A model generated the notes under the pieces. That model made no database searches and was not told where the DNA came from. It saw only the letters and a list, made by a program, of their open reading frames with translations. A program made the position numbers and the translations under genes. 64,000 bases of DNA, taken from Rheinheimera sp. 4Y26. Its GTDB lineage: Bacteria; Pseudomonadota; Gammaproteobacteria; Enterobacterales; Alteromonadaceae. Within the stretch, counting starts at the first letter, position 1. Each line of letters opens with the position of its first letter. The stretch lies in the NCBI RefSeq assembly GCF_025245835.1, contig NZ_JAOBWS010000001.1, positions 558,001 to 622,000 on the forward strand, written 5' to 3'. Shown here one piece after another: positions 1-64,000 of this stretch.

Positions 1-1
1 T

Positions 2-355
2 TTTATTGACAATATGGCTGATGCCTATAACTGGGCCGACTTAGTGATTTGCCGGGCCGGTGCTTTAACCGTCAGTGAAGTGGCTTGTGCCGGTGTGGCA
101 GCAGTGTTTGTACCGCTGCCTTCAGCTATTGATGACCATCAGACGGCAAATGCCAATTGGCTGGTGGAGCAGGGTGCGGCTTTATTATGGCCGCAACGTG
201 ATTTAAACAATAAAAATTTAGTGTCGCTGCTGCAAAGCTGGCAAAAAGATAAAACGCCGCTTGCACACATGGCACATCAGGCACGTGCTTGTGCCATCGA
301 CGATGCGACTGATCAGGTCGTTGCAGTTTGTCGACTCGTGATAGGTATGAAATAA
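2..355 (+). CDS. murG: MurG, 3' end only
   Basis: This is the C-terminal part of UDP-GlcNAc:undecaprenyl-pyrophosphoryl-MurNAc-pentapeptide GlcNAc transferase, which makes lipid II at the inner face of the cytoplasmic membrane. The reading frame is open from base 2, and the 5' part lies outside the window. Visible are FIDNMADAY, the family motif [12 protein letters not shown] and the [14 protein letters not shown] segment, which belong to the C-terminal Rossmann domain that binds UDP-GlcNAc. The stop codon TAA is one base before the murC start, so the two are clearly co-transcribed. The GALTVSE motif and the murC neighbour make the identification firm. Confidence 0.95.
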
Positions 356-356
356 C

Positions 357-1814
357 ATGAATACAATAACCAGGCCCCAGGAAAAAATTGCCATGCGCCG
401 TGTTGAGCGCATCCACTTTGTTGGTATTGGCGGGGCTGGCATGGGCGGCATTGCCGAAGTGCTGCTAAACGAAGGTTACAAAGTCTCAGGCTCAGATTTA
501 GGCCCTAATGCGGTGGTTGACCGCTTGACATCGCTGGGGGCTGAAATTTGTTTTGGCCATGCCGCTGAAAATATCAAAGGTGCTTCAGTGGTGGTGGTGT
601 CCAGCGCTATTAAAGCCGACAATCCTGAAGTGGCCGCAGCGCTGGAGCAACGTATTCCGGTGGTGCGTCGCGCCCAGATGCTGGCCGAGCTGATGCGTTT
701 TCGTCATGGTATTGCCATTGCCGGCACCCACGGTAAAACCACCACCACCAGTCTGGTGGCTTCTATTTTTGCCGAAGCCAAAGCAGATCCAACTTTTGTT
801 ATCGGCGGTTTACTCAATTCTGCCGGTACCAATGCCCGTTTAGGTTCAGGCCGGTATTTAATTGCTGAAGCGGACGAAAGTGACGCTTCTTTCCTGCATT
901 TACAGCCGATGGCCGCCATCATCACCAATATCGAACCTGATCATATGGAAACTTATCAGGGCGATTTTGACAAAATGAAGGCGACTTACCTCGAATTTTG
1001 TCACAACCTGCCGTTTTACGGTGTCGCCGTGGTTTGTATCGATGACCCTGTGGTGCGTGAACTTATCCCTGCGATTGGCCGCACTGTGCTGACTTACGGT
1101 TTTAGCGATGACGCCGACTACCGCGTCAGCGACTTTAGCCAGTCCGGTACCCAAAGCCGTTTTGTCATTACTGACCCAACCGGCAACAGCAGAGCTGTCA
1201 CATTAAATCTGGCCGGACGACACAATGCGCTGAACGCGACCGCCGCTTTTGCTATAGCCACAGACGAAGGGGTTGATGAAGCTGCAGTATTGGCAGCTTT
1301 TGCCAAATTTGAAGGCATAGGCCGGCGTTTTCAGCAATATGGTGAATTTGATACTGGTCGCGGCAAGGTATTGCTGGTGGATGATTATGGTCATCACCCA
1401 ACTGAAGTTGCGGCCACAGTGGCGGCGGTACGTAATGCCTGGCCAGGCCGGCGTCTGGTGATGGCTTATCAGCCGCACCGTTATACCCGCACCCGCGACT
1501 TATACGAAGATTTTGCCAGGGTATTGTCCACAGTTGACACTCTGTTGCTGCTCGAAGTGTACAGCGCAGGTGAAGCACCTATTACCGGGGCTGACAGCCG
1601 CAGTTTATGCCGCAGCATCAGAGCCCGTGGTCAGCTGGACCCTATTTATGTGGCACAGCCTGGCGACTTAGCCGGAGCTCTGGCTGATGTACTGCAGGAC
1701 GGTGATGTGTTGTTAACTCAGGGCGCCGGCAATATAGGTGCACTGGCCAAACAGCTGGCAGCGGCACAGCTGCAAATCAGTCAGCTGAAGGCTGAAGCTT
1801 TGCATGAACACTAA
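357..1814 (+). CDS. murC: UDP-N-acetylmuramate--L-alanine ligase
   Basis: MurC is the cytoplasmic ATP-dependent ligase that adds L-Ala to UDP-MurNAc, the first amino-acid step of peptidoglycan stem-peptide synthesis. It has 485 residues, close to the E. coli length of 491. The N-terminal UDP-binding segment [12 protein letters not shown] (about 20-31) is present, as is the ATP P-loop GTHGKTTTT (123-131). The central and C-terminal Mur-ligase domains show [11 protein letters not shown], the GRHNALNA motif and [10 protein letters not shown]. The gene starts 1 bp after murG. A second Met at residue 13 is an alternative start. Unlike in E. coli, ddlB does not follow; ftsQ is next. Confidence 0.98.
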
Positions 1815-1842
1815 ACAAAAACATTAAGGCAGGCGGATTCTG

Positions 1843-2607
1843 ATGACAGTGCTTCGCAGCAAACAAAAAACACCATACACCCCGGCTTTTGTTGGTGGTG
1901 TGTTGTTTTTTTTGCTGTCACTGGCATTGGTGCTCTGGTTTGCCAGTCGTGTTGTGGTCTGGGTGCAGGACCAGCAAAATGCACCAATCCGGCAAGTGAA
2001 GTTGTATGGTGACTTTGGCCATATCCAACCAAAACAATTGCATGGCAAGTTACAGCAGCAGTTTGTCGGGAACTTTTTCAAAGTGAACGTTGATCAGGTG
2101 CAGCAGTTCCTGCAGCAACAACCCTGGGTGTATCAGGTAGCCGTGCGCAAACAATGGCCTGGCACTCTGGTGGTTGTGGTGACGGAGCACAGCCCGGTGG
2201 CAGTGTGGAATAACGACTCTCTGCTGAATAAAAAAGGTGAGGTTTTTAAAGCGCCTATTGAGCAGCTGAACGCCAAACTGCCCCATCTGGCCGGCCCTAA
2301 GGGCAGCGAGCAGGATGCCCTGACCATGTTCGGTAATGTGCAGAGTTTATTAAAACTGCATCAGTTTGAAGCCAGCAAGTTAGCGGTTTCCGAGCGTTTT
2401 GCCTGGGAATTGCAGCTGAGTAATGGCATCGCATTAAAACTGGGGCGGGAAGACACATTAAAACGGGTACAGCGTTTTATCGATTTGTACCCTGCTATCA
2501 GCAAACATAAAACCGAAGCAATTGAACAGGTTGACTTACGGTATGACACAGGATTGGCGGTACGTTTTGCACCGCCGGCAGTACAACCAGAAAAGAGAAA
2601 AGCATGA
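1843..2607 (+). CDS. ftsQ: Cell division protein FtsQ
   Basis: FtsQ is the bitopic inner-membrane divisome protein that recruits FtsB/FtsL and links early to late division proteins. The product has 254 residues. A short cytoplasmic tail precedes one membrane helix (about 15-38), followed by a periplasmic POTRA-like region (about 48-118, starting near IRQVKLYGDF) and a beta domain that includes FAWELQLSNG. It lies 28 bp after murC, and its stop overlaps the ftsA start (ATGA). Sequence conservation is low in this family, so context and topology carry much of the call. Confidence 0.95.
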   Translation: MTVLRSKQKTPYTPAFVGGVLFFLLSLALVLWFASRVVVWVQDQQNAPIRQVKLYGDFGHIQPKQLHGKLQQQFVGNFFKVNVDQVQQFLQQQPWVYQVAVRKQWPGTLVVVVTEHSPVAVWNNDSLLNKKGEVFKAPIEQLNAKLPHLAGPKGSEQDALTMFGNVQSLLKLHQFEASKLAVSERFAWELQLSNGIALKLGREDTLKRVQRFIDLYPAISKHKTEAIEQVDLRYDTGLAVRFAPPAVQPEKRKA

Positions 2608-3839
2608 CCAAGTCGTTGGATCGGGAACTGATCGTTGGTTTAGATATAGGCACTTCGCAGATCAAAGCCCTGGTGGGTGAGATCACGGCGGACGATCAGC
2701 TGAGTATTGTGGGTGTAGGGACTCATATTGCCCGTGGTATGGATAAAGGTGGTGTCAACGACTTAAACCTGGTGGTGCAGGCAGTACAGCGTGCTATTGA
2801 CGAAGCTGAGCTGATGGCCGATTGCCGGGTGTCTTCAGTGTATTTAGGCATTACCGGTAAACACATCCGTTGTCAGAACGAAAGTGGCATGGTGCCTATT
2901 AACGACACCGAAGTGACAGCTGAAGATGTGGCCAACGTTATTCACGCCGCCAAGTCAGTGCCTATTTCGGCCGAACGTCGTTTATTGCATGTGCTGCCAC
3001 AGGAATTTTCAGTGGATATGCAGGAAGGTATTAAAAGCCCGATTGGCATGTCGGGGGTGCGGATGGAAGCCAAAGCCCACATCATCACCTGCGCCAACGA
3101 TATGGCCAAAAACATTGAAAAATGTGTTGAACGTTGTGGTTTACAGGTTGATCAGCTGATATTCAGTTCCTTGGCTTCAAGCTACGCCGTGCTGACCGAA
3201 GATGAAAAAGAGCTGGGTGTTTGTGTGGTGGATATGGGTGGTGGCACCATCGACATCTCCATTTACACCAATGGCGCTTTGCGCCACACAGCGGTGATCC
3301 CGGTGGCCGGTAACCAGGTCACCAGCGACATTGCCAAAATTTTCCGCACACCGATTGGCCATGCTGAAGACATCAAAATTCAGTACGCCTGTGCCCTTCG
3401 CAGTATGGTGGGCAAAGAAGAAAGTATTGAAGTGCCAAGTGTCGGCGGCCGTCCGGCACGCAGTATGTCGCGTCATACCCTGGCCGAAGTGGTGGAACCG
3501 CGTTATCAGGAATTATTTGAACTGGTGTTGGAAGAAGTGCGTGCCAGCGGTCTGGAAGAGCAGATTGCCGCAGGTGTGGTGCTGACCGGTGGTACCGCCA
3601 AAATGGAAGGTGCCATTGAGTTTGCCGAAGATATTTTCCAGATGCCGGTGCGGTTGGGTTATCCAACCAAAATTAAAGGTTTGGCAGAGTATGTACAGGA
3701 TCCGGCCTACGCCAGCGTGGTTGGATTGTTGTTGTACGGCAAAGACGTGCGTCAGCAGCAGAAAAAAGCCGGTGCTGCACGGGAGTCCGTCGGTGGTTTA
3801 GTGCGCAAGATCACCAGCTGGTTTAAAGGCGAATTTTAA
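2604..3839 (+). CDS. ftsA: Cell division protein FtsA
   Basis: FtsA is the actin-like ATPase that tethers FtsZ filaments to the membrane. The product has 411 residues (E. coli 420). It carries the actin-family phosphate-1 motif GLDIGTSQIKALVGE near the N-terminus, the phosphate-2 segment DMGGGTIDISIY near residue 210, and the adenosine motif VVLTGGTAKMEG. The last residues (VRKITSWFKGEF) form the expected C-terminal amphipathic membrane-targeting helix. The start overlaps the ftsQ stop by 4 bp. The 170-bp gap to ftsZ is unusual here because it contains a palindromic repeat element. Confidence 0.98.
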   Translation: MTKSLDRELIVGLDIGTSQIKALVGEITADDQLSIVGVGTHIARGMDKGGVNDLNLVVQAVQRAIDEAELMADCRVSSVYLGITGKHIRCQNESGMVPINDTEVTAEDVANVIHAAKSVPISAERRLLHVLPQEFSVDMQEGIKSPIGMSGVRMEAKAHIITCANDMAKNIEKCVERCGLQVDQLIFSSLASSYAVLTEDEKELGVCVVDMGGGTIDISIYTNGALRHTAVIPVAGNQVTSDIAKIFRTPIGHAEDIKIQYACALRSMVGKEESIEVPSVGGRPARSMSRHTLAEVVEPRYQELFELVLEEVRASGLEEQIAAGVVLTGGTAKMEGAIEFAEDIFQMPVRLGYPTKIKGLAEYVQDPAYASVVGLLLYGKDVRQQQKKAGAARESVGGLVRKITSWFKGEF

Positions 3840-3858
3840 CAGATTTAAAGAGAGAGAG

Positions 3859-3983
3859 TCCCCCTAAGTCATTGGTGGTGCAGGAAGGCGGCAACTGAGT
3901 GAATCCCCATGAGCATAGTGAGCTATGTGATTGGGGTGAACGAGCGCAGCCAACGCCCCTGTACCGCCAATGATGACGGGGGT
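3859..3983. repeat. Palindromic repeat element inserted between ftsA and ftsZ
   Basis: The gap between ftsA and ftsZ contains imperfect terminal inverted repeats: TCATTGGTGGTGCAGG at 3869-3884 pairs with 3958-3973 with two mismatches, and runs of C (3860-3864) and G (3978-3982) extend the pairing. A second inner inverted repeat brackets CATAGTGAGCTATG (3913-3926). The element is flanked by direct copies of GAGAGAGAG at 3850-3858 and 3999-4007. The second copy is the ftsZ ribosome binding site. This looks like a REP/MITE-type insertion with a target duplication. The family resembles dispersed repeats I recall from Alteromonadales genomes, but no search was made. Confidence 0.7.
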
Positions 3984-4009
3984 CAGCGTATAAAAACGGA
4001 GAGAGAGCT

Positions 4010-5227
4010 ATGTTTGAGTTAATGGAAAACCACAGCGAAGAAGCTGTCATTAAAGTGGTTGGTGTTGGCGGCGGCGGCGGTAATGCCGTTGAGTATATGG
4101 TTGCCAACAATATTGAAGGTGTTGAATTTATCGCGGCCAATACGGATGCTCAGGCCCTGCGTAATTCTTCTGCCAATATCACTTTGCAGTTAGGTGCCAA
4201 TGTTACTAAAGGCTTAGGCGCAGGTGCTAACCCTGACGTTGGCCGCCGTTCTGCCGAAGAAGACCGCGACACTATCAAAAAAACCATTATGGGTGCTGAT
4301 ATGGTGTTTATCGCTGCCGGTATGGGTGGTGGTACTGGTACAGGCGCGGCGCCAATTGTGGCTCAGGTTGCTAAAGAGTTGGGTATTCTGACTGTTGCAG
4401 TGGTCACTAAACCTTTCCCTTTTGAAGGCAAAAAACGCTCAAGTTATGCTGATGAAGGCATCAACGAGCTGTCAAAACATGTCGACTCTTTGATCACTAT
4501 TCCAAACGACAAATTATTAAAAGTACTGGGCAAAGGCACCAGCCTGCTGGATGCTTTTAAAGCCGCTAACAATGTGTTGTTAGGCGCTGTGCAAGGTATT
4601 GCTGAACTCATTACCCGCCCTGGTTTGATCAACGTTGACTTCGCCGACGTACGTACTGTGATGTCAGAAATGGGCACTGCCATGATGGGCACAGGCCGCG
4701 CTTCAGGCCCGGACCGTGCTGAAGAAGCTGCTGAACAGGCTATTTCCAGCCCGCTGCTGGAAGATATCGACCTGTCAGGTGCCAAAGGTATTCTGGTAAA
4801 TATCACGGCAGGTCTGGATTTAACCATCGAAGAGTTTGAAATTGTTGGTAATGCGGTCAAAGCCTTTGCCTCAGAAAACGCCACTGTAGTGGTGGGTGCT
4901 GTTATTGATCCGGACATGTCTGATGAACTGCGCGTAACAGTGGTTGCAACTGGCATTGGCGCTGAGCGTAAACCAGATATCAGTCTGGTCCATGGCCACC
5001 ACCGTGCTGCTGAGCCGGTACGTGCCCAGTACAACAACCATTCAGGCAGCGTTTATGGTAACGCCGGCACTGTGTACGGTAATGCAGGCAACGCCGCCCG
5101 CGATATGCGCGAAGCTATGCCGGTTACAGCCGCAGTGGAAAGTGTACAAAACAAGCCGCAGGCAGATAACAAAGCCAATATCGACATTTTTGATATTCCG
5201 GCTTTCCTGCGTAAACAGGCTGATTAA
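4010..5227 (+). CDS. ftsZ: Cell division protein FtsZ
   Basis: FtsZ is the tubulin-like GTPase that forms the cytokinetic ring. The product has 405 residues (E. coli 383). The GTP-binding tubulin signature GGGTGTGAAP lies at 106-115, and the T7 synergy-loop region (NVDFADVRTVM) is intact. The C-terminal conserved peptide DIPAFLRKQAD (395-405), which binds FtsA and ZipA, is perfect. The linker is longer than in E. coli and contains a short duplication (VYGNAGTVYGNAGNA). The start is set by a strong GGAGAGAGAG site just upstream; that site is also one copy of the direct repeat around the inserted element. Confidence 0.99.
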   Translation: MFELMENHSEEAVIKVVGVGGGGGNAVEYMVANNIEGVEFIAANTDAQALRNSSANITLQLGANVTKGLGAGANPDVGRRSAEEDRDTIKKTIMGADMVFIAAGMGGGTGTGAAPIVAQVAKELGILTVAVVTKPFPFEGKKRSSYADEGINELSKHVDSLITIPNDKLLKVLGKGTSLLDAFKAANNVLLGAVQGIAELITRPGLINVDFADVRTVMSEMGTAMMGTGRASGPDRAEEAAEQAISSPLLEDIDLSGAKGILVNITAGLDLTIEEFEIVGNAVKAFASENATVVVGAVIDPDMSDELRVTVVATGIGAERKPDISLVHGHHRAAEPVRAQYNNHSGSVYGNAGTVYGNAGNAARDMREAMPVTAAVESVQNKPQADNKANIDIFDIPAFLRKQAD

Positions 5228-5263
5228 GTCAGTCTGTGACACAGGGCGGATAAGCTCACAGCA

Positions 5264-5292
5264 TTGGCAATGTTGTTAACATATGCTATGCT
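5264..5292 (+). promoter_or_regulatory. Predicted sigma-70 promoter of lpxC
   Basis: TTGGCA (5264-5269) and TATGCT (5287-5292) are separated by exactly 17 bp in the ftsZ-lpxC gap, about 47 bp before the lpxC start codon. The match and spacing fit a housekeeping promoter that would let lpxC be transcribed apart from ftsZ. Confidence 0.6.
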
Positions 5293-5338
5293 TCGCCGCC
5301 GTTTGGGTTTGTTCAAATTTTGAACAGGACGAAAAGTG

Positions 5339-6250
5339 ATGATTAAACAACGTACTATCAATAAAACTGTCAGCTCTATCGGAGTTGGTCTGCACAAGGG
5401 CGAGAAGGTTACGCTTACTCTCCGGCCTGCGCCTGACAACACAGGTATTGTGTTTCGTCGTGTTGACCTTGACCCTATAGTTGACTTCAAAGTAGCACCT
5501 GAACTGGTTGGTGATACTGTGATGTGTACCTGCTTGATTAACCCAAACGGTGTGCGGTTATCCACCACCGAACATTTAATGGCTGCCATTGCCGGTTTAG
5601 GCATTGATAACCTGATTGTGGAAGTAGACGCCGCCGAAATTCCAATTATGGACGGCAGTGCCAATCCTTTTGTGTACCTGCTGCTTGAAGCAGGTGTTGC
5701 TGAACAAAAGCTGGCGAAAAAATTTATCCGCATCAAAAAAGCAGTGCGGGTGGAAGATGGTGATAAGTGGGCTGAATTTAAGCCACACCATGGTTTCCGT
5801 ATTGATTTTGCCATCGACTTTGATCACCCGGTGATCTCAGAAACCAAACAACGGATGAAACTGGATTTCTCTGCTGCTGGTTTTATTAAAGATATCAGCC
5901 GCGCCCGTACCTTTGGTTTCCTGCAGGATATTGAATATCTGCGTGCCAATAATCTGGCTCTGGGTGGCAGTTTTGACAACGCCGTAGTGCTGGACGAATT
6001 CCGGGTATTAAACCAGGACGGCCTGCGTTATGACGACGAATTTATTAAACACAAAATCCTCGATGCCATCGGCGACTTATATATGGCCGGTTACAGCATT
6101 CTGGGTGAGTTTAAATCTTATAAAACCGGCCATGCGCTGAATAACCAGTTGCTGTGTGCCGTACTGGCCGATCAGGAAAACTGGGAATTTGTCACTTTTG
6201 ACAAACCTGCACAGTTGCCGATTTCTTATCTGGCGCCGCAGATGGCTTAA
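5339..6250 (+). CDS. lpxC: UDP-3-O-acyl-N-acetylglucosamine deacetylase
   Basis: LpxC is the cytoplasmic zinc deacetylase that commits UDP-3-O-acyl-GlcNAc to lipid A synthesis. With the ATG at 5339 ([10 protein letters not shown]) it has 303 residues, against 305 in E. coli. The zinc ligand H79 in STTEHLMAA is present, and the HKILDAIGD motif supplies the other His and Asp ligands. [10 protein letters not shown] and ISRARTFGF are also intact. A GTG immediately upstream in frame (5336) is an alternative start, but the ATG matches the family N-terminus. A strong terminator follows. Confidence 0.98.
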
Positions 6251-6264
6251 GTCGCTGCTGGCTC

Positions 6265-6302
6265 AAAAAAAACCTCACCGGTTACCCTGTGAGGTTTTTT
6301 TT
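6265..6302 (+). terminator. Rho-independent terminator of lpxC
   Basis: AACCTCAC (6271-6278) pairs with GTGAGGTT (6289-6296), followed by a run of T to 6302. The A-run on the left side means that it could also act toward dciA on the opposite strand. Confidence 0.85.
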
Positions 6303-6337
6303 CGCTTGTGATTAACAAAACCGGAAAAACACCGCGG

Positions 6338-6802
6338 TTATTTTTTGCCGGCCAGTTCGGCCAGCCGGCGTAATCTTTTGGCCAGTTCCGGGTCGGCATT
6401 TTCTGCTGCCGCCAGTAAATAAGCACCGGCTTGCTCCGATATTTGGCGGTTAGTTGGGGCTTCTGTCTGGTTTTGACTGGTTTGATAACGAATATCGCTG
6501 TTTGGGCTGATTTCGATATCCAGACCTGCTAAATCAGGCAAGATTTTTTGCCTGAAATTGTCTAGAATAGCGCCTCTTTGCATCTTGATCCGCGTTGCCC
6601 AGGCCGCTGATGTGCACAAAATCTGCACTCTGCCTTGTTCAATGCGGCTAACCTTGCAGAAAAACGGTTTTTCCAGTTGCAGGATTTGGATTAATTCGGT
6701 ATTAAGTTGACGCACTAATTCCGTCTGCGAAGACGTTTGCAACAGCGTGTTCTGTTGCAGCAGCGTCGCGACGTCGACAGGTTTGCGTGAATAGCGGGCC
6801 AT
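6338..6802 (-). CDS. dciA: DUF721 / DciA-family helicase loader
   Basis: This 154-residue protein belongs to DUF721, now known as DciA, the replicative helicase (DnaB) loader in most bacteria that lack the phage-derived DnaC. The KH-like N-terminal domain shows LNTELIQILQLEKPFFCKVSR and the typical SAAWATRIKMQ...ILDNFR segment. The C-terminal tail is hydrophilic and probably disordered before a short helix (ELAKRLRRLAELA). ATG at 6802 is chosen; a TTG at 6811 would add three residues. Position between lpxC and secA is the one I recall for dciA in Vibrio-like genomes. It is divergent from the M23 peptidase with only 29 bp between starts. Confidence 0.85.
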   Translation of the reverse strand: MARYSRKPVDVATLLQQNTLLQTSSQTELVRQLNTELIQILQLEKPFFCKVSRIEQGRVQILCTSAAWATRIKMQRGAILDNFRQKILPDLAGLDIEISPNSDIRYQTSQNQTEAPTNRQISEQAGAYLLAAAENADPELAKRLRRLAELAGKK

Positions 6803-6831
6803 AACAAACAAGAACCAGAAACTGAGGTCCC

Positions 6832-7788
6832 ATGAGTCTACCAGTTTTTTACCGCGAGCAGTATCGCGCCCTCAACTTTGGTGCCACACCAAAGCAATGG
6901 GCTGTGACCGCGGTATTATTGTTTTTTATTGCCGCAGGGGTAGGCGCAGCCGCAGGCCGCTTATGGGCGGATGCCGGTGCACAGGTGCCGGTTGCGGATG
7001 CTGAACCTAAGGTAGATGCCGCTGAAGTGGCGCAAATTCGTCAGCGCGCTGAACATCAGATTGCGGCTCTCACCGCTAAAGTGGCGTCATTGCAGGCGCA
7101 GGTGAACCGGCTGAATATGGTCGGCGAGCGTTTAATTGATGCTGCCAATTTGTCCATGGATGAATTTAACCTGCATCAGGCACCGCCTATGGGGGGGCCC
7201 GCACAGCCAGGCGTTCAGCTGAGTCTGGATGACTTAAATCAGGTGCTGTTGCAGCTGACCTCACTTGAGCAAAATCTGCAAACTGAACAAACCCGTTTTG
7301 CCTTACTTGAATCTTTGGATCTGAATCACAATATCGGTATGAACAGTCAGTTATCTGGCCGGCCGGTACAAAAAGGTTACCTCTCTTCCGCTTATGGCGT
7401 GCGCAGTGATCCTTTTAGTGGTGAGCCCGCCCTGCACCGTGGTGTTGATTTTGCCGGTACCGAAGGTGATCCGGTGGTGGCAACCGCAGGTGGAATTGTG
7501 ACCTGGGCCGGAGAACGTTTTGGTTATGGGCTGATGGTGGAAATTGAACATGCCGGTGGTTATCGCAGCAGGTATGGTCATGCCAAAGCAATTCAGGCCG
7601 ACATTGGCCAACTGGTCAGTAAAGGTCAGCAAATTGCCACTATCGGTAATACCGGTCGTTCAACAGGTCCGCACGTACATTACGAAATATTAAAAGATGG
7701 TCAGCAAATAGACCCGATGTTGTTTGTGAACCGTCGGACAAAAATTTTCAATGGCTCAGCCAGGACTGCACGCCAGTCTCAACAATAA
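6832..7788 (+). CDS. M23 (LytM) family peptidoglycan endopeptidase, membrane-anchored
   Basis: The 318-residue protein has one N-terminal membrane helix (about 25-45), a coiled-coil segment (about 65-100, [20 protein letters not shown]) and a C-terminal M23 domain. Both zinc motifs are intact, HRGVDFAG and HVHYEI, so an active cross-link-cleaving endopeptidase in the periplasm is likely, rather than a degenerate activator of the EnvC/NlpD type. It sits directly upstream of secA, in the place that secM occupies in E. coli, and its end lies just 16 bp before the secA ATG. The specific substrate bond cannot be told from the sequence. Confidence 0.9.
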
Positions 7789-7804
7789 AAGTGGTATTTG
7801 GACA

Positions 7805-10516
7805 ATGTTTGGAAAACTCTTTACCAGATTATTTGGTAGTCGCAACGATCGTTTCCTGAAAAAACTCACTAAAACGGTCGACGAAATCAACGGCATGGAA
7901 AGCCAGTTTGCAGCTTTGTCTGATGAACAGTTGCAGGCAAAAACTGCAGAATTTAAACAACGTTATGCTGATGGTGCCAGCCTGGACGATTTACTGCCTG
8001 AGGCCTTTGCCACTGTGCGTGAAGCCAGTAAAAGGGTGTTTGGCATGCGTCATTTTGACGTGCAGCTGATTGGCGGCATGGTGCTGCATCAGGGCAAAAT
8101 TTCTGAAATGCGCACAGGTGAAGGTAAAACCCTGACCGCAACCTTGCCGGCTTACCTGAACGCTTTAAGCGGCGGTGCTGTGCATGTCATTACCGTCAAC
8201 GACTATCTGGCCAAACGTGATGCCGCAACCAACGAGCCGCTGTTCCGCTTTTTAGGCTTAACAGTGGGCGTTAACGTGCCTGGCATGCAACATCCGGAAA
8301 AACAGCAGGCTTATGCTGCTGATATTACCTACGGTACCAACAACGAATTTGGTTTTGATTATCTGCGCGACAATATGGCCTTCAGTATGGCCGATCGGGT
8401 GCAGCGCGATTTAGCCTACGCCATTATCGACGAAGTAGACTCGATTTTGATCGATGAAGCCCGTACACCACTGATTATTTCCGGCCAGGCTGAAGACAGC
8501 TCAGAGCTGTATCGCCAAATCAACACTGTAGTGCCGATGCTGGAAAAACAGGAAAAAGAAGACGAAGAAGGCCAGATGGGCGATGGTCACTTCACCATCG
8601 ACGAAAAAGCCAAACAGATTTATTTAACCGAACGTGGTCAGATCCGGGTGGAAGAAATTCTGCAGGAACGTGGATTAATTCAACAGGGTGATTCGCTGTT
8701 CTCAGCCAGTAATATCACTTTGTTACACCATGTGTATGCCGCTTTACGCGCCCACAACCTCTTCAAAAAAGATGTGGATTATGTGATTAAAGACGGTCAG
8801 ATTGTGATCGTTGATGAACACACAGGCCGCACCATGGAAGGCCGTCGCTGGTCTGAAGGCTTGCACCAGGCCATTGAAGCCAAAGAAGGTGTACGTATTC
8901 AGAACGAAAACCAGACGCTGGCCTCTATCACTTTCCAGAACTACTTCCGTCTGTACGAAAAACTGGCCGGTATGACAGGTACTGCCGACACTGAAGCTTT
9001 TGAATTTCAGCAAATTTATGGTCTGGAAACTATTGTAGTGCCAACCAACAAGCCGATGGTGCGTAAAGATATGCCGGATCTGGTGTATCTGACTGCCGAA
9101 GAAAAGTATCAGGCCATCATTAAAGATATTGAAGCCACCCGTCAGGCACAACGCCCTGTGCTGGTCGGTACTGCTTCTATTGAAAGCTCAGAATATCTGT
9201 CGTCGTTATTACACAAAGCAAAAATCCCGCATCAGGTGTTAAACGCCAAGTTTCACGCCAATGAAGCGCAAATTATTGCCGAAGCCGGTCGTCCTGGCAC
9301 TGTCACCATTGCCACCAACATGGCAGGCCGGGGTACTGACATTGTGCTCGGTGGTAACTGGCATTCTGAAGTGTCCAAGCTGGAAAACCCGACTCAGGAA
9401 CAAATTGATGAAATTAAAGCCCAGTGGCAACAGCGTCATGACGCTGTGATAGCTGCTGGTGGTTTACATATTATCGGTACCGAACGTCACGAATCTCGCC
9501 GTATCGACAATCAGCTGCGTGGCCGTGCCGGTCGTCAGGGTGATGCCGGTTCCAGCCGTTTTTATCTGGCGCTGGACGATGCATTAATGCGTATTTTTGC
9601 CTCAGACCGTATGGCAGGTATGATGCGTAAACTGGGTATGGAAGCCGGTGAAGCTATTGAACATCCATTGGTAAGCCGCGCTATTGAAAACGCCCAGCGT
9701 AAAGTGGAAGCCCGTAACTTTGACATCCGTAAGCAATTGCTGGAATTTGACGACGTCGCCAATGACCAGCGTAAAGTAGTGTACGAGCAGCGTAACGAAT
9801 TGCTGGCCACTGAAGATATTACCGAAACTATTGCCGCTATCCGCACTGATGTGGTGCAGTCGGTGATGGACCAATATATTCCGCCACAATCGCTGGACGA
9901 AATGTGGGATATCCCGGGTCTGGAAGCACGGTTACGTTCAGACTTTGCTATTGATGTACCAGTGGCAAAATGGCTGGCCGAAGACAACAAACTGTTTGAA
10001 GAAAAACTGAAAGAACGTATCCACGACGTGGTCGAAAAAGCCTACGAGCTGAAAGAACAAATGGTGGGTGCACCAGTGTTACGTCAGTTTGAAAAAGCCG
10101 TGATGCTGCAAAGTCTGGATACGCACTGGAAAGAACATTTAGCCGCGATGGACCACCTGCGTCAGGGTATTAACCTGCGTGGTTATGCGCAAAAGAACCC
10201 GAAACAGGAATATAAGCGCGAAGCTTTTGAGCTGTTCTCCAATATGCTGGATCAGCTGAAACTGGACGTGGTTGGTGTGTTAAGCCGTGTGCAAATCCGC
10301 GCGCCGGAAGATGTGGAAGCGGTAGAAGAACAGCGCCGCAAAGCTGATGCCGTAGCTATGAAGTTTGAACATGAAGAAGCCGAACATGTGGGCGGTGAAG
10401 TACCGGCCAATCCGGGTGCTCCTGTGTTCCGCGATGGCGAAAAAATTGGCCGCAACGATGTTTGCCCTTGTGGTTCGGGCAAAAAATATAAGCAGTGCCA
10501 CGGCAAATTAAGCTAA
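7805..10516 (+). CDS. secA: Preprotein translocase ATPase SecA
   Basis: SecA drives post-translational protein export through SecYEG. From ATG 7805 ([12 protein letters not shown]) it has 903 residues (E. coli 901). The Walker A motif [11 protein letters not shown] is near 102-112, the Walker B/DEAD-type motif reads [13 protein letters not shown], and GRAGRQGD lies in the second nucleotide-binding domain. The C-terminal zinc-binding SecB/ribosome contact module is complete ([15 protein letters not shown]). An upstream in-frame start at 7751 lies inside the peptidase gene and would add 18 residues not seen in the family. No secM-like arrest gene is present, so SecM-type regulation is absent here. 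Confidence 0.98.
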
Positions 10517-10531
10517 GCCGTCGCAGTGCAT

Positions 10532-10561
10532 AAAAAAAGCAGAGCTCGCTCTGCTTTTTTT
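10532..10561 (+). terminator. Terminator after secA
   Basis: GCAGAGC (10539-10545) pairs with GCTCTGC (10548-10554), with a 7-T run after it and a matching A-run before it. This is a strong intrinsic terminator that separates secA from mutT. Confidence 0.85.
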
Positions 10562-10642
10562 ATGCATGCAAAAGCAGGCCAGACATAACCATTCAGGCAA
10601 TACAACTCGGGCAGATAAGCCGAACAACCCGGAGTACACAAA

Positions 10643-11047
10643 GTGTCGACAACCAAAGTAGTGCATGTGGCCGTTGGCGTGATAAAACGCGGCGACTTTA
10701 TCTTTATCAGCAAAAGGCCGGATCAACTGCATCAGGGCGGACGCTGGGAGTTTCCGGGCGGCAAAGTAGAGGCGGGTGAAACTGTGCTGCAGGCGCTGCA
10801 ACGTGAGCTGCTGGAAGAAGTGAACCTGAAAGTGAACAACGCCAGCGCCATGTTACAGCTGCAATATGCTTATCCGGAAAAAACCGTGTTGCTGGATGTC
10901 TGGTTAGTGGAAGATTTCAGCGGTGAAGGCAAAGGGCTGGAAGGCCAGCAAACGGCCTGGGTGCATCAGCTTGAACTTGGTAATTATCAGTTCCCTGATG
11001 CCAATCAGCCCATTCTGGCTGCGGTACAGCAACTGTTCCAGCCTTAG
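10643..11047 (+). CDS. mutT: 8-oxo-dGTP diphosphatase MutT
   Basis: This 134-residue Nudix hydrolase removes 8-oxo-dGTP from the nucleotide pool and prevents A:T to C:G transversions. The Nudix box runs from G40 to L62 with E46, REL (54-56) and EE (58-59) in place; the usual Gly near its end is Asn61. The segment RWEFPGGKVEAGE is typical of MutT. The start is GTG at 10643, supported by GGAG at 10631-10634. The position after secA and before yacG-zapD-coaE matches the E. coli order. A thiamine-phosphate synthase fusion seen in some relatives is absent. Confidence 0.93.
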   Translation: MSTTKVVHVAVGVIKRGDFIFISKRPDQLHQGGRWEFPGGKVEAGETVLQALQRELLEEVNLKVNNASAMLQLQYAYPEKTVLLDVWLVEDFSGEGKGLEGQQTAWVHQLELGNYQFPDANQPILAAVQQLFQP

Positions 11048-11060
11048 GGCGCGATAGCAA

Positions 11061-11098
11061 GCACCGGCTCAGTCATTCAGCCAGAGCCGGTGTTTGTT
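11061..11098. terminator. Shared terminator of convergent mutT and yacG
   Basis: CACCGGCTC (11062-11070) pairs perfectly with GAGCCGGTG (11084-11092), followed by a T-rich stretch that runs into the yacG stop codon. It is placed to stop transcription from mutT and probably serves both directions. Confidence 0.7.
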
Positions 11099-11331
11099 TA
11101 TTGAAAAAACTTATTGTCCTGCTGCATCAGCTCATCTTCCAGCGCCATCAGATCGGCATCGCCAATACCTGCCTCTATCGGCTGTTTATCGGCAATACGG
11201 CGGCTTTCGCTGGCCCATTCACCTAAATCAATCAAACGGCAGCGTTCGCTGCAAAATGGTCTGAATGGTGATTGTGGGCCCCACAACACTTCGGTCTGAC
11301 AAGTTGGGCATTGTACTTTGAGCTCTGACAT
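11098..11331 (-). CDS. yacG: DNA gyrase inhibitor YacG
   Basis: YacG is a small zinc protein that binds GyrB and inhibits gyrase in E. coli. The 77-residue product has four zinc ligands at C8, C11, C27 and C31 (CPTC and CSERC), followed by the family segment [11 protein letters not shown]. The C-terminal tail is acidic ([10 protein letters not shown]). ATG at 11331 is preferred over a GTG just upstream because GGAA lies at proper spacing. It is the last gene of the coaE-zapD-yacG run. Confidence 0.93.
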
Positions 11332-11427
11332 CACAATTCCTGTGCGCTATTTACAAAAGCTGCATTATACACCCAAGCTGAAGACGAGGCTAAGTGTGCA
11401 GCCGATGTCAGGAACTAAAAAATGACG

Positions 11428-12174
11428 CTAACAGCAGGCGAGTTCAAACGGGATATTTTTATCTGAAGTGGCGCGGCCCTGAGTGTCGCAGAGCTGCATA
11501 AAACGAATGGCATAACGGTATTTATTGCCGCTGATGGTTGGGTAACAGCAATATTCCAGCGGGTATTTTAATCTGAGCAGTTCGTATTGTTCAGTATTGC
11601 TCTGGTAATAGCCATTTTCCGCCACCACCGGCTGAAATTTACCGCGTTCGCGGATAAAGGTCAGCACAAAGCTGATGGCTCTTTCCACCAACTGCAGCTG
11701 AGCTATCCATTCCTGCGCCGATTTTTGCCGGACATCCAGTGGCTGGGTGTACCAGAACTGCAGTTGAGGTAAATCAAAATAACAGGTGCCACCCGGAATA
11801 AAAAAACGCTGGCGCAGCGGACCTAAAAATTTATCTTCTTTGAGCACATTGGCAAATTTGGCGCCGCGAATCAGTTCGCTTTGCAGCCGTACCGCCTGCT
11901 GTAACATCGACTCCAGACTGTCATCAGACACTGAAGGATGACGCGACCAGCTTACCAGCGCACTTTCACAACGTTCGACGTCTTTAATTAAATCCGGGCG
12001 GATATCATTGCGATCAAGTACTTCAATCAGGGCAAACAACGAGGTAAAAAAGCCAAGTTGCTGGGATTCGTTGGCAAGTGCGAGCTGATGATTAACCTGA
12101 CTGAATAAATATTCGACCCGCAGATAGGTCCGGACTTTTTCGTTGAGTGGATGTTCGTAGATAAGTTCTGCCAT
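11428..12174 (-). CDS. zapD: Cell division protein ZapD
   Basis: ZapD cross-links FtsZ filaments by binding the FtsZ C-terminal peptide. From ATG 12174 (MAELIYEHPLNEKVRTYLR) it has 248 residues, against 247 in E. coli. The EHPLNEK.RTYLR N-terminus, the FFIPGGTCYFDLP segment and the C-terminal YCCYPTISGNKYRYAIRFMQ block are family hallmarks. A TTG 18 bp upstream would extend it and is not supported. The gene lies between coaE and yacG as in E. coli. Confidence 0.95.
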   Translation of the reverse strand: MAELIYEHPLNEKVRTYLRVEYLFSQVNHQLALANESQQLGFFTSLFALIEVLDRNDIRPDLIKDVERCESALVSWSRHPSVSDDSLESMLQQAVRLQSELIRGAKFANVLKEDKFLGPLRQRFFIPGGTCYFDLPQLQFWYTQPLDVRQKSAQEWIAQLQLVERAISFVLTFIRERGKFQPVVAENGYYQSNTEQYELLRLKYPLEYCCYPTISGNKYRYAIRFMQLCDTQGRATSDKNIPFELACC

Positions 12175-12236
12175 GCCCGAGGTGCGCCCCAAAAAAAGCC
12201 AGCGGGTTGCTGTTGCACCCGTCAGTTAACATAACC

Positions 12237-12860
12237 TTAAGTTCGCGATTTGGCTAGTTTTTCTGCTGCCATGGCTGAATATATTTGATGCAGTGCCATA
12301 ACCCTTTCCGGCAGAGTTTCAGGTGGCAGGTTGTTATCCAGCAGCTGAGTTGCCGCAGCAAGGCGCTGCTCACGCGTACATTGGGACGCCATAATGGCTG
12401 CCACCTGAGCTGTGTCAACCTGATCCCGCGCTGCAGTGCGGCTTAGCTGATGGTCTGGACTCACGTCTACCACCAGCAACTGATCCACCAAAGGTTGCAG
12501 TTTGTTTTCAATCAACAGCGGCGCCACCAGAATGACATAAAGCGAGCTGGCTTGCGCCAGTTGCTGCAAAAGCTGCTGCCGGATCAGTGGATGTAACAGC
12601 TGATTTAACCAGTGTTTTTCCGCTTCATTGCTGAAAATACGTTCCCGCAATAAAGCCCGGTTCAGACTGCCATCGCTCAGTAAAATACCTTCACCAAAAT
12701 GGGCGGCTATTTGTGTTAAGGCCGGGCTGCCCGGTGCAACCACTTCTCTGGCAACTAGATCGGCATCCACCAGCTGGATGCCGAGTTTGGCAAACTCATT
12801 GGCAACCGTGGTTTTACCACTGCCGATACCGCCGGTGAGTCCAACAATAAATTTGCTCAT
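12237..12860 (-). CDS. coaE: Dephospho-CoA kinase
   Basis: CoaE phosphorylates the ribose 3'-OH of dephospho-CoA, the last step in coenzyme A synthesis. The 207-residue product has the P-loop GGIGSGKTT (10-18), the substrate segment VDADLVAREV and the APLLIENKL segment typical of the family. It follows pilD with a 6-bp gap, so the pil genes, coaE, zapD and yacG may be read as one minus-strand operon. Confidence 0.97.
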   Translation of the reverse strand: MSKFIVGLTGGIGSGKTTVANEFAKLGIQLVDADLVAREVVAPGSPALTQIAAHFGEGILLSDGSLNRALLRERIFSNEAEKHWLNQLLHPLIRQQLLQQLAQASSLYVILVAPLLIENKLQPLVDQLLVVDVSPDHQLSRTAARDQVDTAQVAAIMASQCTREQRLAAATQLLDNNLPPETLPERVMALHQIYSAMAAEKLAKSRT

Positions 12861-12866
12861 TAGACG

Positions 12867-13769
12867 TTATGGCTGGATCAACAACAAATAAGCTTCAGTG
12901 ATTTGTTCACCCCAGAGCATGGCAATCCAGCCGGCCGCAGCTATGTAAGGACCAAATGGAATAGCATTATTTTTATCTTTGCCCTTTACAGCCAGATAGA
13001 TAGAACCCACCACAGCCCCGACCAGGGATGATAACAAGATAATCAGTGGCAGTTGTTGCCAACCAAGCAAGGCACCAAATACGGCCAGCAATTTAAAATC
13101 ACCATAACCCATGCCTTCTTTGCCGGTCAGCAATTTAAACAGCCAATACACCGACCAGAGCGCCAGATAACCCAGAGCTGCGCCTGTGATAGCCCCGGCA
13201 GCGTCGGTTTTACTAAAGCCCGCCACTGCGGCCACCAGCACCAGCCATAACAGGGGCAGGGTGATTTGATCGGGCAATAACATTTTATCGATATCAATAA
13301 AAGTCAGTGCCAACAGCGCCCAGGTCACAGCTAAATATAAAAAGCCTGTGGCTGTTGCGCCCATTTGCCAGGCCACTACCGCAGATATCAGTGCAGTGCC
13401 AAGCTCCAATAGCGGGTATCGCAAGCTGACAGGCGCTTTGCAATAACGACATTTGCCTTTGAGCAGCAGATAACTGAGCAGTGGAATATTATCCAGCGCC
13501 GACAGCTGATGCTGACAATGCGGACAAGCAGAGCGGGGCACTGCCAGATTAAATACCGGTGTTTTTGATTGTGATTCGTTTGATGACAGCTCTGGCGAAA
13601 AATATTCCTGATATTCCTCTTTCCAGCTGCGTTCCATCATCAGCGGTAAGCGGTAGACCACCACATTTAAAAAACTGCCAACACAAAGGCTGAACAAAAA
13701 CACCACAGCGGTAAAAACATAAGGCGACTGCTGCAAATACAACAATACTTCTGCACCAGACAACATCAT
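12867..13769 (-). CDS. pilD: Type IV prepilin leader peptidase / N-methyltransferase PilD
   Basis: PilD cleaves the leader of prepilins and type II secretion pseudopilins and N-methylates the new N-terminus, in the inner membrane. The 300-residue product has the cytoplasmic zinc domain with two CxxC pairs (C82/C85 and C107/C110). The two aspartyl catalytic motifs of the GxGD family are FIDIDKMLLPD (D159) and GYGDFK (D224), set among several membrane helices. The start overlaps the pilC stop; the next ATG, 3 bp downstream, is equally possible. In E. coli, guaC occupies this spot. Confidence 0.96.
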   Translation of the reverse strand: MMLSGAEVLLYLQQSPYVFTAVVFLFSLCVGSFLNVVVYRLPLMMERSWKEEYQEYFSPELSSNESQSKTPVFNLAVPRSACPHCQHQLSALDNIPLLSYLLLKGKCRYCKAPVSLRYPLLELGTALISAVVAWQMGATATGFLYLAVTWALLALTFIDIDKMLLPDQITLPLLWLVLVAAVAGFSKTDAAGAITGAALGYLALWSVYWLFKLLTGKEGMGYGDFKLLAVFGALLGWQQLPLIILLSSLVGAVVGSIYLAVKGKDKNNAIPFGPYIAAAGWIAMLWGEQITEAYLLLIQP

Positions 13770-14992
13770 TTGATCACCGAACCCAGTTGGAAAATTGGTA
13801 AATACATAGCGACAATCAAACCACCGATAATCACACCCAGTACCGCCATAATCATTGGCTCAAGCAGCGCAGTTAAACCGTCTACCGCGTCGTCTACTTC
13901 CTGTTCATAAATATTAGCCACCCGGGCCAGCATATCGTCTAAAGAGCCCGATTCTTCACCAATAGACACCATCTGAATCACCATTTCCGGGAATCTGTTG
14001 GTGGTTTTCATCGAGCTGAACATCTGGCCACCGGCGGAAACATCGGCTCTGACTTCCATAATGGCATTTTTATAAATTTCGTTGCCGGCAGCGCCAGCGG
14101 CAGATTCCAGCGCTTCAATCAGCGGTACACCGGCCGCAAAAGTGGTGGATAAGGTCCGGGCATAACGGGCAACAGCTGCTTTATTAATAATCATGCCCAT
14201 CACCGGCAGTTTTAATGCCATGGCATCAGCTGCGGTTTTAAACTGCAGGTTGTTGTGATAAGCCTTTCTGAACATATATAACGCAATAATGATGGCGGCC
14301 AACACCACCCACCAATAACTTTGCATCCATTCTGAGATACCCAAAACAAAGAGGGTAAAACCAGGCAGTTCAGCGCCAAAACCAGCAAAAATTTCGGCAA
14401 AGGACGGCACCACAAAAATCAGCAAAATTGAGGTCACGATCAGTGCAACAACTGTAACGGCGATAGGATAGAACATCGCTTTTTTAATTTTGGATTTAAG
14501 GGCTTCTGCTTTTTCTTTATAGGTGGCAACACGATCAAAAATGCGGTCAAGGGCACCGGACTGTTCACCTGATTTGACCAGGTCACAATACAATTCATCA
14601 AAATATTTTGGATGTTCGCGCAGCACTTCAGACAGCGGAATACCACTTTGCACTTTTACCGACACTTTTTGCATTAAATCACGCAAAGATTTTTTGTCGG
14701 CACCGCTGCTGATGAGGTCAATGGATTGCACCAGGGGTACGCCGGCAGCCAGCATAGTGGCAATCTGGCGGGTTAACACCGCGACATCAGCTGGCGTGAC
14801 CTTGGCATCACCGCCGATCAGGCTTTTACGTTTTTTGGTAACAATGGATGGCGTTATGCCTTGTTGGCGCAATAAAGCTTTTGCTTCGTTAATAGAGTTA
14901 GCGCGAATTTCACCTTCGGCTTTTTTCCCCCGGCGGTTTACCCCTTTCCAGGAAAAGTTGTCCTGCTCTTTTATTTTTGGTTGTGGAGCCAT
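13766..14992 (-). CDS. pilC: Type IV pilus inner-membrane platform protein PilC
   Basis: PilC is the polytopic platform that couples the PilB and PilT motors to pilin assembly. The 408-residue product has two T2SSF domains (about 75-200 and 275-400), each followed by hydrophobic segments, and an N-terminal cytoplasmic part with FSWKGVNRRGKK. LTRQIATMLAAGVPLVQS and the second-domain YARTLSTTFAAGVPLIEA repeat the same motif, and GEESGSLDDML is typical. It is the second gene of pilBCD; pilB ends 95 bp upstream. Confidence 0.97.
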   Translation of the reverse strand: MAPQPKIKEQDNFSWKGVNRRGKKAEGEIRANSINEAKALLRQQGITPSIVTKKRKSLIGGDAKVTPADVAVLTRQIATMLAAGVPLVQSIDLISSGADKKSLRDLMQKVSVKVQSGIPLSEVLREHPKYFDELYCDLVKSGEQSGALDRIFDRVATYKEKAEALKSKIKKAMFYPIAVTVVALIVTSILLIFVVPSFAEIFAGFGAELPGFTLFVLGISEWMQSYWWVVLAAIIIALYMFRKAYHNNLQFKTAADAMALKLPVMGMIINKAAVARYARTLSTTFAAGVPLIEALESAAGAAGNEIYKNAIMEVRADVSAGGQMFSSMKTTNRFPEMVIQMVSIGEESGSLDDMLARVANIYEQEVDDAVDGLTALLEPMIMAVLGVIIGGLIVAMYLPIFQLGSVIK

Positions 14993-15087
14993 TTTTTATC
15001 CTTGTGCCGGCAATCACCTGCTGGCCATTATTAAATTCAAGTCTGCGCTTTAACTGCTTTGTTGCAGTGCCGTTTTATGCACCTGTA

Positions 15088-16776
15088 TTAAGCGTTTGTC
15101 ACCCGGTTAATTTCGGTCAGACTGGTTAAGCCGGCCGCTGCTTTGAGTAAACCGGATTGGCGTAAATTATTAATGCCTTCGAGCTGGGCTTGTTTGGCAA
15201 TTTCCAGTGAATTACCACCATGCATAATTTTTTCAGCAATCGCAGGCGAAATCGGCATTACTTCATAAATACCGACCCGGCCTTTATAACCGCCGGTGCA
15301 ATATTCACAGCCGACAGGTTTGCATAATTTAATACCCGGTAATTGCTCTTTGGTAAAACCCTGACGCAATAACTCTTCTTCTGGCAAGACTTCCGGGGCC
15401 TTACAGTGGCTGCATAACCGCCGCGCCAGACGCTGTGCAATAATCAGGCTGACGGAACTCGCCACGTTATAAGCCGGAACGCCCATATTCAATAAACGGG
15501 TTAAGGTTTCAGGGGCTGAGTTGGTGTGCAAAGTGCTCATTACCAAGTGGCCGGTTTGGGCCGCTTTAATGGCAATTTCGGCGGTTTCCAGATCCCGGAT
15601 TTCACCCACCATGATCACATCAGGGTCTTGCCGTAAAAAAGATTTCAGCGCCATCGGGAAGGTTAACCCTGCTTTGGGGTTTACCTGCACCTGGTTAATG
15701 CCGGGTAAGTTAATTTCCACCGGATCTTCAGCAGTGGAAATATTGGTTTCTTCGGTATTGAGAATATTCAGGCCGGTATAAAGCGATACCGTTTTACCGC
15801 TTCCTGTCGGGCCTGTGACCAGAATCATGCCCTGCGGTTGTTCAAGAGCGTTCAGATAGAGTTTTTTCTGGTTTTCTTCGTAACCCAGAATATCAATACC
15901 CAGCATGGCGCTGTCTGAATCCAGAATCCGCATAACGATTTTTTCGCCCCACAGCGTGGGCAGGCTGCTGACCCGAAAATCGATCGACTTTTTCTGCGAC
16001 AGTTTCAGTTTAATCCGACCGTCCTGCGGTACCCGTTTTTCTGCAATATCCAGACGCGACATAACTTTTAACCGGGCAGATAAGCGGCTGGACAGCGCCA
16101 CCGGCGGTGAGGCGACTTCATGCAAAATGCCGTCTATGCGAAAACGGATGCGATAACTTTTTTCATAAGGTTCAAAGTGCAAATCTGACGCCCCTTTGCG
16201 AATGGCGTCATGCAGCATCTTGTTAATAAAGGTAATAATCGGCCCGTCTTCAGCTTCATTGGTGCTGTCGTCTTCATCAGCATCGGCCAGGCCAAGTTCG
16301 CTTAAGTCCCAATCCGTATTGGAAAAACTGTCACTGGCTTTTTGGTCAAATACCCGGTCAATCAGTTTGTGCAGCTTGTCAAACTCAACCACCACCACTT
16401 CAACACGAAGGCCGGTACTGAATTCAAAATCCTCTACCGGTTGCATATCGGTTGGGTCGACTACAGCCAGAAATAAACTGCGGCCCCGTTTAAAAATGGG
16501 CAGCACATGGTGTTTGCGGATCAGTTTTTCATTACGTTCCTGCTCGGGCACATAGTCCAGATCGTAATAATCCAAATCCAGCACACTGTGCATGGTAAAA
16601 CCACCGGCTGCTGTGGCCAGCGCTGCCGGGCTAATCAGTTTTTCACCAATCAGAAAGTCGGCTGCGGTTTGATACTGATGGTTTTTTTCGGCAGCAAGTT
16701 TGGTGCAATGGCCCGCATCAATCAGGCCTGATTGGCCCAAACGGCGAAGAAGAATTGATTGCAGGTTAAAAGCCAT
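15088..16776 (-). CDS. pilB: Type IV pilus assembly ATPase PilB
   Basis: PilB is the hexameric ATPase that powers pilus extension. The 562-residue product has an N-terminal MshEN/T2SSE-N domain (about 1-150). The motor domain has Walker A GPTGSGKT near 321-328, an Asp box, Walker [11 protein letters not shown] and the His box STLHTN. A tetracysteine zinc motif is present (CSHC and CEYC in the C-terminal part). In most relatives pilA lies directly upstream of pilB, but here five glycan-related genes intervene. The 134-bp gap upstream contains its own inverted repeat and probably its promoter. Confidence 0.97.
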
Positions 16777-16793
16777 AACGACAATACATCCAT

Positions 16794-16836
16794 CTGTCAG
16801 ATAATAATGAGAAAATTAGCATTTTGATTATGACAG
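16794..16836. repeat. Inverted repeat upstream of pilB
   Basis: CTGTCA (16794-16799) and TGACAG (16831-16836) form the ends of an imperfect inverted repeat, and inner ATAAT and ATTAT extend the pairing. The AT-rich centre sits in the pilB promoter region, just downstream of the flippase-like gene stop, so it may be an operator or a weak terminator for that gene. Function is not established. Confidence 0.35.
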
Positions 16837-16910
16837 CGGGGAGGAAGAATTCAACAGTTATGATCGAACAAGCTGTGTTTAACAAATGATTTGAGATTGT
16901 CGCCGCAAGG

Positions 16911-17732
16911 TTATTGATCTTTCACCTGGGCGGGCTTATTCAGCAATACTGAACCAATGCCAAAAGTTGTGGCATGCAATAAAGACAATAAGCGGAAGAA
17001 AGCGACAAACTGCAAAAAGCCGCTGTCCTGATACCAAATACTGGCGATAGCAGCCATACCTTCCAGTACGCCAATATTGCCAGGTGTAATTTTAATTAAC
17101 GATGACGAAATAATCAGCGCTGCAAATACCAGACTTTGTTCCGTACTCACTTCAAACAAAGACATAGGTAAAATGCATGTCACACTCAGATACAACAGAC
17201 TTAATATCAGATCGTATATCACAACACCTAAGCGGACATGATGACCAATACTGCGTCTGGTGATGAAAATAACGGCATTGATCAGCAGTATCAGCAGCAA
17301 TGCAGTCCATAACATCGATTGAAAGTTCATGGAAGCATAATGGTTGACGACAAGCAGCAGTAACAGGCTGATGGCAAGTGATGCATTCTGAAATGCCATA
17401 CCCAGACTTTTGATAAAGCCAAGACCGTATCGTGTTTTCAGATACCAGATAAGCCATATTCCGCCACCTTTAAAAGGCAACACATAACTAAACAGATTCA
17501 TTCTTGCCGGAATGCTGATAATTTCCGCCAGAGACAAGTGAATATTTTCTGTGAGTTTGAGTAATGAATAAAACCGCAGTCCGGTGATCACAGACAGCAG
17601 GCAATACAGGCCAAATCCGGGTAATAAGTCTGTCCATGAAAAGGCATTGCTATCATGGAATTTAGCAACAAATATAATCCCCACTATGGCAAAAAGGATG
17701 TTAACTCCATATTTTTTAAGGAAGTTTAACAA
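16911..17732 (-). CDS. Flippase-like membrane protein (LPG synthase TM / AglD-type domain)
   Basis: The 273-residue polytopic protein appears to belong to the lysylphosphatidylglycerol-synthase transmembrane (PF03706, flippase-like) family. About seven hydrophobic helices are visible, with the family-type loop ITPGNIGVLEG (expected form PGxxGVxE) in the second half and RMNLFSYVLPFKGGG near residue 80. Family members move or modify lipid-linked sugars, so a lipid-carrier translocation step is inferred. The start is TTG at 17732, since no ATG or GTG is available before the first helix; it overlaps the upstream gene by 17 bp. It is the last gene of the island. Confidence 0.75.
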   Translation of the reverse strand: MLNFLKKYGVNILFAIVGIIFVAKFHDSNAFSWTDLLPGFGLYCLLSVITGLRFYSLLKLTENIHLSLAEIISIPARMNLFSYVLPFKGGGIWLIWYLKTRYGLGFIKSLGMAFQNASLAISLLLLLVVNHYASMNFQSMLWTALLLILLINAVIFITRRSIGHHVRLGVVIYDLILSLLYLSVTCILPMSLFEVSTEQSLVFAALIISSSLIKITPGNIGVLEGMAAIASIWYQDSGFLQFVAFFRLLSLLHATTFGIGSVLLNKPAQVKDQ

Positions 17733-18738
17733 TGTTGTTGTCTCTTAATAAGCTGAAAAATTCTTCAGTAAAATCGGGGAAAATAGTGTTGATCTGTTGT
17801 CGTTTTTCTGCACGACACTGCTCAGTTTCAGAAGTAGCCAGTGATTCGAAAAGCGCCTGTGCAAATTCATCCAGCTGTGTCGGTTTGAATGCCTGTATGA
17901 ATCCCAGTTGTCTTAAGTGTCTGATATAGGACAGTTTGTTCTCAAAACTGCTGACCTGGATAACAGGCGTGGCAAGGCAGGCGGCTTCTGCTGCCATCGT
18001 CTGCGAATCTGTAATAAGTAAGCTGGCAAAAGCCAATAAATGGTGCATATCTGCCACTGCAATTTTTTGTGTGCCCACTTCATTGGAGTGCAAAATGGTC
18101 AGATTGCTGGCATGTGCATCAAGCAGGTTTAAATGTTCTGTTGTCAGACCGGACTGACCCAGGTCGTGGTGCGCGTCAAGTTTTACTTTCCGCACAATCA
18201 GATATTGATAAGGTTTCAGCTGATACTTGTGAAGTATCTCCTTGTCTGGCGTGAACACTGCTGTCGATAAATAGGCCATTTCATGCAGCGAATTATGGAG
18301 TAGTCGTTTTTTCGCAAAATATTTAAACTGAAGCAGTTTGGGATTCACAATAAAACTGGATAACGGATAGGCGAGTAGCACATGAAGTGGGATGACCGCG
18401 TCGTCATCCTCCTGCACGTTAATAGACACCACATGACCAAATAAAGACAAATACGAAATTGACACCGAAGTGCCTATTGCCACATCAAACTGCTTTTTTT
18501 GGTGCAGACGAAGTATTTTCCAGGTTCGTAACAACCACTCCATGAATAAAGCAATCAGTCCTTTTTGTGGTTTGGAAAGGCATTGATGGCGGATGCCATA
18601 ACTGTCCAGCAATGCCAGCACATGAGGTTTATCCCTGGATACCACAGTGACCTGGTGACCGTTTTGTTGTAGTACGCTGATCATCCGGCGAAATAAATGC
18701 ACATGCGCTGCATGGCCGAGATCAAAAAGAATATTCAT
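17716..18738 (-). CDS. DUF354 family protein, GT-B-like fold
   Basis: From ATG 18738 this 340-residue protein starts with MNILFDLGHAAHVHLF, the hallmark of DUF354, a family with a glycosyltransferase-B / UDP-GlcNAc 2-epimerase-like fold usually found in surface-polysaccharide loci. The second half has LLITDSQTMAAEAACLATPVI, which resembles the nucleotide-sugar binding region of GT-B enzymes. The activity is unknown: it could be a glycosyltransferase or an epimerase-like enzyme. The start overlaps the methyltransferase stop (ATGA) and the end overlaps the flippase-like gene. An upstream GTG/TTG extension into the methyltransferase gene is not supported. Confidence 0.8.
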   Translation of the reverse strand: MNILFDLGHAAHVHLFRRMISVLQQNGHQVTVVSRDKPHVLALLDSYGIRHQCLSKPQKGLIALFMEWLLRTWKILRLHQKKQFDVAIGTSVSISYLSLFGHVVSINVQEDDDAVIPLHVLLAYPLSSFIVNPKLLQFKYFAKKRLLHNSLHEMAYLSTAVFTPDKEILHKYQLKPYQYLIVRKVKLDAHHDLGQSGLTTEHLNLLDAHASNLTILHSNEVGTQKIAVADMHHLLAFASLLITDSQTMAAEAACLATPVIQVSSFENKLSYIRHLRQLGFIQAFKPTQLDEFAQALFESLATSETEQCRAEKRQQINTIFPDFTEEFFSLLRDNNIVKLP

Positions 18739-19301
18739 AATGGCTTTTCCGCCACTGCAATAGTTTGATAACACCAGGGTCTGGGAAACGGAATGAGCCC
18801 AAATACCGGGCACGGGAAACCGCCGCTATGCAGTTTACAATTCACAAAACCGCTGATTTCCAGCATGCGAATTAACCAACGTTGCGGGAACAGCATAACG
18901 TGGTCGGACGTATAAAAGAATCTCCGGCTCAAAGTGAGCGTCAGCAAACGTTCAATAGGCGAATTTGGATTTGGGGTCGACAGTACTAACATTCCGCCGG
19001 GACGTAACACATCAAAACACTCTTGCAAAAACATCATGGGGTTTAATAAATGCTCCAGCAACTCACCCGCGACAACTGAATCGAATTGTATGGCCGGGTT
19101 TTCCTGACAAAATTCTGCCAGAGTTCCGGTAAATAATTGTTGATAATTCGACGGATGCGATGCAGGCGCCGGATCTATACCAATCAAAGATTCAGCATGC
19201 AGATAGGGGTTTGGGCTCTGGGCAAAACCAATATCAGCTATCAGGGGGCCTCTGCTCAGCTGAGCCATTTTTTTTAGACGGTAATCTTCCTTTGCCTGCA
19301 T
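18735..19301 (-). CDS. SAM-dependent methyltransferase, class I
   Basis: The 188-residue protein has a class I methyltransferase layout. The glycine-rich motif I region reads ADIGFAQSPNPYL, which is unlike the usual DIGCGxG. Then come an acidic residue after GID, FDSVVAGELLEHLLNP (motif II region), and VLRPGGMLVLSTPNP (motif III region). The ELLEHL and LRPGG segments resemble the Methyltransf_11/23 group. It lies between the DUF354 gene (4-bp overlap) and a glycosyltransferase gene (abutting), so the likely substrate is a sugar or glycan of the same pathway. Substrate and position of methylation cannot be told. Confidence 0.75.
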   Translation of the reverse strand: MQAKEDYRLKKMAQLSRGPLIADIGFAQSPNPYLHAESLIGIDPAPASHPSNYQQLFTGTLAEFCQENPAIQFDSVVAGELLEHLLNPMMFLQECFDVLRPGGMLVLSTPNPNSPIERLLTLTLSRRFFYTSDHVMLFPQRWLIRMLEISGFVNCKLHSGGFPCPVFGLIPFPRPWCYQTIAVAEKPL

Positions 19302-20183
19302 TTAGTTGTGCTCTTTTTCAGTCTCAACATAGAGCAGCTGGGTAATTTGCTCTGACACCAGTCCAACCATAAACACAATCAGTGCAGTGGTAAACATCAG
19401 GGCACTCATATTGGTAAAGCGTCCCACCGTCAGATAAGTGTACGCGTAATAACTCAAACCAACAGCAAAGACCGAAGCTGAAATCGGCAAAAACAATTTC
19501 AGCGGCGAATAGAGGGTGCCGATTTTAAAAATAATTAATAAAAATCTGATGCCGTCCTGCAATGGTCTGATATGACTTTTTCCTTGTCTTGTTGCTGCGT
19601 TAATCGGAACGTAAGCCACCGAATAACCTGCCCGGAAAAATGCCATGGTTGATGTGGTCGGGTAAGAAAAACCATTGGGTAACAGGCTTAAAATTTTCAG
19701 GAATAATGAGCGTCTGACTAACCTGAAACCAGACGTCAAATCTTCGACTTTTTGCCCGGTCACGTAACTGGCAAGTTTGTTATAAAACTTATTTGCCATA
19801 CCTCTGCCTACACTTGCCTGTGAACCTTTTTGTCTGGCGCCAACAACCATGTCATAACCTTCTGCCATCTTGTCCAGCAGCAGTTGGATATCTTTTGACT
19901 TGTGCTGACCGTCGCCATCCATAAAAACAATAAAATCGCCACTGGCATGGCGGGCACCGGTTTTTATCGCAGCGCCGTTGCCCTTGCTGTAAGGGTGGTT
20001 AATCACAGTGGCTCCGGCTTCAGCAGCAATGGTTGCAGTCTGATCGGTAGAACCATCATCGACCACAATGATTTGTGCTTGCGCAAAACTGCTCCGCAAA
20101 TCATGGACCAGCTGCCCTATCGCAAGTTGTTCGTTTTTAGCCGGAATGACAATAGACAAATTTTCTGCTTGGTATGACGTCAT
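19302..20183 (-). CDS. Family 2 glycosyltransferase, polyprenyl-phosphate sugar synthase type
   Basis: From ATG 20183 the 293-residue protein has an N-terminal GT2 domain: LSIVIPAKNE, VVDDGSTDQT, then FMDGDGQHKSKDI (DxD-type metal site) and a SGFRLVRRS segment. The C-terminus has two membrane helices (about 215-275). This arrangement matches dolichyl/polyprenyl-phosphate mannose or glucose synthases (DPM1/ArnC-like). The inferred role is to charge undecaprenyl phosphate with one sugar on the cytoplasmic side. Its start overlaps the stop of the upstream GT-C-like gene by 4 bp, which points to coupled translation. Confidence 0.85.
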   Translation of the reverse strand: MTSYQAENLSIVIPAKNEQLAIGQLVHDLRSSFAQAQIIVVDDGSTDQTATIAAEAGATVINHPYSKGNGAAIKTGARHASGDFIVFMDGDGQHKSKDIQLLLDKMAEGYDMVVGARQKGSQASVGRGMANKFYNKLASYVTGQKVEDLTSGFRLVRRSLFLKILSLLPNGFSYPTTSTMAFFRAGYSVAYVPINAATRQGKSHIRPLQDGIRFLLIIFKIGTLYSPLKLFLPISASVFAVGLSYYAYTYLTVGRFTNMSALMFTTALIVFMVGLVSEQITQLLYVETEKEHN

Positions 20184-22090
20184 GGTTGGCCCAGTTTTTT
20201 TTGTTCCAGACGCAGTGTCAGGTCTTCGCATTTTTGCTGTTTCTGTATTCTGAGAAACACATTAAAAGTTTTGTTCAAACACAGCTGTTGCAAAAATGCT
20301 TCTGCCTTGCTGCTGTCGTGCTCGTCCAATAAATTATTAAAAATGACTTCCCCCAACTGCAGGCTGGGCCTGGTAGCAAAAGCTTGCTGCAGGTACTGTA
20401 AACTGGCGGCTTTATCATTCAGGCTGTCATAAAGATCGTGCAGGTTCAGCAGCAGGGCAAAATGTTTGCCCGGGTTAATATCAAGGGTCTGATGCTGCAA
20501 TAACAGCTTGTTCAGTGCAACAAGCTCAGGAAGACCAAGCAATGAGCAATTTTTGTTTTGAATTTGTGTTTTAAAACTGGCCAAAACAGCAGGAGCACTG
20601 CCAATAATATGCTGACGCTCTGCCAGTTGTTGAACTCTGCTGATATTCTCACGCATTGAACCTTCATCAGCGACAGCACAGGCGACAAGGGCATATTGCA
20701 GCCGTGAGCCAATACATTGATCACAAGCTTTAACCTGAGCCTGTAATGCAAAATAAGCCTGCATGGTGTTGCCTTGCTCCAGATTCAGCAATGCGTAATG
20801 CTCTGTCACCCGCTCGGAACCAAATTGCTTTTCAAACCATAATTCAGCGGCATGCAAAGGTTTTCCCCACAACTGAACTACAAATGCCGTAATGCCAACC
20901 AGCAGCAGTAAATAAGCAGCTGAACCCAGCATCACCAGTTGATGATACTGCTGGCTAAGCAATCTTAAGTACCAACCAATGGCAAAGCACGGGCCTAAAA
21001 TGGCAACGTAATTGCGGTGTTCAAAATACAGCTCAAGGCCAATCACTGTTGATTCAAGCAAGTGGGCGGCAAAAAACCACAATATTGCAAAACTCAGCAC
21101 CGGCTGTCGACGACGCCATTTTATGGCAACAGCCAATAAAGCCAGCACGCCAAAAATTGCGAAGCTGGCAAACCAGCTTAAGTTGTCAGGTTGAAACACC
21201 TGCATATTGTCGTGAAAGGGGTTGTAAGAAAACAGGTCAGGAAAAAATGTCAGCTTCAGGTAGCTGAGCAGTATGTAAGGTTGGGTGAGCAACCTTTCCA
21301 GCATCGTAAAATCGCGATACGGATAAACGCCACCGGTAGACATCACCACATAAAGCAGATAACCAGCAACAGCAGTAACACAACTCCATAAATACCACTG
21401 TCTGATTTTTTTATCCGGGTCCGTGGTATCGCTGAACAGGGTGCGTTCCAGTACTAATGCCAGTACCGGCAACAGGATGCCATTTTCTTTGCTAAATACG
21501 GCCAGCACAGTCATCAGCATTAAACCTGTGACTTGTTGCCACCTTGCCTTGGCTAAATTTTGTGTTGTATTGCGTAAACCCTTCACATACAACAATATTC
21601 CGGCGAGCAGGAAAAAGGCAGAAAGGCCGGTCATTCGCTGTATCACAATGAATGAAGACGAAATCTGAATGGGCGAAAATAACCACAGTGCTGTGATAAA
21701 CAAAGCTGTCCACTGCCACTGTGATATTGATGATTCTGTGCTGTTTTGTTGGTTGTGCAGATGGGACAACAGTGCAACCACAAGCGCATAAACCAGGATG
21801 CCGTTTATGGCATGCAAAACAATATTAAACCAGAGGAAATGCCCGGGCGCTAAAGGCCAGGACTGATGCTGTAAAGCAAAAGTCAGCATACTGAGCGGGC
21901 GCCCTAAGGGGCCTGAAGTCTCAGACGTAATATAGACAGCGGCGCTGAGCCAATCCTGAATGGCCTGTAATTGTGACAGGGGGCGGTAATCGTCGTAGTA
22001 CAAAGTACCTGATGTGCCAGCAGAATAAACTACGATGACAAAGGTCAGCAGCAGTAAAAGCAAGCCATATTGTTTTAGTTTTTCAATCAA
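20180..22090 (-). CDS. Large GT-C-like membrane protein, candidate pilin glycosyltransferase (TfpW-like)
   Basis: The 636-residue protein has about 10-12 membrane helices over residues 1-420 and a soluble, helical, TPR-like C-terminal region (about 430-636). The first periplasmic loop contains YYDDYRPLS, which fits the acidic pair typical of GT-C enzymes that use polyprenyl-phosphate sugars. A later loop has LELYFEHRNYVAILGP, a motif I associate with a family of membrane GT-C/TPR proteins. It is the first island gene, 99 bp downstream of pilA, which is where pilin O-glycosyltransferases such as TfpW or TfpO sit in Pseudomonas. Transfer of a sugar to PilA is inferred from this position, not shown. 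Confidence 0.65.
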   Translation of the reverse strand: MIEKLKQYGLLLLLLTFVIVVYSAGTSGTLYYDDYRPLSQLQAIQDWLSAAVYITSETSGPLGRPLSMLTFALQHQSWPLAPGHFLWFNIVLHAINGILVYALVVALLSHLHNQQNSTESSISQWQWTALFITALWLFSPIQISSSFIVIQRMTGLSAFFLLAGILLYVKGLRNTTQNLAKARWQQVTGLMLMTVLAVFSKENGILLPVLALVLERTLFSDTTDPDKKIRQWYLWSCVTAVAGYLLYVVMSTGGVYPYRDFTMLERLLTQPYILLSYLKLTFFPDLFSYNPFHDNMQVFQPDNLSWFASFAIFGVLALLAVAIKWRRRQPVLSFAILWFFAAHLLESTVIGLELYFEHRNYVAILGPCFAIGWYLRLLSQQYHQLVMLGSAAYLLLLVGITAFVVQLWGKPLHAAELWFEKQFGSERVTEHYALLNLEQGNTMQAYFALQAQVKACDQCIGSRLQYALVACAVADEGSMRENISRVQQLAERQHIIGSAPAVLASFKTQIQNKNCSLLGLPELVALNKLLLQHQTLDINPGKHFALLLNLHDLYDSLNDKAASLQYLQQAFATRPSLQLGEVIFNNLLDEHDSSKAEAFLQQLCLNKTFNVFLRIQKQQKCEDLTLRLEQKKLGQP

Positions 22091-22150
22091 GTGAACGACC
22101 AGAATAAGTTGTAATAAAAACAGTGAAACGTTTGTGGGAATTTAAAAATA

Positions 22151-22177
22151 AAAAAGGCTGCATTGCAGCCTTTTTTT
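22151..22177 (-). terminator. Terminator after pilA
   Basis: On the minus strand, AAAAAGGCTGC (22151-22161) and its complement (22165-22175) form an 11-bp stem with an ATT loop. The run of complementary A at the left end gives a U-tract in the pilA transcript. It separates abundant pilA mRNA from the island genes, although some read-through could feed them. Confidence 0.8.
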
Positions 22178-22189
22178 ATCGAACAACTA

Positions 22190-22588
22190 TTACACGCCAG
22201 GGCATGTTTTTGGTGCGTATTTCGCATCCGCAGTAGTTGCGCAAGTCCAGGCACCAGAAGTTGGGTTACGTGTCCAGGTAATTGTTTTGCCATTTACCTG
22301 AGTTGGAGCGTTCTGCAGTGTACACACGATAGTAGAAGCAGTGGTAGAGATAGTGCAGTTACCAGTAGTTGCAGATAAACCGATATCACCAGGAGCTGCA
22401 ACAGCGCCGCCGTTGTTGATTAAATTTTCAAAAGCTGTTTTACCTGCAGAAATTTCTGACAGGCCGGCTGTTACTTTTGAGCTTGCCTGGTAGCTTGAGT
22501 AAGCAGGCAGTGCTACTGCAGCGAGGATACCGATGATCGCTACTACGATCATTAATTCAATTAAGGTAAAACCTTGGTTACGTTTCAT
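22190..22588 (-). CDS. pilA: Type IV major pilin PilA
   Basis: PilA is the structural subunit of the type IV pilus. The 132-residue prepilin has a short leader MKRNQG cleaved before F7, Glu at mature position 5, and the hydrophobic helix [19 protein letters not shown]. Four cysteines (C78, C89, C116, C129) could form two disulfides; C116-C129 would close the usual C-terminal D-region loop. The second half is rich in Ser/Thr ([19 protein letters not shown]), which offers O-glycosylation sites. A good GGAGAAG ribosome site precedes the ATG. The gene has its own terminator and a sigma-54-type promoter. Confidence 0.95.
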
Positions 22589-23064
22589 AGTACTTCTCCA
22601 TTAGTAATTGATTAACCCAGGGGGTTGATTTCTATTCTGGACATTTTTGTGCGTTACGCAAGAAAAAAATGCATATTTGTAAATATTTATTTTTTTCGAA
22701 CTCAACTCAATGAATTATAACGTTATTTTGTTCTTATTTTTGGAGTGAGCACTGGGGCGGCAAGCAAATTGGTTTGATCTTTGCCTATAAAGCAATATTT
22801 GTGCCGCACGATTCTAACTTCATGTTATTTAATGCTATTTATTAAATTTACCCGATTTGGTTACATTGTGCGGGAGCTTAATATCGGGCGCAGTTGGTTA
22901 CAAATAAAGCAAATAAGTTGTTAACAAGAGTTGAACGCTGAATTTAAACAGCTTTTTTAGGTTTGGGCCGCTGATTTCAGCCTTTGTGTGGATGGGGATG
23001 AAAAATTGTGTTGGTGAATAAGCAGGTTGCCGGCCCACACTGCGGCCGGCATCAGAGTAACAGG
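22589..23064. other. Gene-free control region between pilA and nadC
   Basis: This 476-bp stretch is AT-rich near pilA and holds the pilA promoter region. A sigma-54-type element lies at 22791-22805 on the minus strand. Near nadC, GCCGGCC (23029-23035) pairs with GGCCGGC (23044-23050) and may weakly terminate nadC; no clear T-run follows. No open frame of interest is visible. Confidence 0.6.
22791..22805 (-). promoter_or_regulatory. Sigma-54-type promoter of pilA
   Basis: Read on the minus strand, GGCAC (22805-22801) is followed after 5 bp by TTGCT (22795-22791), matching the RpoN -24/-12 consensus GGCAC-N5-TTGCW. PilA promoters in Pseudomonas and relatives are RpoN-dependent and activated by PilR. 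The predicted start lies near 22780, giving an untranslated leader of about 190 bases before the pilA ATG. Confidence 0.65.
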
Positions 23065-23955
<891 letters not shown>

Positions 23956-24489
23956 TCAGTTTCTTTGTTTCAGTTGCAGTTGATTGGCCTGTTGCGCGAA
24001 TTCTAAATGTTTTAACGCACTCATTCCTAGCAAAATCTCTGTGCCCCCTTTGCTGCTGGTGAGGTTGGGCACTATGCTGGCCGGCAAATCGCGCAGCACA
24101 ATATCACCCAGTTTCAGGCTATTGATTTGGCTTTGATAAGCTGTGGTGATGCCATTGGCCGTGTTCACCTGATAAGGCTGGCCCTGCGGCATGCCGGTGC
24201 GTTTTGCGACTTCGGGGGACACCGCGACCACAGTGGCGCCGGTGTCGAGCAAAAACACCACATCCACACCGTTGAGTTGCAAGGTGCCGACATAATGACC
24301 GCTGGCATTGCGGCTTAGGGTCACTTCGGCCTCGCCCGCAGCATTAACCACAGATTGCACTTGCTGATTGGGGTTCAGCTTTTGTGCAATAGCGTCATCA
24401 AATAACAGGTAAATAACGGCCAGTAATAACAACCAGGCCATCAGGGCAAAACCTTTGCCGAGTTTGGCTGTGGGATCAGATGCTTGCAT
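23956..24489 (-). CDS. Membrane-anchored retropepsin-like aspartic protease (TIGR02281 family)
   Basis: From ATG 24489 this 177-residue protein has one N-terminal membrane helix (about 13-32, FALMAWLLLLAVIYLLF). A single clan AA aspartic protease domain follows, with the catalytic motif FLLDTGATVVAVS and a later LLGMSALKHLEF segment typical of the TIGR02281 family. Such proteins act as homodimers; the domain would face the periplasm. The substrate is unknown. The gene reads toward nadC with only 3 bp between, and is divergent from ampD. An earlier start at 24549 would overlap ampD and is not preferred. Confidence 0.85.
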   Translation of the reverse strand: MQASDPTAKLGKGFALMAWLLLLAVIYLLFDDAIAQKLNPNQQVQSVVNAAGEAEVTLSRNASGHYVGTLQLNGVDVVFLLDTGATVVAVSPEVAKRTGMPQGQPYQVNTANGITTAYQSQINSLKLGDIVLRDLPASIVPNLTSSKGGTEILLGMSALKHLEFAQQANQLQLKQRN

Positions 24490-24543
24490 TGTATTCTTTT
24501 CGCGCTGACAATAGTTCAACAGCATAAACAGCGTGATCAACAA

Positions 24544-25164
24544 TTGCAAAAGCCTTTATCAGCGCATGCCGCAACGCCGGTACACAGCTCAGCCAACCCT
24601 GAACCACCGCTGCTGGAGCAGCGCCCCTGCAGCCATTTTGATGACAGACCTGATGAAAATGACATCAGTTTATTGGTGATCCACAATATCAGCCTGCCAC
24701 CCCGCCAGTTTAATACACCTTATATTGACGACTTTTTTGGCGGCCGGCTGGACTGCTCGGTTCATCCTTATTTTGCTCAGCTTCAAGGTGTGCGGGTGTC
24801 GGCTCATTGTGTGATTTATCGGGATGGCCGCATCTGGCAATATGTGCCTTTTGCCAAAAGAGCCTGGCATGCCGGTGTCAGTCAGTTTATGGGGCGGGAA
24901 AAATGTAATGATTTTTCTATTGGTATTGAGCTGGAAGGCTGCGACGATGAAGCCTACACCACAGCGCAGTATCAGGCGCTGACCGAACTTTGCTGGTATT
25001 TGTTACAACAATACCCCAAGCTGCGACCAAGCCGTATTGTTGGTCACAGTGATATTGCGCCTGGTCGCAAAACCGACCCCGGCCAGGCATTTGACTGGCA
25101 AGGTTTTTTTCTGGCACTGGATAAGATGCAGCAACAAAGCTGTGAAAAGGAGAACCTGAAGTGA
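24544..25164 (+). CDS. ampD: 1,6-anhydro-N-acetylmuramyl-L-alanine amidase AmpD
   Basis: AmpD removes the peptide from anhydro-muropeptides in the cytoplasm during peptidoglycan recycling; its loss induces AmpC-type beta-lactamases where AmpR is present. The amidase domain is complete: LLVIHNISLPP (zinc His), VSAHCVIYRDG, KRAWHAGVSQ, NDFSIGIELEG and the GHSDIAPGRKTDPG motif with zinc His and Asp plus catalytic Lys. The start is uncertain, since no ATG or GTG lies upstream of the domain. TTG at 24544 gives 206 residues; TTG at 24484 would overlap the divergent protease start. The stop overlaps the ampE start (GTGA). Confidence 0.93.
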   Translation: MQKPLSAHAATPVHSSANPEPPLLEQRPCSHFDDRPDENDISLLVIHNISLPPRQFNTPYIDDFFGGRLDCSVHPYFAQLQGVRVSAHCVIYRDGRIWQYVPFAKRAWHAGVSQFMGREKCNDFSIGIELEGCDDEAYTTAQYQALTELCWYLLQQYPKLRPSRIVGHSDIAPGRKTDPGQAFDWQGFFLALDKMQQQSCEKENLK

Positions 25165-26231
25165 CTTTGCTTAGTATGTTAATAGCGCTGATTGTCGAGC
25201 GACTGGCCGTGCGCAGCCCGCAGTGGCAGCTGGTTAGTTATTTACGGCCTTATCTCAGTTATGCCGATAAAGCCCCCTTTTCAGTATTCACTCAACCACA
25301 GGCCGGTTTATGGCTATGGTGTTTGTTGCCCGCTGTTCTGGTGACGCTGCTGTTACAACTGGTGGATTTCTGGTTATTCAGTTTGTTGGTGAATACGCTG
25401 GTGCTGCTGCTGTGTATGGGCTGCTGGCATTACCGGCAGTTGTACAAAAAATATCTGAATGCTGCAGCAAGAGACGATCAGCAGGCAGCTTTTTTAACTA
25501 TGCAGCAGCTTGAAACAGAAGCTGGTATCAGTCAGCTGCAGCTGAGTTATGGCCAGCGTCTGGTCTGGCTAAACTTTAAATATTATGCCGCAGTGTTGTT
25601 CTGGTTTGCCGTGCTGGGCGCTTTTGGCGCTTTAACTTACGCTATTTTGCGTTTATTAACTGAACCTGCCACTTTTATAAAAGCAGCGGGCCGCGACAAA
25701 GCTGCTGAGGATATGACCCAGCCAGAGCAACAAGCAACTGAGCAAGTCGCTGATGCTGATTTTGCCCCCACTGGCAGCATTGAAAGTAAAGCGGCTGAGC
25801 AGTATGAAGCTGCAGATACAGCAGCCAATACCGCAGCTGAAACACAAAGCGGTGCAGAGCAGGATCTGCAGCAACTTAAAGCCCGCGCTGAGCAGCTCAG
25901 TCAGAGTATTGCCCTGCAACAAAGGTTAACTGCAGTGGCGAGCGATCTGAGTCACTGGGCGGACTGGTTACCTGCCCGGTTGTTTGGTCTGGGTTTTGCA
26001 CTGGTCGGCCACTTTTCCCGTGCTTCCGCTATTTTGCTGAGCTACCTCGGCGACAGCAACACTCCGGCTGGCCAAGTGCTGACCGACATTGCCAAAGCGG
26101 CTGAACCTTTGCCGGAAGAGCTGCTCAATTGCAGCACTGAAAGTTGCTCCTTAGTGCAGCTTGCTAAACGTAATATTCTGTTTTTCCTCGCTTTAGTGGC
26201 AATTCTTACCCTAAGCGGTGCCTTATCTTAA
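25161..26231 (+). CDS. ampE: Beta-lactamase regulatory inner-membrane protein AmpE, enlarged
   Basis: AmpE is a CobD/CbiB-like inner-membrane protein of unclear biochemical role, co-transcribed with ampD. The start is GTG 25161, with AGGAG at 25148-25152, overlapping the ampD stop. The product has 356 residues against about 284 in E. coli. The N-terminal part (LLSMLIALIVERL, helices to about residue 70, then YLNAAARDDQQA) and the C-terminal part (DWLPARLFGLGFALVGHFS to the final helix) align well. Between them lies an extra segment of about 75 residues (roughly 175-250) rich in Ala, Glu and Gln, which looks disordered or coiled-coil. Confidence 0.9.
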   Translation: MTLLSMLIALIVERLAVRSPQWQLVSYLRPYLSYADKAPFSVFTQPQAGLWLWCLLPAVLVTLLLQLVDFWLFSLLVNTLVLLLCMGCWHYRQLYKKYLNAAARDDQQAAFLTMQQLETEAGISQLQLSYGQRLVWLNFKYYAAVLFWFAVLGAFGALTYAILRLLTEPATFIKAAGRDKAAEDMTQPEQQATEQVADADFAPTGSIESKAAEQYEAADTAANTAAETQSGAEQDLQQLKARAEQLSQSIALQQRLTAVASDLSHWADWLPARLFGLGFALVGHFSRASAILLSYLGDSNTPAGQVLTDIAKAAEPLPEELLNCSTESCSLVQLAKRNILFFLALVAILTLSGALS

Positions 26232-26321
26232 CGCGTTCAGCCTGCAGCTGTTGCTGTAGGCTGCTCTCTTCACAGCTCGTAACACTCTAGCCAGCCCACA
26301 GCAATCAACTCCGTTTTTAAA

Positions 26322-26332
26322 TGGTCTGACCA
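26322..26332. promoter_or_regulatory. Distal PdhR-like operator
   Basis: TGGT-CTG-ACCA, flanked by AA on the left and ATT on the right, fits the FadR-subfamily GntR core TGGTnnnACCA. It lies about 140 bp upstream of the perfect operator. It could be a second PdhR site; a related regulator such as LldR or FadR is an alternative. Confidence 0.45.
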
Positions 26333-26460
26333 ATTCTGTTTTGCGGTTAACTTTTCGCTTCTTTAGAGTTTTGACTCTAGTTATTTAGCGACGAAACCTT
26401 GCATAACTAGTAGGTTGAATTTACTTCAACTACGCTTTCTGTTACCTTATGGCCTGCATA

Positions 26461-26485
26461 TGTAAATTGGTCTTACCAATTTACA
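26461..26485. promoter_or_regulatory. Perfect PdhR operator
   Basis: An uninterrupted inverted repeat has 11-bp arms (TGTAAATTGGT and its complement) around CTT. The core AATTGGT-N3-ACCAATT is the known PdhR binding site, which in E. coli controls pdhR-aceEF-lpd and is released by pyruvate. It lies about 100 bp before the pdhR start codon. Confidence 0.85.
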
Positions 26486-26585
26486 ATAAACAACAAAAAA
26501 GACCACGATAAGCACAGGCAATTCACAAAAAACGCGGCTGATAGTCCGTTTTTGCTTTAAAGCCGCTTTATCGTCAGGGAAATGG

Positions 26586-27344
26586 ATGAACACACTGAAA
26601 ATCAAACCTGCCAAATTGTCAGACCGTATTGTTGAGCAGCTGGAACATATGCTGCTCGAAGGTACTTTTACGCCCGGGCAAAAGTTGCCGACTGAGCGTG
26701 AACTGGCGGAGCAGTTTGATGTGTCGCGTCCAAGCTTGCGTGAAGCTTTGCAAAAAATGGAAGCCAAAGGTCTGGTCAGCCGTAAGCAGGGCGGTGGCAC
26801 TTATGTCTGTGACAATCTGGTAGGCGGCCTCACCGATCCGTTATTTGAACTGATTGGCCGCCATCCCGAGTCACAGTTTGATTTACTGGAATTTCGCCAT
26901 GCTTTAGAAGGCATTTGTGCTTATTACGCAGCGCTGCGGGGCACCAGTGCTGATTTTGCCCAAATTAAACAAAGATATGACGAAATTTGTGCCGCACAGC
27001 AACAGCAGGATTTAGACGCTGAAGCCAGGGCTGTCGGCAGTTTGTATTTAGCAGTAGCTGCAGCATCGCATAATGTGGTGTTGCTGCATCTGGTACGCGG
27101 CTTAACGCCGCTGGTGGAGCAGAATATCAAGCTGAACCTTGAAATTCTGCGGCAAAAAGACGGCATAGTGAGCCAGCTGAATTCACATCGGCAACGGTTA
27201 ATGGAAGCGGTGATCAATGGTGAGCCGGAGCAAGCCCGGCAAGCCAGCAACAGCCATCTGGCCTTTATTGAAGAGGCTTTGCTGGAAGCCGACCGGGAAC
27301 GCTCACGCCTTGCACGCTCGTTGCGCCGTTCACAAACGAACTAA
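26586..27344 (+). CDS. pdhR: Pyruvate dehydrogenase complex repressor PdhR
   Basis: PdhR is a GntR-family (FadR subfamily) repressor of the pyruvate dehydrogenase operon that senses pyruvate. The 252-residue product has an N-terminal winged helix (about 1-75) with ERELAEQFDVSRPSLREAL as recognition region and the GGGTYV wing. An all-helical FCD ligand domain follows, with the metal-binding pattern that includes EFRHALEG and the later SNSHLAFIEEA helix. A GGG-containing ribosome site precedes the ATG at 26586. It lies just upstream of aceE, with a perfect operator before it, so autoregulation is expected. Confidence 0.96.
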   Translation: MNTLKIKPAKLSDRIVEQLEHMLLEGTFTPGQKLPTERELAEQFDVSRPSLREALQKMEAKGLVSRKQGGGTYVCDNLVGGLTDPLFELIGRHPESQFDLLEFRHALEGICAYYAALRGTSADFAQIKQRYDEICAAQQQQDLDAEARAVGSLYLAVAAASHNVVLLHLVRGLTPLVEQNIKLNLEILRQKDGIVSQLNSHRQRLMEAVINGEPEQARQASNSHLAFIEEALLEADRERSRLARSLRRSQTN

Positions 27345-27412
27345 ACGCAGCGGTTTAACTTTTAATAAAACAGGAGTGGCCGAGGCAACTCCGGAATATA
27401 GGAAACATTGAT

Positions 27413-30079
27413 ATGTCTGAAGTCAGTAAGGTGGACATCGACGCGCTGGAAACCCAGGAATGGCTGGAAGCGCTTGAATCTGTCGTTCGCACTGAAGGTG
27501 TGGAGCGTGCACAGTTTCTGTTAGAACAGGTGCTGGAGCAAGCGCGCCTGGAAGGTGTGGACATGCCAACCGGCATTACCACCAACTATATCAATACGAT
27601 TCCGCCGCAGCAGGAACCGGCTTATCCGGGTGATGTGAATCTGGAAAAACGCATCCGCTCAGTGATCCGCTGGAACGCTATTATGATAGTGCTGCGCGCC
27701 TCGAAAAAAGAGCTGGAACTGGGCGGCCATATGGCGTCTTACCAGTCTTCTGCTGCTTTTTATGAAACCTGTTTTAATCACTTTTTCCGCGCGCCGAATG
27801 AAAAAGACGGTGGCGATTTAGTCTATTACCAGGGCCATATTTCTCCTGGTATTTACGCCCGTGCTTTTGTCGAAGGCCGTTTAACTGCCGACCAGCTCGA
27901 CAACTTCCGTCAGGAAGTGGGCGGTGAAGGTTTATCTTCTTATCCGCATCCAAAGCTGATGCCTGAATTCTGGCAGTTCCCGACTGTTTCTATGGGTTTA
28001 GGCCCAATCACCTCTATTTATCAGGCGCGTTTTTTAAAATATTTAAACGGCCGTGGCTTAAAAGACACTTCGCAACAACGGGTGTATGCCTTTTTAGGTG
28101 ACGGTGAGATGGACGAGCCGGAAAGCCGTGGTTCGCTGTCGTTTGCAGCCCGGGAAAAACTGGACAACCTGTGTTTCCTGGTGAACTGTAATCTGCAGCG
28201 CCTTGACGGCCCTGTGATGGGCAACGGCAAGATTATTCAGGAATTAGAAGGTTTGTTCCGTGGTGCCGGCTGGAACGTGATTAAAGTGGTGTGGGGTAGT
28301 GGTTGGGACAAACTGCTGGCCAAAGACACCACTGGCAAGCTGTTACAGCTGATGAACGAAACTGTCGACGGCGACTACCAGACTTACAAAGCCAAAGATG
28401 GCGCTTATGTACGTCAGCACTTCTTCGGCCGTTACCCGGAAACAGCAGCTTTGGTTGCTGATATGACCGACGAAGAGATTTTTGCATTAAAACGTGGTGG
28501 TCATGAACCTTCAAAACTCTATGCAGCTTTTAAAGCAGCGCAGGAAACCAAAGGTCGCCCAACAGTGATCCTGGCCAAAACCATCAAAGGTTATGGTATG
28601 GGTGAAGCCGCTGAAGGCAAAAACATTGCTCACCAGGTGAAAAAAATGGATATGACCCATGTGCTGCAAATCCGCAAGCGCCTGAGTCTGGAAGACTACA
28701 TCAGTGAAGAAGATGTACAGTCGCTGCCTTATATCCAGCTGCCGGAAGGCTCGCCAGAGCACAAATACCTGCACGATCGCCGTGCTGCGTTAAACGGCTA
28801 CACGCCGGTGCGTTTGCCAAACTTCACTAAACCACTGACATTGCCTGAGTTACCGGCTTTTGAAGGTTTGCTGGAAGAGCAAAAACGCGAAATTTCGACC
28901 ACTATGGCCTTTGTGCGTGGCTTAAATATTCTGCTGAAAGACGCCCATATCGGTCAGCAAATTGTGCCAATTATTGCCGACGAAGCCCGTACCTTTGGTA
29001 TGGAAGGTTTGTTCCGTCAGATTGGTATTTATAACCCGCATGGCCAGACCTACACACCGGAAGACCGCGCTATTGTTTCTTATTACAAAGAAGAAACTTC
29101 AGGTCAGGTATTGCAGGAAGGTATTAACGAGCTGGGTGCTATGGCGTCCTGGGTTGCTGCTGCTACTTCTTACAGCACCAACGATCTGCCGATGATCCCG
29201 TTCTACATCTACTACTCGATGTTTGGTTTCCAGCGGGTGGGTGATATGGCCTGGCTGGCCGGTGACCAGCAAGCCCGTGGTTTCTTGCTCGGCGCAACCG
29301 CCGGCCGTACTACCTTAAACGGCGAAGGTTTACAGCACGAAGATGGTCACAGCCATATTCTGGCTGGCACAGTGCCAAACTGTATTTCATACGACCCAAC
29401 CTATGCCTATGAATTAGCGGTAATTATTCAGGATGGTATCCGTCGTATGTATGGTGTAGATCAGGAAAATATCTACTACTACATCACAGTGATGAACGAA
29501 AACTATCATCACCCTGCCATGCCGGTGGGTGCGGAAGAAGGGATTCGCCGTGGTATTTATAAACTGGAAACACTCTCTGGCAATAAGGCCAAAGTTCAGT
29601 TGTTAGGCTCTGGCACTATTCTGAACGAAGTGCGCCGTGCTGCCGAAATCCTCAGTGAAGAATATGGCATTGCTTCTGATGTGTTCTCTGTGACTTCCTT
29701 TAACGAGTTGGCGCGGGATGGTCAGAACTGTGAACGTCACAACATGCTGCACCCGAATGAAGCGGAAAAAGTGCCGTTTATTGCCCAGGTACTGGGTAAA
29801 GCGCCGGTGATTGCTGCAACAGACTACATCAAAAACTACGCCGAACAGGTACGTGCTTTTGTGTCGGCTGTTTCTTACAAAGTGCTGGGTACCGATGGTT
29901 TTGGCCGTTCTGACAGCCGCGAAAATCTGCGTCGTCACTTCGAAGTGAATGCCGGTTATATCGTGCTGGCGTCACTGCGTGAACTGGCGAAACAAGGTGA
30001 AATTGATAAGCAGCTGGTCAGCGACGCGATTGTGCGTTTTGGCATCGACACCAATAAGCCGAACCCGCTGTTCGCCTAA
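27413..30079 (+). CDS. aceE: Pyruvate dehydrogenase E1 component
   Basis: AceE is the thiamine diphosphate-dependent homodimeric E1 that decarboxylates pyruvate and acetylates the lipoyl groups of AceF. The 888-residue product has the same size as in E. coli (887). The TPP/Mg site [10 protein letters not shown] begins near residue 229 and continues to [14 protein letters not shown]. The inner loop region with [11 protein letters not shown] and [15 protein letters not shown], and the [13 protein letters not shown] segment of the second domain, are intact. It follows pdhR by 68 bp, where a small GGAGT/ACTCC hairpin lies just before the ribosome site. Confidence 0.99.
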
Positions 30080-30090
30080 GAGGATTTGTA

Positions 30091-31710
30091 ATGAGCATTG
30101 AAATTTTTGTACCAGATATTGGTGCCGATGAAGTTGAAGTGACCGAAGTGCTGGTGAAAGCCGGCGACACTGTGGCTGTTGACCAATCATTATTAAGTGT
30201 TGAAGGCGACAAAGCGGCGATGGAAGTTCCAGCGCCTCAGGCCGGTGTGGTAAAAGAAGTGCGGGTAAAAGCCGGTGATAAAGTAAAAACCGGTTCGCTG
30301 ATTATGGTTTTTGAAGGTGCTGCCGCGCCAGCGCCTGCACCTGTAGCGCCAGCTCCGGTTGCAGCAGCTGCACCAGCAGCGCCTGTTGCCACAGCGGCAC
30401 CTGCTGCCACTTTACAGGAAGTAAAAGTACCGGATATCGGCGGCGACGCTGTTGAAGTCACTGAGATTATGGTGAAAGTGGGTGATGTGGTCAAAGCCGA
30501 TCAGTCGCTGCTGAACGTCGAAGGTGACAAAGCAGCGATGGAAGTGCCAGCCCCATTTGCCGGTACTGTAGCCGAAATTAAAGTGAAAGTGGGTGACAAA
30601 GTCTCCACCGGCTCTTTAGTGTTTGTGTTCTCTACTGGCGCTGCTGCGCCGGTAGCTACACCAGCACCAGCGCAAGCTGCTCCTGCCGCTGCGCCGGCTC
30701 CGGCACCAGCTGTAGCAGCACCAGCACCATCTGCAGCACCAGCCCCGGCTGCCAGCACAGGTTTTGTTGAAAACCAGGCTTATGCCCACGCATCGCCAGT
30801 TGTGCGCCGCTTAGCACGTGAGTTTGGCGTTGATTTATCCAAAGTGACAGGCACGGCGCGTAAAGGCCGGGTGCAGCGTGAAGACGTGCAAAACTATGTG
30901 AAAAACATTATTGCGCAAGTGGCTTCAGGCAAAGGCCAGGTGACCGGCAGCGGCAACAGTGTTGGTTTTGATTTAATCCCATGGCCAAAAGTAGATTTCA
31001 GTAAATTTGGCGCTGTGGAAGAAAAACCGCTGTCGCGTATTCAGAAGTTATCAGGCAGCAACCTGCATCGTAACTGGGTACGTATTCCGCATGTCACGCA
31101 GTTTGACGAAGCTGATATCACCAGTCTGGAAGAATTCCGCAAAGAGCAAAACGCGCTTGCGGAGAAGAAAAAGCTTGGCGTCAAATACACACCGCTGGTG
31201 TTTATTATGAAAGCGGCAGCCAAAGCGCTGGAAGAATTCCCAACCTTTAACAGTTCACTCTCTGAAGATGGCGCCAGCTTAATTCTGAAGAAATACGTGC
31301 ACTTAGGCATTGCGGTTGACACACCAAACGGCCTGGTTGTGCCGGTGGTGCGCGACGTCAACAAAAAAGGCATTATTGAATTGTCGCGTGAGTTGCAGGA
31401 CATTTCGGCCAAAGCCCGCGAAGGCAAACTGACCGCTGCGGATATGCAGGGTGGTTGTTTTACCATCTCCAGCTTAGGTGGCATAGGCGGTACAGCTTTT
31501 ACCCCTATCGTTAACGCGCCGGAAGTGGCTATTCTGGGGGTGTCAAAATCTGACATCAAACCAAAATGGAACGGTAAAGAGTTTGAACCAAGGCTGATGG
31601 TGCCGTTGTCGGTGTCTTATGATCACCGGGTCATTGACGGTGCGCTGGCGGCGCGTTTTACCGCAACGCTGGCTTCTTATCTGGCCGATATCCGCCAGAT
31701 CATTATGTAA
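30091..31710 (+). CDS. aceF: Pyruvate dehydrogenase E2, dihydrolipoamide acetyltransferase
   Basis: AceF forms the core of the pyruvate dehydrogenase complex and transfers the acetyl group to CoA. The 539-residue product has two lipoyl domains with modifiable lysines K41 and K147, each in the motif [12 protein letters not shown]. coli has three such domains. Flexible Ala/Pro linkers separate them. An E1/E3-binding domain (about 231-267, [13 protein letters not shown]) precedes the catalytic domain, which ends with the active-site motif [10 protein letters not shown] (H512, D516). It lies 11 bp after aceE. Confidence 0.99.
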
Positions 31711-31864
31711 ATACGTGGGTTAGGGCAGATAAAAGAGCCCTAACCTGCAAATCTTGGTTACAGAGCGGCGGCACTGATGTTAAAATTCCGCCACTTTTTT
31801 CGCCTGACAGCCGTACCCTACATCTGGCTGTTGGAAAATCGCCCCGATAATCAAAGGTAATACG

Positions 31865-33277
31865 ATGAGCAACGAAATCAAAACACAAGTAGTGGTACTG
31901 GGCGCTGGCCCTGGTGGTTATTCTGCAGCCTTCCGCGCCGCTGACTTAGGTCTGGAAGTGACTTTAGTTGAAGCACGCAGCACACTTGGTGGTGTTTGTT
32001 TAAACGTCGGTTGTATCCCTTCAAAAGCTTTATTACACGTGGCCAAAGTGATTGACGATGCCCGTGAAATGGCTTCACACGGTGTTACTTTTGGTGCACC
32101 ACAAATTGATTTAGATAAAATCCGTGCCTGGAAAGACAAAGTGGTTGGTCAGCTGACCAACGGCTTAGCCGGCATGTCAAAAATGCGCAAAGTCAAAGTC
32201 GTGACTGGCTACGGCAAGTTCACAGGCCCAAATACCCTGGTTGCCGGTGACACTACTATCACTTTTGAACACGCTATTATCGCTGCTGGTTCTGAGCCTG
32301 TTGCACTGCCATTTATTCCAAAAGATGACCCACGGGTGATCGATTCTACCGGCGCGCTGGAGCTGAAAGACATTCCAGGCGAAATGCTGGTATTAGGTGG
32401 TGGCATTATCGGTCTGGAAATGGGTACTGTGTACCGTGCGCTGGGCTCAAAAGTATCTGTTGTTGAGTTTGCTGATCAGCTGGTTCCGGCCGCTGATGCT
32501 GATCTGGTGAAGGTTTACACCAAATACAACAAAGACAACTTCAACATTATGCTGTCAACCAAAGTGACTGCAGTTGAAGCCAAAGCTGACGGTTTATACG
32601 TTACTTTTGAAGGCAAAAACGCACCGGCATCTCCGGTTCGTTACGACAAAATTTTAGTGGCGGTAGGTCGTCGTCCAAACGGCGCGCTGTTAGATGCTGC
32701 TAAAGCCGGTGTAAACGTGGATGAGCGTGGTTTTATCAATGTAGATAAACAACTGCGTACCAACGTTGGCCATATTTATGCCATCGGTGACGTCATTGGT
32801 CAGCCAATGCTGGCACACAAAGCGGTACATGAAGGTCATGTGGCTGCTGAAGTTATTTCTGGTTTAAAACACTTCTTCGACCCACGTTGCATTCCGTCAG
32901 TGGCTTACACAGATCCGGAAATGGCCTGGGTTGGTATCACTGAAAAAGAAGCCAAAGAGAAAGGTATTGCAGTTGATACTGCAACTTTCCCATGGGCTGC
33001 TTCTGGCCGTGCTATCGCTTCAGCCCGGACTGAAGGTTTCACTAAACTGATTTTCGACAAAGAAACGCACCGTATTCTGGGTGGCGCTATTGTGGGTATC
33101 AACGCCGGTGAAATGCTGGGTGAAATTTGCTTAGCGGTAGAAATGGGTGCTGATGCTGAAGATATCGCTCTGACTATCCACGCTCACCCAACCTTAAATG
33201 AATCTATCGGTTTAGCCGCTGAGATTTACGAAGGTTCAATCACTGATCTGCCAAACCCAAAAGCAAAAAAGAAATAA
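31865..33277 (+). CDS. lpd: Dihydrolipoyl dehydrogenase (E3)
   Basis: Lpd is the flavoprotein that reoxidises dihydrolipoamide with NAD+; it serves the pyruvate and 2-oxoglutarate dehydrogenases and usually the glycine cleavage system. The 470-residue product has the N-terminal FAD motif GAGPGGYSAAFRAADLG, the redox disulfide C45/C50 in GGVCLNVGCIPSKAL, the NAD motif GGGIIGLEMG, and the C-terminal active-site HAHPTLNE. A gap of 154 bp after aceF suggests that it also has its own promoter, as in E. coli. A strong terminator follows. Confidence 0.98.
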   Translation: MSNEIKTQVVVLGAGPGGYSAAFRAADLGLEVTLVEARSTLGGVCLNVGCIPSKALLHVAKVIDDAREMASHGVTFGAPQIDLDKIRAWKDKVVGQLTNGLAGMSKMRKVKVVTGYGKFTGPNTLVAGDTTITFEHAIIAAGSEPVALPFIPKDDPRVIDSTGALELKDIPGEMLVLGGGIIGLEMGTVYRALGSKVSVVEFADQLVPAADADLVKVYTKYNKDNFNIMLSTKVTAVEAKADGLYVTFEGKNAPASPVRYDKILVAVGRRPNGALLDAAKAGVNVDERGFINVDKQLRTNVGHIYAIGDVIGQPMLAHKAVHEGHVAAEVISGLKHFFDPRCIPSVAYTDPEMAWVGITEKEAKEKGIAVDTATFPWAASGRAIASARTEGFTKLIFDKETHRILGGAIVGINAGEMLGEICLAVEMGADAEDIALTIHAHPTLNESIGLAAEIYEGSITDLPNPKAKKK

Positions 33278-33294
33278 TCTTCTGATTTAGCTTT

Positions 33295-33331
33295 AAAAAA
33301 CAAAGGCCGCATTGCGGCCTTTGTTGTTTTT
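33295..33331 (+). terminator. Terminator of lpd
   Basis: CAAAGGCCGC (33301-33310) pairs with GCGGCCTTTG (33314-33323) around an ATT loop, with A- and T-rich flanks. The same core (GGCCGCATTGCGGCC) recurs after the M13 peptidase gene. Confidence 0.85.
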
Positions 33332-33497
33332 GCTGACATCTGAGTGGTGTTGCCGCGCCATGACACTTTTACTGTATGCAGCAAAGTTGTCGCATTCTGT
33401 TACAACTTGTGTAAAGACTTCATTGTGTAGTTGCTAATGAAGCTTTAGTATATTTCGCGAGATTGTATTCCCGTCCCTCCAATCAGGAAAAACACCA

Positions 33498-35579
33498 ATG
33501 AAAAAAATTACCCTGCTGGCGGCCAGTGTCGCGCTGGCACTTGGTTTAGTGGCTTGTGACAAAGCCCCACAAGCACCTGCAACAACAGCTGCCCCAGAAG
33601 TGAAAGCCGCTGAACCGGCAAAAACTTTAGTCTCTGGCGTTGAAACTGAAAACTTTGACCCGGCCGTTAAACACACTGAAAACTTCTTTTACAGCGTAAA
33701 CGGTACCTGGCTTGCCAAAACTGAAATTCCGGCTGACAAGTCTAACTATGGTGCTTTTACCAAGTTATATGATGATTCTCAGCTGGCGATGCGCACTATT
33801 ATTGAAGCTGCTGCAGCCAAAACGGATAAAGTACCAGGCTCTGACGAGCAAAAACTGGGCGACTTCTACAACAGCTACATGAACGAAGCGGCCATTGAAG
33901 CTTTGGGTGCTAAACCTATCGAAGCCGATTTAGCCAAAATTGCTGCGGTAAAAGACTTAACTGAACTTGCAACCTTAATGGGTGAACTGCAGTTGCTCGG
34001 TACTTCGTTGCCATTTGGTTGGTATGTCAACAACGACGCCAAAAACTCAACTCAGTATGCCGTGTATTTAGGACAGTCAGGTCTGGGTTTACCGGATCGT
34101 GACTACTACTTCAAAGACGAAGAAAAATTCAAAACCATTCGTGCAGCTTATGTAAGCTATATCAAAGATATGCTGACGCTGGCTGGCGTGGCAGATGCGG
34201 AAAAAGCAGCTGAACGTGTGATGGCGCTGGAAACCAAAATTGCGGACAAACACTGGAGCCGCGTGGAAAACCGTGATGCTGACAAAACTTATAACAAGTT
34301 TGCCAAAGCAGATTTAGTGAAAACTTTAGGTGACTTCCCATGGGATGCTTACGCTAAAGCGGTGAAACTGGACGGTGCCAGCGAACTGATTGTGTCGCAG
34401 CCAAGCTACTTTGAAGCCTTTGGCAAAATTTATAAAGAAACCGACCTGCAAAGCTGGAAAGATTATTTATCTATTCGCTTAGTGTCTGAATATTCGGGCA
34501 AATTAAGCAAAAACTTTGTTGACCGTCAGTTCGATTTTTATGGCAAAACTTTATCTGGTACTACAGAACAACAACCGCGCTGGAAAAAAGCCGTCAACGC
34601 TTCTGATGAAGTGTTAGGTGAAGTGGTGGGTAAATTGTATGTGGCAGAACACTTTAAACCAGAAGCCAAAGCGCGGATGGAAGTGCTGGTACAGAACCTG
34701 ATTAAAGCTTACCACCAGAGCATTGATACGCTGGAATGGATGACGCCGGAAACGAAAAAAGCGGCGCATGAAAAGCTGAATAAATTTACGCCAAAAATCG
34801 GTTACCCGGATAAATGGAAAGATTATTCCAACCTGAGCATCAAAGCTGACGATTTAGTGGGCAACTACAAAGCAGCGGCACAGTTTGCGTATCAGGAAAT
34901 GCTGAACAAACTGGGCAAGCCAATTGACCGTTCAGAATGGTTTATGACACCACAAACGGTAAATGCGTATTACAACCCGGTAAACAATGAAATTGTGTTC
35001 CCGGCAGCCATTCTGCAACCACCGTTCTTTAATCTGGAAGCCGATGATGCAGTCAACTACGGTGGTATCGGTGCTGTAATCGGTCACGAATTAGGCCATG
35101 GTTTTGACGACCAGGGTGCGAAATTTGACGGTGACGGTAACCTGCGCAATTGGTGGACAGACGCTGACAAAACTGAGTTTGAAAAACGTGGTAAACAGTT
35201 GGTTGAGCAGTACAATCAATATTCACCACTGGAAGGCATGCATGTAAACGGCGAGCTGACCTTAGGTGAAAACATTGGTGACTTAGGCGGTTTAACAGTG
35301 GCGTTAAAAGCTTATAAACTGTCGCTGGAAGGCAAAGATGCCCCTGTCATCGACGGTTTTACCGGCGAACAGCGTTTCTTTATCAGCTGGTCTCAGGTAT
35401 GGCGTCGTAAAGGCCGTGAAGAATATCTGCGTAACATGCTGCTGACCGATCCACATTCGCCAAGCGAATACCGTGTCATTGGTATCGTTTCCAATATTCC
35501 TGAGTTTTATACTGCTTTTGACGTCAAAGAAGGCGACAAAATGTATATCGCACCGGAAAAACGCGTAAAAATCTGGTAA
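33498..35579 (+). CDS. M13 family metallopeptidase, lipoprotein (neprilysin/PepO type)
   Basis: The 693-residue protein is an M13 zinc endopeptidase of the neprilysin/PepO group. It begins with a lipoprotein signal ending in LVAC (Cys20), followed by an Ala/Pro-rich linker, so it is probably anchored in the outer membrane facing the periplasm. The zinc motif HELGH is at 530-534 and the third ligand motif ENIGDLGG begins at E591. NAYYNPVNNEIVFPAAIL and the substrate-binding EYRV segment near the end are typical. Family members cut small peptides; the natural substrate is unknown. It is a single-gene unit between two terminators. Confidence 0.95.
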   Translation: MKKITLLAASVALALGLVACDKAPQAPATTAAPEVKAAEPAKTLVSGVETENFDPAVKHTENFFYSVNGTWLAKTEIPADKSNYGAFTKLYDDSQLAMRTIIEAAAAKTDKVPGSDEQKLGDFYNSYMNEAAIEALGAKPIEADLAKIAAVKDLTELATLMGELQLLGTSLPFGWYVNNDAKNSTQYAVYLGQSGLGLPDRDYYFKDEEKFKTIRAAYVSYIKDMLTLAGVADAEKAAERVMALETKIADKHWSRVENRDADKTYNKFAKADLVKTLGDFPWDAYAKAVKLDGASELIVSQPSYFEAFGKIYKETDLQSWKDYLSIRLVSEYSGKLSKNFVDRQFDFYGKTLSGTTEQQPRWKKAVNASDEVLGEVVGKLYVAEHFKPEAKARMEVLVQNLIKAYHQSIDTLEWMTPETKKAAHEKLNKFTPKIGYPDKWKDYSNLSIKADDLVGNYKAAAQFAYQEMLNKLGKPIDRSEWFMTPQTVNAYYNPVNNEIVFPAAILQPPFFNLEADDAVNYGGIGAVIGHELGHGFDDQGAKFDGDGNLRNWWTDADKTEFEKRGKQLVEQYNQYSPLEGMHVNGELTLGENIGDLGGLTVALKAYKLSLEGKDAPVIDGFTGEQRFFISWSQVWRRKGREEYLRNMLLTDPHSPSEYRVIGIVSNIPEFYTAFDVKEGDKMYIAPEKRVKIW

Positions 35580-35619
35580 TCCGGTTTAGCTGCAGTTTTG
35601 TGCTGCAGCAACAATCTGA

Positions 35620-35646
35620 CAAAAGGCCGCATTGCGGCCTTTTTGT
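35620..35646 (+). terminator. Terminator of the M13 peptidase gene
   Basis: AAAAGGCCGC (35621-35630) pairs with GCGGCCTTTT (35634-35643), again around an ATT loop, followed by T. The core is identical to that of the lpd terminator. Confidence 0.85.
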
Positions 35647-35783
35647 TATGGCTAAAAAGCCTGGGGCTGCAGGCTGATTTGTATTTTCAAACACTGTTTA
35701 AAACGCTATCATCATTCACCAGACTTATACCCACTATAAGCCCAGCTGCTTATACTTGCATGTCAATTCAGGCGTTTTTTTCT

Positions 35784-35789
35784 TATAAT
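35784..35789 (+). promoter_or_regulatory. Candidate -10 element of acnB
   Basis: A perfect TATAAT lies 71 bp before the acnB start. No good -35 exists at 16-18 bp; TTGCAT at 35756-35761 is 22 bp away. The element may work with an activator. Confidence 0.4.
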
Positions 35790-35859
35790 CCAGCCTGTTT
35801 AGATTCGACTGAAAACCGCTGTAATACAGGTTGCAGTGGACCAACCAGAGGACATTACT

Positions 35860-38457
35860 GTGCTTCAACAATACCGTGAACATGTGGCCGAACGCGCCGC
35901 TCAGGGCATTCCTCCACTGCCATTAAATGCAGAGCAAGTGGCATCATTAACCGAATTATTAAAAAATCCACCAAAAGGCGAAGAAGCATTTCTGGTTGAT
36001 TTATTAGAAAACCGCATTCCACCGGGGGTTGACGAAGCTGCTTATGTGAAAGCCGGCTTTTTAACTGCTATCGCCAAAGGCGAAGCGGTAAGCCCTCTGG
36101 TGACGCCTGAGCGTGCCACTGAGCTGTTAGGCACTATGTTTGGCGGTTACAACATTCAGCCAATGATCGATCTGCTGGACAGCCCTAAATTAGGTGCTTT
36201 AGCAGCCAAAGGTTTATCGCATACTCTGCTGATGTTTGATTCTTTCCATGACGTCAAAGAAAAAGCTGATGCTGGTAATGCGCACGCCAAAGCTGTAATG
36301 CAAAGCTGGGCTGATGCTGAGTGGTTCACCAGCAAGCCTGCTATTCCTGAAAAAATTACTGTGACTGTATTTAAAGTGACAGGCGAGACCAACACCGACG
36401 ATTTATCACCGGCACCTGATGCCTGGTCACGCCCTGACATTCCTCTGCATGCTTTAGCTATGCTGAAAAACGTACGTGATGGTATTGAGCCTGATGTGCC
36501 AGGTTCAAAAGGCCCGGTCAAACAAATCGAAGCTTTAATTGCCAAAGGTTTCCCACTGGCTTATGTCGGTGACGTGGTCGGTACTGGTTCAAGCCGTAAA
36601 TCAGCAACTAACTCAGTGTTGTGGTTTATGGGTGAAGATATGCCATTTGTGCCAAACAAACGCACCGGTGGTGTCTGTTTAGGCGGTAAAATTGCGCCAA
36701 TTTTCTTCAACACCATGGAAGACTCAGGTTCACTCCCTATCGAATTAGATGTGTCTAAGATGAACATGGGTGATGTGATTGATATTTTCCCACACCAGGG
36801 TGTGGTAAAACGCCATGGCACTGAGGAAGTTATTTCTACTTTTGAACTGCGCTCTAACGTACTGCTGGATGAAGTGCGTGCCGGTGGCCGTATTCCACTG
36901 ATCATCGGTCGTGGCTTAACAGACAAAGCGCGTGAAGCTATGGGTCTGCCACACTCAACCGTATTCCAACGCCCTGCAGTGACTGAAGTCAGTAATAAAG
37001 GCTTCACCTTAGCGCAGAAGCTGGTCGGTAAAGCTTGTGGCGTGAAAGGTATTCGCCCTGGCCAATACTGTGAACCAAAAATGACTACAGTCGGTTCACA
37101 AGACACCACAGGTCCTATGACGCGCGATGAGTTAAAAGACTTAGCCTGTTTAGGTTTTTCTGCTGATTTAGTGATGCAGTCGTTCTGTCATACTGCGGCT
37201 TATCCAAAACCGGTTGACGTGAACACCCACCACACACTGCCAGACTTTATTATGAACCGCGGTGGGATTTCGCTGCGTCCTGGTGATGGTGTTATTCACA
37301 GCTGGTTAAACCGGATGTTGTTACCAGACACCGTAGGTACTGGTGGTGACTCACATACCCGTTTCCCATTGGGTATTTCTTTCCCGGCTGGTTCTGGTTT
37401 AGTGGCTTTTGCTGCTGCTACAGGTGTTATGCCACTGGATATGCCAGAGTCTGTGCTGGTGCGCTTTAAAGGTGAAATGCAGCCTGGCATCACGCTGCGT
37501 GACTTAGTGCATGCCATTCCTTATTACGCCATCAAGCAAGGCCTGCTGACAGTTGAGAAAAAAGGCAAGGTCAACATTTTCTCTGGCCGCGTGCTGGAAA
37601 TCGAAGGTTTGGAGCAATTAACTGCTGAGCAAGCCTTTGAATTATCAGACGCTTCTGCTGAGCGTTCAGCTGCTGGTTGTACCATCACTTTATCTGAAGC
37701 TTCAGTGCGCGAGTATCTGGAATCGAACATTGTGATGCTCAAGTGGATGATCGCTGAAGGTTACGGTGATGTACGCACCATTGAGCGTCGTATCAATGCC
37801 ATGGAAGCCTGGCTGGCCAATCCAAAACTGGAACGTGCTGATGCCGATGCTGAATACGCAGCAGTGATCGAAATTGACCTGGCTGACATTAAAGAACCAA
37901 TTCTGTGTGCGCCAAACGATCCGGATGACGCGCGGTTATTGTCTCAGGTACAGGGCGACAAGATTGATGAAGTGTTCATCGGTTCTTGTATGACCAACAT
38001 CGGTCACTTCCGCGCCGCCGGTAAACTGTTAGATAAGTTCAAAGGTCAGATCCCAACCCGTCTGTGGATTGCTCCGCCAACCAAGATGGATAAAGACCAG
38101 CTGACTGAAGAAGGTTATTACGGTATTTACGGTCGTGTGGGTGCACGTATTGAGATCCCTGGCTGTTCACTATGTATGGGTAACCAGGCCCGTGTTGGCG
38201 ACAACACCACTGTGGTTTCTACCTCTACCCGTAACTTCCCGAACCGTTTAGGTCAGGGCGCGAACGTGTATTTGGCTTCTGCTGAATTAGCTGCTGTTGC
38301 ATCTATTATTGGCCGTCTGCCAACAGTGCCTGAGTATCTGGAATATGCCAAACAGATTGAAACGACGGCAGCGGATACTTACCGTTATCTGAACTTCCAT
38401 CAGATGCCACAATATACCAAAGTGGCTTCAAACGTGATTGTGCAGCAAGCTGTATAA
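35860..38457 (+). CDS. acnB: Aconitate hydratase B
   Basis: AcnB is the main TCA-cycle aconitase, interconverting citrate and isocitrate with a [4Fe-4S] cluster; the apo form can bind RNA in E. coli. From GTG 35860, preceded by GAGG, it has 865 residues, exactly the E. coli length. The N-terminal HEAT-like domain ([16 protein letters not shown]), [23 protein letters not shown], and the cluster cysteines in [10 protein letters not shown] and CSLCMGNQ are all present. An upstream in-frame GTG at 35836 adds eight residues not found in the family. Confidence 0.98.
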
Positions 38458-38474
38458 AAGCAGTCAGTTGCATG

Positions 38475-38506
38475 AAAGAGGCCCGCTTGCGGGCCTCTTT
38501 GTTTTT
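38475..38506 (+). terminator. Terminator of acnB
   Basis: AAAGAGGCCCGC (38475-38486) pairs perfectly with GCGGGCCTCTTT (38489-38500) over 12 bp with a 2-base loop, followed by GTTTTT. It lies between acnB and yacL. Confidence 0.9.
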
Positions 38507-38539
38507 GGCGTTATCAGTGCACAGCATCGGGGTTTTACT

Positions 38540-38911
38540 GTGGAATTTGACTTTATTTATCTGCCCGACAGCAGGCGCTATCAGCTCAAGCTGCCAATGG
38601 AGCAACATGCGCTGCAACGCTTTTTACTGGATGAATTTGAGCGCAATGCAGAGGCGTATCAGCCATTGCTGGAACAATTAAAAAATGTCGCTCCTTACAC
38701 TGAATATCAGTTTGAAGGCCGCGAATACATTCTCAAAGTAGAGCAGCAGGAAGTGTTGGTGTACCACCATAGTGTGGGGCAGTTTGACGAGCGTGATGCT
38801 GAACTGGAAGCCGGGCTCAGCACAGACGATGCCAGCTTAATGGCTGAATGTGGTCTGGAAGATCTCATTCATTTACTTTGTGAATGGCAAAAATTTTTAC
38901 CGAAAAAGTAG
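38540..38911 (+). CDS. yacL: UPF0231 family protein YacL
   Basis: This 123-residue acidic protein matches the UPF0231/YacL family of unknown function, found directly after acnB in E. coli. Shared features are the N-terminal EFDFIYLPDSRRY segment, the central YQFEGREYILKVEQQEVLVY strand-rich part and the C-terminal AECGLEDLIHLLCEWQKF helix. The start is taken as GTG 38540, with CGGGG 8 bp before it. An upstream extension would run through the acnB terminator and is rejected. The gene ends 39 bp before a terminator hairpin that also looks like an NtrC site. Confidence 0.88.
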   Translation: MEFDFIYLPDSRRYQLKLPMEQHALQRFLLDEFERNAEAYQPLLEQLKNVAPYTEYQFEGREYILKVEQQEVLVYHHSVGQFDERDAELEAGLSTDDASLMAECGLEDLIHLLCEWQKFLPKK

Positions 38912-38950
38912 CAAAAAACTTGAGAACAGACTGCACTCCGGCAGGGAAAT

Positions 38951-38977
38951 AACGCACCGACTTGGTGCGTTTTTTTT
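38951..38977 (+). terminator. Terminator of yacL overlapping an NtrC-type site
   Basis: AACGCACC (38951-38958) pairs with GGTGCGTT (38964-38971), followed by eight T. This is a good intrinsic terminator. The stem also spells GCACC-N5-GGTGC, the NtrC (GlnG) binding consensus, and sits about 95 bp upstream of the predicted glnK transcription start. Confidence 0.75.
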
Positions 38978-39011
38978 GTGCACGCATTTGCAATTTAAAA
39001 TAACTATATGA

Positions 39012-39455
<444 letters not shown>

Positions 39456-39464
39456 GAGTAACTC

Positions 39465-40736
39465 ATGCAAGAACAAATTTATCATTTACAGTTTGCGATC
39501 GACACTTTTTACTTTTTAGTCTGCGGCGCTTTGGTGATGTGGATGGCCGCCGGTTTTGCCATGTTGGAATCAGGTTTGGTGCGGGCAAAAAATACCACTG
39601 AAATTCTGACCAAAAACTTCGCGCTTTATGCTATTGCCTGTCTGATGTATCTGGTCTGTGGTTATCAGTTTATGTACGGCGGCGGTTTTTTCTTAACCGG
39701 CATTGAAGCCATGGATGTTGACGCTACTTTGGCCGGATTTGCTGAACGCGAAAATGGTTTTACCGGTAAAGCCATTTATTCCAAAGCGTCAGATTTTTTC
39801 TTTCAGGTGGTCTTTGTTGCGACAGCTATGTCCATTGTGTCTGGTGCTGTGGCTGAACGGATGAAACTCTGGGCCTTTTTTGCTTTTGCAGTAGTGATGA
39901 CCGGAGTCATTTACCCGATGGAAGGTTCATGGACTTGGGGCGGCCAGGCTGTGTTTGGTTTATACACTTTAGCCGATTATGGTTTTTCTGATTTTGCCGG
40001 TTCAGGCATTGTGCACTTAGCCGGTGCTGCTGCTGCTCTTGCCGGTGTGTTGCTGCTGGGCCCGCGCAAAGGCAAATATGGTAAAGACGGTAAAGCACAT
40101 GCTTTCCCAGGCTGCAATATGCCGATGGCCACTTTAGGCACCCTTATTCTGTGGATGGGATGGTTCGGTTTTAACGGTGGTTCTATGTTAAAGCTGGCTG
40201 ATATTGGCAATGCTCATGGTGTTGCCATGGTATTTGTGAATACCAATGCAGCTGCTGTAGGCGGTGCCTTGGCATCGCTACTGATGGCGATATTGTTGTT
40301 TCGTAAAGCCGATTTAACCATGGTGTTGAACGGTGCTTTGGCAGGCCTGGTCGCTATCACGGCAGAACCTTCAACACCAACACCACTGCAGGCTACCATT
40401 TTTGGCGCTGTGGCTGGGGTGATAGTCGTAGCTGCTATTCTTGGTCTGGATAAACTGAAAATTGACGACCCTGTGGGGGCCATTTCTGTCCACGGTGTGG
40501 TTGGTTTATTTGGTTTGTTAATCGTGCCTTTGACCAAAGACTCCGCGTCATTCACTGGCCAGTTGATTGGCGCCGCCACTATCTTTGTTTGGGTCTTTGT
40601 CAGCAGTCTGGTGGTTTGGTATGTACTGAAGCTGGTGATGGGTATTCGGGTCAGCGAGCAGGAAGAATATGATGGTGTAGACCGTTCAGAGTGTGGCATC
40701 GAAGCTTACCCTGAATTTGTTTCATCATCCAAGTAA
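39465..40736 (+). CDS. amtB: Ammonium transporter AmtB
   Basis: AmtB is the trimeric inner-membrane ammonium channel. The 423-residue protein has about 11 hydrophobic helices. The conserved AFPGCNMPMATLG and LWMGWFGFNGGS signature is present, and the twin pore histidines lie in GIVHLAGAAAAL and ISVHGVVGLFG. The cytoplasmic C-terminal tail (GIRVSEQEEYDGVDRSECG), which contacts GlnK, is intact. It is co-transcribed with glnK. The N-terminus begins directly with a periplasmic segment (MQEQIYHLQFAIDTFYF), without the cleaved signal of E. coli AmtB. A structured 3' region and a terminator follow. Confidence 0.97.
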   Translation: MQEQIYHLQFAIDTFYFLVCGALVMWMAAGFAMLESGLVRAKNTTEILTKNFALYAIACLMYLVCGYQFMYGGGFFLTGIEAMDVDATLAGFAERENGFTGKAIYSKASDFFFQVVFVATAMSIVSGAVAERMKLWAFFAFAVVMTGVIYPMEGSWTWGGQAVFGLYTLADYGFSDFAGSGIVHLAGAAAALAGVLLLGPRKGKYGKDGKAHAFPGCNMPMATLGTLILWMGWFGFNGGSMLKLADIGNAHGVAMVFVNTNAAAVGGALASLLMAILLFRKADLTMVLNGALAGLVAITAEPSTPTPLQATIFGAVAGVIVVAAILGLDKLKIDDPVGAISVHGVVGLFGLLIVPLTKDSASFTGQLIGAATIFVWVFVSSLVVWYVLKLVMGIRVSEQEEYDGVDRSECGIEAYPEFVSSSK

Positions 40737-40743
40737 GCAGTCT

Positions 40744-40817
40744 GACAGGTTCGGTGGGGGCCTGTCGGAAGCGGTTTGCAAAGTGAGCAGCTAGCCCTAG
40801 ATACTCACTTTGCAAAC
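40744..40817 (+). ncRNA. Structured amtB 3' region, candidate small RNA
   Basis: Two stem-loops follow amtB. GACAGG (40744-40749) pairs with CCTGTC (40761-40766). GTTTGCAAAGTGAG (40774-40787) pairs perfectly over 14 bp with 40804-40817, around a 16-base loop that contains CTAG-CC-CTAG. A terminator lies about 50 bp farther on. The arrangement would suit a 3'-UTR-derived or independent small RNA of about 150 bases. No promoter is evident, and expression is inferred only from structure. Confidence 0.35.
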
Positions 40818-40868
40818 GAACCAGACCCACTAAGTCGTCTATCCTTGTCCTTTGTCTTTATCAGACAG

Positions 40869-40898
40869 CCCCATAGGTGTTTGCTTATGGGGTTTTTT
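40869..40898 (+). terminator. Terminator of glnK-amtB
   Basis: CCCCATA (40869-40875) pairs with TATGGGG (40886-40892), followed by six T. It is the first convincing terminator after amtB. Confidence 0.8.
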
Positions 40899-41315
40899 CA
40901 TGCACTGGCTTTTGAGCCGTTGTTATTTTGTGCACCATTAATGTAGCAGTACATTTCTTCGCCGCAAAGTGGAAAAACAACAGCTGAAAATATTTCACCC
41001 GTCTGCCGTCAACTGTGCTAGATCCTGTCAGAGCACGATGTTAACCAGAAACCAGAAACCAGAAACCACGACACGTGCAGGTAATAGTACTGCACAGTGG
41101 TAAATATTCTTTTGAACAGTGCGGTACTAAAATTACAGCCGCCCTAAAAAAGGAAAGCCGCACTATAAAAGTGCGGCTACCATAAGACTTTTACAAATTC
41201 CGTTTTGTAACCTTTTCAGGTTCTTCATCCCTGACTCCTTGCGGAGTTCAAACGCGCTGTGAAGGTTTTAACATCCATGCTACGTAAAACACTGCCATCG
41301 CAGCGTATTACCTCA

Positions 41316-41675
41316 GCTCATCCTGAGCGTCCACTATCCTTATTAAAATCATCCTTGATTTTAAAGCCCATCCTGAGCGTCCACTGTCCTTATTAAAATC
41401 ATCCTGATTTTAAAGCTCGTCCTGAGCGTCCACTGTCCGTATTAAAATCATCCTGATTTTAAAGCTCGTCCTGAGCGTCCACTGTCCCTATTAAAATCAT
41501 CCTTGATTTTAAAGCTCGTCCTGAGCGTCCATTGTCCTTGATAAAATCATCCTTGATTTTAAAGCTCGTCCTGAGCGTCCATTGTCCTTGTTAAAATCAT
41601 CCTGATTTTAAAGCTCGTCCTGAGCGTCCATTGTCCTTGTTAAAATCATCCTTGATTTTAAAGCTCGTCCTGAGC
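41316..41675. repeat. Seven-copy 49/50-bp tandem repeat array
   Basis: Seven full units start at 41316, 41366, 41415, 41464, 41514, 41564 and 41613, with a 13-bp partial eighth. Lengths are 50, 49, 49, 50, 50, 49 and 50 bp; the one-base difference is CTTG or CTG in a loop. Each unit contains GCTC(G/A)TCCTGAGC, a small inverted repeat, and TTAAAATCA-TCCT-TGATTTTAA, a 9-bp stem, so the array is a chain of hairpins. Units 1-4 share CCACT(A/G)TCC and units 5-7 share CCATTGTCCTTG, which shows local homogenisation. The whole unit is repeated, so this is not a CRISPR array. Confidence 0.9.
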
Positions 41676-41933
41676 TGTCCTACTCCCTGCTGCGGCTATC
41701 CTCGTCGCAGAGCTCTTCCTGAACTTCCTGAATCCTTTTACTTCCCTAACCCGGCGCTTGTCCTTGCACAGGCTGATATCCGTCAAATCCAGTGATCACA
41801 GTATGATAGAAAACGGCGTTGAGATGAGGCTTGTAGGAAAACAGCACGGGCTGAAATAAGATTGCAACATCAACAATTCTTGATAAAGTGCTTTATTATC
41901 AATTGGTTATTTTAGCGTGTTATTTATTTGTTG

Positions 41934-41946
41934 CAGATTAAATCTG
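41934..41946. promoter_or_regulatory. Palindrome CAGATT-A-AATCTG
   Basis: A perfect 6-bp inverted repeat around one base lies about 50 bp upstream of the DyP-like start, within the probable promoter. It may be an operator half of the control region that also holds the 18-bp palindrome. No regulator is assigned. Confidence 0.35.
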
Positions 41947-41962
41947 TGATTACTTACTTATA

Positions 41963-41980
41963 TGTGAGATATATCTCACA
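41963..41980. promoter_or_regulatory. Perfect 18-bp palindrome upstream of the DyP-like gene
   Basis: TGTGAGATA is followed directly by its complement TATCTCACA. It ends 14 bp before the chosen start codon, next to the ribosome site. It resembles a CRP site, but the half-sites are 8 bp apart instead of 6, so another dimeric regulator is more likely. Confidence 0.5.
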
Positions 41981-41994
41981 ACAACAGGGTGTAA

Positions 41995-43014
41995 TTGTCA
42001 GTGAAATGCCAAAGGATGGTAATTTTTAAGGCGAGCTATTATCCTGTCCGCTTTTCTACAGATAGTTTTTTCGGAGCCACCCCTGACATGGCGCGCGAGC
42101 AGTTTGGTATTTGTGCTGAAGCAAACTTACATGGATTTGTGTTTCTTATCAACGCATTGGATGGTCATCACGCGCAGCTTCGGCTGCAACTGGCCAGGTT
42201 GCCGGCTTTGGTACAACATTTGTCAGATCAGTTTTCAGAGTCAAATTTATCGGCAGTCATTGCAGTTGGCGCCGGATATTGGGATTCGCTTTATCCTGCC
42301 GCAAGACCGCAGAATTTTAACTCTTTCCCGCCGTTGGTCGTTGATGATTTAGAGATGCCAGCCTCACCTTTTGATCTGTTATTACAAATCCGTTCTGATC
42401 GTTATGATGTTTTGCATCTGGCCGCGCAACAATGTTTTCAGCTACTGCAACCCTATGTCGAAATTCAGGAACAAATTCATGCCTTCAGATATATGGATGG
42501 TCGTGATTTAACCGGATTTATTGACGAACCCAGAGCACCAAAAGGACGCAGAAAACGTGAATTGGCATTAGTTGCTGAAGACACAGATCCAGTTTTTACC
42601 GGTGGCAGCTATTTACATTTCCAGCGTTATCGCCTTGATCTCAACCGCTGGCAACAACTGACCCAAAGTCAGCAGGAAATGATTATGGGTTATAAAAAAA
42701 TGGATGGTAGTTTGCTGCCAAGTGCACAGTTAAGTGCTCAGAGTCATGCGGTCAGCGCTTCATTGCAGCCTGAAACAAATCATCAGCTGCCGCTGTTGTT
42801 TCAGAATATGCCTTATGGCCAGTTAAAGGTACAGGGCATGCTTACACTGGGGTTTTCTGCGAATGGCAGCTGCTACCTGCAATGGCTGAAACAACGGATG
42901 GGGCAAAGCGGTTTGCAGAATTATGATCTGCTATTGGATTATATCCAGGCTGACTGTGGTGCCGCCTTTTTTGCGCCTTCCGTTAGTTTTATGGAGCAAC
43001 AAGCCGGTTTATAA
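41995..43014 (+). CDS. Divergent DyP-type peroxidase-like protein
   Basis: The 339-residue product resembles Dyp-type heme peroxidases of the YfeX group in order and spacing of motifs. These are QFGICAEANLHGFVFL (about 36-51), FRYMDGRDLTGFIDEP (164-179), GGSYLHFQRYRLDL (203-216), a proximal-His candidate H251 in SAQSHAVSA, and NMPYGQ (271-276). The distal Asp of the GxxDG motif is kept (D177), but the following Gly is Glu178. The essential distal Arg before the QxxPYG segment aligns with Phe269. Heme binding is plausible; normal peroxidase activity is doubtful. The start is uncertain: TTG 41995 has AGGG at good spacing, with GTG 42001 and ATG 42016 as options. Confidence 0.75.
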   Translation: MSVKCQRMVIFKASYYPVRFSTDSFFGATPDMAREQFGICAEANLHGFVFLINALDGHHAQLRLQLARLPALVQHLSDQFSESNLSAVIAVGAGYWDSLYPAARPQNFNSFPPLVVDDLEMPASPFDLLLQIRSDRYDVLHLAAQQCFQLLQPYVEIQEQIHAFRYMDGRDLTGFIDEPRAPKGRRKRELALVAEDTDPVFTGGSYLHFQRYRLDLNRWQQLTQSQQEMIMGYKKMDGSLLPSAQLSAQSHAVSASLQPETNHQLPLLFQNMPYGQLKVQGMLTLGFSANGSCYLQWLKQRMGQSGLQNYDLLLDYIQADCGAAFFAPSVSFMEQQAGL

Positions 43015-43047
43015 ACCGGCAGCCAAGTGTTAATAGAGCCAAACCGC

Positions 43048-43506
43048 TTAAAATAAGGCGGTGACATTAGCCAGCGTCTGATTGATATTTTTTACACAGG
43101 TTGGCGCGATAAATATAGTGTCATCCCCGGCAATAGTGCCGAGGACGCCCTCAGCTTTGCCAACTGAATCCAGCAACCTGGCGATCAGTTGTGCAGCGCC
43201 AGGGCTGGTGCGGATAATAATCATCACATCGTTATGTTCTATATCAAGCACCAGCTGGCGTAACGGGCTTTTGGTTGTGGGGACACCAAGCTCTGGTGGT
43301 AAACAGTACACCATTTCCTGCCTGGCATTGCGGGTTCGCACTGCACCATATCTGCTCAGCATTCTCGACACCTTAGACTGGCTGACATTATCAAAGCCCT
43401 CGGCTTTTAGTGCTTCAACAATGTCACTTTGCGAGCCAAAACGCTCTTCTTTTAACAGAGATTTAAAGGCAGAAATCAGTGCTTCTTGTTTAGATTGTTT
43501 GGTCAT
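43048..43506 (-). CDS. argR: Arginine repressor ArgR
   Basis: ArgR is the hexameric arginine-responsive regulator of arginine metabolism and an accessory factor in some site-specific recombination. The 152-residue product has an N-terminal winged helix (about 1-75, with [12 protein letters not shown] as recognition region) and a C-terminal arginine-binding oligomerisation domain ending in [14 protein letters not shown]. It is divergent from mdh, as in E. coli. No convincing ARG box was found by eye in the 248-bp gap. Confidence 0.96.
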
Positions 43507-43754
43507 GATGATTCTTTCTTAGCAAATTTACCGGCCAGTTTCAGCAAAGTTACCACAGCTGAACAACGAAGGCAGTAAAATCGATGCAATTGCGCTAAAA
43601 TGGCTAGACTTTTGGAGAATATCTAACCACAGAAAACCGTGTTCTAATGCATGTTTTAGTTGCACGTTATGCACAGAAGTCATTTGTAATTTGCCCATGA
43701 TTTCAGTATTGTTGGGCGCGTTTTTTTAACAGAACCGTAAATTGGGAGAATAGC

Positions 43755-44693
43755 ATGAAAGTTGCCGTATTAGGTGCTGCTGGTGGTATCGGTCAGGCCT
43801 TATCTTTATTACTGAAGTTAAACCTGCCAGCCGGTACGGATTTAGCGTTATATGACCTGGCTCCGGTCACTCCTGGCGTCGCGGTAGATTTAAGCCATAT
43901 CCCTACAGCTGTAAAAGTGACAGGCCATGGTAAAGAAGATTTAAACGCTGCATTAGCTGGTGCTGATATCGTGATGATCCCGGCCGGTATGCCACGCAAA
44001 CCAGGCATGGACCGTTCTGATTTATTCAACATCAACGCAGGTGTGGTAAAAACTCTGGCTGAAGCTATTGTGCAGCAATGTCCAAAAGCGCTGGTTGGTA
44101 TTATCACCAACCCAGTGAATACCACAGTTGCAATCGCCGCTGAAGTTTTCAAAAAAGCCGGTACTTATGATGCAAAACGTCTGTTTGGTGTAACCACGCT
44201 GGACGTGATTCGTGCTGAAACTTTTGTTGGTGAGTTAAAAGGTAAAAACCCGGCAAATGTAATTGTTCCGGTGATTGGTGGTCACAGCGGCACTACTATT
44301 CTGCCTCTGCTGTCTCAGGTTGAAGGTGTGAGCTTTACTGATGAAGAGATTTCTTCATTAACTTACCGCATCCAGAACGCAGGTACTGAAGTTGTGGAAG
44401 CAAAAGCCGGTGGCGGTTCAGCTACTTTATCAATGGGTCAGGCTGCTGCCCGTTTCTGTGTGTCTTTAGTCAAAGGCCTGCAAGGTGAAGCTGTGACTGA
44501 ATACGCTTATGTTGAAGGCAACGGCGAGCATGCCCGTTTCTTTGCTCAGCCTATTACTTTAGGTAAAAACGGCGTTGAAGCTTTATTGCCAATTGGTGCT
44601 TTAAGCGCGTACGAGCAAAAAGCCATGAACGATATGCTGCCTACATTAAAGGCAGATATCACTTTAGGCGAAGAGTTTGTTAACAAAGCTTAA
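43755..44693 (+). CDS. mdh: Malate dehydrogenase
   Basis: Mdh oxidises malate to oxaloacetate with NAD+ in the TCA cycle. The 312-residue product matches the E. coli length. It starts with [21 protein letters not shown] (the NAD-binding GAAGGIG motif is near 7-13). The active-site loop [14 protein letters not shown] carries the two substrate-binding arginines, and ITNPVNTTV and the catalytic His in [13 protein letters not shown] are intact. GGGAGAA lies before the ATG. A strong terminator follows, and the convergent gene is ispB. Confidence 0.98.
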
Positions 44694-44707
44694 TGCTCTA
44701 TAGGTAT

Positions 44708-44737
44708 AAAAAAGCCAGCTGACGCTGGCTTTTTTTA
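44708..44737 (+). terminator. Terminator of mdh
   Basis: AAAAAAGCCAGC (44708-44719) pairs with GCTGGCTTTTTT (44724-44735) around TGAC. With A- and T-runs on both sides, it can serve both mdh and the convergent ispB gene. Confidence 0.85.
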
Positions 44738-44792
44738 TGTTTTTGTTTGCAGTTTCTGAAACACTCTGTGTGCTGATAAGCGCGGACAGTTG

Positions 44793-45764
44793 CTAGTGAT
44801 TCCGATCTACTGCCATATCAGCCAATGCCAATAACGCGTTTTTATAAGGTGACTCGGCAAGGAAAGCGATCGCATCACGGGCTTTTTGCGCTTCCTGCTC
44901 TGCAATATTACGTGTGTATTCAAAAGCTTGGGTTTGTTCCAACGCCGCCATAATTTCATCGAGGCGACTCAGGCCATTGGCTTCAACAATAGCTTCCCGG
45001 ATTAACGCCTGTTGCTGCGCATTGCCGTATTTTAGTGCGTGGATAAGCGGTAAGGTCGGTTTGCCTTCGGCCAGGTCATCGCCAACGTTTTTACCCAACT
45101 CATCGACATTGGCCTGATAATCCAGCACATCGTCAATCAACTGGAAAGCAGTACCCAGATGCATGCCGTAAGCCTGCATTGCTGAGATCACTGTTTCATC
45201 CTGCTCAGACAGCACTGCAGCCAGCTGAGTTGCAGCCTCAAACAGCTTGGCAGTTTTGCAGTAGATCACCTGCATATAACTTTCTTCGGTGGTCTCCGGG
45301 TCGTTGACATTCATCAACTGTAGGACTTCACCTTCAGCAATAATGTTGGTGGCATCAGCAAGGATTTCCATCACCCGCATTCTGCCAAGCGACACCATCA
45401 GCTGGAATGAACGGGTATAAAGGAAGTCGCCGACCAGTACACTGGCTTGGTTGCCAAAAACTGCATTGGCTGTTTCTTTACCACGGCGCAGCATAGACTC
45501 ATCAACAACATCGTCGTGCAGCAAAGTTGCGGTATGAATAAACTCTATAATAGTGGCCAGGGTGACATGTTGTTGTCCCTGATAGCCCAGAGCGCGGGCA
45601 GCCAGCACGGCCAGCAGCGGACGTAACCTTTTGCCGCCACTATTAACGATATAAATGCCGAGTTGATTAATTAAAGCGACATCTGAACTGAGCTGAGAGA
45701 AGATGTGCTGGTTGACTGCTGTCATGTCGGCTTGACTTAACAGCTTGATTTCATCGAGCGTCAT
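44793..45764 (-). CDS. ispB: Octaprenyl diphosphate synthase
   Basis: IspB makes the all-trans polyprenyl (usually C40) side chain for ubiquinone and menaquinone. From ATG 45764 (MTLDEIKLLSQADM) it has 323 residues, the same as in E. coli. The first Asp-rich motif LLHDDVVDES and the second QLIDDVLDY are intact, as are GGKRLRP and the AEGEVLQL segment. It is divergent from rplU. An upstream start (45782) is not supported by the family length. Confidence 0.96.
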   Translation of the reverse strand: MTLDEIKLLSQADMTAVNQHIFSQLSSDVALINQLGIYIVNSGGKRLRPLLAVLAARALGYQGQQHVTLATIIEFIHTATLLHDDVVDESMLRRGKETANAVFGNQASVLVGDFLYTRSFQLMVSLGRMRVMEILADATNIIAEGEVLQLMNVNDPETTEESYMQVIYCKTAKLFEAATQLAAVLSEQDETVISAMQAYGMHLGTAFQLIDDVLDYQANVDELGKNVGDDLAEGKPTLPLIHALKYGNAQQQALIREAIVEANGLSRLDEIMAALEQTQAFEYTRNIAEQEAQKARDAIAFLAESPYKNALLALADMAVDRNH

Positions 45765-45875
45765 TCTGAATAACTGCACCAACGGTTAAAGTGCCACGAT
45801 TCTACACCAAGACCTATATTGGCAAAACTAAAAGTCTCACATTTTGTGAACTGCTGATCTTTTTCAGAATTCCTC

Positions 45876-45904
45876 TTGCGACGGTAGGGGAAATTGCGTA
45901 CAAT
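45876..45904 (+). promoter_or_regulatory. Sigma-70 promoter of rplU-rpmA
   Basis: TTGCGA (45876-45881) and TACAAT (45899-45904) are 17 bp apart in the ispB-rplU gap. The match and spacing are good for a strong ribosomal-protein promoter, with a start near 45911. Confidence 0.7.
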
Positions 45905-45927
45905 TCGCGCCCTGTGAATATAATTAA

Positions 45928-45951
45928 CACGCCCCTTATCTGGCTGGCGTG
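45928..45951 (+). promoter_or_regulatory. Leader hairpin before rplU
   Basis: CACGCC (45928-45933) pairs with GGCGTG (45946-45951) in the short leader, ending 19 bp before the rplU ATG and close to the ribosome site. Autogenous control by L21 is possible by analogy with other ribosomal-protein leaders; it is not shown. Confidence 0.35.
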
Positions 45952-45969
45952 ATCTGTACGGAGTTAACT

Positions 45970-46278
45970 ATGTACGCGGTTTTCCAAAGTGGTGGCAAAC
46001 AGCACCGTGTGACTGAAGGCCAAACCCTTCGTCTAGAAAAACTGGACTTAGCAAAGGGTGCAACCGTTGAATTCGCTGCGCTGATGATCGTAAACGGCGA
46101 AGACGTCAAAATCGGTACTCCTTTAGTTGAAGGCAGTAAAGTAATTGCGGAAGTGGTCGAACATGACCGTGGCGATAAAGTAAAAATCGTTAAATTCCGT
46201 CGTCGTAAGCACTACCGTAAGCAAGCTGGCCACCGTCAGTGGTTTACTGAAGTGAAAATTACTGGCATCAGCGCTTAA
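45970..46278 (+). CDS. rplU: 50S ribosomal protein L21
   Basis: L21 binds 23S rRNA in the large subunit. From ATG 45970 ([14 protein letters not shown]) it has 103 residues, as in E. coli. The C-terminal [16 protein letters not shown] signature is intact. CGGAG lies 5-10 bp upstream. It is followed after 18 bp by rpmA, and the pair forms the standard rplU-rpmA operon. Confidence 0.99.
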
Positions 46279-46296
46279 TTTCAGGAGTAACGACTC

Positions 46297-46554
46297 ATGG
46301 CAAGTAAAAAAGGTGTAGGTAGTACACGTAACGGTCGTGATTCAGAAGCGAAACGCTTAGGTGTTAAGCGTTTTGGCGGTGAGTCAGTATTAGCCGGTAA
46401 CATCATCGTGCGTCAACGTGGTACTAAGTTCCACGCTGGTTCAAACGTTGGTATCGGTAAAGACCACACTTTATTCGCTTTAACTGACGGTAAAGTTAAG
46501 TTTGAAGTGAAAGGTGAACACAATCGTAAGTTCGTGAGCATTGTCAGCGAATAA
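46297..46554 (+). CDS. rpmA: 50S ribosomal protein L27
   Basis: L27 lies near the peptidyl-transferase centre. The 85-residue product begins [20 protein letters not shown] and has the family core [15 protein letters not shown]. There is no N-terminal extension of the type processed by Prp protease in Firmicutes. AGGAG is placed well before the ATG. A strong terminator follows, so obgE must have its own promoter within the roughly 210-bp gap. Confidence 0.99.
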
Positions 46555-46573
46555 TCCGAAAGTTTCCGGAAAA

Positions 46574-46600
46574 AGCCCCGCCCAGTGCGGGGTTTTTTTT
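46574..46600 (+). terminator. Terminator of rplU-rpmA
   Basis: GCCCCGC (46575-46581) pairs with GCGGGG (46587-46592) and is followed by eight T. It is a strong intrinsic terminator. Confidence 0.88.
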
Positions 46601-46780
46601 ACGTGAAAGCCGACGGGCTGACGTAGCAACAAAATAAGTTATGTGCTTGCTTTGGCAAGTTTTAAAGAAGTTAATTGGCGTTATTTCTGAATGAATAACA
46701 CCATGGTGTTCCAGTGATGCACTGGTCTGGCGCAGTAATCCAGCTCATTTAGCCGATTCTGCGCATTCGGTTTATACTAA

Positions 46781-47968
<1,188 letters not shown>

Positions 47969-47977
47969 GGAAATTGT

Positions 47978-48469
47978 ATGAAAATAGCTCTGGTTGCGGC
48001 AATGGCCAATGGCAATGTCATTGGTCTGAACAATCAGATGCCCTGGCATATGCCGGCAGACTTAGCGCACTTTAAAAAAGTGACGCTGGGGAAGCCGGTG
48101 ATTATGGGACGCAAAACTTATGATTCTATTGGCAGACTGCTGCCAGGCCGGCGCAATATAATTATCAGCAGACAACCAGCCCCTGCAGGATTGAGTGCCG
48201 ACTGGGTGGATTCTGTTGATGCTGCGTTGGCGCTGGTTGCCGATCAGGCTGAAGTGATGATTATCGGCGGCGCTCAGTTGTATCAGCAAATGTTAGCCAG
48301 AGCTGACCGGCTTTATCTGACCCATATTGCGCTCAATACAGCAGGGGATGCCTTTTTCCCTGACTACCAGCAACAACAAAGATGGCAGCAGATCTGGGCG
48401 GAAGAACACCCGGCCGATGAACAGAACCCGCATCCGTATCGCTTTGTGTTACTTGAAAAAATTTCCTGA
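47978..48469 (+). CDS. folA: Dihydrofolate reductase
   Basis: FolA reduces dihydrofolate to tetrahydrofolate with NADPH and is the trimethoprim target. The 163-residue product (E. coli 159) begins MKIALVAAMANGNVIG, with the active-site Asp in MPADLAHFKK, the cofactor segments GRKTYDSIG and IISR, and the IIGGAQLYQQML motif. It starts 9 bp after obgE and may be co-transcribed with it. In E. coli it lies next to apaH, which here is about 3 kb away on the other strand. Confidence 0.96.
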   Translation: MKIALVAAMANGNVIGLNNQMPWHMPADLAHFKKVTLGKPVIMGRKTYDSIGRLLPGRRNIIISRQPAPAGLSADWVDSVDAALALVADQAEVMIIGGAQLYQQMLARADRLYLTHIALNTAGDAFFPDYQQQQRWQQIWAEEHPADEQNPHPYRFVLLEKIS

Positions 48470-48547
48470 GTGGCGGTGCATTGCACAGCGAATCACATGT
48501 TGCTACTATTAGTCGGTTCCTGATCCCAACAGTCTGAGAGGTCGTCT

Positions 48548-48925
48548 ATGAAAGTATTACCAGCGATGTTATGTGGTTCGCTGTTAACGGGTCTGTTCGT
48601 GGTTACTCCTGCAGCTTACGCCGATCAACAGCTGGCGGCATCCATGTGTGATTATATTAAAGCAGACGATAAAAACCGCTTTCGTAAATTACTAAGCGAT
48701 AACCGTTTGCGCTTACGCAACATTTACGATGGGGTGATGTGTGATGGTAACTCAATGATCCGCCACGCAGTCATCAATAAGGCCGCAGGGGCAGGTGAGT
48801 TTATTATCAAGCAGCTACCAGCCGCACAAATTAATGCCTCAGGTGATATTGCCTGGGCTGAAGCAAACCATGCAGGGTCCCCTTTAATTGCGGTGTTAAA
48901 AGACCGCGCCGGTAGTGGTGAATAA
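48548..48925 (+). CDS. Secreted DUF3718 family protein
   Basis: This small exported protein has 125 residues. The signal peptide (about 1-25) ends in AYA before DQQ, followed by a mature part of about 100 residues with two cysteines (in SMCDYIK and GVMCDGNS) that could form a disulfide. It resembles the DUF3718 family, which I know mainly from Shewanella and other Alteromonadales; no function is assigned. GAGAGG lies before the ATG and a strong terminator follows, so it is a single-gene unit or is read from folA. Confidence 0.7.
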   Translation: MKVLPAMLCGSLLTGLFVVTPAAYADQQLAASMCDYIKADDKNRFRKLLSDNRLRLRNIYDGVMCDGNSMIRHAVINKAAGAGEFIIKQLPAAQINASGDIAWAEANHAGSPLIAVLKDRAGSGE

Positions 48926-48938
48926 GCCTAATCCGATA

Positions 48939-48965
48939 AAAAACCGCTGATCCAGCGGTTTTTTT
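48939..48965 (+). terminator. Terminator after the DUF3718 gene
   Basis: AACCGCT (48942-48948) pairs with AGCGGTT (48954-48960), with T continuing to 48965. Confidence 0.85.
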
Positions 48966-49120
48966 GTGCCGTTTATTCAGCGCTATTTATGTTAATGCTA
49001 AGTGTTGTTTAAGACTGAGTACAACCCGGCATTGCCGGATTGAGCTGAGACACTGTAAGGTCCCGATACGGTAAAACCTCAGCAAACTTATACAGAGCCC
49101 ATATATGTCGGTCACTCAAA

Positions 49121-49150
49121 TAAAAAAGGAGCTCAATGAGCTCCTTTTTT
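49121..49150 (-). terminator. Terminator of the 670-residue chemoreceptor gene
   Basis: GGAGCTC (49128-49134) pairs with GAGCTCC (49138-49144), flanked by six A and six T, directly after the chemoreceptor stop on the minus strand. Confidence 0.85.
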
Positions 49151-49163
49151 ACATTGGGTTAAA

Positions 49164-51176
49164 TCAGACTTTAAACTGGTCTACCGATTGACGCAGCTCT
49201 TCCGCCAGTCGTGCCACTTCATGGCTTGAATCTGACGTTTGTTCAGCACCAGACGCGGTCTCTTCTGCGATATTTACAATAGATTCCAGCAGCTTACTGA
49301 TTTCATGTGAAACCTGGTTCTGTTCACGGGCAGCATGAGAGATTTGCTCACTCATATCATGCGCCATATGCACCGCATGGGTGATTGAATCGAGCGCTTC
49401 GGCAGCCACTTCGGTTTGCGCCACGCAGTTTTCAGCCTGACGACGGCCTTTATTCATCGCTTCTACCGCAGCATGCGCACCAGATTGCAGCACCTGAATC
49501 ATCGCCTGAATTTCCTGAGTCGAGGACTGGGTTTTACTAGCCAAAGAACGCACTTCATCAGCTACCACCGCAAAACCACGACCTTGCTCACCGGCTCGGG
49601 CCGCTTCAATAGCCGCGTTTAACGCCAGCAGGTTGGTTTGTTCAGCGATACCACGAATTACATCAAGGATGCTGCCGATAGAGGCGCTGTCCTGGTGCAA
49701 CTTGTTGATGACTTTAGAAGCCTGTTCAACTTCCTGAGACAGCTGCAAAATGGTTTGTTTATTGGTATTGGAAATACCTTTGACACGTTCGGCTTCGCTG
49801 TCAGCATGTTTAATTTCAGCCAGAGCGTCGCTTGAGCTTTGCATTACACCTTGCGAAGTACTGCTCATTTCGGTGGTCGCTGTTGCGGCCTGAGTGACCT
49901 GAGACTTCTGCTCACGAATGGCCTGAGTCGACTGCACTGTAATGGCTGAAGTTTGTTCAGAGGCTGCAGCTAACTGAGTAGAGCGGGAAATAATGCCCTG
50001 AATTAACTGACGCAGATTGCTGATCACCTGATTACAGTTACGGGCCAGTTCACCAAATTCGTCTGAGGCTGAGTCATCCAGTTTTTTCGTCAGGTCACCT
50101 GAAGCCACTACACCTAAAATTTCGTTCACTTTAGCCAGTGGTGTAGTGATGCTGCGTACAGTAACCAGTGCTATACCCACAGCCAGCACAATAGATACCA
50201 GCACAACGATAAAAATCAGCACTACAGCGTTGCTGACACCAGATTCAGCAGCCTGCTGGATTTCTCCGGCAGCGCTTCTGGCTTTACTTAATAACTGGTT
50301 CAACGCTGAAACTGCATCTGCAGTTTGTTGCTCAGCAGTCGTCAGCATTTTTTGCGCTGAAGCAGTGGCAGCCAGGCGTTGTTGTTTCAGCGCCAGAATA
50401 CCGTCGGCAGCATTTAACAGGTCATTAATGGCAGTGATTTTCTCAGACAGATCAGCCACCATTTCCACAGATTCACCAGCCTCTTCCTGGATCACTGTCA
50501 TTTTGGCGGAAATATCGCCGATGCGGTTTTTAATCTCGTTACTTAAGGTTTCACTGGTCGTTGGCGTATTGGTGCGAATTAAATCGACCACAGTAGACAC
50601 CAGTGAGTTTAAGCTGGTTTCCATCTCAGAGGCTGCAGCATAGGATTTTGGAAAACGGCTGCTGGCATTACGCACATCGGTAAAATCCAGAATCAACGAG
50701 GCGGCGTCATCTGAATTGCCTTCCAAATCAGACAGTTTATTGTCCATCTGATCTCTTAACGTCAGGCTTTTGCTCAGAGCGGCAAACAGCTCGCTGCTGG
50801 TTGGAATAAATTGCTCGTAAGCGGAATTCACTTGTTTAAAACTGGCGGCCAGTTCCGGCTCTGCTGCAACCACAGATTGCAGTGACTTAGCCGCAGCGTC
50901 GTACAGCGCTTTTTCGGCCTGGAATTGGCCTTCCATTGTGGCGACATTTTTTACTTCATCAGCATAATAAGCCTGCAGGCTTACTTTGCTCATTTTCACA
51001 AATTCACTCTGTAAAGTTGCGCTGTTTTCGAGGGCTGGAATAGAGATGGTGTTTACCTGGCTGGTCGAATCACTAATATTACTCAGACTGATATAAGACG
51101 TGATACCGATGAACAACAACAGCAGTGAAATAACACCAAAGCCACCCACAATACGCAGTGCTACAGTTAACTTCAT
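49164..51176 (-). CDS. Methyl-accepting chemotaxis protein
   Basis: The 670-residue chemoreceptor has a first membrane helix (about 8-30), a long helical periplasmic sensor (about 31-310, nearly 280 residues, of the large helical-bundle size), a second helix ([20 protein letters not shown]) and a HAMP domain ([13 protein letters not shown]...). The long coiled-coil signalling domain has the CheA/CheW-contact hairpin [18 protein letters not shown] near 505-525. There is no C-terminal NWETF-type pentapeptide, so it depends on other means of methylation. The ligand is unknown. It is a single-gene unit with its own terminator. Confidence 0.95.
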
Positions 51177-51264
51177 ATGGAACTCCCAACGGGTTTTAAA
51201 TTAGTCGCGCAAATTTGCGGCGGCCCGGCCTGACGACCAATTTGTCTTTCGGAAAACGACTGTA

Positions 51265-52077
51265 TTATAGTTGTTTTTTATATCCAACTACACTATAACG
51301 CCGTTGCGATTCAATACAATAGGCCGTCAAAGAATTACCCCAGACACAACCTGTGTCAAGCGCATGGATCTGCTCCACATCGCATCTTCCCTGCAGTGCA
51401 GCCCAGTGACCAAAAAAAATGGTTGGGTGCGGTGTATTGCGCCAAAACTCGAACCAGGGGATTAAATCCGGGTTTGCTGACACTTCACCTTTTTCTTTTA
51501 ATTCAAGCCTGCCATCAGACAAGCAATAACGCATCCGGGTGCAAGCATTGATGGTAAAACGATGGCGGGCAGCCTCATCGGCGGCATCTTGCCATAAATC
51601 GGGCTGGTTGCCATACATCTGACTGAATAACATAGCTGGATTCTGTGTAAGGCTTTGGCTGACTTCTGCTGCTGCACTGAGGGCTGTTGGCAAACTCCAG
51701 CCCGGAGCTAAACCAGCATGCACCAGCAGCAGTTGCTCCTGACTATTAAAGTGCATCAGCGGTTGTTGTTGCAGCCAGTCGGCCAGCTGATGTAGATCGG
51801 GCGCCTGTTGCAGTTGCTGTAACTGATCAGCGGGACTTATCCTGCCATAACCATGCAACGAGGCTAAAAAATTTAAGTCGTGATTGCCAAGCACTGTGAT
51901 GGCGTTGTCGGCCAGATCTCTGACAAAACGTAAGGTTTGCAGTGACTGTGGGCCGCGGGCGATTAAATCGCCGCAGAACCATAGCTGATCACGGTCAGAG
52001 TTAAAATTGATCGCTAGCAACAGTTGCTGCAATTGTTCAAAGCAGCCCTGCACATCTCCAATCACATATCTTGGCAT
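51265..52077 (-). CDS. apaH: Symmetrical bis(5'-nucleosyl)-tetraphosphatase ApaH
   Basis: ApaH hydrolyses Ap4A to two ADP and removes Np4 caps from RNA. The 270-residue product is a PPP-type metallophosphoesterase with GDVQGCFEQL, FCGDLIARGP and GNHDLNF as metal-binding motifs, and a VHAGL segment. It lies 2 bp after apaG and is the last gene of the lptD-surA-pdxA-rsmA-apaG-apaH operon, as in E. coli. Confidence 0.97.
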   Translation of the reverse strand: MPRYVIGDVQGCFEQLQQLLLAINFNSDRDQLWFCGDLIARGPQSLQTLRFVRDLADNAITVLGNHDLNFLASLHGYGRISPADQLQQLQQAPDLHQLADWLQQQPLMHFNSQEQLLLVHAGLAPGWSLPTALSAAAEVSQSLTQNPAMLFSQMYGNQPDLWQDAADEAARHRFTINACTRMRYCLSDGRLELKEKGEVSANPDLIPWFEFWRNTPHPTIFFGHWAALQGRCDVEQIHALDTGCVWGNSLTAYCIESQRRYSVVGYKKQL

Positions 52078-52079
52078 TG

Positions 52080-52457
52080 TCAGTTCAGAATATTAGGCAC
52101 AGCCAGACGGAACACCGGAATAGGGGCGTTAAACATCTCACCGGATTCGGTTTTCATTTCATAGTGGCCCTGCATAGTGCCAACCGGAGTTTCCAGTACG
52201 GCACCGCTGGTGTAGCTGTAGCTGCTGCCGGGCGCCAGTATGGGTTGTTCACCCACTACACCGTCGCCGTAAACTTCAGAGTTTTTGCCATTAGCGTCGT
52301 TGATAGACCAATAACGGCGTAACAGTTGCACCTGCTCCGGGCTGTTATTGCGGATGGTAATGGTATAAGCAAACACAAAGCGATTTGCCGCTTCATCCGA
52401 CTGATTTTCAATGTAAAAAGTGTCTACCTGAATAGGAATGGAATAACGCTCAGTCAT
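52080..52457 (-). CDS. apaG: ApaG domain protein
   Basis: ApaG (CorD) is a small beta-sandwich protein (fibronectin III-like) of uncertain role, linked to magnesium/cobalt tolerance. The 125-residue product has [49 protein letters not shown] and MQGHYEM, all typical of the family. The start overlaps the rsmA stop by 8 bp. Confidence 0.95.
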
Positions 52458-53268
52458 GTTTTACATCCGGTTGTTGCGATAACCACTTGGCAATACGGAT
52501 AAACTCACTGACCGGCAATTGTTCCGGTCTTAACGATGGATCTATACCCAAAGCTTCAATCTGCTCTGCACTGGCAAAGTTGCTGAAACAGTTGCGCAAT
52601 GTTTTACGGCGCTGGTTAAAGGCTTCCAGACAGACGCGGTTCAGCACAGCCACTGGCACACCGTCACGCTCGCTGTCGTTTTTCGGAATAAGCCGCACCA
52701 CAGCGGAATCTACTTTTGGTGCAGGTTTAAAAGCACCAGGGCCCACTTCAACCACCGGCATGGCGTGGCAGAAAAACTGTGTCATCACACTTAAGCGGCC
52801 ATAAGTTTTCGAACCATGGCCTGCGGTCATACGCTCTACCACTTCCTTTTGCAGCATAAAGTGCATGTTTTCAATGTGATTGGTAAATTCAAACAAATGA
52901 AACAGCAGTGGGGTAGAGATGTTGTAGGGCAAGTTACCAAAAATTTTCAGTTTGCCGCCAGCTGGCACCAGGGTGCTGAAATCAAATTTCATCGCATCAC
53001 CCTGATGTATGGTCAGTTTGTCGGCAAGCACAGGGTGTTCACGCAGGCGCTGCGCCAAATCACGGTCCAGTTCTACCACTGTTAAATGGCCGGCTTTCTC
53101 AGCCACTGGTTCGGTCAGAGCGCCAAGGCCAGGGCCGATTTCAACCAGATGATCACCGGGTTTTGGCGCTATGGCTTTGACAATACGTTCAATGACCACA
53201 GGGTCGTGCAGGAAGTTTTGGCCAAATCTTTTACGGGCCGTATGGCCTAAATGTACTTTATCATTCAT
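52450..53268 (-). CDS. rsmA: 16S rRNA dimethyladenosine transferase RsmA (KsgA)
   Basis: RsmA dimethylates A1518 and A1519 near the 3' end of 16S rRNA, a late check in 30S assembly; its loss gives kasugamycin resistance. The 272-residue product has [10 protein letters not shown] at the start, the SAM motif [12 protein letters not shown], the catalytic NLPY motif in GNLPYNIS, and the C-terminal [12 protein letters not shown] segment. It overlaps pdxA and apaG by 8 bp each, so the operon is tightly packed. Confidence 0.98.
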
Positions 53269-54256
53269 GAGATAATTTCGATTGAGTCGCTAAAAATATT
53301 GCCTGATCAAGGGCATGCAGCATACTGCCAGCATCGGCTTTGCCGCTGCCGGCTAAGTCCAATGCAGTGCCGTGATCGACGGAAGTGCGGATAAGGGGCA
53401 AACCCAGGCTGATATTCACCGAGCGGCCAAAACCTTTGTATTTCAGCACAGGTAAGCCCTGGTCGTGATACATGGCCAGCACAGCGTCAGCATTGTCAAG
53501 ATATTTGGGCTGAAACAGGGTGTCGGCAGGCAAAGGCCCAATGAGATCCATACCTTCGGCGCGAAGCTCGTTTAAGGCCGGGATCATCACATCAATTTCT
53601 TCGCGGCCGAGGTGACCATCTTCACCGGCATGCGGATTCAGACCACAGACATAGATCCGGGGTTTGGCAATAGCAAATTTTTGCTGCAGATCCTGCTGCA
53701 AAATACGCAGCACCTGTTGGAGCCGCTCGCGGGTAATGGCCTTGGCCACATAAGCCAACGGAATATGGGTGGTGGCCAGCGCCACACGAAGCCCTTCGGT
53801 CGCCAGCATCATCACCACATAAGGTGTGTTTGACTGCTGGGCAAAAAATTCGGTATGGCCGCTAAAAGGAATACCGGCTTTATTGATAATGCCTTTGTGT
53901 ACCGGGCCAGTCACAATAGCGGCAAATTCACCGCTTATTGATTTTTCCCCGACAAACCGCAGTGTATCCACCACATAATGACCGTTATTTTCATTCAGCA
54001 CGCCGGGAACCACGGGTTGGGGGGCTTGAAAAGCGGCGATGGTGAGAGTACCGGCTTGCTGCGGTTTGGCAGCTTGTTCGCTCTGATAGGGTAACAAGGT
54101 GAGCGGCAGCCCAAGCTGGGCTGCCCTTTGGCTTAACACTGCAGGATCGGCGCAGACCACCAGCTCAACCGGCCAGCTCTGTTGCGCCAGTTGAACCACC
54201 AGATCCGGCCCTATACCGGCGGGTTCGCCAGGTGTAATGCCGATACGTAATGTCAT
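53261..54256 (-). CDS. pdxA: 4-hydroxythreonine-4-phosphate dehydrogenase
   Basis: PdxA oxidises 4-phosphohydroxy-L-threonine in pyridoxal 5'-phosphate synthesis. The 331-residue product (E. coli 329) has [13 protein letters not shown] at the N-terminus, [10 protein letters not shown], the metal-binding His residues in [11 protein letters not shown] and [12 protein letters not shown], and the GTALDLAG segment near the end. It lies between surA (4-bp overlap) and rsmA. Confidence 0.98.
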
Positions 54257-55545
54257 TCAGCTTCCGCCACAATTTCAATAAAGGCCTGATCACGAAGTTC
54301 ACGCAGGAAGTTACTGGATTCTTCGTTATAACGGCGGTTAAAGATTAACCGGGTCGCCTGCTCACGTTTTTTCTCTGCTGTTGCGTCCACAGTGCGACGG
54401 TCGTGCAACTGGATCACGTGCCAGCCAAATTCAGAGGCAAAAGGTTCACTGATCTCACCTTTTTTCAAGGTAGCCAGTGTGTTACGGAATGAGGTTACAT
54501 ATTTGGCCGGATCAGCCCAGCCCAGTTCGCCACCTTTGAGTTTGGAGCCCGGATCCTCAGAATAGGTTTTGGCAAATTCAGCAAAATCGGCTTTACCGGC
54601 TTTAAAATCTTTCACAAAAGTGGTCAGCATATTTTTGGCTTTTTCGTCGCTGAGAATAATCGACGGCTTGATCAGCACATGGCGGGCGTTGACTTCTTCA
54701 AACTCCACGACGTTAGTGCCTTTGATATCAAAAATGGTCAGAATATGAAAACCAGCACCTGAGCGCAGCGGTCCAATCAGATCTTTTTTCTTTTTACCGC
54801 GCACCTGATCGGCAAATAAGGTTGGCATTTCGTTGATATTCAACCAGCCCATATCACCGCCTTCCAGCGCTGTTTCTGCAGAAGAAGATGCAATGGCCAG
54901 TTTTTTGAAGTCGCTGCCGGAGCGCAATAATTCCATCACCTTTTTCGCTTTGTCTTCAGCTTCTTTCATTTGCTCTGCGCTCGGTTCACTTGGCAGTGCA
55001 ATCAGGATATGGCCGATATTATATTGTTCGTTACTGGCGCCTTGTTGTTCCATCAGTTTCAGCACAGTGTCAACTTCCTGCGGGCTGACATAAATACGGC
55101 GTTGTACGTTGGCACGCAGTACTTCACCTGTGGTGATCTCTTCGCGCAGCCGCTCGCGGAACAATTCATAACTGCCTTCTTCCTGCACCACCTGCGCGCG
55201 CAGCTGGGTGACCGTCATTTTTTGTTCTCTGGCGATATTTTCAATAGTTTCATCCAGTTGCGGATCTGTGATTTGTAACCCCATCCGCTTGGCCATTTGC
55301 ATTTGCAGATTGTTCAGAATCAGTCGCTCCAGCGCCTGAGTGCGCAAAGCACGGTCAGAAGGCAGTGTCTGGTTTTGGGCGGCGGCATTCTTTTTCACCC
55401 GCGCCACCATATCCTCTACTTCACTTTCCAGCACCACACCGTTGTTGACAATAGCGGCAACTGCATCAACTTTTGTTTCGGCAGCCTGGCTGCTCAGCAT
55501 GAAGCAGGTTGTTACGGCAACAGCAATCAACTTTTGTAACTTCAT
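54253..55545 (-). CDS. surA: Periplasmic chaperone / peptidyl-prolyl isomerase SurA
   Basis: SurA is the main periplasmic chaperone that delivers outer-membrane proteins, LptD among them, to the BAM complex. From ATG 55545 it has 430 residues (E. coli 428). A signal peptide ends in SSQAAE. The N-terminal chaperone domain begins [18 protein letters not shown]. Two PPIC (parvulin) domains follow (about 170-270 and 285-380; [10 protein letters not shown] and [12 protein letters not shown]), then the C-terminal helix. A start 12 bp upstream is possible, but GGAA is better placed for 55545. It follows lptD directly, as in E. coli. Confidence 0.97.
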
Positions 55546-55556
55546 AAATTTCCACA

Positions 55557-57848
55557 TTAATTATTAAGTAAATAAGGGCGGCGATATCCGAAGATGCCGC
55601 TGGATAACATATCTGACACATCAAATCCGGCTGAATCACCGAATCCTTTTAACACAAAACGTAACGCAATGCCGCTGTCCAGTTTCACCGGATTGTTTGG
55701 ATTATTCACCAACAACTCCAGATTGGTTTCAATCTGACGGCGGGCAACCAGCCGGATAGCCCAGCAACAGGATTCGTATTGCAGACCAATATTGGCTTCA
55801 ATCATCCGGTCATTATTGATATCACGGTAATAACTGGCAACTGCCTGCCACTGGTCGGCAATCGGCATAGTGCCGAGTGCACCAAGCTGGGCAATTTCGG
55901 TGTTTGAGACATAACGGCTGTATCTATGGTTCAACTGAAAAAGTTTTTTATCATCACTGCGATAATCCAGCGTGACATTACTTTTCACCATCCGTTTATT
56001 TTCCGCATCATATTGCACACCACCATTGAGGAACCAGTTCTGTTGCCAGTGCACTAAAGTCTCGGCGGCAAAAATGGATTCAGTGGCTGAAATAGCCTGC
56101 GGATCTGTATTGCTGTCAGAGGGATCCAGCAAAGCCGGGGTTTTTGGGTCGGCCAAAAACAAAATCTGACCCATGCTGAACCTGAAGCGTTCGGTTTCGT
56201 TGGCGTCGTACACTCTGGTGGTCCAGCCCAGTGTCAGCTGATTGGCGTCGTTGATCCTATCCAGACCTGAATAACGGTTCTGGCGGAATAAACCCGAATA
56301 GTCGTCCTGTAATCTGGCAGTGTCGTACAGTTCAATATTGCGTTGATCGCGAAACGGGATATACAAATATTGCAGCTGGGGTTCCAGCGTTTGCACTGAA
56401 TCCTGACCAAACCAGTTGGTGTCACGCTCAAAATTCAGTTTACCGTTCAGGCTGAGTTTCGGCAGGCTGCGTGCGACCGATTCATCCAGAACTACACCAG
56501 GCTCAGTGGTTTTTTGCTGATAATAGGTATGCAGCAAACTGCCTTCAAAGGTCAGTTCCAGTGCTGGTGTGCTGTACGGCAGCCGCACTGTGGGTTCCAG
56601 GTGCACCCGATCTGCGCTGCGTTTGTAAAGGTCGTCATTCTCAAAATGGGCATATTGACCGGCCCACAGCAGCTGAACATTCTCAGTAAGCTGCAGCGGC
56701 TTGGCTGAACTAAAATCCCACTGGGGTAAAGCACTAAAGGCTTTGTTGTAGTTCCCCAGAATTTCAAAACCCTGCAGCTGGATATCAGAATGCACATAGT
56801 CGCCGTAATAACTCAGATTGGCCTGGCGATACAGCTGAGTATCACTCTGGTTATTGATGGCGGAACCCAGCTCTGTCAGGTACGCATCGTCACTGACGTC
56901 GGTAAAATCGACACTGGCGCGCCAGCGATCGCTAAAATCAGCCAGATGGCTGACATGAGATAAATAACGGGCACCAAAGTCTGCCGCTTTTTCCTGGTCT
57001 TTATCCAGATATTCCAGATACAAAGAACCACGGTGCGCTTCGGTCAGATAACGGAATTCAGAGTTCAGCTGTGTGCCACGCTGGCTCATATAACGGGGCG
57101 TGAGCGTGGCGTCGTAGTTGTCGGCCAGGTTCAGATAATAAGGCAGGGCGACATCGAGCCCGAGTTTTTGTGAACTGCCGATATTGGGAAATAACACGCC
57201 GGTTTTGCGTTTATTGCTGACCGGATAAGTCATATAAGGCAGATACAATACCGGCACCCCTTTGATTTTCACAAAGGAATTCCAGGCTTCGCCCCAGCCA
57301 TCATCGGCATTAATTTGAATTTTTTCAGCTTCTAAAGCCCAGCCGTTATCACCATCCGGACAAGTGGTAAAACTGGCCTGATTCAGCTCAACACTTTGAT
57401 CTGAAGCTGACATTTGCGCCGCATAACCGCGGCCGGCCTGGCCTAAAAAGCGGTATTCAGCATCCTGCAGCGTGACTTTGTTTTCGGCGAGCAAGGCGCT
57501 GAACGAGCTGCTGCTCACTTTGAGCATAGAGCTGTAATAACTGATGCCACCGTCGGCGGACATGCTCTGCTCTGGTTTACTAAAACGGGCGCTGGGTGCA
57601 GTTAATAAAGTATCGCGGTAAGTGAGCTGTACTGTGTCACTAAATTCCGCTATCTGGTTGCCAATCAGTTCAGCCCGGCCTGAGTCAATGCGCAGCTGAT
57701 TGTCGTTTTTATTGAGGCTGGCCAGTATGGGCGGCAAGTCGGGTTTGGGGTAGCACTGCAGTACTGGTGTGGTGGCATGCGAAAACCATGGCGCAGCAGC
57801 ACCACCGATCGCCAGCAGTATCCATTGATTTAATAAAGTTCGTTTCAT
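55557..57848 (-). CDS. lptD: LPS-assembly outer-membrane protein LptD
   Basis: LptD with LptE places lipopolysaccharide in the outer leaflet. The 763-residue product has a signal peptide (to about residue 25, SHA), an OstA/LptA-like beta-jellyroll N-terminal domain and a C-terminal 26-strand barrel. The four cysteines that make the two essential interdomain disulfides in E. coli are all present (C32, C163, C694, C695). Its stop touches the surA start region, and it is divergent from amgK with 131 bp between. Confidence 0.97.
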   Translation of the reverse strand: MKRTLLNQWILLAIGGAAAPWFSHATTPVLQCYPKPDLPPILASLNKNDNQLRIDSGRAELIGNQIAEFSDTVQLTYRDTLLTAPSARFSKPEQSMSADGGISYYSSMLKVSSSSFSALLAENKVTLQDAEYRFLGQAGRGYAAQMSASDQSVELNQASFTTCPDGDNGWALEAEKIQINADDGWGEAWNSFVKIKGVPVLYLPYMTYPVSNKRKTGVLFPNIGSSQKLGLDVALPYYLNLADNYDATLTPRYMSQRGTQLNSEFRYLTEAHRGSLYLEYLDKDQEKAADFGARYLSHVSHLADFSDRWRASVDFTDVSDDAYLTELGSAINNQSDTQLYRQANLSYYGDYVHSDIQLQGFEILGNYNKAFSALPQWDFSSAKPLQLTENVQLLWAGQYAHFENDDLYKRSADRVHLEPTVRLPYSTPALELTFEGSLLHTYYQQKTTEPGVVLDESVARSLPKLSLNGKLNFERDTNWFGQDSVQTLEPQLQYLYIPFRDQRNIELYDTARLQDDYSGLFRQNRYSGLDRINDANQLTLGWTTRVYDANETERFRFSMGQILFLADPKTPALLDPSDSNTDPQAISATESIFAAETLVHWQQNWFLNGGVQYDAENKRMVKSNVTLDYRSDDKKLFQLNHRYSRYVSNTEIAQLGALGTMPIADQWQAVASYYRDINNDRMIEANIGLQYESCCWAIRLVARRQIETNLELLVNNPNNPVKLDSGIALRFVLKGFGDSAGFDVSDMLSSGIFGYRRPYLLNN

Positions 57849-57979
57849 CCCGCAGTCTCAGAGTAGAAGCCTTGCTGCAGTTGCATTGTTGCAAAAACAG
57901 CAGGTTGGCCATGATAAAGCAATTTTATGGTTGTTGCTAATCAGATATAGTGCGCACTTTGACCTGATGGGAGTAAAAA

Positions 57980-59669
<1,690 letters not shown>

Positions 59670-59670
<1 letters not shown>

Positions 59671-60467
59671 TGTGGGGAAAACTGCTGGGTGCCATGTTTG
59701 GCATGGCCTTGTTTAAATGGCCGGGTTTGCTGCTTGGGCTATTGATAGGGCATTGGTTTGATCGCAGTCTTCGTTCCTCTTTTGAGGACTCGGGTGGTTT
59801 TGCTGCGTTGAAAAAAGATAACAGTGAAGCGCAAGGCGTGTTTATGTACAGCACCTTCGCCGTGATGGGGCATCTGGCCAAAGCTGATGGTGTGGTGACC
59901 AGCGCTCATATTGATAAAGCCACCGAGTTTATGCAGCAACTTGGGCTGAACAGCAAACAGCAGCAGGAAGCCCAAAGAGCTTTTCGTGAAGGCAAGGCAG
60001 CGGATTTCCCGCTGTTGGCACAGCTGGCCTTGCTCAAACAAAGTTATCGCTGGCGGCCGGATTTATTGCAGCTGTTTTTAGAAATTCAGATCAGCATTGC
60101 TTATGTCGACGCGCATTTAAGTGCGGTTGAAGAACGGTTATTGCAACAACTGGCCGATGCTTTGTCGATTTCGGCCAGCAGACTGCAATACTTGCTTGGG
60201 CGTTATCAGGCAGAAGCGCGTTTTGCCAAAAGGCCGCGCCAGGCTGCAGCCAAATCCGATACCTTGCAGGACGCTTATCAATTGTTAGGGGTTAAACCCG
60301 ATTGCAGCGAGAGCGAACTGAAAAAAGCCTATAAAAAACAAATGGCGCAGCATCATCCGGATAAACTGATGTCGCAGGGCCTGCCGGCAGAAATGCTGGA
60401 ACTGGCTAAACGTAAAACGCAGGATATTCAGGCCGCTTACGAGATGATTAAACAAAACCGCAGTTAA
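59670..60467 (+). CDS. djlA: DnaJ-like membrane co-chaperone DjlA
   Basis: DjlA is an inner-membrane type III J-protein that stimulates DnaK and affects envelope stress (Rcs) signalling. The 265-residue product has one N-terminal membrane segment (about 5-30, with LLGLLIGHWFD), a TerB-like helical domain (MGHLAKADGVVTSAHI), and a C-terminal J domain with the HPD motif in QHHPDKLMSQGLP. It follows murU with a 1-bp overlap. In E. coli it is adjacent to lptD, divergently, so the amgK-murU pair is an addition between the two. Confidence 0.95.
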
Positions 60468-60561
60468 TAAAAAATTCAGATTGCAGAGGGGGTCAGCCGC
60501 TGTGCTCCCCTGCAATATTGGGTTCGGATCTCAGCTTTGCCCTCTTGTGTTAATGCTGACG

Positions 60562-60918
60562 TCAACTCTTGTGATAAAACATAAAATACACCGCCCCTAA
60601 TAAACACAAACCAGCATACACATAATTCCATTTAAACGGCTCTTTCATATACAAAAGCGCAAACGGAATAAAAACCGACAGCGTAATGACTTCCTGCAAT
60701 ATTTTCAGCTGCGCCAGCGACAGCACCTGCGAGCCAATGCGGTTGGCCGGCACCATCAGCATATATTCAAAAAACGCGATACCCCAGGACACCAGCACCG
60801 CAATATAAATGGCCGAACCCTTGAGGTGTTTCAGATGGCCGTACCAGGCAAAAGTCATAAAAATATTGCTCAGTAACAGCAAAATAACGGTACTGAACAC
60901 CGGACTGGACGCAAACAT
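60562..60918 (-). CDS. DUF486 family small membrane protein
   Basis: The 118-residue protein has four predicted membrane helices and matches DUF486 (PF04342, a DMT-like family). LLLLSNIFMTFAWYGHLK at the start, SWGIAFFEYMLMVPANRIG in the middle, and FALLYMKEPFKWNYVYAGLC near the end are well conserved in the family as I know it. The function is unknown; SMR/EmrE-like transport is a guess based on size. ATG 60918 is chosen because GAGG lies 5 bp before it. It is a single gene. Confidence 0.85.
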   Translation of the reverse strand: MFASSPVFSTVILLLLSNIFMTFAWYGHLKHLKGSAIYIAVLVSWGIAFFEYMLMVPANRIGSQVLSLAQLKILQEVITLSVFIPFALLYMKEPFKWNYVYAGLCLLGAVYFMFYHKS

Positions 60919-61069
60919 AATCACCTCAAAAAGATAGCGGGATAAGGCGCAGATCCTAACATGGTAACCGGTAAAACGGCAGCTTGGGCGCTGCGGTCAG
61001 ATGGATGATAACAGTATAAATAATAATCATTTTTCTCCTTGCAATGACAAAACGCTGATCTAGATTTAT

Positions 61070-61102
61070 CGGTACAGAGTACCGTAGTGCTAAAATCGGT
61101 AC
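61070..61102. promoter_or_regulatory. CGGTAC repeats upstream of the PAS chemoreceptor gene
   Basis: CGGTAC-AGA-GTACCG (61070-61084) is a perfect 6-bp inverted repeat, and a third CGGTAC half-site follows at 61097-61102. The group lies 50-80 bp before the start codon, where an operator would be. No regulator is assigned. Confidence 0.4.
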
Positions 61103-61151
61103 TTTTTTATTGGCTTCACAAATTTATTGGCTTTACAAAGGATTGCCTACC

Positions 61152-62711
61152 ATGCGCCAGAATTTACCTGTCACCTCCAGAGAACGTACCTTTCCAGCCG
61201 AACAAAGGTTGATTTCGTCAACCGATGTGCGCGGCATTATTCAGTATTGTAACGATGCTTTTGTTGATATCAGTGGTTTTACCCGCGAAGAGTTGATAGG
61301 TGAGCCCCATAATCTGGTGCGCCATCCCGATATGCCGGAAACAGTGTTTTCCGGGATGTGGGACTATTTAAACGCTGGCAAATGCTGGATGGGCGTGGTG
61401 AAAAATCGCTGTAAAAATGGTGATTATTATTGGGTGAATGCTTATGTAACCCCTATTTTGCAGCAGGGCAAAGTAGTGGGTTATGAGTCGGTGCGGGTAA
61501 AGCCGACAGCGGAACAGGTAAAAAGAGCCGAAGAAGTTTACCGGCAGGTGCAGCAAGGGAAAAAACCGGTGGAGTCCTGGTTGCCTGAGGTCGCCAAAAT
61601 CCCCGTGGCCGCCGCCGCAGTGCTGCTGGTGACTGTCGCTGCGGCCAGTTGGTTAGGGCAACTTGGTGCAGGCGTGGCAGCGGCAGCCAGCAGTATGGCC
61701 TTGTTATGGATGGAAAAGTCAGGCACCAAACGAGCCCGGGACCAGCTAAAAGCGCAACTCAGTAATCCGTTTTTGTGCCCGGTCGCCAGTAAAGTGTATA
61801 CCGGCAAATCAGACAGCTGGGGCCAGCTGGAACTGGCACTGGTGACTGAAGCGGCGCATCTTCGCACCGTATTAACCCGGCTGGAAGATGCTGCGTTATT
61901 AGCGTCAAAAGAGTCGGCGCAAGCCCATGAGTTATCTGAAGCCACTTTGGGCTCAATCAGCTCGCAGCAGCAGGAAACAGATCAGACGGCCACAGCAATG
62001 AACCAGATGACCCATACCATTGCTGAAGTGGCGCAAAACGTTCAGCTCACCTCCAATCAGGCGGCCAATGCCAATGAGCTGACTTGTCAGGGCCGGATGG
62101 TGGCACAACAAACCAAAGAGGCGATTAATGCCCTGGCGCGTACAGTGCAGGCGATTTCAAATGCAGTAACAGACTTAGCGACTCAAACCTCCAGCATTAC
62201 TCAGGCTGCTGAAATTATTCAGCAAATTGCCGAACAAACTAATTTATTGGCGCTCAATGCGGCGATAGAAGCAGCCCGGGCCGGCGATCAGGGCCGTGGT
62301 TTTGCCGTGGTGGCCGATGAAGTGCGGCATCTGGCACAACGCACTCAGGAATCAACCAAACAAATTCAGGTGATTATTAATAATTTGCAAACTGGCGCTT
62401 CGGCGGCAGTTTCGGCCGCCAATGATGGTATTCATGCCACAGAGTTAGGGGTGGCTAAGGTGCAGGAAACCGAGCAGATGTTAAGCGGCATTATGGATGC
62501 GGTAAATATTATTGCCAAAATGGGGCATCAGATTGCCGTGGCGGTGGAAGAACAGGCCCATGTGTCTGAAGATATTAACCGTCAGGTCAGTCGTATTGCC
62601 GACTTAGCCGGTGACAGCTACCACAACAGTGAGCAGGCAGCAGCGGTCAGCAGCGATCTGGAGCGCAATGCCGAATCTTTGTATCAATTGGTGGAGCGTT
62701 TTAAAAAATAA
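61152..62711 (+). CDS. PAS-domain chemoreceptor (Aer-like)
   Basis: From ATG 61152 the 519-residue protein has an N-terminal PAS domain (about 20-115). Its motif [23 protein letters not shown] and the [20 protein letters not shown] segment match the FAD-binding PAS of Aer-type energy sensors. A hydrophobic region follows (about 145-190, [20 protein letters not shown]) and then a methyl-accepting signalling domain with the [18 protein letters not shown] hairpin. The PAS is cytoplasmic, so it probably senses redox or oxygen state rather than an external ligand. No HAMP domain is evident. GGA lies 9 bp upstream of the ATG. Confidence 0.92.
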
Positions 62712-62719
62712 TCAATGCC

Positions 62720-62750
62720 AGCACAGGGGCTACCGGCTCCTGTGCTGGTC
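62720..62750. terminator. Hairpin between convergent genes
   Basis: CCAGCACAGG (62720-62729) pairs perfectly over 10 bp with CCTGTGCTGG (62741-62750). It lies between the stops of the PAS chemoreceptor and the DUF3530 gene. No T-run follows, so it may pause or terminate transcription only in part. Confidence 0.5.
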
Positions 62751-62776
62751 GCCTGCCTAACCAATTCTCTGAATAA

Positions 62777-63556
62777 CTAATAACCTAAATAGCTAAGCCA
62801 GCCGTTAATTTCATTAAACACCCACTGCTGATTGAGCGCATCGTCCATGGAGCCTGGCAACAGCCGCTGCCGGTACAGCTCTTTAATATGTTTACGCACC
62901 AGTTGCTGGCGCAGTTTGCTGCTGGCTAGTACAAAAGCATTGTCCTGTTGCTGCTGAATATCGAGAGTCGGGATTTTATGTTTGGCCAGTGCCAGCGACA
63001 CAGCATCATTCAGTGCCGGCTCGGCGAGATAAGCGCTCAGCAGCACCAGTGCATCAGGTTTTGGCAGCTCACTGCTCTGATACAGCTGATTCAGTACTGC
63101 ACCGCTGCTGCCCTGAGCCACAACCACCACACTGCCGGTTTTGTTCTGCACTTTGCTCATCACTGCCTGTAAGCGTAATAACAGTTCATTCTGATAAGTT
63201 AATAAATTCTCGGCATCAGTGACTGGCAGCGGGTCGGGCACCATCACACTTAACGTATTCCAGCCGTAATCAACCAGTTGTTGCCGGAGCAGATTGATCA
63301 TGCGCGGACTGGCGGCATGTTGCGACCAGTCCGGCAGCAACACCACAGTGCCTTTGTTAAAAGCGGTCATGGCCGGTTTATACAAAGTCATAAATTGTTG
63401 TTCACCCGCCTGCAGTGGTGAAAATTCAGCGCTGGCCAGTTGACGTTGTAAATCCTGGGTGTGCAGGCTTTCGCTGCTGGCGGCAAGTTCAGCGGCGATA
63501 ACAGGGGGGCTGCAATAGAAAAGCAAACTCAGCATTGCTGTGATTGGTTTTAGCAT
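62777..63556 (-). CDS. Exported DUF3530 family protein, alpha/beta-hydrolase-like
   Basis: The 259-residue protein has a signal peptide ending in VIAAE (about 1-22). A single domain follows that resembles DUF3530 and the alpha/beta-hydrolase fold: GTVVLLPDWSQHAASPRMI, LVDYGWNTLSVMVPDP and VVVVAQGSSGAVLNQLY, where the Gly-x-Ser-x-Gly nucleophile elbow reads QGSSGA, with a Ser in the expected place. PDALVLLSAYL follows. The substrate is unknown; periplasmic location is inferred. It is a single gene. Confidence 0.78.
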   Translation of the reverse strand: MLKPITAMLSLLFYCSPPVIAAELAASSESLHTQDLQRQLASAEFSPLQAGEQQFMTLYKPAMTAFNKGTVVLLPDWSQHAASPRMINLLRQQLVDYGWNTLSVMVPDPLPVTDAENLLTYQNELLLRLQAVMSKVQNKTGSVVVVAQGSSGAVLNQLYQSSELPKPDALVLLSAYLAEPALNDAVSLALAKHKIPTLDIQQQQDNAFVLASSKLRQQLVRKHIKELYRQRLLPGSMDDALNQQWVFNEINGWLSYLGY

Positions 63557-63730
63557 CAGGCAAGTCCGGCTTTAGGTGATTGCAGTTAGTATCGGCCAAA
63601 GCAGAATAAACTTAAATCAGATTAGGCTTTTGCGGTGATTTGTTGTGGCGGGCTTCAGTGGCAAAATGCTGATATGACAGTGTTCGGCTGTACCAAAGGA
63701 CAACAGATAACAAAATTTTATCGCAGACAA

Positions 63731-63757
63731 AAAAAAGCCGCCCAGAGGCGGCTTTTT
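63731..63757 (-). terminator. Terminator of the OmpA-family gene
   Basis: AAGCCGCC (63735-63742) pairs with GGCGGCTT (63747-63754), flanked by runs of A and T, just after the minus-strand gene. Confidence 0.85.
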
Positions 63758-63773
63758 AAGATTCAAAGAACTA

Positions 63774-64000
63774 TTAACGCTGAACAGCTTCTTTGACTGA
63801 AGCAGTTACAGTGGCTTCGATACGACGGTTCACCGCGTGAGCAGCAGCAGTGTTACCGGCAGCACGTGGTTTAGTTACACCGTAACCTACAGCTTTTACG
63901 CGTGAAGATTCGATGCCAAACTGGTTAACCAGTACCGCAGCGATAGCGTCAGCACGACGCTGTGACAGCGCCATGTTGTAAGCTGGTTTACCTACGTTAG
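63774..64000 (-). CDS. OmpA-family protein, 3' end only
   Basis: Only the last 75 residues lie in the window; the frame is open to the edge. They form the end of an OmpA-like peptidoglycan-binding domain: NMALSQRRADAIAAVLVNQFG (the N..LS..RA pattern that contacts meso-diaminopimelate), VKAVGYGVTKPRA and NRRIEATV with the conserved Arg. The whole protein may be an OmpA/OprF-type porin or a lipoprotein; the missing N-terminus would decide. Its terminator lies 17 bp after the stop. Confidence 0.9.
   Translation of the reverse strand, partial: NVGKPAYNMALSQRRADAIAAVLVNQFGIESSRVKAVGYGVTKPRAAGNTAAAHAVNRRIEATVTASVKEAVQR

Follow-up and report, generated by a model that had tools for sequence, protein, structure and literature searches.

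Introduction

The pilin-accessory cassette of Pseudomonas aeruginosa is described as having the order pilA, terminator and accessory glycosyltransferase (PMC11841053). In the TfpW cassette of Pseudomonas paraeruginosa PA7/Pa5196, the gene for TfpW, a GT-C and pilin arabinosyltransferase, comes right after pilA, and the account of PA7 in PMC12369383 places its arabinose-glycan genes in a separate genomic island. At one surveyed locus (L244) we read the order pilA, TfpW (641 aa) and TfpX (245 aa); the TfpX/Y/Z (FimB-like) accessory proteins are encoded in the same slot 3′ of pilA, but are not glycosyltransferases. TfpO, TfpM, PglS and PglL use a lipid-linked glycan and periplasmic transfer; according to PMC12645811, TfpO, TfpM and PglS are often encoded near their targets and all known members of the TfpO/PglL/TfpM type carry an O-antigen-ligase domain. 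Three-component systems (GtrA/GtrB/Gtr; GT136 pentofuranose; LTA/WTA glycosylation) combine a polyprenyl-phosphate sugar synthase with an extracytoplasmic GT-C and have a polysaccharide acceptor, an architecture behind the side chains of O-antigen and teichoic acid (PMC11127046, PMC5836110).

Here we analyse a five-gene island lying between pilA and pilB in Rheinheimera sp. 4Y26, within a 64,000-nucleotide stretch of contig NZ_JAOBWS010000001.1 (positions 558,001 to 622,000; hereafter the window). We consider it quite probable that the island is a dedicated, self-contained lipid-linked-sugar cassette glycosylating PilA, best read as a variant form of TfpW-type and three-component systems. Searches of open-access literature found no description of such a five-gene cassette.

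Results

Five tightly packed minus-strand genes (16911-22090) occupy the pilA-pilB interval, all at the positions given in the preliminary description. pilA (22190..22588) encodes a type IVa major pilin of 132 aa (PF00114, 78.5 bits; PF07963, 42.3 bits) and is followed, likewise on the minus strand, by genes for a GT-C-type membrane glycosyltransferase (20180..22090; TTG start), a GT2 (19302..20183), a methyltransferase (18735..19301), a DUF354 protein (17716..18738) and a hydrophobic membrane protein (16911..17732; TTG start), beyond which lie pilB (15088..16776; TIGR02538, 830 bits, above cut-off) and pilC (13766..14992; T2SSF, 223.4 bits). The tight packing is borne out by the joins as read by eye, with a 4 bp overlap between the GT-C and GT2 genes, abutment of the GT2 and methyltransferase genes (TAA ATG), a 4 bp overlap between the methyltransferase and DUF354 genes, and a 17 bp overlap between the DUF354 and membrane protein genes. 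The sole intergenic gap from pilA through the island is the 99 bp between pilA and the GT-C gene, which holds a strong terminator-like hairpin (22150..22176, minus strand; 12-pair stem and T tail; −16 kcal/mol, z −4.68) that would be expected to limit read-through from pilA into the island. The downstream edge of the island is the conserved pilB leader (16777..16860, minus strand), since homology with the sister genome G018 restarts at window position 16860 (BLASTN), and three island-free congeners used for comparison (L026, L027, L029) retain the 84 bp preceding pilB. Within this leader, a promoter-like site (16854-16827) is of a kind no more frequent than in shuffled sequence. The island is placed 3′ of the pilA terminator and 5′ of the pilB leader. 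The earlier statement that it splits pilA from pilB stands as far as the order of genes goes, but pilA ends at a terminator of its own and the 84 bp leading into pilB are preserved. PADLOC returned one weak methyltransferase match.

The GT-C protein (636 aa, with a C-terminal TPR-like domain) has no Pfam or NCBIfam match at E≤0.1, including none to the O-antigen-ligase domain (Wzy_C), and the single above-cut-off Wzy_C match of the genome is on a different contig. Profile comparison shows it to be distantly homologous to TfpW (hhalign 97.4%, E 9e-12, 386 columns), with homology over the membrane domain, DD loop included; BLASTP alone gives E 6e-4 (as a single comparison) and 24% identity over 250 aa, and TfpW scores 45 bits against the GT-C family profile. 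D33, D34, R64, R152, K201 and E202 are conserved in the GT-C family and common to TfpW; among 154 aligned sequences, D33 is found in 151/151 rows occupied at that column, TfpW among them, and D34 in 150/151; an acidic DD pair in the first extracytoplasmic loop is, along with a GT-C fold, expected of a TfpW-type GT-C. In the alignment, TfpW departs from the family at E346, S347, T348 and the EHRNY stretch, and EHRNY conservation among our named loci is biased because these were fetched through that stretch. The GT-C lies outside the close TfpW subfamily, at a tree distance of 6.7 from TfpW versus 1.75 from its nearest relative. Its confident AlphaFold model (pLDDT 84.2, pTM 0.83) places TPR proteins ahead of any GT-C enzyme in Foldseek, where the Sec61-TRAP-OSTA entry 8b6l appears, through one of its chains, only at rank 44 (TMq 0.35), and the family profile matches solely TPR proteins among the best 60 of 99 matches to PDB sequences. 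A single-sequence scan of genome contigs found no relative, whereas an alignment-based scan did, and tblastn against plasmids gave no match. We propose this protein as a candidate pilin glycosyltransferase. The gene set, which the preliminary description did not recognise among described pilin glycosylation loci, is not alien to them, given the homology to TfpW and a gene order that fits the P. aeruginosa pilin-accessory cassette, in which an accessory glycosyltransferase also comes after pilA and a terminator.

The products of the next three genes have Pfam matches. The GT2 (Glycos_transf_2, PF00535, 118.9 bits) has two C-terminal hydrophobic segments by hydropathy, and the top 7 of 37 PDB matches to its profile comprise three undecaprenyl-phosphate 4-deoxy-4-formamido-L-arabinose transferases, which we take to be ArnC, one dolichol monophosphate mannose synthase and three entries for sll0501, presumably a GtrB. 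These relatives lead us to propose that it is a polyprenyl-phosphate sugar synthase. The SAM-dependent methyltransferase (Methyltransf_23, PF13489, 45.9 bits; 188 aa), proposed to be a sugar methyltransferase, is 53% identical to the product of the gene following the GT2 gene in Colwellia sp. 12G3. The DUF354 protein (PF04007, 44.1 bits; 340 aa) is GT-B/epimerase-like, with sub-threshold Glyco_transf_4 and Epimerase_2 matches and 29% identity over 312 aa to a Colwellia cassette protein (E 2e-41), and we propose a second glycosyltransferase or a sugar epimerase.

The last membrane protein (273 aa) had been described as an LPG-synthase-TM-type flippase, an assignment for which the evidence is weak: it has no match at E≤0.1 in Pfam or NCBIfam, and hhalign gives 0.5% against two cassette-borne PF03706 proteins. 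With a profile built from eight such cassette-borne proteins the value is 18% (E 1.3e-3), and TPGNIGVLEG is aligned with PAGLGVRE. PF03706 proteins are present in the cassettes of L064, L079, L080 and L078, and those of L065, L067 and L070 hold a similar-sized protein without a PF03706 match. The protein is an orphan: outside its own genome, 394 genomes of the order gave fragmentary matches of 17-19.5 bits only, to which a homologue in G020 is to be added; PHROGs matches lie at E 0.03-0.09 only, tblastn against plasmids gave no match, and the AlphaFold model (pLDDT 53.9) is too poor for use. No GtrA or MATE flippase was recognised by Pfam within the operon, and no GtrA-family flippase was found anywhere in the genome at E≤0.01. 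The protein is tentatively put forward as a candidate lipid-sugar flippase.

pilA adjoins pilB in 18/22 congeneric genomes; the island is found in the window genome and one other, there cut by a contig end, and a further congener (G007, L031) has a TfpX-like gene between its pilins and pilB. Across the class, the GT-C family is present in 109/369 sampled genomes, 107 of these 109 having a PilB match at E≤1e-207 (a tally by eye that ignores kinship). A same-strand pilin gene lies within 2 kb upstream of the GT-C gene at 57/79 named loci, a rate biased upwards because these came from an alignment scan through one motif, of which the best 80 of 577 confirmed matches in a capped list were used. 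The corresponding counts are 8/9 in a survey of presumed Pseudomonadaceae (9 of the 11 matches absent from the named set) and 8/14 in the order, compared with 2/255 for other ORFs of at least 400 aa; a cruder ORF-based pilin count gives 50/79 named loci (from the best 80 of 577), 6/9 and 8/14. The six order loci without such a pilin are L071, L073, L074, L075, L048, where the pilin lies on the opposite side, and L072, which is at the edge of a contig. In the class sample, whose 34 regions were hand-picked from the class match list and are thus non-random, 14/31 GT-C loci have no same-strand pilin within 2 kb upstream, so that other acceptors may exist in the family at large. These counts omit one of the 80 named and three of the 34 class-sample loci, where no GT-C ORF above 200 bits was retained, and the class or family of some surveyed genomes was inferred from named relatives. 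Only 34/79 named loci (from the best 80 of 577) and 11/31 class-sample loci have a GT2 partner immediately following the GT-C gene in the same orientation.

All five gene classes recur beside pilA at L064, in a different genus of the same family, and at L079 in Colwellia sp. 12G3, where a TfpX-like gene lies between the pilin and GT-C genes; none was recognised in the island of the window. The search for the five genes beside pilA elsewhere, suggested in the preliminary description, was thus answered by these two lineages, and a pilin-adjoining GT-C is a recurrent arrangement and no peculiarity of this locus. Neither of the other five-class cassettes (L064, L079) lies remote from a pilin gene, a location that would have spoken against a pilin role, but the class-sample GT-Cs without an upstream pilin qualify this for the GT-C itself.

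PilA is the likely acceptor of the glycan. Its C terminus (...CPGV) has Val as last residue and no C-terminal Ser/Thr. Beyond mature residue 50, the Ser/Thr fraction is 0.263 (rank 2 of 20), inside the range of 0.169-0.275 for the same region in 19 island-free congeners (mean 0.221, sd 0.027; one pilin per genus genome, G020 and G008 contributing none because of contig ends); GT-C-linked pilins of other genera average 0.228 (sd 0.055, n=13). The Ser/Thr-rich second half noted in the preliminary description is therefore ordinary for the genus, and we discarded it as support for glycosylation. Between the window and G018, identity is 0.69 in the pilA 3′ half and 0.96 in pilB, and pairs of island-free congeners show 0.55-0.70 and 0.81-0.89. 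We make no claim that the pilA 3′ half and the island were exchanged as one unit, because the 3′ halves of island-free congeners diverge as much.

Discussion

The calculated support for a pilin glycosylation cassette comprises the homology of the GT-C to TfpW, the homology of the GT2 to polyprenyl-phosphate transferases, the pilin linkage and the recurrence of all five classes; of the lipid-linked sugar route first suggested for the pilin, these parts stand, and the flippase role and the Ser/Thr argument are weak. Also in its favour are the co-occurrence with PilB, the terminator following pilA as in pilin-accessory cassettes (PMC11841053), and the lack of a GtrA-family match in the genome. 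Against it weigh the GT-C loci with no upstream pilin, the upward bias of the named-locus rate, the orphan status of the flippase candidate, the small share of loci with a GT2 partner, the ordinary Ser/Thr content of the pilin, the equal 3′-half divergence in island-free congeners and the Foldseek ranking. In the scheme that we infer, including its acceptor and acceptor residues, sugar identity, membrane orientation, step order, flippase and read-through, the GT2 would charge polyprenyl phosphate with a sugar at the inner membrane face, the DUF354 protein would add or convert a second sugar and the methyltransferase would methylate the glycan. A flippase, perhaps the product of the last gene, would carry the lipid-sugar across the membrane, and the GT-C, whose DD loop and TPR-like domain would face the periplasm, would transfer the glycan to Ser/Thr residues on PilA. 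Transcription leaking past the pilA terminator would couple enzyme supply to pilin expression. The operon appears to provide both the polyprenyl-phosphate glycosyltransferase and, through TfpW homology, the GT-C transferase of three-component systems; unlike these, it adds a methyltransferase, a DUF354 protein and a TPR-like domain on the GT-C, has no recognised GtrA/MATE flippase, and would by linkage act on a pilin.

The island could instead be a three-component sugar system that is simply lodged at the pil locus and modifies a polysaccharide or another envelope protein, given that side chains of O-antigen and teichoic acid are made by comparable enzyme pairs (PMC11127046, PMC5836110), that nearly half of the class-sample GT-Cs (14/31) have no upstream pilin, and that L074 and L075 adjoin nucleotide-sugar-like genes (judged by eye from N-termini). 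We regard this as unlikely, as pilin linkage is far above control, the GT-C is homologous to TfpW and it co-occurs with PilB. A GT-C that is itself a TfpW-family D-arabinofuranose transferase using decaprenyl-phospho-arabinose would account for the same slot 3′ of pilA, the remote homology and the common D, D, R, R, K and E residues, but seems decidedly improbable with just 24% identity, a TfpW score of 45 bits on the family profile, differences at E346, S347, T348 and EHRNY, and an operon that itself holds a GT2 related to lipid glycosyltransferases that use nucleotide sugars. The presence of GT2, methyltransferase and DUF354 genes in the operon also differs from PA7, whose glycan genes lie in a separate island. 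A PglL/TfpO/TfpM-type oligosaccharyltransferase system would share with the proposed route a lipid-linked glycan, periplasmic transfer and, as PMC12645811 relates for TfpO, TfpM and PglS, proximity to the target gene; it is already contradicted, and we give it hardly any credence, by a GT-C lacking the ligase domain that this source ascribes to all known members, by a PilA ending in Val and by a Wzy_C match located on another contig.

With a dedicated cassette for PilA as the preferred reading, we suggest, at about even confidence, that pilin-linked GT-Cs, often with a GT2 partner, form a large gammaproteobacterial family devoted to pilin glycosylation that has no Pfam/NCBIfam model, is distinct from TfpW, TfpO and PglL, and diversifies the pilus glycan through swappable tails of methyltransferases, flippase-like proteins and glycosyltransferases, the window holding one self-contained five-gene form. 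If this is true, small cassettes that bring their own donor synthase would be handy for studying how a GT-C chooses its pilin, GT-C/lipid-linked-sugar glycosylation of type IV pili would be far commoner in Gammaproteobacteria than TfpW alone suggests, and the pilA-pilB gap would be a variable slot, either empty or holding a TfpX-like accessory gene or a glycan cassette, through which phage binding and behaviour at surfaces could be tuned.

A Five-Gene Island in the pilA-pilB Slot

The five island genes, encoding a GT-C protein, a GT2, a methyltransferase (MT), a DUF354 protein and a last membrane protein, occupy 16911–22090 on the minus strand according to gene calls and sequence, with pilA (22190–22588, minus) flanking the GT-C side and pilB (15088–16776, minus) beyond the last membrane protein gene. 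All four joins inside the island are overlapping or abutting, and a terminator-like hairpin separates pilA from the first gene, GT-C; pilin-accessory cassettes with terminators are described in PMC11841053. G018, a sister genome with a PilB 100% identical to that of the window, has 104 bp in place of window positions 16861–22190, the BLASTN match ending at the pilA stop codon and restarting 84 bp ahead of pilB. The stretch preceding pilB is also found in two other loci (L027 and L029), and the island is thus flanked by two likely transcription units. G+C content in 500-base windows is ∼0.40–0.48 in the island, 0.44–0.50 in pilB-pilC and mostly 0.48–0.53 from nadC onwards, so that the island is somewhat low compared to its surroundings, which is not striking. 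Both the first (22090) and last (17732) island genes start with TTG, and inspection by eye revealed no obvious ribosome-binding site for GT-C, which would fit low expression.

The contents of the pilA-pilB slot vary inside the genus. pilB is present in 22 of 22 genomes, and in 18 of these pilA directly adjoins it (ORF calls). The slot of G007 is occupied by a TfpX-like (pilin accessory) gene on the opposite strand (L031:12396–13139), beside a second pilin gene; in G008 the contig breaks off here, and the 22nd genome is that of the window itself. G020 holds four of the five genes before its contig ends (identities to the window of 56% for the membrane protein, 71% for DUF354, 73% for MT and 83% for the partial GT2). 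Searches for GT-C found no match in G020, where the gene may be lost or may lie in an assembly gap, nor in the other congeners of the 22-genome set.

The GT-C Protein Is a Distant Relative of TfpW

No Pfam or NCBIfam model matches the GT-C protein at E ≤ 0.1. Its predicted model (pLDDT 84.2, pTM 0.83) is all-helical, with hydrophobic helices over the first two thirds, a loop following helix 1 and, at the C-terminus, a domain of helical repeats with matches to TPR proteins. Among solved folds, one chain of the Sec61-TRAP-OSTA entry 8b6l, which we take to be the catalytic STT3A, comes only at rank 44 (TMq 0.35), and the GT-C assignment is therefore based mainly on homology to TfpW, the pilin arabinosyltransferase of Pseudomonas paraeruginosa PA7. 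TfpW (gene order pilA, TfpW, TfpX) emerged as a weak match of 45 bits in a genus of 25 genomes, and the GT-C family profile aligns with it over 386 columns (97.4%, E 9e-12). With few exceptions, D33, D34, R64, R152, K201 and E202 are conserved across an alignment of 154 proteins that includes TfpW. TfpW as aligned differs at E346, S347, T348 and the EHRNY stretch, whose apparent conservation is biased because it is the motif through which the named loci were fetched. The PA7 pilin loci (PMC12369383, PMC2809737) and the O-OTase classes (PMC12645811) are described in these sources.

Searches at E ≤ 1e-10 recovered GT-C relatives from 14 of 394 order genomes, and at E ≤ 1e-20 from 109 of 369 class genomes; in the family of Halopseudomonas aestusnigri, 11 of 248 genomes had one. 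The window GT-C clusters in the tree with seven others (support 0.998). Three of these are from Colwellia, and the remaining four come from Thauera, a single Pseudomonadaceae genome, L064 (same family, other genus) and one gammaproteobacterial MAG, a spread that suggests horizontal transfer.

GT-C Genes Are Often Linked to Pilin Genes

Using a six-frame motif scan of the 2 kb upstream of GT-C on its own strand, we found a pilin in 57 of 79 named loci, a set skewed to close relatives (best 80 of 577) and with too little sequence in 8 of the 22 misses, as well as in 8/9 loci of presumed Pseudomonadaceae, 8/14 order loci and 17/31 loci of the hand-picked class sample. The same linkage was seen for 2 of 255 control ORFs of at least 400 aa from the named, Pseudomonadaceae and class-sample loci. 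With a cruder count based on ORFs, the figures were 50/79, 6/9, 8/14 and 17/31 for the named, Pseudomonadaceae, order and class-sample loci. Furthermore, PilB is present at E ≤ 1e-207 in 107 of the 109 GT-C class genomes, as read by eye from match lists, and above the curated cut-off in 252 of 369 class genomes overall. In G065, one of the two GT-C genomes without such a PilB, GT-C adjoins a T2SS-like cluster (L073).

More distant GT-C relatives at L073, L075 and L240 adjoin type II secretion-like genes that resemble PilB/GspE or PilC/GspF, with pseudopilin genes also present at L073 and L075, hinting that the wider family may target type IV filament subunits generally. At seven loci (L081, L082, L083, L114, L117, L138 and L102), two or three GT-C genes stand in tandem after one or two pilin genes, as if each copy served different pilins or sugars. 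In G057 (L048:7601–10407), a GT-C/GT2 pair is divergent from pilA and pilA-pilB is unbroken, so the pair is able to occupy either side of the pilin.

A Putative Pilin Glycosylation System

A GT2 lies just downstream of GT-C on the same strand in 34/79 named, 9/9 Pseudomonadaceae, 6/14 order and 11/31 class-sample loci, and the closest solved relatives of the island GT2 are polyprenyl-phosphate glycosyltransferases. L064 has the order pilin, GT-C, GT2, MT, LPG_synthase_TM protein, DUF354-related protein and pilB, and Colwellia sp. 12G3 (L079) has the same order plus a TfpX-like gene between pilin and GT-C; the window differs from both in that DUF354 precedes the membrane protein. The Colwellia MT and DUF354-related protein are 53% and 29% identical to those of the window, and two further Colwellia cassettes (L078, L080) also encode a PF03706 protein and a methyltransferase. 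The last island gene of the window is an orphan that matches LPG_synthase_TM/PF03706 proteins weakly, and searching the window genome revealed no GtrA flippase.

The simplest account of the island is a pilin-directed version of the three-component glycosylation systems described in PMC11127046 and PMC5836110. GT2 would charge a lipid carrier with a sugar, DUF354 and MT would tailor the lipid-linked sugar, the product would be flipped across the membrane, perhaps by the last island gene as candidate flippase, and GT-C would carry out the transfer to pilin. The window GT-C has the position of TfpW and a remote common ancestry with it, yet it belongs to a separate family, and its operon includes its own putative donor synthase. 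More interesting than the island itself, and the wider point, is that a common pilin-linked GT-C family lacks a Pfam or NCBIfam model.
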